Positions 1 to 6,757 of a stretch of 6,757 nucleotides of DNA are shown piece after piece (the first letter of the stretch is position 1; each line of letters opens with the position of its first letter). The notes beneath the pieces were generated by a model. The model saw only the letters and a program-made list of their open reading frames with translations, was not told where the DNA came from and ran no database searches. A program made the position numbers and the translations under genes. This stretch comes from a bacterium (lineage in GTDB: Bacteria; JACRDZ01; JAJRWM01), in contig JAJRWM010000163.1 in NCBI GenBank assembly GCA_024276815.1, positions 1 to 6,757 on the forward strand, given 5' to 3'.

Positions 1-746
1 CTGAATTTATGAGCGGTTAAACCACCCATCTCAAGGAAATAGAGATAATCATCATCGTTTTCATTCGCCAGGAACATTCCCATTCCTTTCAGGAACTTAT
101 AATCGGAGAACCCCGCTAAAGCAAAAATTGTCCTGGAATTATCGAGGTTACAAGCGTAAATGCTTTCGTACCCAAAACACGACAACAATAAATTGTCGTC
201 TATGAAGCAGCCACTGTAAATATGCCTGGTACAATCAATAGGGGAAAGTGGCCTTATTCGTGGAGTCTTCTTTTCATACTTGATTTCTCCGACAAGAATT
301 TTATTCGCCCCCCAATCGAAAAGATAAACCCTCTCCTCTTTGATTAAAAGATCCGTGAGCATTATTGGTTCACCGCAAAAGGCTTCACAAATAAAACCAC
401 CCGCGGGATTAAACACCTGTAAGCGACGGTTACCACTATCGTTGACAAACAGGTTACCGTGGCTGTCAAGCTTAATGCCGGTTGGCTTGCTTAACTGCCC
501 GGGCTCCGTCCCAGGGCGACCAATAAATCTCAGGGGGGCGCCATTGTTTCGCATAACCTGTATCCGGTGGTTCAGCCGCTCGCTGATATAAAGCTGGTCG
601 TTTGGCCCAAGCGCGATCCCCCAAGGCCCACCCAGTTGCCCTTCGTTATTGCCGGGTTCACCAAAAGAACAGACATATTTACCCGAAGTTTCATATTTAT
701 TAATGTTATTCTGGCTTATATTCGTGATGTAGACATAGTCCTTTTC
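1..746 (-). repeat. C-terminal NHL blade array, running to the window edge
   Basis: Blades in the leftmost open frame lie near residues 438-464, 476-512, 525-560, 563-592, 611-647 and 655-685 (counting from 2057). The second and third are canonical (SERLNHRIQV, NDSGNRRLQV) with the usual GQLSKPTGI linker. The later three keep the strand pattern but lose the NHR motif. A six-bladed propeller would be nearly complete at the edge, so the missing 3' part is probably short unless another domain follows. Confidence 0.75.
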
Positions 747-2021
747 TGAGGCGCCGCCATTTAGATATTCAACCATTTTGCTTTTATCCGGCTTTTCAAA
801 CGTGGTAACCGGTTCGAGCAAATATTCCAACTCACCAGGCAAGGAGTAACGCTTTTTTATTAAATACTGGTTTGAAGGATTGAGCCGGTAAATGTTCTTT
901 AAGTAAACAGGATCACCGCTGGAGTGATGAAGCCTGGTAAATATTTCCTCTTTTTGATTATCTATGGCCCGGTGTAACCAATCAGCGTAGATTACAAACT
1001 GGGGACGGATCTTGTTAACTTCGGCTTTTTCCCATAAAAAAAGATATTTTTCCATGGCTTTTTTCTGGCGCTTGGCAATCATTAACGAACTGCTTAAAAT
1101 CGTCAGTTTCTCGCCATTGCGGATAAAGTCGTCATTAATTATTTGCCACTTCCCATTCAGCTCTTTATACCAACCCTCGATTTCGTTCAGGATTTCAGCG
1201 GCATTCGGAATATGTGCCATTGATGAATCCAATGTTCTGAATAATCGATGCCACAATAATATGTTTAAACGAATCCCTTCCGTGAGTTTATTCTTAAGCA
1301 AGGTCCACTGCCAGGCGGTACCGGTCTTCTTGTCCTTCAGCGCGTAGTATTTTTTTTGATTTAAGAGGGGGTTGACATCCATCTCCAGCAAGCCCATCAT
1401 CTCGGCGGCCTTTTTTTCCTGTTCTAAGTAACCGGCGAACGCCTGTTTCTCCAGCTCGATTAGCGCGTTGGCAAATCCCCTGATATTTTTCAGGTAAGTA
1501 TTATCAATATTGAGCGAAGCGGTCTTTAGTTGATTGAGTTGAGCCGCCCACAGTTTTTTAGTTTCTTCATCACGGTTAATCAGGATATCCAAGATGAGCT
1601 TTGAGGTGAACTTTTCTTCCCTCTCCGGGCTAATGGTTCTCAGATTTTCAAGAAATCGCGGCAGGTCTCTTGAGAAAGACGGATGTAAACGCCAGAACTG
1701 GACAAAAATGTCGTCAGCGGTGAAAATACATTTAGACCCCCGGTTTTTTTCGCAGACAGATAAATAAGCGTCTGCCAACCGATGCCATTTTTCCAGCAAG
1801 CTCCGGATTTGTTGGCTATCGGCGTCAAACAGCCGCTCAGTTTTCTTGAACACAAGGGCTTGCTTGCTGTTGTTCGCGTTCCCGGCGGCCAGCAGTTTCT
1901 CCAAATCAACCAGGCACCCCTTTTTCTTTGTCCGGAAGACAACCAATCGGTTGCTGATACCCAAAAGCTCGTTTTCCAGATTGTTTCCCGCTTCGGATAA
2001 ATTCTCTCCCTCGTTTACCAA
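1..2021 (-). CDS. Helical plus C-terminal NHL-propeller protein, or the 3' half of the preceding gene (partial, start uncertain)
   Basis: The frame is open from 2057, directly after the TAA of the preceding gene, to the left edge: 685 codons without a stop, so the 3' end is missing. Counting from 2057, residues 1-430 are alpha-helical and rich in K, E and L, with no recognised family. Residues about 438-685 form a second NHL-type propeller, with blades such as QLYISERLNHRIQVMRNNG (about 488-506) and LFVNDSGNRRLQVFNPAGG (about 536-554), then more divergent blades. The first ATG is at 1400, inside a helix at codon 220. The coordinates use the earliest plausible non-ATG start, TTG at 2021, but no Shine-Dalgarno precedes it; TTGs at 1964 and 1904 are alternatives. 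Because it continues the upstream frame, it may instead be the second half of one protein split by a nonsense codon. That the frame encodes protein is clear from the NHL blades; how it is translated is not. Confidence 0.7.
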   Translation of the reverse strand, partial: MVNEGENLSEAGNNLENELLGISNRLVVFRTKKKGCLVDLEKLLAAGNANNSKQALVFKKTERLFDADSQQIRSLLEKWHRLADAYLSVCEKNRGSKCIFTADDIFVQFWRLHPSFSRDLPRFLENLRTISPEREEKFTSKLILDILINRDEETKKLWAAQLNQLKTASLNIDNTYLKNIRGFANALIELEKQAFAGYLEQEKKAAEMMGLLEMDVNPLLNQKKYYALKDKKTGTAWQWTLLKNKLTEGIRLNILLWHRLFRTLDSSMAHIPNAAEILNEIEGWYKELNGKWQIINDDFIRNGEKLTILSSSLMIAKRQKKAMEKYLFLWEKAEVNKIRPQFVIYADWLHRAIDNQKEEIFTRLHHSSGDPVYLKNIYRLNPSNQYLIKKRYSLPGELEYLLEPVTTFEKPDKSKMVEYLNGGASEKDYVYITNISQNNINKYETSGKYVCSFGEPGNNEGQLGGPWGIALGPNDQLYISERLNHRIQVMRNNGAPLRFIGRPGTEPGQLSKPTGIKLDSHGNLFVNDSGNRRLQVFNPAGGFICEAFCGEPIMLTDLLIKEERVYLFDWGANKILVGEIKYEKKTPRIRPLSPIDCTRHIYSGCFIDDNLLLSCFGYESIYACNLDNSRTIFALAGFSDYKFLKGMGMFLANENDDDYLYFLEMGGLTAHKF

Positions 2022-2057
2022 CTCGATTAAATATTTTATTTTGATTGCTTGTTGCGC

Positions 2058-2060
2058 TTA
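2058..2060 (-). other. In-frame TAA separating two open frames that continue each other
   Basis: The TAA ending the NHL gene is followed in the same frame by GCG CAA CAA GCA ATC AAA and 679 further sense codons. The residues on both sides (ISGLNDNL, then AQQAIKIKYLIELVNEG) read as continuous amphipathic helix. One substitution, such as CAA to TAA, would create this stop. The following base gives TAAG, and I see no recognised readthrough signal next to it. It could be a true terminator between two genes, a nonsense mutation or an assembly or sequencing error. Confidence 0.6.
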
Positions 2061-4628
2061 AAGGTTATCGTTCAATCCCGAAATAGCGGTGGCCAACAGG
2101 TTCCAGCCGTTTCGGGCCGCTTCCAGGTACAGGTTGGTGCCCGGCCTGACGTAGCCCCACCGTTCAACTTCCTGCTCGCTGACATACTCCCACTTGGCCA
2201 GTTCGTTAACGGCTTCCTCACGCTTTTTATACATAAGGTCAAGATGTTGTTCCGTTGTTTTTTCCCAGGCCGGCTCGTTAATGCCGCTGAGCCTGGCCAG
2301 GAGTTCTTCCCGCTCAGCCGCGGAAAGGGTCAACAGAAAAGCGGCGGAATCTTCCTCGATTTTCAGGTAAAAAGCAAACAGCCTGTTGACCCAGAAATCA
2401 GCCTGCTGGTAAAAACACCTGGACAATTGAAGCGCCCAGTCGGTTAAGGAAGCCTGCCGTTTAGCCAGGATAATGTCCCGCTTTTTCTCTTTTTTAGTGA
2501 TTTTAATGGTGTTCTTTAACTGCGCGCTTCTTTTTAAGCCGTCGAGGTGATGGCTGTAATTACTCAGCATCCGGCCCTGCCAGTGCTCAACCAACTTGAC
2601 CAGAGAGAGCTTGACTCGTTCGAGTTCAATGTAAGTGTCGGAATCAGGCTTCAGCCTTTCCTCCGCCGTTATTTTGTTGGTTAATAACTGGACGATCAAC
2701 AAGGGCCGCTCAGGAGAGAAGGGCGGCTCCAGTTGTTTTACCAGGCTGGCAATCGCTCGCGGCAATTCACTCTCCGGTAAAGGCGAAACCTTCAGCCAGT
2801 CTTTAAGCAGCGCGAACTTGCTCAGCAATTTTGCCAACTCTTGAGGTTCCTGGCTGAAATAACAGCAGAGCCGCCCAAAGTTCGCCAGAATGGATTCCTG
2901 GATATCAGCAGCGATCGTCGGGGCGGAAGAAGCCCGGAAAATTGTCGCGAGGCTGTCAATTATCAAACAGCAAATCTTGCCTCTGACAGCGTTTACCGCA
3001 CGCTCGTTGGTAATCTGCCGCCGGGCCAGGTAGATGTCGGACCAGGCGATAGCGGCGCCTTTCTGGGTAAACTTTTTTTCCCAGTTAACCAGGGTGTCCA
3101 AATAATAGCGCCGGCATAATTGTGACCAGTCGTCCAGCAGTTCAGCCAGATACCCGGCCAGCGGGCCGCCAAGCCGATTCATTAGCTCCGAGAGAACGTC
3201 AGGGTTGATACGCTGAGTTATCTTGCTGAGCAAAAGCCAGGTCTCTTCAATTTCAACGGCTGTTTCCCTGATTTTCATCGCTAGTTGACGGGAGCGTTGT
3301 GTCAGCAACTCCTGCTCCGCGACTAAAGAGTCCGTCGCCGCTTTTTGGCTTAATGTTTCCTGTTCGTAAGTCGCTCTTGTTTGCGCCAGTTCCCGGTTGA
3401 GGACAAGCGCCTCCCGATAATAGTCAGCCATTTGAGATATCAGGGCTTTACTGGCAACTATTATCTTTTGCGTAAGAACCGGCAGGTGCTTTTTCACTTC
3501 CCGCTCATCAGGGAACTTCGTCAGATAATTCAAATAGTGATAGTAACCCGGCAGATAATCAGGCGAGCCGTTAATCAGCTTCTGATAAATTCTTTTTGCT
3601 TCGTCATAATCCCCGGTTGTTTCCAGATGAAGAGCGTATTTTTGTAAAGCAAGCGGTTCCGCGGCTGGTTGGCCGGTCAGCGACGGATAAACTTGTTTCG
3701 GGGTAGCTTCGCTCAAGCGGAACAGGAGAATGCGGTGATTAAAGCTGTCGCACAAATAAAGCTGGTCCTCACAAAACAATAATCCGCCCGGGAAGCGGAG
3801 CGAACCTTCGGCCCCGGGAAGCTGTTTCCAGTTATTGACAAGGACCCCTTCGGGGGTAAGCTGTTTCAGGCTGTGCTCCTGCCCGCTGTCAGTTAAAAAA
3901 ATGAATCCTTGCCGGCTGGTGATAATTGAATCGACCCGGGTGTTTTGGGGTAGCGGAAGATAGGCCACAAAATAACCGTCAGCCGTTGTCACCGCGATGC
4001 GCTGATTATTGGGGTCGGCGATTAAGATCAGTCCGTCACGAGCGACGGAGACAGACCCGGGGAACTCAAAATGGACCTCGCCCTGATATATTGTATTTTC
4101 TAAAGCAGGACGAGTTAATTTGCTCAGATTAAAAGCTTTTTCTTCCGAGAGCGAGGAGCGGGAGCCGAAAGTTTTAATCAGCTTTCCCTCGCCGCTGGTT
4201 TTTACGATCCGGTGATTGCCGCTGTCAACGATAACCAACGCGCCGTCGTCCAGGACCGCGACATCAGCCGGTTCATTAAGCGACCAGGAACCCCCGCCTT
4301 TTATTGCCAGTATAAACTGACCTTCCGCGGTTAACTTCTGGACTCGATGGTTGCCGCTGTCAGCGACCAAGATATTACCTGAGGTGTCAACGGCTAACCC
4401 CTTGGGATAAATAAATTCTCCGTAGCTTTTGCCGTTTCGGCCGATCACTCGCAGGAACTTACCGTTCGAGGACAGCTCAACCAGCCGGTGATTCATCTCG
4501 TCGCAGACAATGAAATGCTCATTGGCCAGCTTGATAACGCTCGCGGGACAGAGCGGGGGATTGCTGACAGACAGATCTATTTCTTTTATTAATTCCAGCG
4601 AAACGCGCTGGTCTGTTTTCAAGGTCAT
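2058..4628 (-). CDS. NHL-repeat beta-propeller protein with TPR-like and coiled-coil helical region
   Basis: This 856-residue protein has no signal peptide or membrane helix, so it is probably cytoplasmic. Residues about 30-304 hold six NHL-type blades with signatures such as DEMNHRLVELSSNGKF, ADSGNHRVQKLTAEGQF, VDSGNHRIVKTSGEGKL and CDSFNHRILLFRL, consistent with a six-bladed propeller. Such propellers usually bind proteins or other ligands and show no catalytic signature here. Residues about 327-375 (LETTGDYDEAKRIYQKL) look like a TPR hairpin. Residues about 400-468 form a probable coiled coil, and the rest to 856 is charged and alpha-helical, with no family I recognise. The ATG shares one base with the Maf stop (TGATG) and is preceded by AAGGTGAT, a good Shine-Dalgarno match inside the Maf gene, so translation is probably coupled. 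The frame stays open after the TAA for the whole rest of the window, so the true protein may be longer. NHL identity is well supported; the cellular role is unknown. Confidence 0.88.
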   Translation of the reverse strand: MTLKTDQRVSLELIKEIDLSVSNPPLCPASVIKLANEHFIVCDEMNHRLVELSSNGKFLRVIGRNGKSYGEFIYPKGLAVDTSGNILVADSGNHRVQKLTAEGQFILAIKGGGSWSLNEPADVAVLDDGALVIVDSGNHRIVKTSGEGKLIKTFGSRSSLSEEKAFNLSKLTRPALENTIYQGEVHFEFPGSVSVARDGLILIADPNNQRIAVTTADGYFVAYLPLPQNTRVDSIITSRQGFIFLTDSGQEHSLKQLTPEGVLVNNWKQLPGAEGSLRFPGGLLFCEDQLYLCDSFNHRILLFRLSEATPKQVYPSLTGQPAAEPLALQKYALHLETTGDYDEAKRIYQKLINGSPDYLPGYYHYLNYLTKFPDEREVKKHLPVLTQKIIVASKALISQMADYYREALVLNRELAQTRATYEQETLSQKAATDSLVAEQELLTQRSRQLAMKIRETAVEIEETWLLLSKITQRINPDVLSELMNRLGGPLAGYLAELLDDWSQLCRRYYLDTLVNWEKKFTQKGAAIAWSDIYLARRQITNERAVNAVRGKICCLIIDSLATIFRASSAPTIAADIQESILANFGRLCCYFSQEPQELAKLLSKFALLKDWLKVSPLPESELPRAIASLVKQLEPPFSPERPLLIVQLLTNKITAEERLKPDSDTYIELERVKLSLVKLVEHWQGRMLSNYSHHLDGLKRSAQLKNTIKITKKEKKRDIILAKRQASLTDWALQLSRCFYQQADFWVNRLFAFYLKIEEDSAAFLLTLSAAEREELLARLSGINEPAWEKTTEQHLDLMYKKREEAVNELAKWEYVSEQEVERWGYVRPGTNLYLEAARNGWNLLATAISGLNDNL
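3717..4541 (-). repeat. N-terminal NHL blade array (six blades)
   Basis: Six degenerate blades of about 35-70 residues each (spacers included) follow the pattern P-x-G/D-hydrophobic-x-V-x(4)-G-x-hydrophobic-x-V-x-D-S-x-N-H-R-hydrophobic. They fall near residues 30-62, 75-110, 120-154, 190-224, 232-266 and 280-304. At the DNA level the second and third blades still share the run TTGCCGCTGTCA (plus-strand sense, about 4216 and 4350), which encodes the DSGN core. Blade 5 (DSGQEHSLKQL) has lost the NHR triad. An insertion of about 35 residues lies between blades 3 and 4. Confidence 0.85.
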
Positions 4629-4646
4629 CAGGAGACCATCACCTTT
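4626..4646 (-). promoter_or_regulatory. Coupled stop/start with internal ribosome binding site
   Basis: The Maf stop and the NHL start share one base in TGATG. AAGGTGAT, a strong match to the anti-Shine-Dalgarno complement, lies about nine bases upstream of the ATG, within the last Maf codons (K-V-M-V-S). This fixes the NHL start and indicates co-translation of the two products. Confidence 0.8.
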
Positions 4647-6502
4647 CCCAAAGCCGCTTCAAAGTTGGGGCGCATAAAATCAACCGCCTTGATAACGCTT
4701 TGATAAAAATCATGATAATTTTTGCTGGCTTTTTCCAGGATTTCCGGGGAAGCGGCATTGCCCTCGATCGAAGACTGGAAACGCAGGAAACGATAGCGTC
4801 CCTTTTGGTTTGCCATGATTAGAAAGGGCGTCAAATCTTTCTGTTGATTGATAAAATCGATGATTTTGTTCATGTTTTGATAAACCGGCTGGCTTTTTTC
4901 CAGATCATCTTTCAATTTACCCAGTTGAACGGCTAACTTTAATCCCGATTGACAGCGCTCCTTAACTTCAGCCATTTCACTCAAAACCTGATTCAAGGCG
5001 GCGGCCAGCGGCTCTTTTTCGGGCGGCGCGTTTTTCTCATAACATTCAGCCAGAACGGCCGGGACATCCAGCGGCTCACGGCAAAAACGATAAACGGCTT
5101 CTTTCAGGCTGATCACCCCAAGCCCCTTCGCCTCCAAGACTCCGCCCTCCGTCGCGTTGTAACAACGTGCCCGGGTTTTCTTTACTTCTTCCTCAAACCA
5201 TTTGCGGTAGGCGTACAACTGCTGGTTGGTCACCACGCTTTTACCATCAATACCGGTAGCCTCCCGGGTTTTGTCGATGGTGATAAAACCTTCATGGATA
5301 TCCTCAAGGGGAGCGAATCGCTCATAGTCATAGAGCCAGGTCTTTTCCCAGTGGGTATTATGACAATATTTGCGGTTGCCGGAAAAGGAAAGGTCCTGCC
5401 CCACCATGATTATCGGATCGCAACCCAGTTTTCTGGCCAGGTCGAATCCCATGGTCGAAATGGAACCCCAGGCCTGCAAAAAACCGGGGTCGCCGACAAA
5501 CCGGGTAAGCCATTCCATCATGACATCCCTGAAGGTGGTGATAAATTTTCGTCCCCGGTAATTATGAATAATCGCCGGGTAGGTCATCGGCTCGGCGATC
5601 AGGTAGGTTTCGCTGGCGTCAACGCCGACCAGATGCTGATAATTGTCTTCCAGCGGGTCGGCCGCGATTACGATATGCGGCTTGATATCATTGGCGAGCA
5701 AGGTTTTAAACGCCGTTTCGACGCAGATCAGGACGGCCCGGTCGCCAATCCCTTTAAGGAGATGAATGTTTTTGTCCAGTGACGGCCCGGCGGAGATCAG
5801 GAATCCGGGCTTGCCGGTAAATTTATTAAAGATACTTTTTACCGGCGGGTTTTTTAAAATTTCGTCCAGGTTGTCCAGAGTGTTCATCTGGTAATCGGCC
5901 CCTGAAAGCATCAGCGTCAGGAGGTTGCCGCCGGTGCGGACAAAAATACCCCGGACCGCTTCGGCGAGTGGGGAAAAGTACTCGGCCATGATTTGTTTTG
6001 AAATAGGATGCTCGATAATCGCGACTTCCCTGAGGCTGCTGAAGTCGATAATCCTGGTTAACTGATTGGTAATATTGTCAATTGGTGCACAGATAAAGAA
6101 ATAGATATCGGGCGACTTGATAAATTTTTCCAGGTCAAAAAGCTCCAGGGCCAGCTTGAAAAACGCCAGTTGAGGCTCGATCACCACAATTTTTTTCTGC
6201 CAGCCCACTTTTTTGACCAGTTCAAACAGCGGGTATCCCAGGCCCATGCCCATCAAGATAAAAAAGTTGGCTTGTTCGGCGCCGGCCTGGCGATTTACCA
6301 GAGTGGCCGCCTCTTTAAGCGGGTCGTACTTGCTGTGGATGAGTTGGGAATGCTCCGCCAGCTTGATCCGCATGGTCGGCAGACCGTTTTTGGCGGGAAA
6401 GACCTCAACATTCTTGATCTTGATCTGCCCCAGCTTGGCGGCCAGCTTGACATACCTCTCCTGTGAAGCTAGCGCCTGGTGGTTTTTCTCGTAAAATGTC
6501 AT
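4628..6502 (-). CDS. Maf-family (DUF115/MptE-like) motility-associated glycosyltransferase-type protein
   Basis: The product is 624 residues, a usual length for motility-associated factor (Maf) proteins. Members of this family transfer pseudaminic or legionaminic acid to flagellin in the cytoplasm before export. Numbering from the chosen ATG, the N-terminal domain carries GMGLGY near residues 85-90 and VVIEPQ near 106-111. The central Rossmann-like DUF115 core carries ISAGPSLDKN (about 236-245), IAADP (about 279-283), WGSISTMGFDLARKLGCDP (about 345-363) and MVGQDLSFSG (about 366-375). NATEGG follows at about 449-454, then a helical C-terminal domain. No signal peptide or membrane segment is seen. 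The start at 6502 is preferred because MTFYEKNHQALA resembles family N-termini. A 34-residue extension to a TTG at 6604 is possible, but it covers the predicted 5' UTR and looks non-coding. The stop overlaps the next gene by one base. Family assignment is firm; the donor sugar and acceptor are inferred only from the family. Confidence 0.93.
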   Translation of the reverse strand: MTFYEKNHQALASQERYVKLAAKLGQIKIKNVEVFPAKNGLPTMRIKLAEHSQLIHSKYDPLKEAATLVNRQAGAEQANFFILMGMGLGYPLFELVKKVGWQKKIVVIEPQLAFFKLALELFDLEKFIKSPDIYFFICAPIDNITNQLTRIIDFSSLREVAIIEHPISKQIMAEYFSPLAEAVRGIFVRTGGNLLTLMLSGADYQMNTLDNLDEILKNPPVKSIFNKFTGKPGFLISAGPSLDKNIHLLKGIGDRAVLICVETAFKTLLANDIKPHIVIAADPLEDNYQHLVGVDASETYLIAEPMTYPAIIHNYRGRKFITTFRDVMMEWLTRFVGDPGFLQAWGSISTMGFDLARKLGCDPIIMVGQDLSFSGNRKYCHNTHWEKTWLYDYERFAPLEDIHEGFITIDKTREATGIDGKSVVTNQQLYAYRKWFEEEVKKTRARCYNATEGGVLEAKGLGVISLKEAVYRFCREPLDVPAVLAECYEKNAPPEKEPLAAALNQVLSEMAEVKERCQSGLKLAVQLGKLKDDLEKSQPVYQNMNKIIDFINQQKDLTPFLIMANQKGRYRFLRFQSSIEGNAASPEILEKASKNYHDFYQSVIKAVDFMRPNFEAALGKVMVS

Positions 6503-6570
6503 CCGTTGATTCCCATCTTTGAATAGAAAAAACTTATCATATTTCAAGCGATACCGCAATGAACTATCGT

Positions 6571-6597
6571 TTGCCCCAGGAGCGTGATCCAGGGCAA
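6571..6597 (-). promoter_or_regulatory. Stem-loop in the predicted 5' leader
   Basis: TTGCCCTGG (6597-6589) can pair with CTGGGGCAA (6579-6571) around a nine-base loop. This gives nine pairs, two of them G-U wobble. No T-run follows, so it is not an intrinsic terminator. It lies within the predicted transcribed leader and could affect mRNA stability or protein binding. I recognise no known riboswitch or leader family. Confidence 0.4.
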
Positions 6598-6618
6598 CAG
6601 GCAAACTCCAAACAGAAC

Positions 6619-6647
6619 ATTATAGCAGTTATTAATCATAATGTTAC
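6619..6647 (-). promoter_or_regulatory. Extended -10 SigA-type promoter for the Maf operon
   Basis: Reading leftward, GTAACA at 6647-6642 matches the -35 consensus at four of six positions. A 17-base spacer follows, then a perfect TATAAT at 6624-6619, preceded by TGC (6627-6625) as an extended -10 element. Transcription would start near 6612, giving a leader of about 110 bases before the ATG at 6502. The spacing and the match make this a good candidate for the promoter of the genes to its left. Other promoters beyond the right edge cannot be excluded. Confidence 0.65.
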
Positions 6648-6757
6648 ATGTTTGGGAACGCTTTGCCGATAAGTGAGGTATGCGGGGGATAAAACCAGAT
6701 ACCAAATTTAGTAGCGCTGCCGACATCGCTTCGATGTGTAAGCAGGAACGCTGTCCC

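Follow-up and report, generated by a model that had tools for sequence, protein, structure and literature searches.

We consider it quite probable that the two long minus-strand frames of the window, the 6,757-nt stretch of DNA analysed here, are the front and rear parts of a single ancestral gene, about 1,549 codons long, which was cut by a premature stop through either sequence error or recent nonsense mutation. Full-length homologues with a single frame in genome groups from other phyla argue for one gene; the genome-wide excess of single in-frame stops makes readthrough or two separate genes less likely than a nonsense change or a sequence error. The product would have two terminal NHL beta-propellers joined by a long helical region that evolves fast. 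Its gene would belong to a locus of surface-glycan type, where it immediately follows one for a Maf/MptE-like glycosyltransferase. The single premature TAA would fall in the helical middle; at a low genome-wide nonsense rate, one such change would have struck here.

Frame organization and domain architecture

The window is the entire contig C89 of a draft genome (2.39 Mb, 246 contigs, 91% complete). Frame A, the front part of the gene, occupies positions 2061–4628 of the minus strand (2058–4628 including the stop) and comprises 856 codons from an ATG start. Frame B, the rear part, covers 3–2057 of the same strand, with 685 codons within the window, and is open to the contig end. The first-pass annotation had placed A (856 codons) and B (685 codons) in one register with a TAA alone between them, and the frame coordinates bear this out, the sole separator being the TAA at 2058–2060 (minus strand) in the context CTT TAA GCG. 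Contig C152 starts with the final 141 bases of the minus strand of the window as an exact overlap, and on this contig frame B closes 7 codons past the window, giving 692 codons followed by a TAA. This overlap comprises positions 1–141 of the window and 1–141 of L042, and a second contig pair (L103/L107) overlaps by the same length. Because these overlaps are exactly 141 bases, the genome looks like a short-read graph assembly. Across the 1,548 sense codons of A and B we found no second lesion, neither a further stop nor a frameshift, and the codon scores of both frames are ordinary (0.21 for A and 0.16 for B, genome median near 0.23). GC3 is lower in B (0.52) than in A (0.60) and the downstream contig is apparently AT-richer still, forming a local composition gradient.

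Both ends of the gene carry NHL repeats (PF01436) far above the Pfam gathering score of 20. The N-terminal propeller spans about residues 10–310 of A (positions 3699–4601, minus strand; E 1.1e-27, 95.1 bits), and in profile–profile comparison residues 22–352 of A match the relatives described below with 29% identity over 287 columns (hhalign E 7e-29). The C-terminal propeller extends from residue 431 of B to its end (3–767, minus strand; E 1.4e-11, 44.3 bits), where the first-pass annotation had also recognised NHL blades; its AlphaFold model is all-beta with about 22 strands, at low confidence (pLDDT 47). Between the propellers lie the helical part of A (residues 316–856; 2061–3683, minus strand), with helices in a low-confidence model, and the helical part of B (residues 1–430; 768–2057, minus strand), likewise in a low-confidence model. 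The former opens with a weak TPR-like unit at residues 327–363 (TPR_14, E 0.0076, below cut-off), and residues 188–328 of B give one weak match to the middle of the relatives (hmmsearch E 8e-4). AlphaFold sets a helix across the junction in the joined middle, at a very low confidence that lends it little weight (mean pLDDT 40) and does not establish the continuous helix suggested at first pass. An internal duplication relating the middle of A to that of B is unsupported, as profile comparison of the two gave nothing.

Single-frame relatives in other genome groups

Searching with A identified a 1,700-codon frame in genome G037, and all four genomes of its phylum-level group carry an uninterrupted frame of 1,700–1,724 codons, the other three being 47–50% identical to the G037 frame. 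A profile built from the frames of this group together with A retrieved shorter relatives in G069, G297 and G209. In the G297 group, dozens of genomes carry a single frame of about 1,060–1,270 codons that matches along its length, and five genomes in the group of G069 and G209 have one of 982–1,007 codons. In these three other genome groups the relatives show an NHL propeller, a long helical middle and a second NHL propeller within one uninterrupted frame of about 980–1,720 codons. The last 320 residues match the propellers of the window in all 26 fetched relatives, while the middle matches in none of them. A giant gene that had been split was among the options listed by the first-pass annotation, and it is this option that the 26 single-frame relatives support.

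No significant profile match was found between the helical middles, not even among the groups of relatives themselves. Because these regions cannot be aligned, the case at the junction is built on architecture and order rather than on residue alignment, and homology is not followed across the junction, which counts against the one-gene reading. Of the homologues sought at first pass, full-length single-frame relatives were found, but none aligns through the junction. Neither A nor B retrieved a relative in pattern scans across the contigs of 84,980 species, and a query of 386 genomes with the joined helical middle returned none beyond one weak TPR-like match, since the middle diverges too quickly. 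In none of the relatives examined did we find the two halves as separate genes, and homologues consistently encoded as two proteins meeting at this point, the case that the first-pass annotation would have taken as contradicting a single gene, did not appear. An apparent natural split in G418 proved to be a run of N, that is an assembly gap. Frames of 1,289–1,564 codons in G017, G041 and G051 were set aside, as they look unlike the family by eye and their neighbours differ. In the G338 relative (L190:6429-9065) the front propeller is interrupted by an in-frame TGA and the rear part is undetectable; this gene is probably a pseudogene or an error.

The gene shares with this two-propeller family (L047-L050, L142-L166) the N-terminal propeller, a middle without NHL match and the C-terminal propeller and, in several loci, neighbouring genes for glycosyltransferases or methyltransferases. 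The complete fetched members are single-frame, except for the damaged one in G338, whereas the gene of the window is cut by a TAA; we have therefore classed it as an interrupted rather than an intact member of the family. The nearest NCBIfam model, ScyF (NF035926), was matched with 72 and 105 bits, far under its cut-off of 350, and the present gene differs from ScyF and other NHL proteins in that its long helical middle is flanked by two propellers. No Pfam or NCBIfam model matched the family at full length, and we found no paper on such two-propeller proteins. With the gene model corrected as proposed, this family of giant two-propeller proteins is present in this phylum too; it is widespread, has a hypervariable helical middle and is encoded in glycan-type loci.

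Start signals and coding signal after the stop

An arrangement of two genuine genes would imply that the ancestral protein became two subunits in this lineage, with the halves associating through the helical region, and that translation of B begins at TTG 2021 or TTG 1904, coupled to that of A. We regard this as unlikely. Frame B lacks an ATG over its first 219 codons, as had been pointed out at first pass; the first one in frame lies at codon offset 219, position 1400. The first start-like codon after the stop is a TTG at 2019–2021 (minus strand, codon offset 12) without a Shine-Dalgarno sequence, and its duplex energy of +2.1 kcal/mol is weaker than that of 98% of internal start-like codons. 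The lack of a convincing ribosome binding site, also claimed at first pass, applies to this codon but not to the alternative TTG at 1902–1904 (minus strand), which has a fair Shine-Dalgarno sequence, AAGGGG (duplex energy −7.0 kcal/mol, best 3.4%). As the genome makes use of TTG starts, this second site counts in favour of two genes and against the one-gene reading. Against its use as the true start, the 51 codons from the TAA to TTG 1904 score as coding with 8.2 bits, compared with −12.2 ± 6.7 bits for stop-free shuffles (p about 0.001).

The first-pass annotation had further argued that the missing start adds weight to a single gene. A first ATG at least 219 codons into a long frame is in fact rare (4 of 400 long frames); in the combined start-signal score, however, the window ranks only 35th of 98 single-stop same-frame pairs, a start signal no worse than that of many such pairs, and taken by itself the missing-start evidence is therefore weak. 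Same-frame neighbours are also common, making up 69 of 241 same-strand pairs (29%), close to the chance expectation of about one in three given at first pass, and at least six same-frame pairs in the genome are truly two genes, such as S17/L14 and L9/DnaB. The 692 codons of B without an additional stop or frameshift likewise agree with a gene of its own. Two genes are disfavoured by the relatives, among which, with the G418 case an assembly gap, the split was seen in none, and by the many other conserved genes of this genome that are cut alike.

Interrupted genes elsewhere in the genome

Taking 0.95 Mb of the genome (roughly 40%), we fused same-frame neighbours over the intervening stop and compared the products with Pfam. 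Not counting the gene of the window, at least 14 conserved genes with a single in-frame stop each were identified in this sample. In 13 of them the stop lies inside one Pfam domain, namely in uvrB, an amine oxidase, glnA, FabK/NMO, gltD, HD, AAA_23, UbiA, AsnB, a YgiQ-type gene, a Na/H exchanger, a PilB-type gene and HAMP/MCP; the trigger factor is the 14th case. The loci concerned are L243 (C94), L110 (C9), L141 (C40), L115 (C14), L119 (C18), L230 (C72), L231 (C73), L246 (C97), L122 (C20), L258 (C110), L131 (C29), L240 (C91) and L140 (C39). As a control, S17/L14, trpD/trpC and L9/DnaB were recognised as true two-gene pairs. A TAA interrupts the only glutamine synthetase found in the genome; no such stop is present in the main copies in G001 or in the long fragment in G002. 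On the simplest account, single nonsense changes arise genome-wide at a low rate of about 5 per 100,000 codons. Two genes appear to be split by a frameshift, a DegT aminotransferase (L210:2291-3435) and a DUF1385 gene (L105:9455-10392), evidence that genuine decay or errors of another sort are present as well.

Because many conserved genes are cut alike, the TAA in the window is probably an error or a recent mutation and not the sign of a new mechanism, and most likely it arose as a nonsense substitution in the same way as the other in-frame stops of the genome. Long-standing decay is made less likely by the single lesion in each gene and by the presence of core genes among those hit. Between the two origins, a sequence-level error in a metagenome-type assembly is somewhat favoured over a recent real nonsense mutation. 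It counts against an error that consensus substitutions are usually rare in short-read graph assemblies. Were the stop real, the cell would make the 856-residue front half, and the rear half through weak re-initiation or leaky readthrough only. Given its many in-frame stops in core genes, split genes in this draft genome are not to be taken as biology without the reads.

For several of the interrupted genes, solved homologues reveal which residue was lost. Glu occupies the stop position in UvrB, FabK/NMO, GltD, HD and the best GlnA matches, while the PilB relative has Lys; the same-phylum copy of GlnA in G001 has Val, and the stop sites of UbiA, the trigger factor and the exchanger are uninformative in this respect. 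Glu thus accounts for 5 of 6 informative stops against an expected 18–22% (p about 0.001–0.002), a count that comes from few sites and distant homologues. Judged from these alignments, the lost Glu codons point to G-to-T changes (GAA to TAA, GAG to TAG). Oxidised guanine or a mutator causes G-to-T changes.

The Glu pattern bears also on the idea of readthrough or recoding, in which an amino acid, presumably Glu, would be inserted at premature UAA or UAG codons, yielding the full 1,549-residue protein and others too. At least 14 conserved genes that are intact but for a single stop, among them the only glutamine synthetase found, and Glu as the most frequently replaced residue would fit such a mechanism, but a plain G-to-T error or mutation bias yields the same pattern. 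The interrupting stops include TAA, TAG and TGA, and all three also terminate ordinary genes (346 TAA, 196 TAG and 258 TGA among predicted gene ends); stop codon reassignment is thereby excluded. The 16 tRNAs in the 0.95 Mb sampled include no suppressor, and no structure was found downstream of the stop in the window (fold z +0.87). Conserved in-frame stops with dN/dS below 1, that is stops kept under selection, have been reported in bacteria (Belinky et al. 2021, PMC7918605), and readthrough therefore retains a small probability, although we hold it to be distinctly unlikely. The present case resembles the premature stops described there in having a single stop in an otherwise intact frame, and differs in that a single draft genome shows many stops at once with a Glu-to-stop bias. 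Should the stops prove real and the proteins be made at full length, this would amount to evidence that a bacterium uses stop readthrough on a large scale.

That the gene is an established pseudogene, decaying alongside a wider gene loss because its protein is no longer needed, appears very unlikely to us. The in-frame stops together with at least two frameshift splits in the genome would be in line with decay, as would the damaged relative in G338; opposed to it are the ordinary codon scores of A and B, the 1,548 sense codons free of a second lesion, and the core functions among the interrupted genes, of which the only glutamine synthetase found is an example. Context-dependent stop decoding, by which premature UAA and UAG (perhaps also UGA) would be read mostly as Glu in many conserved genes while all three still serve as true ends, so that the giant protein arises by readthrough, is highly improbable.

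Locus context

Upstream of A lies a Maf/MptE-like glycosyltransferase gene at 4628–6604 on the minus strand, with a likely ATG start at 6502. Its product matches PF01973 (E 7.5e-43) and PF20157, Maf_flag10_N (E 4.8e-08), and scores 97 bits with the PseD-like model of NCBIfam, under the cut-off of 670. The TGA of this gene overlaps the ATG of A (TGATG), and A is therefore probably translationally coupled to it. Three methyltransferase genes follow B on contig C152. Among the relatives, locus L048 has methyltransferases on both sides of the family gene, and other loci contain frames that by eye appear glycosyltransferase-like and radical-SAM-like. From these neighbourhoods we infer that the two-propeller protein may act as a scaffold in surface glycan or flagellin modification. 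MptE-like genes are present in the family-positive genomes checked and absent in G001-G003, where the family gene was not found. In the single-contig genome G297 the family gene and the MptE-like gene are located far apart.
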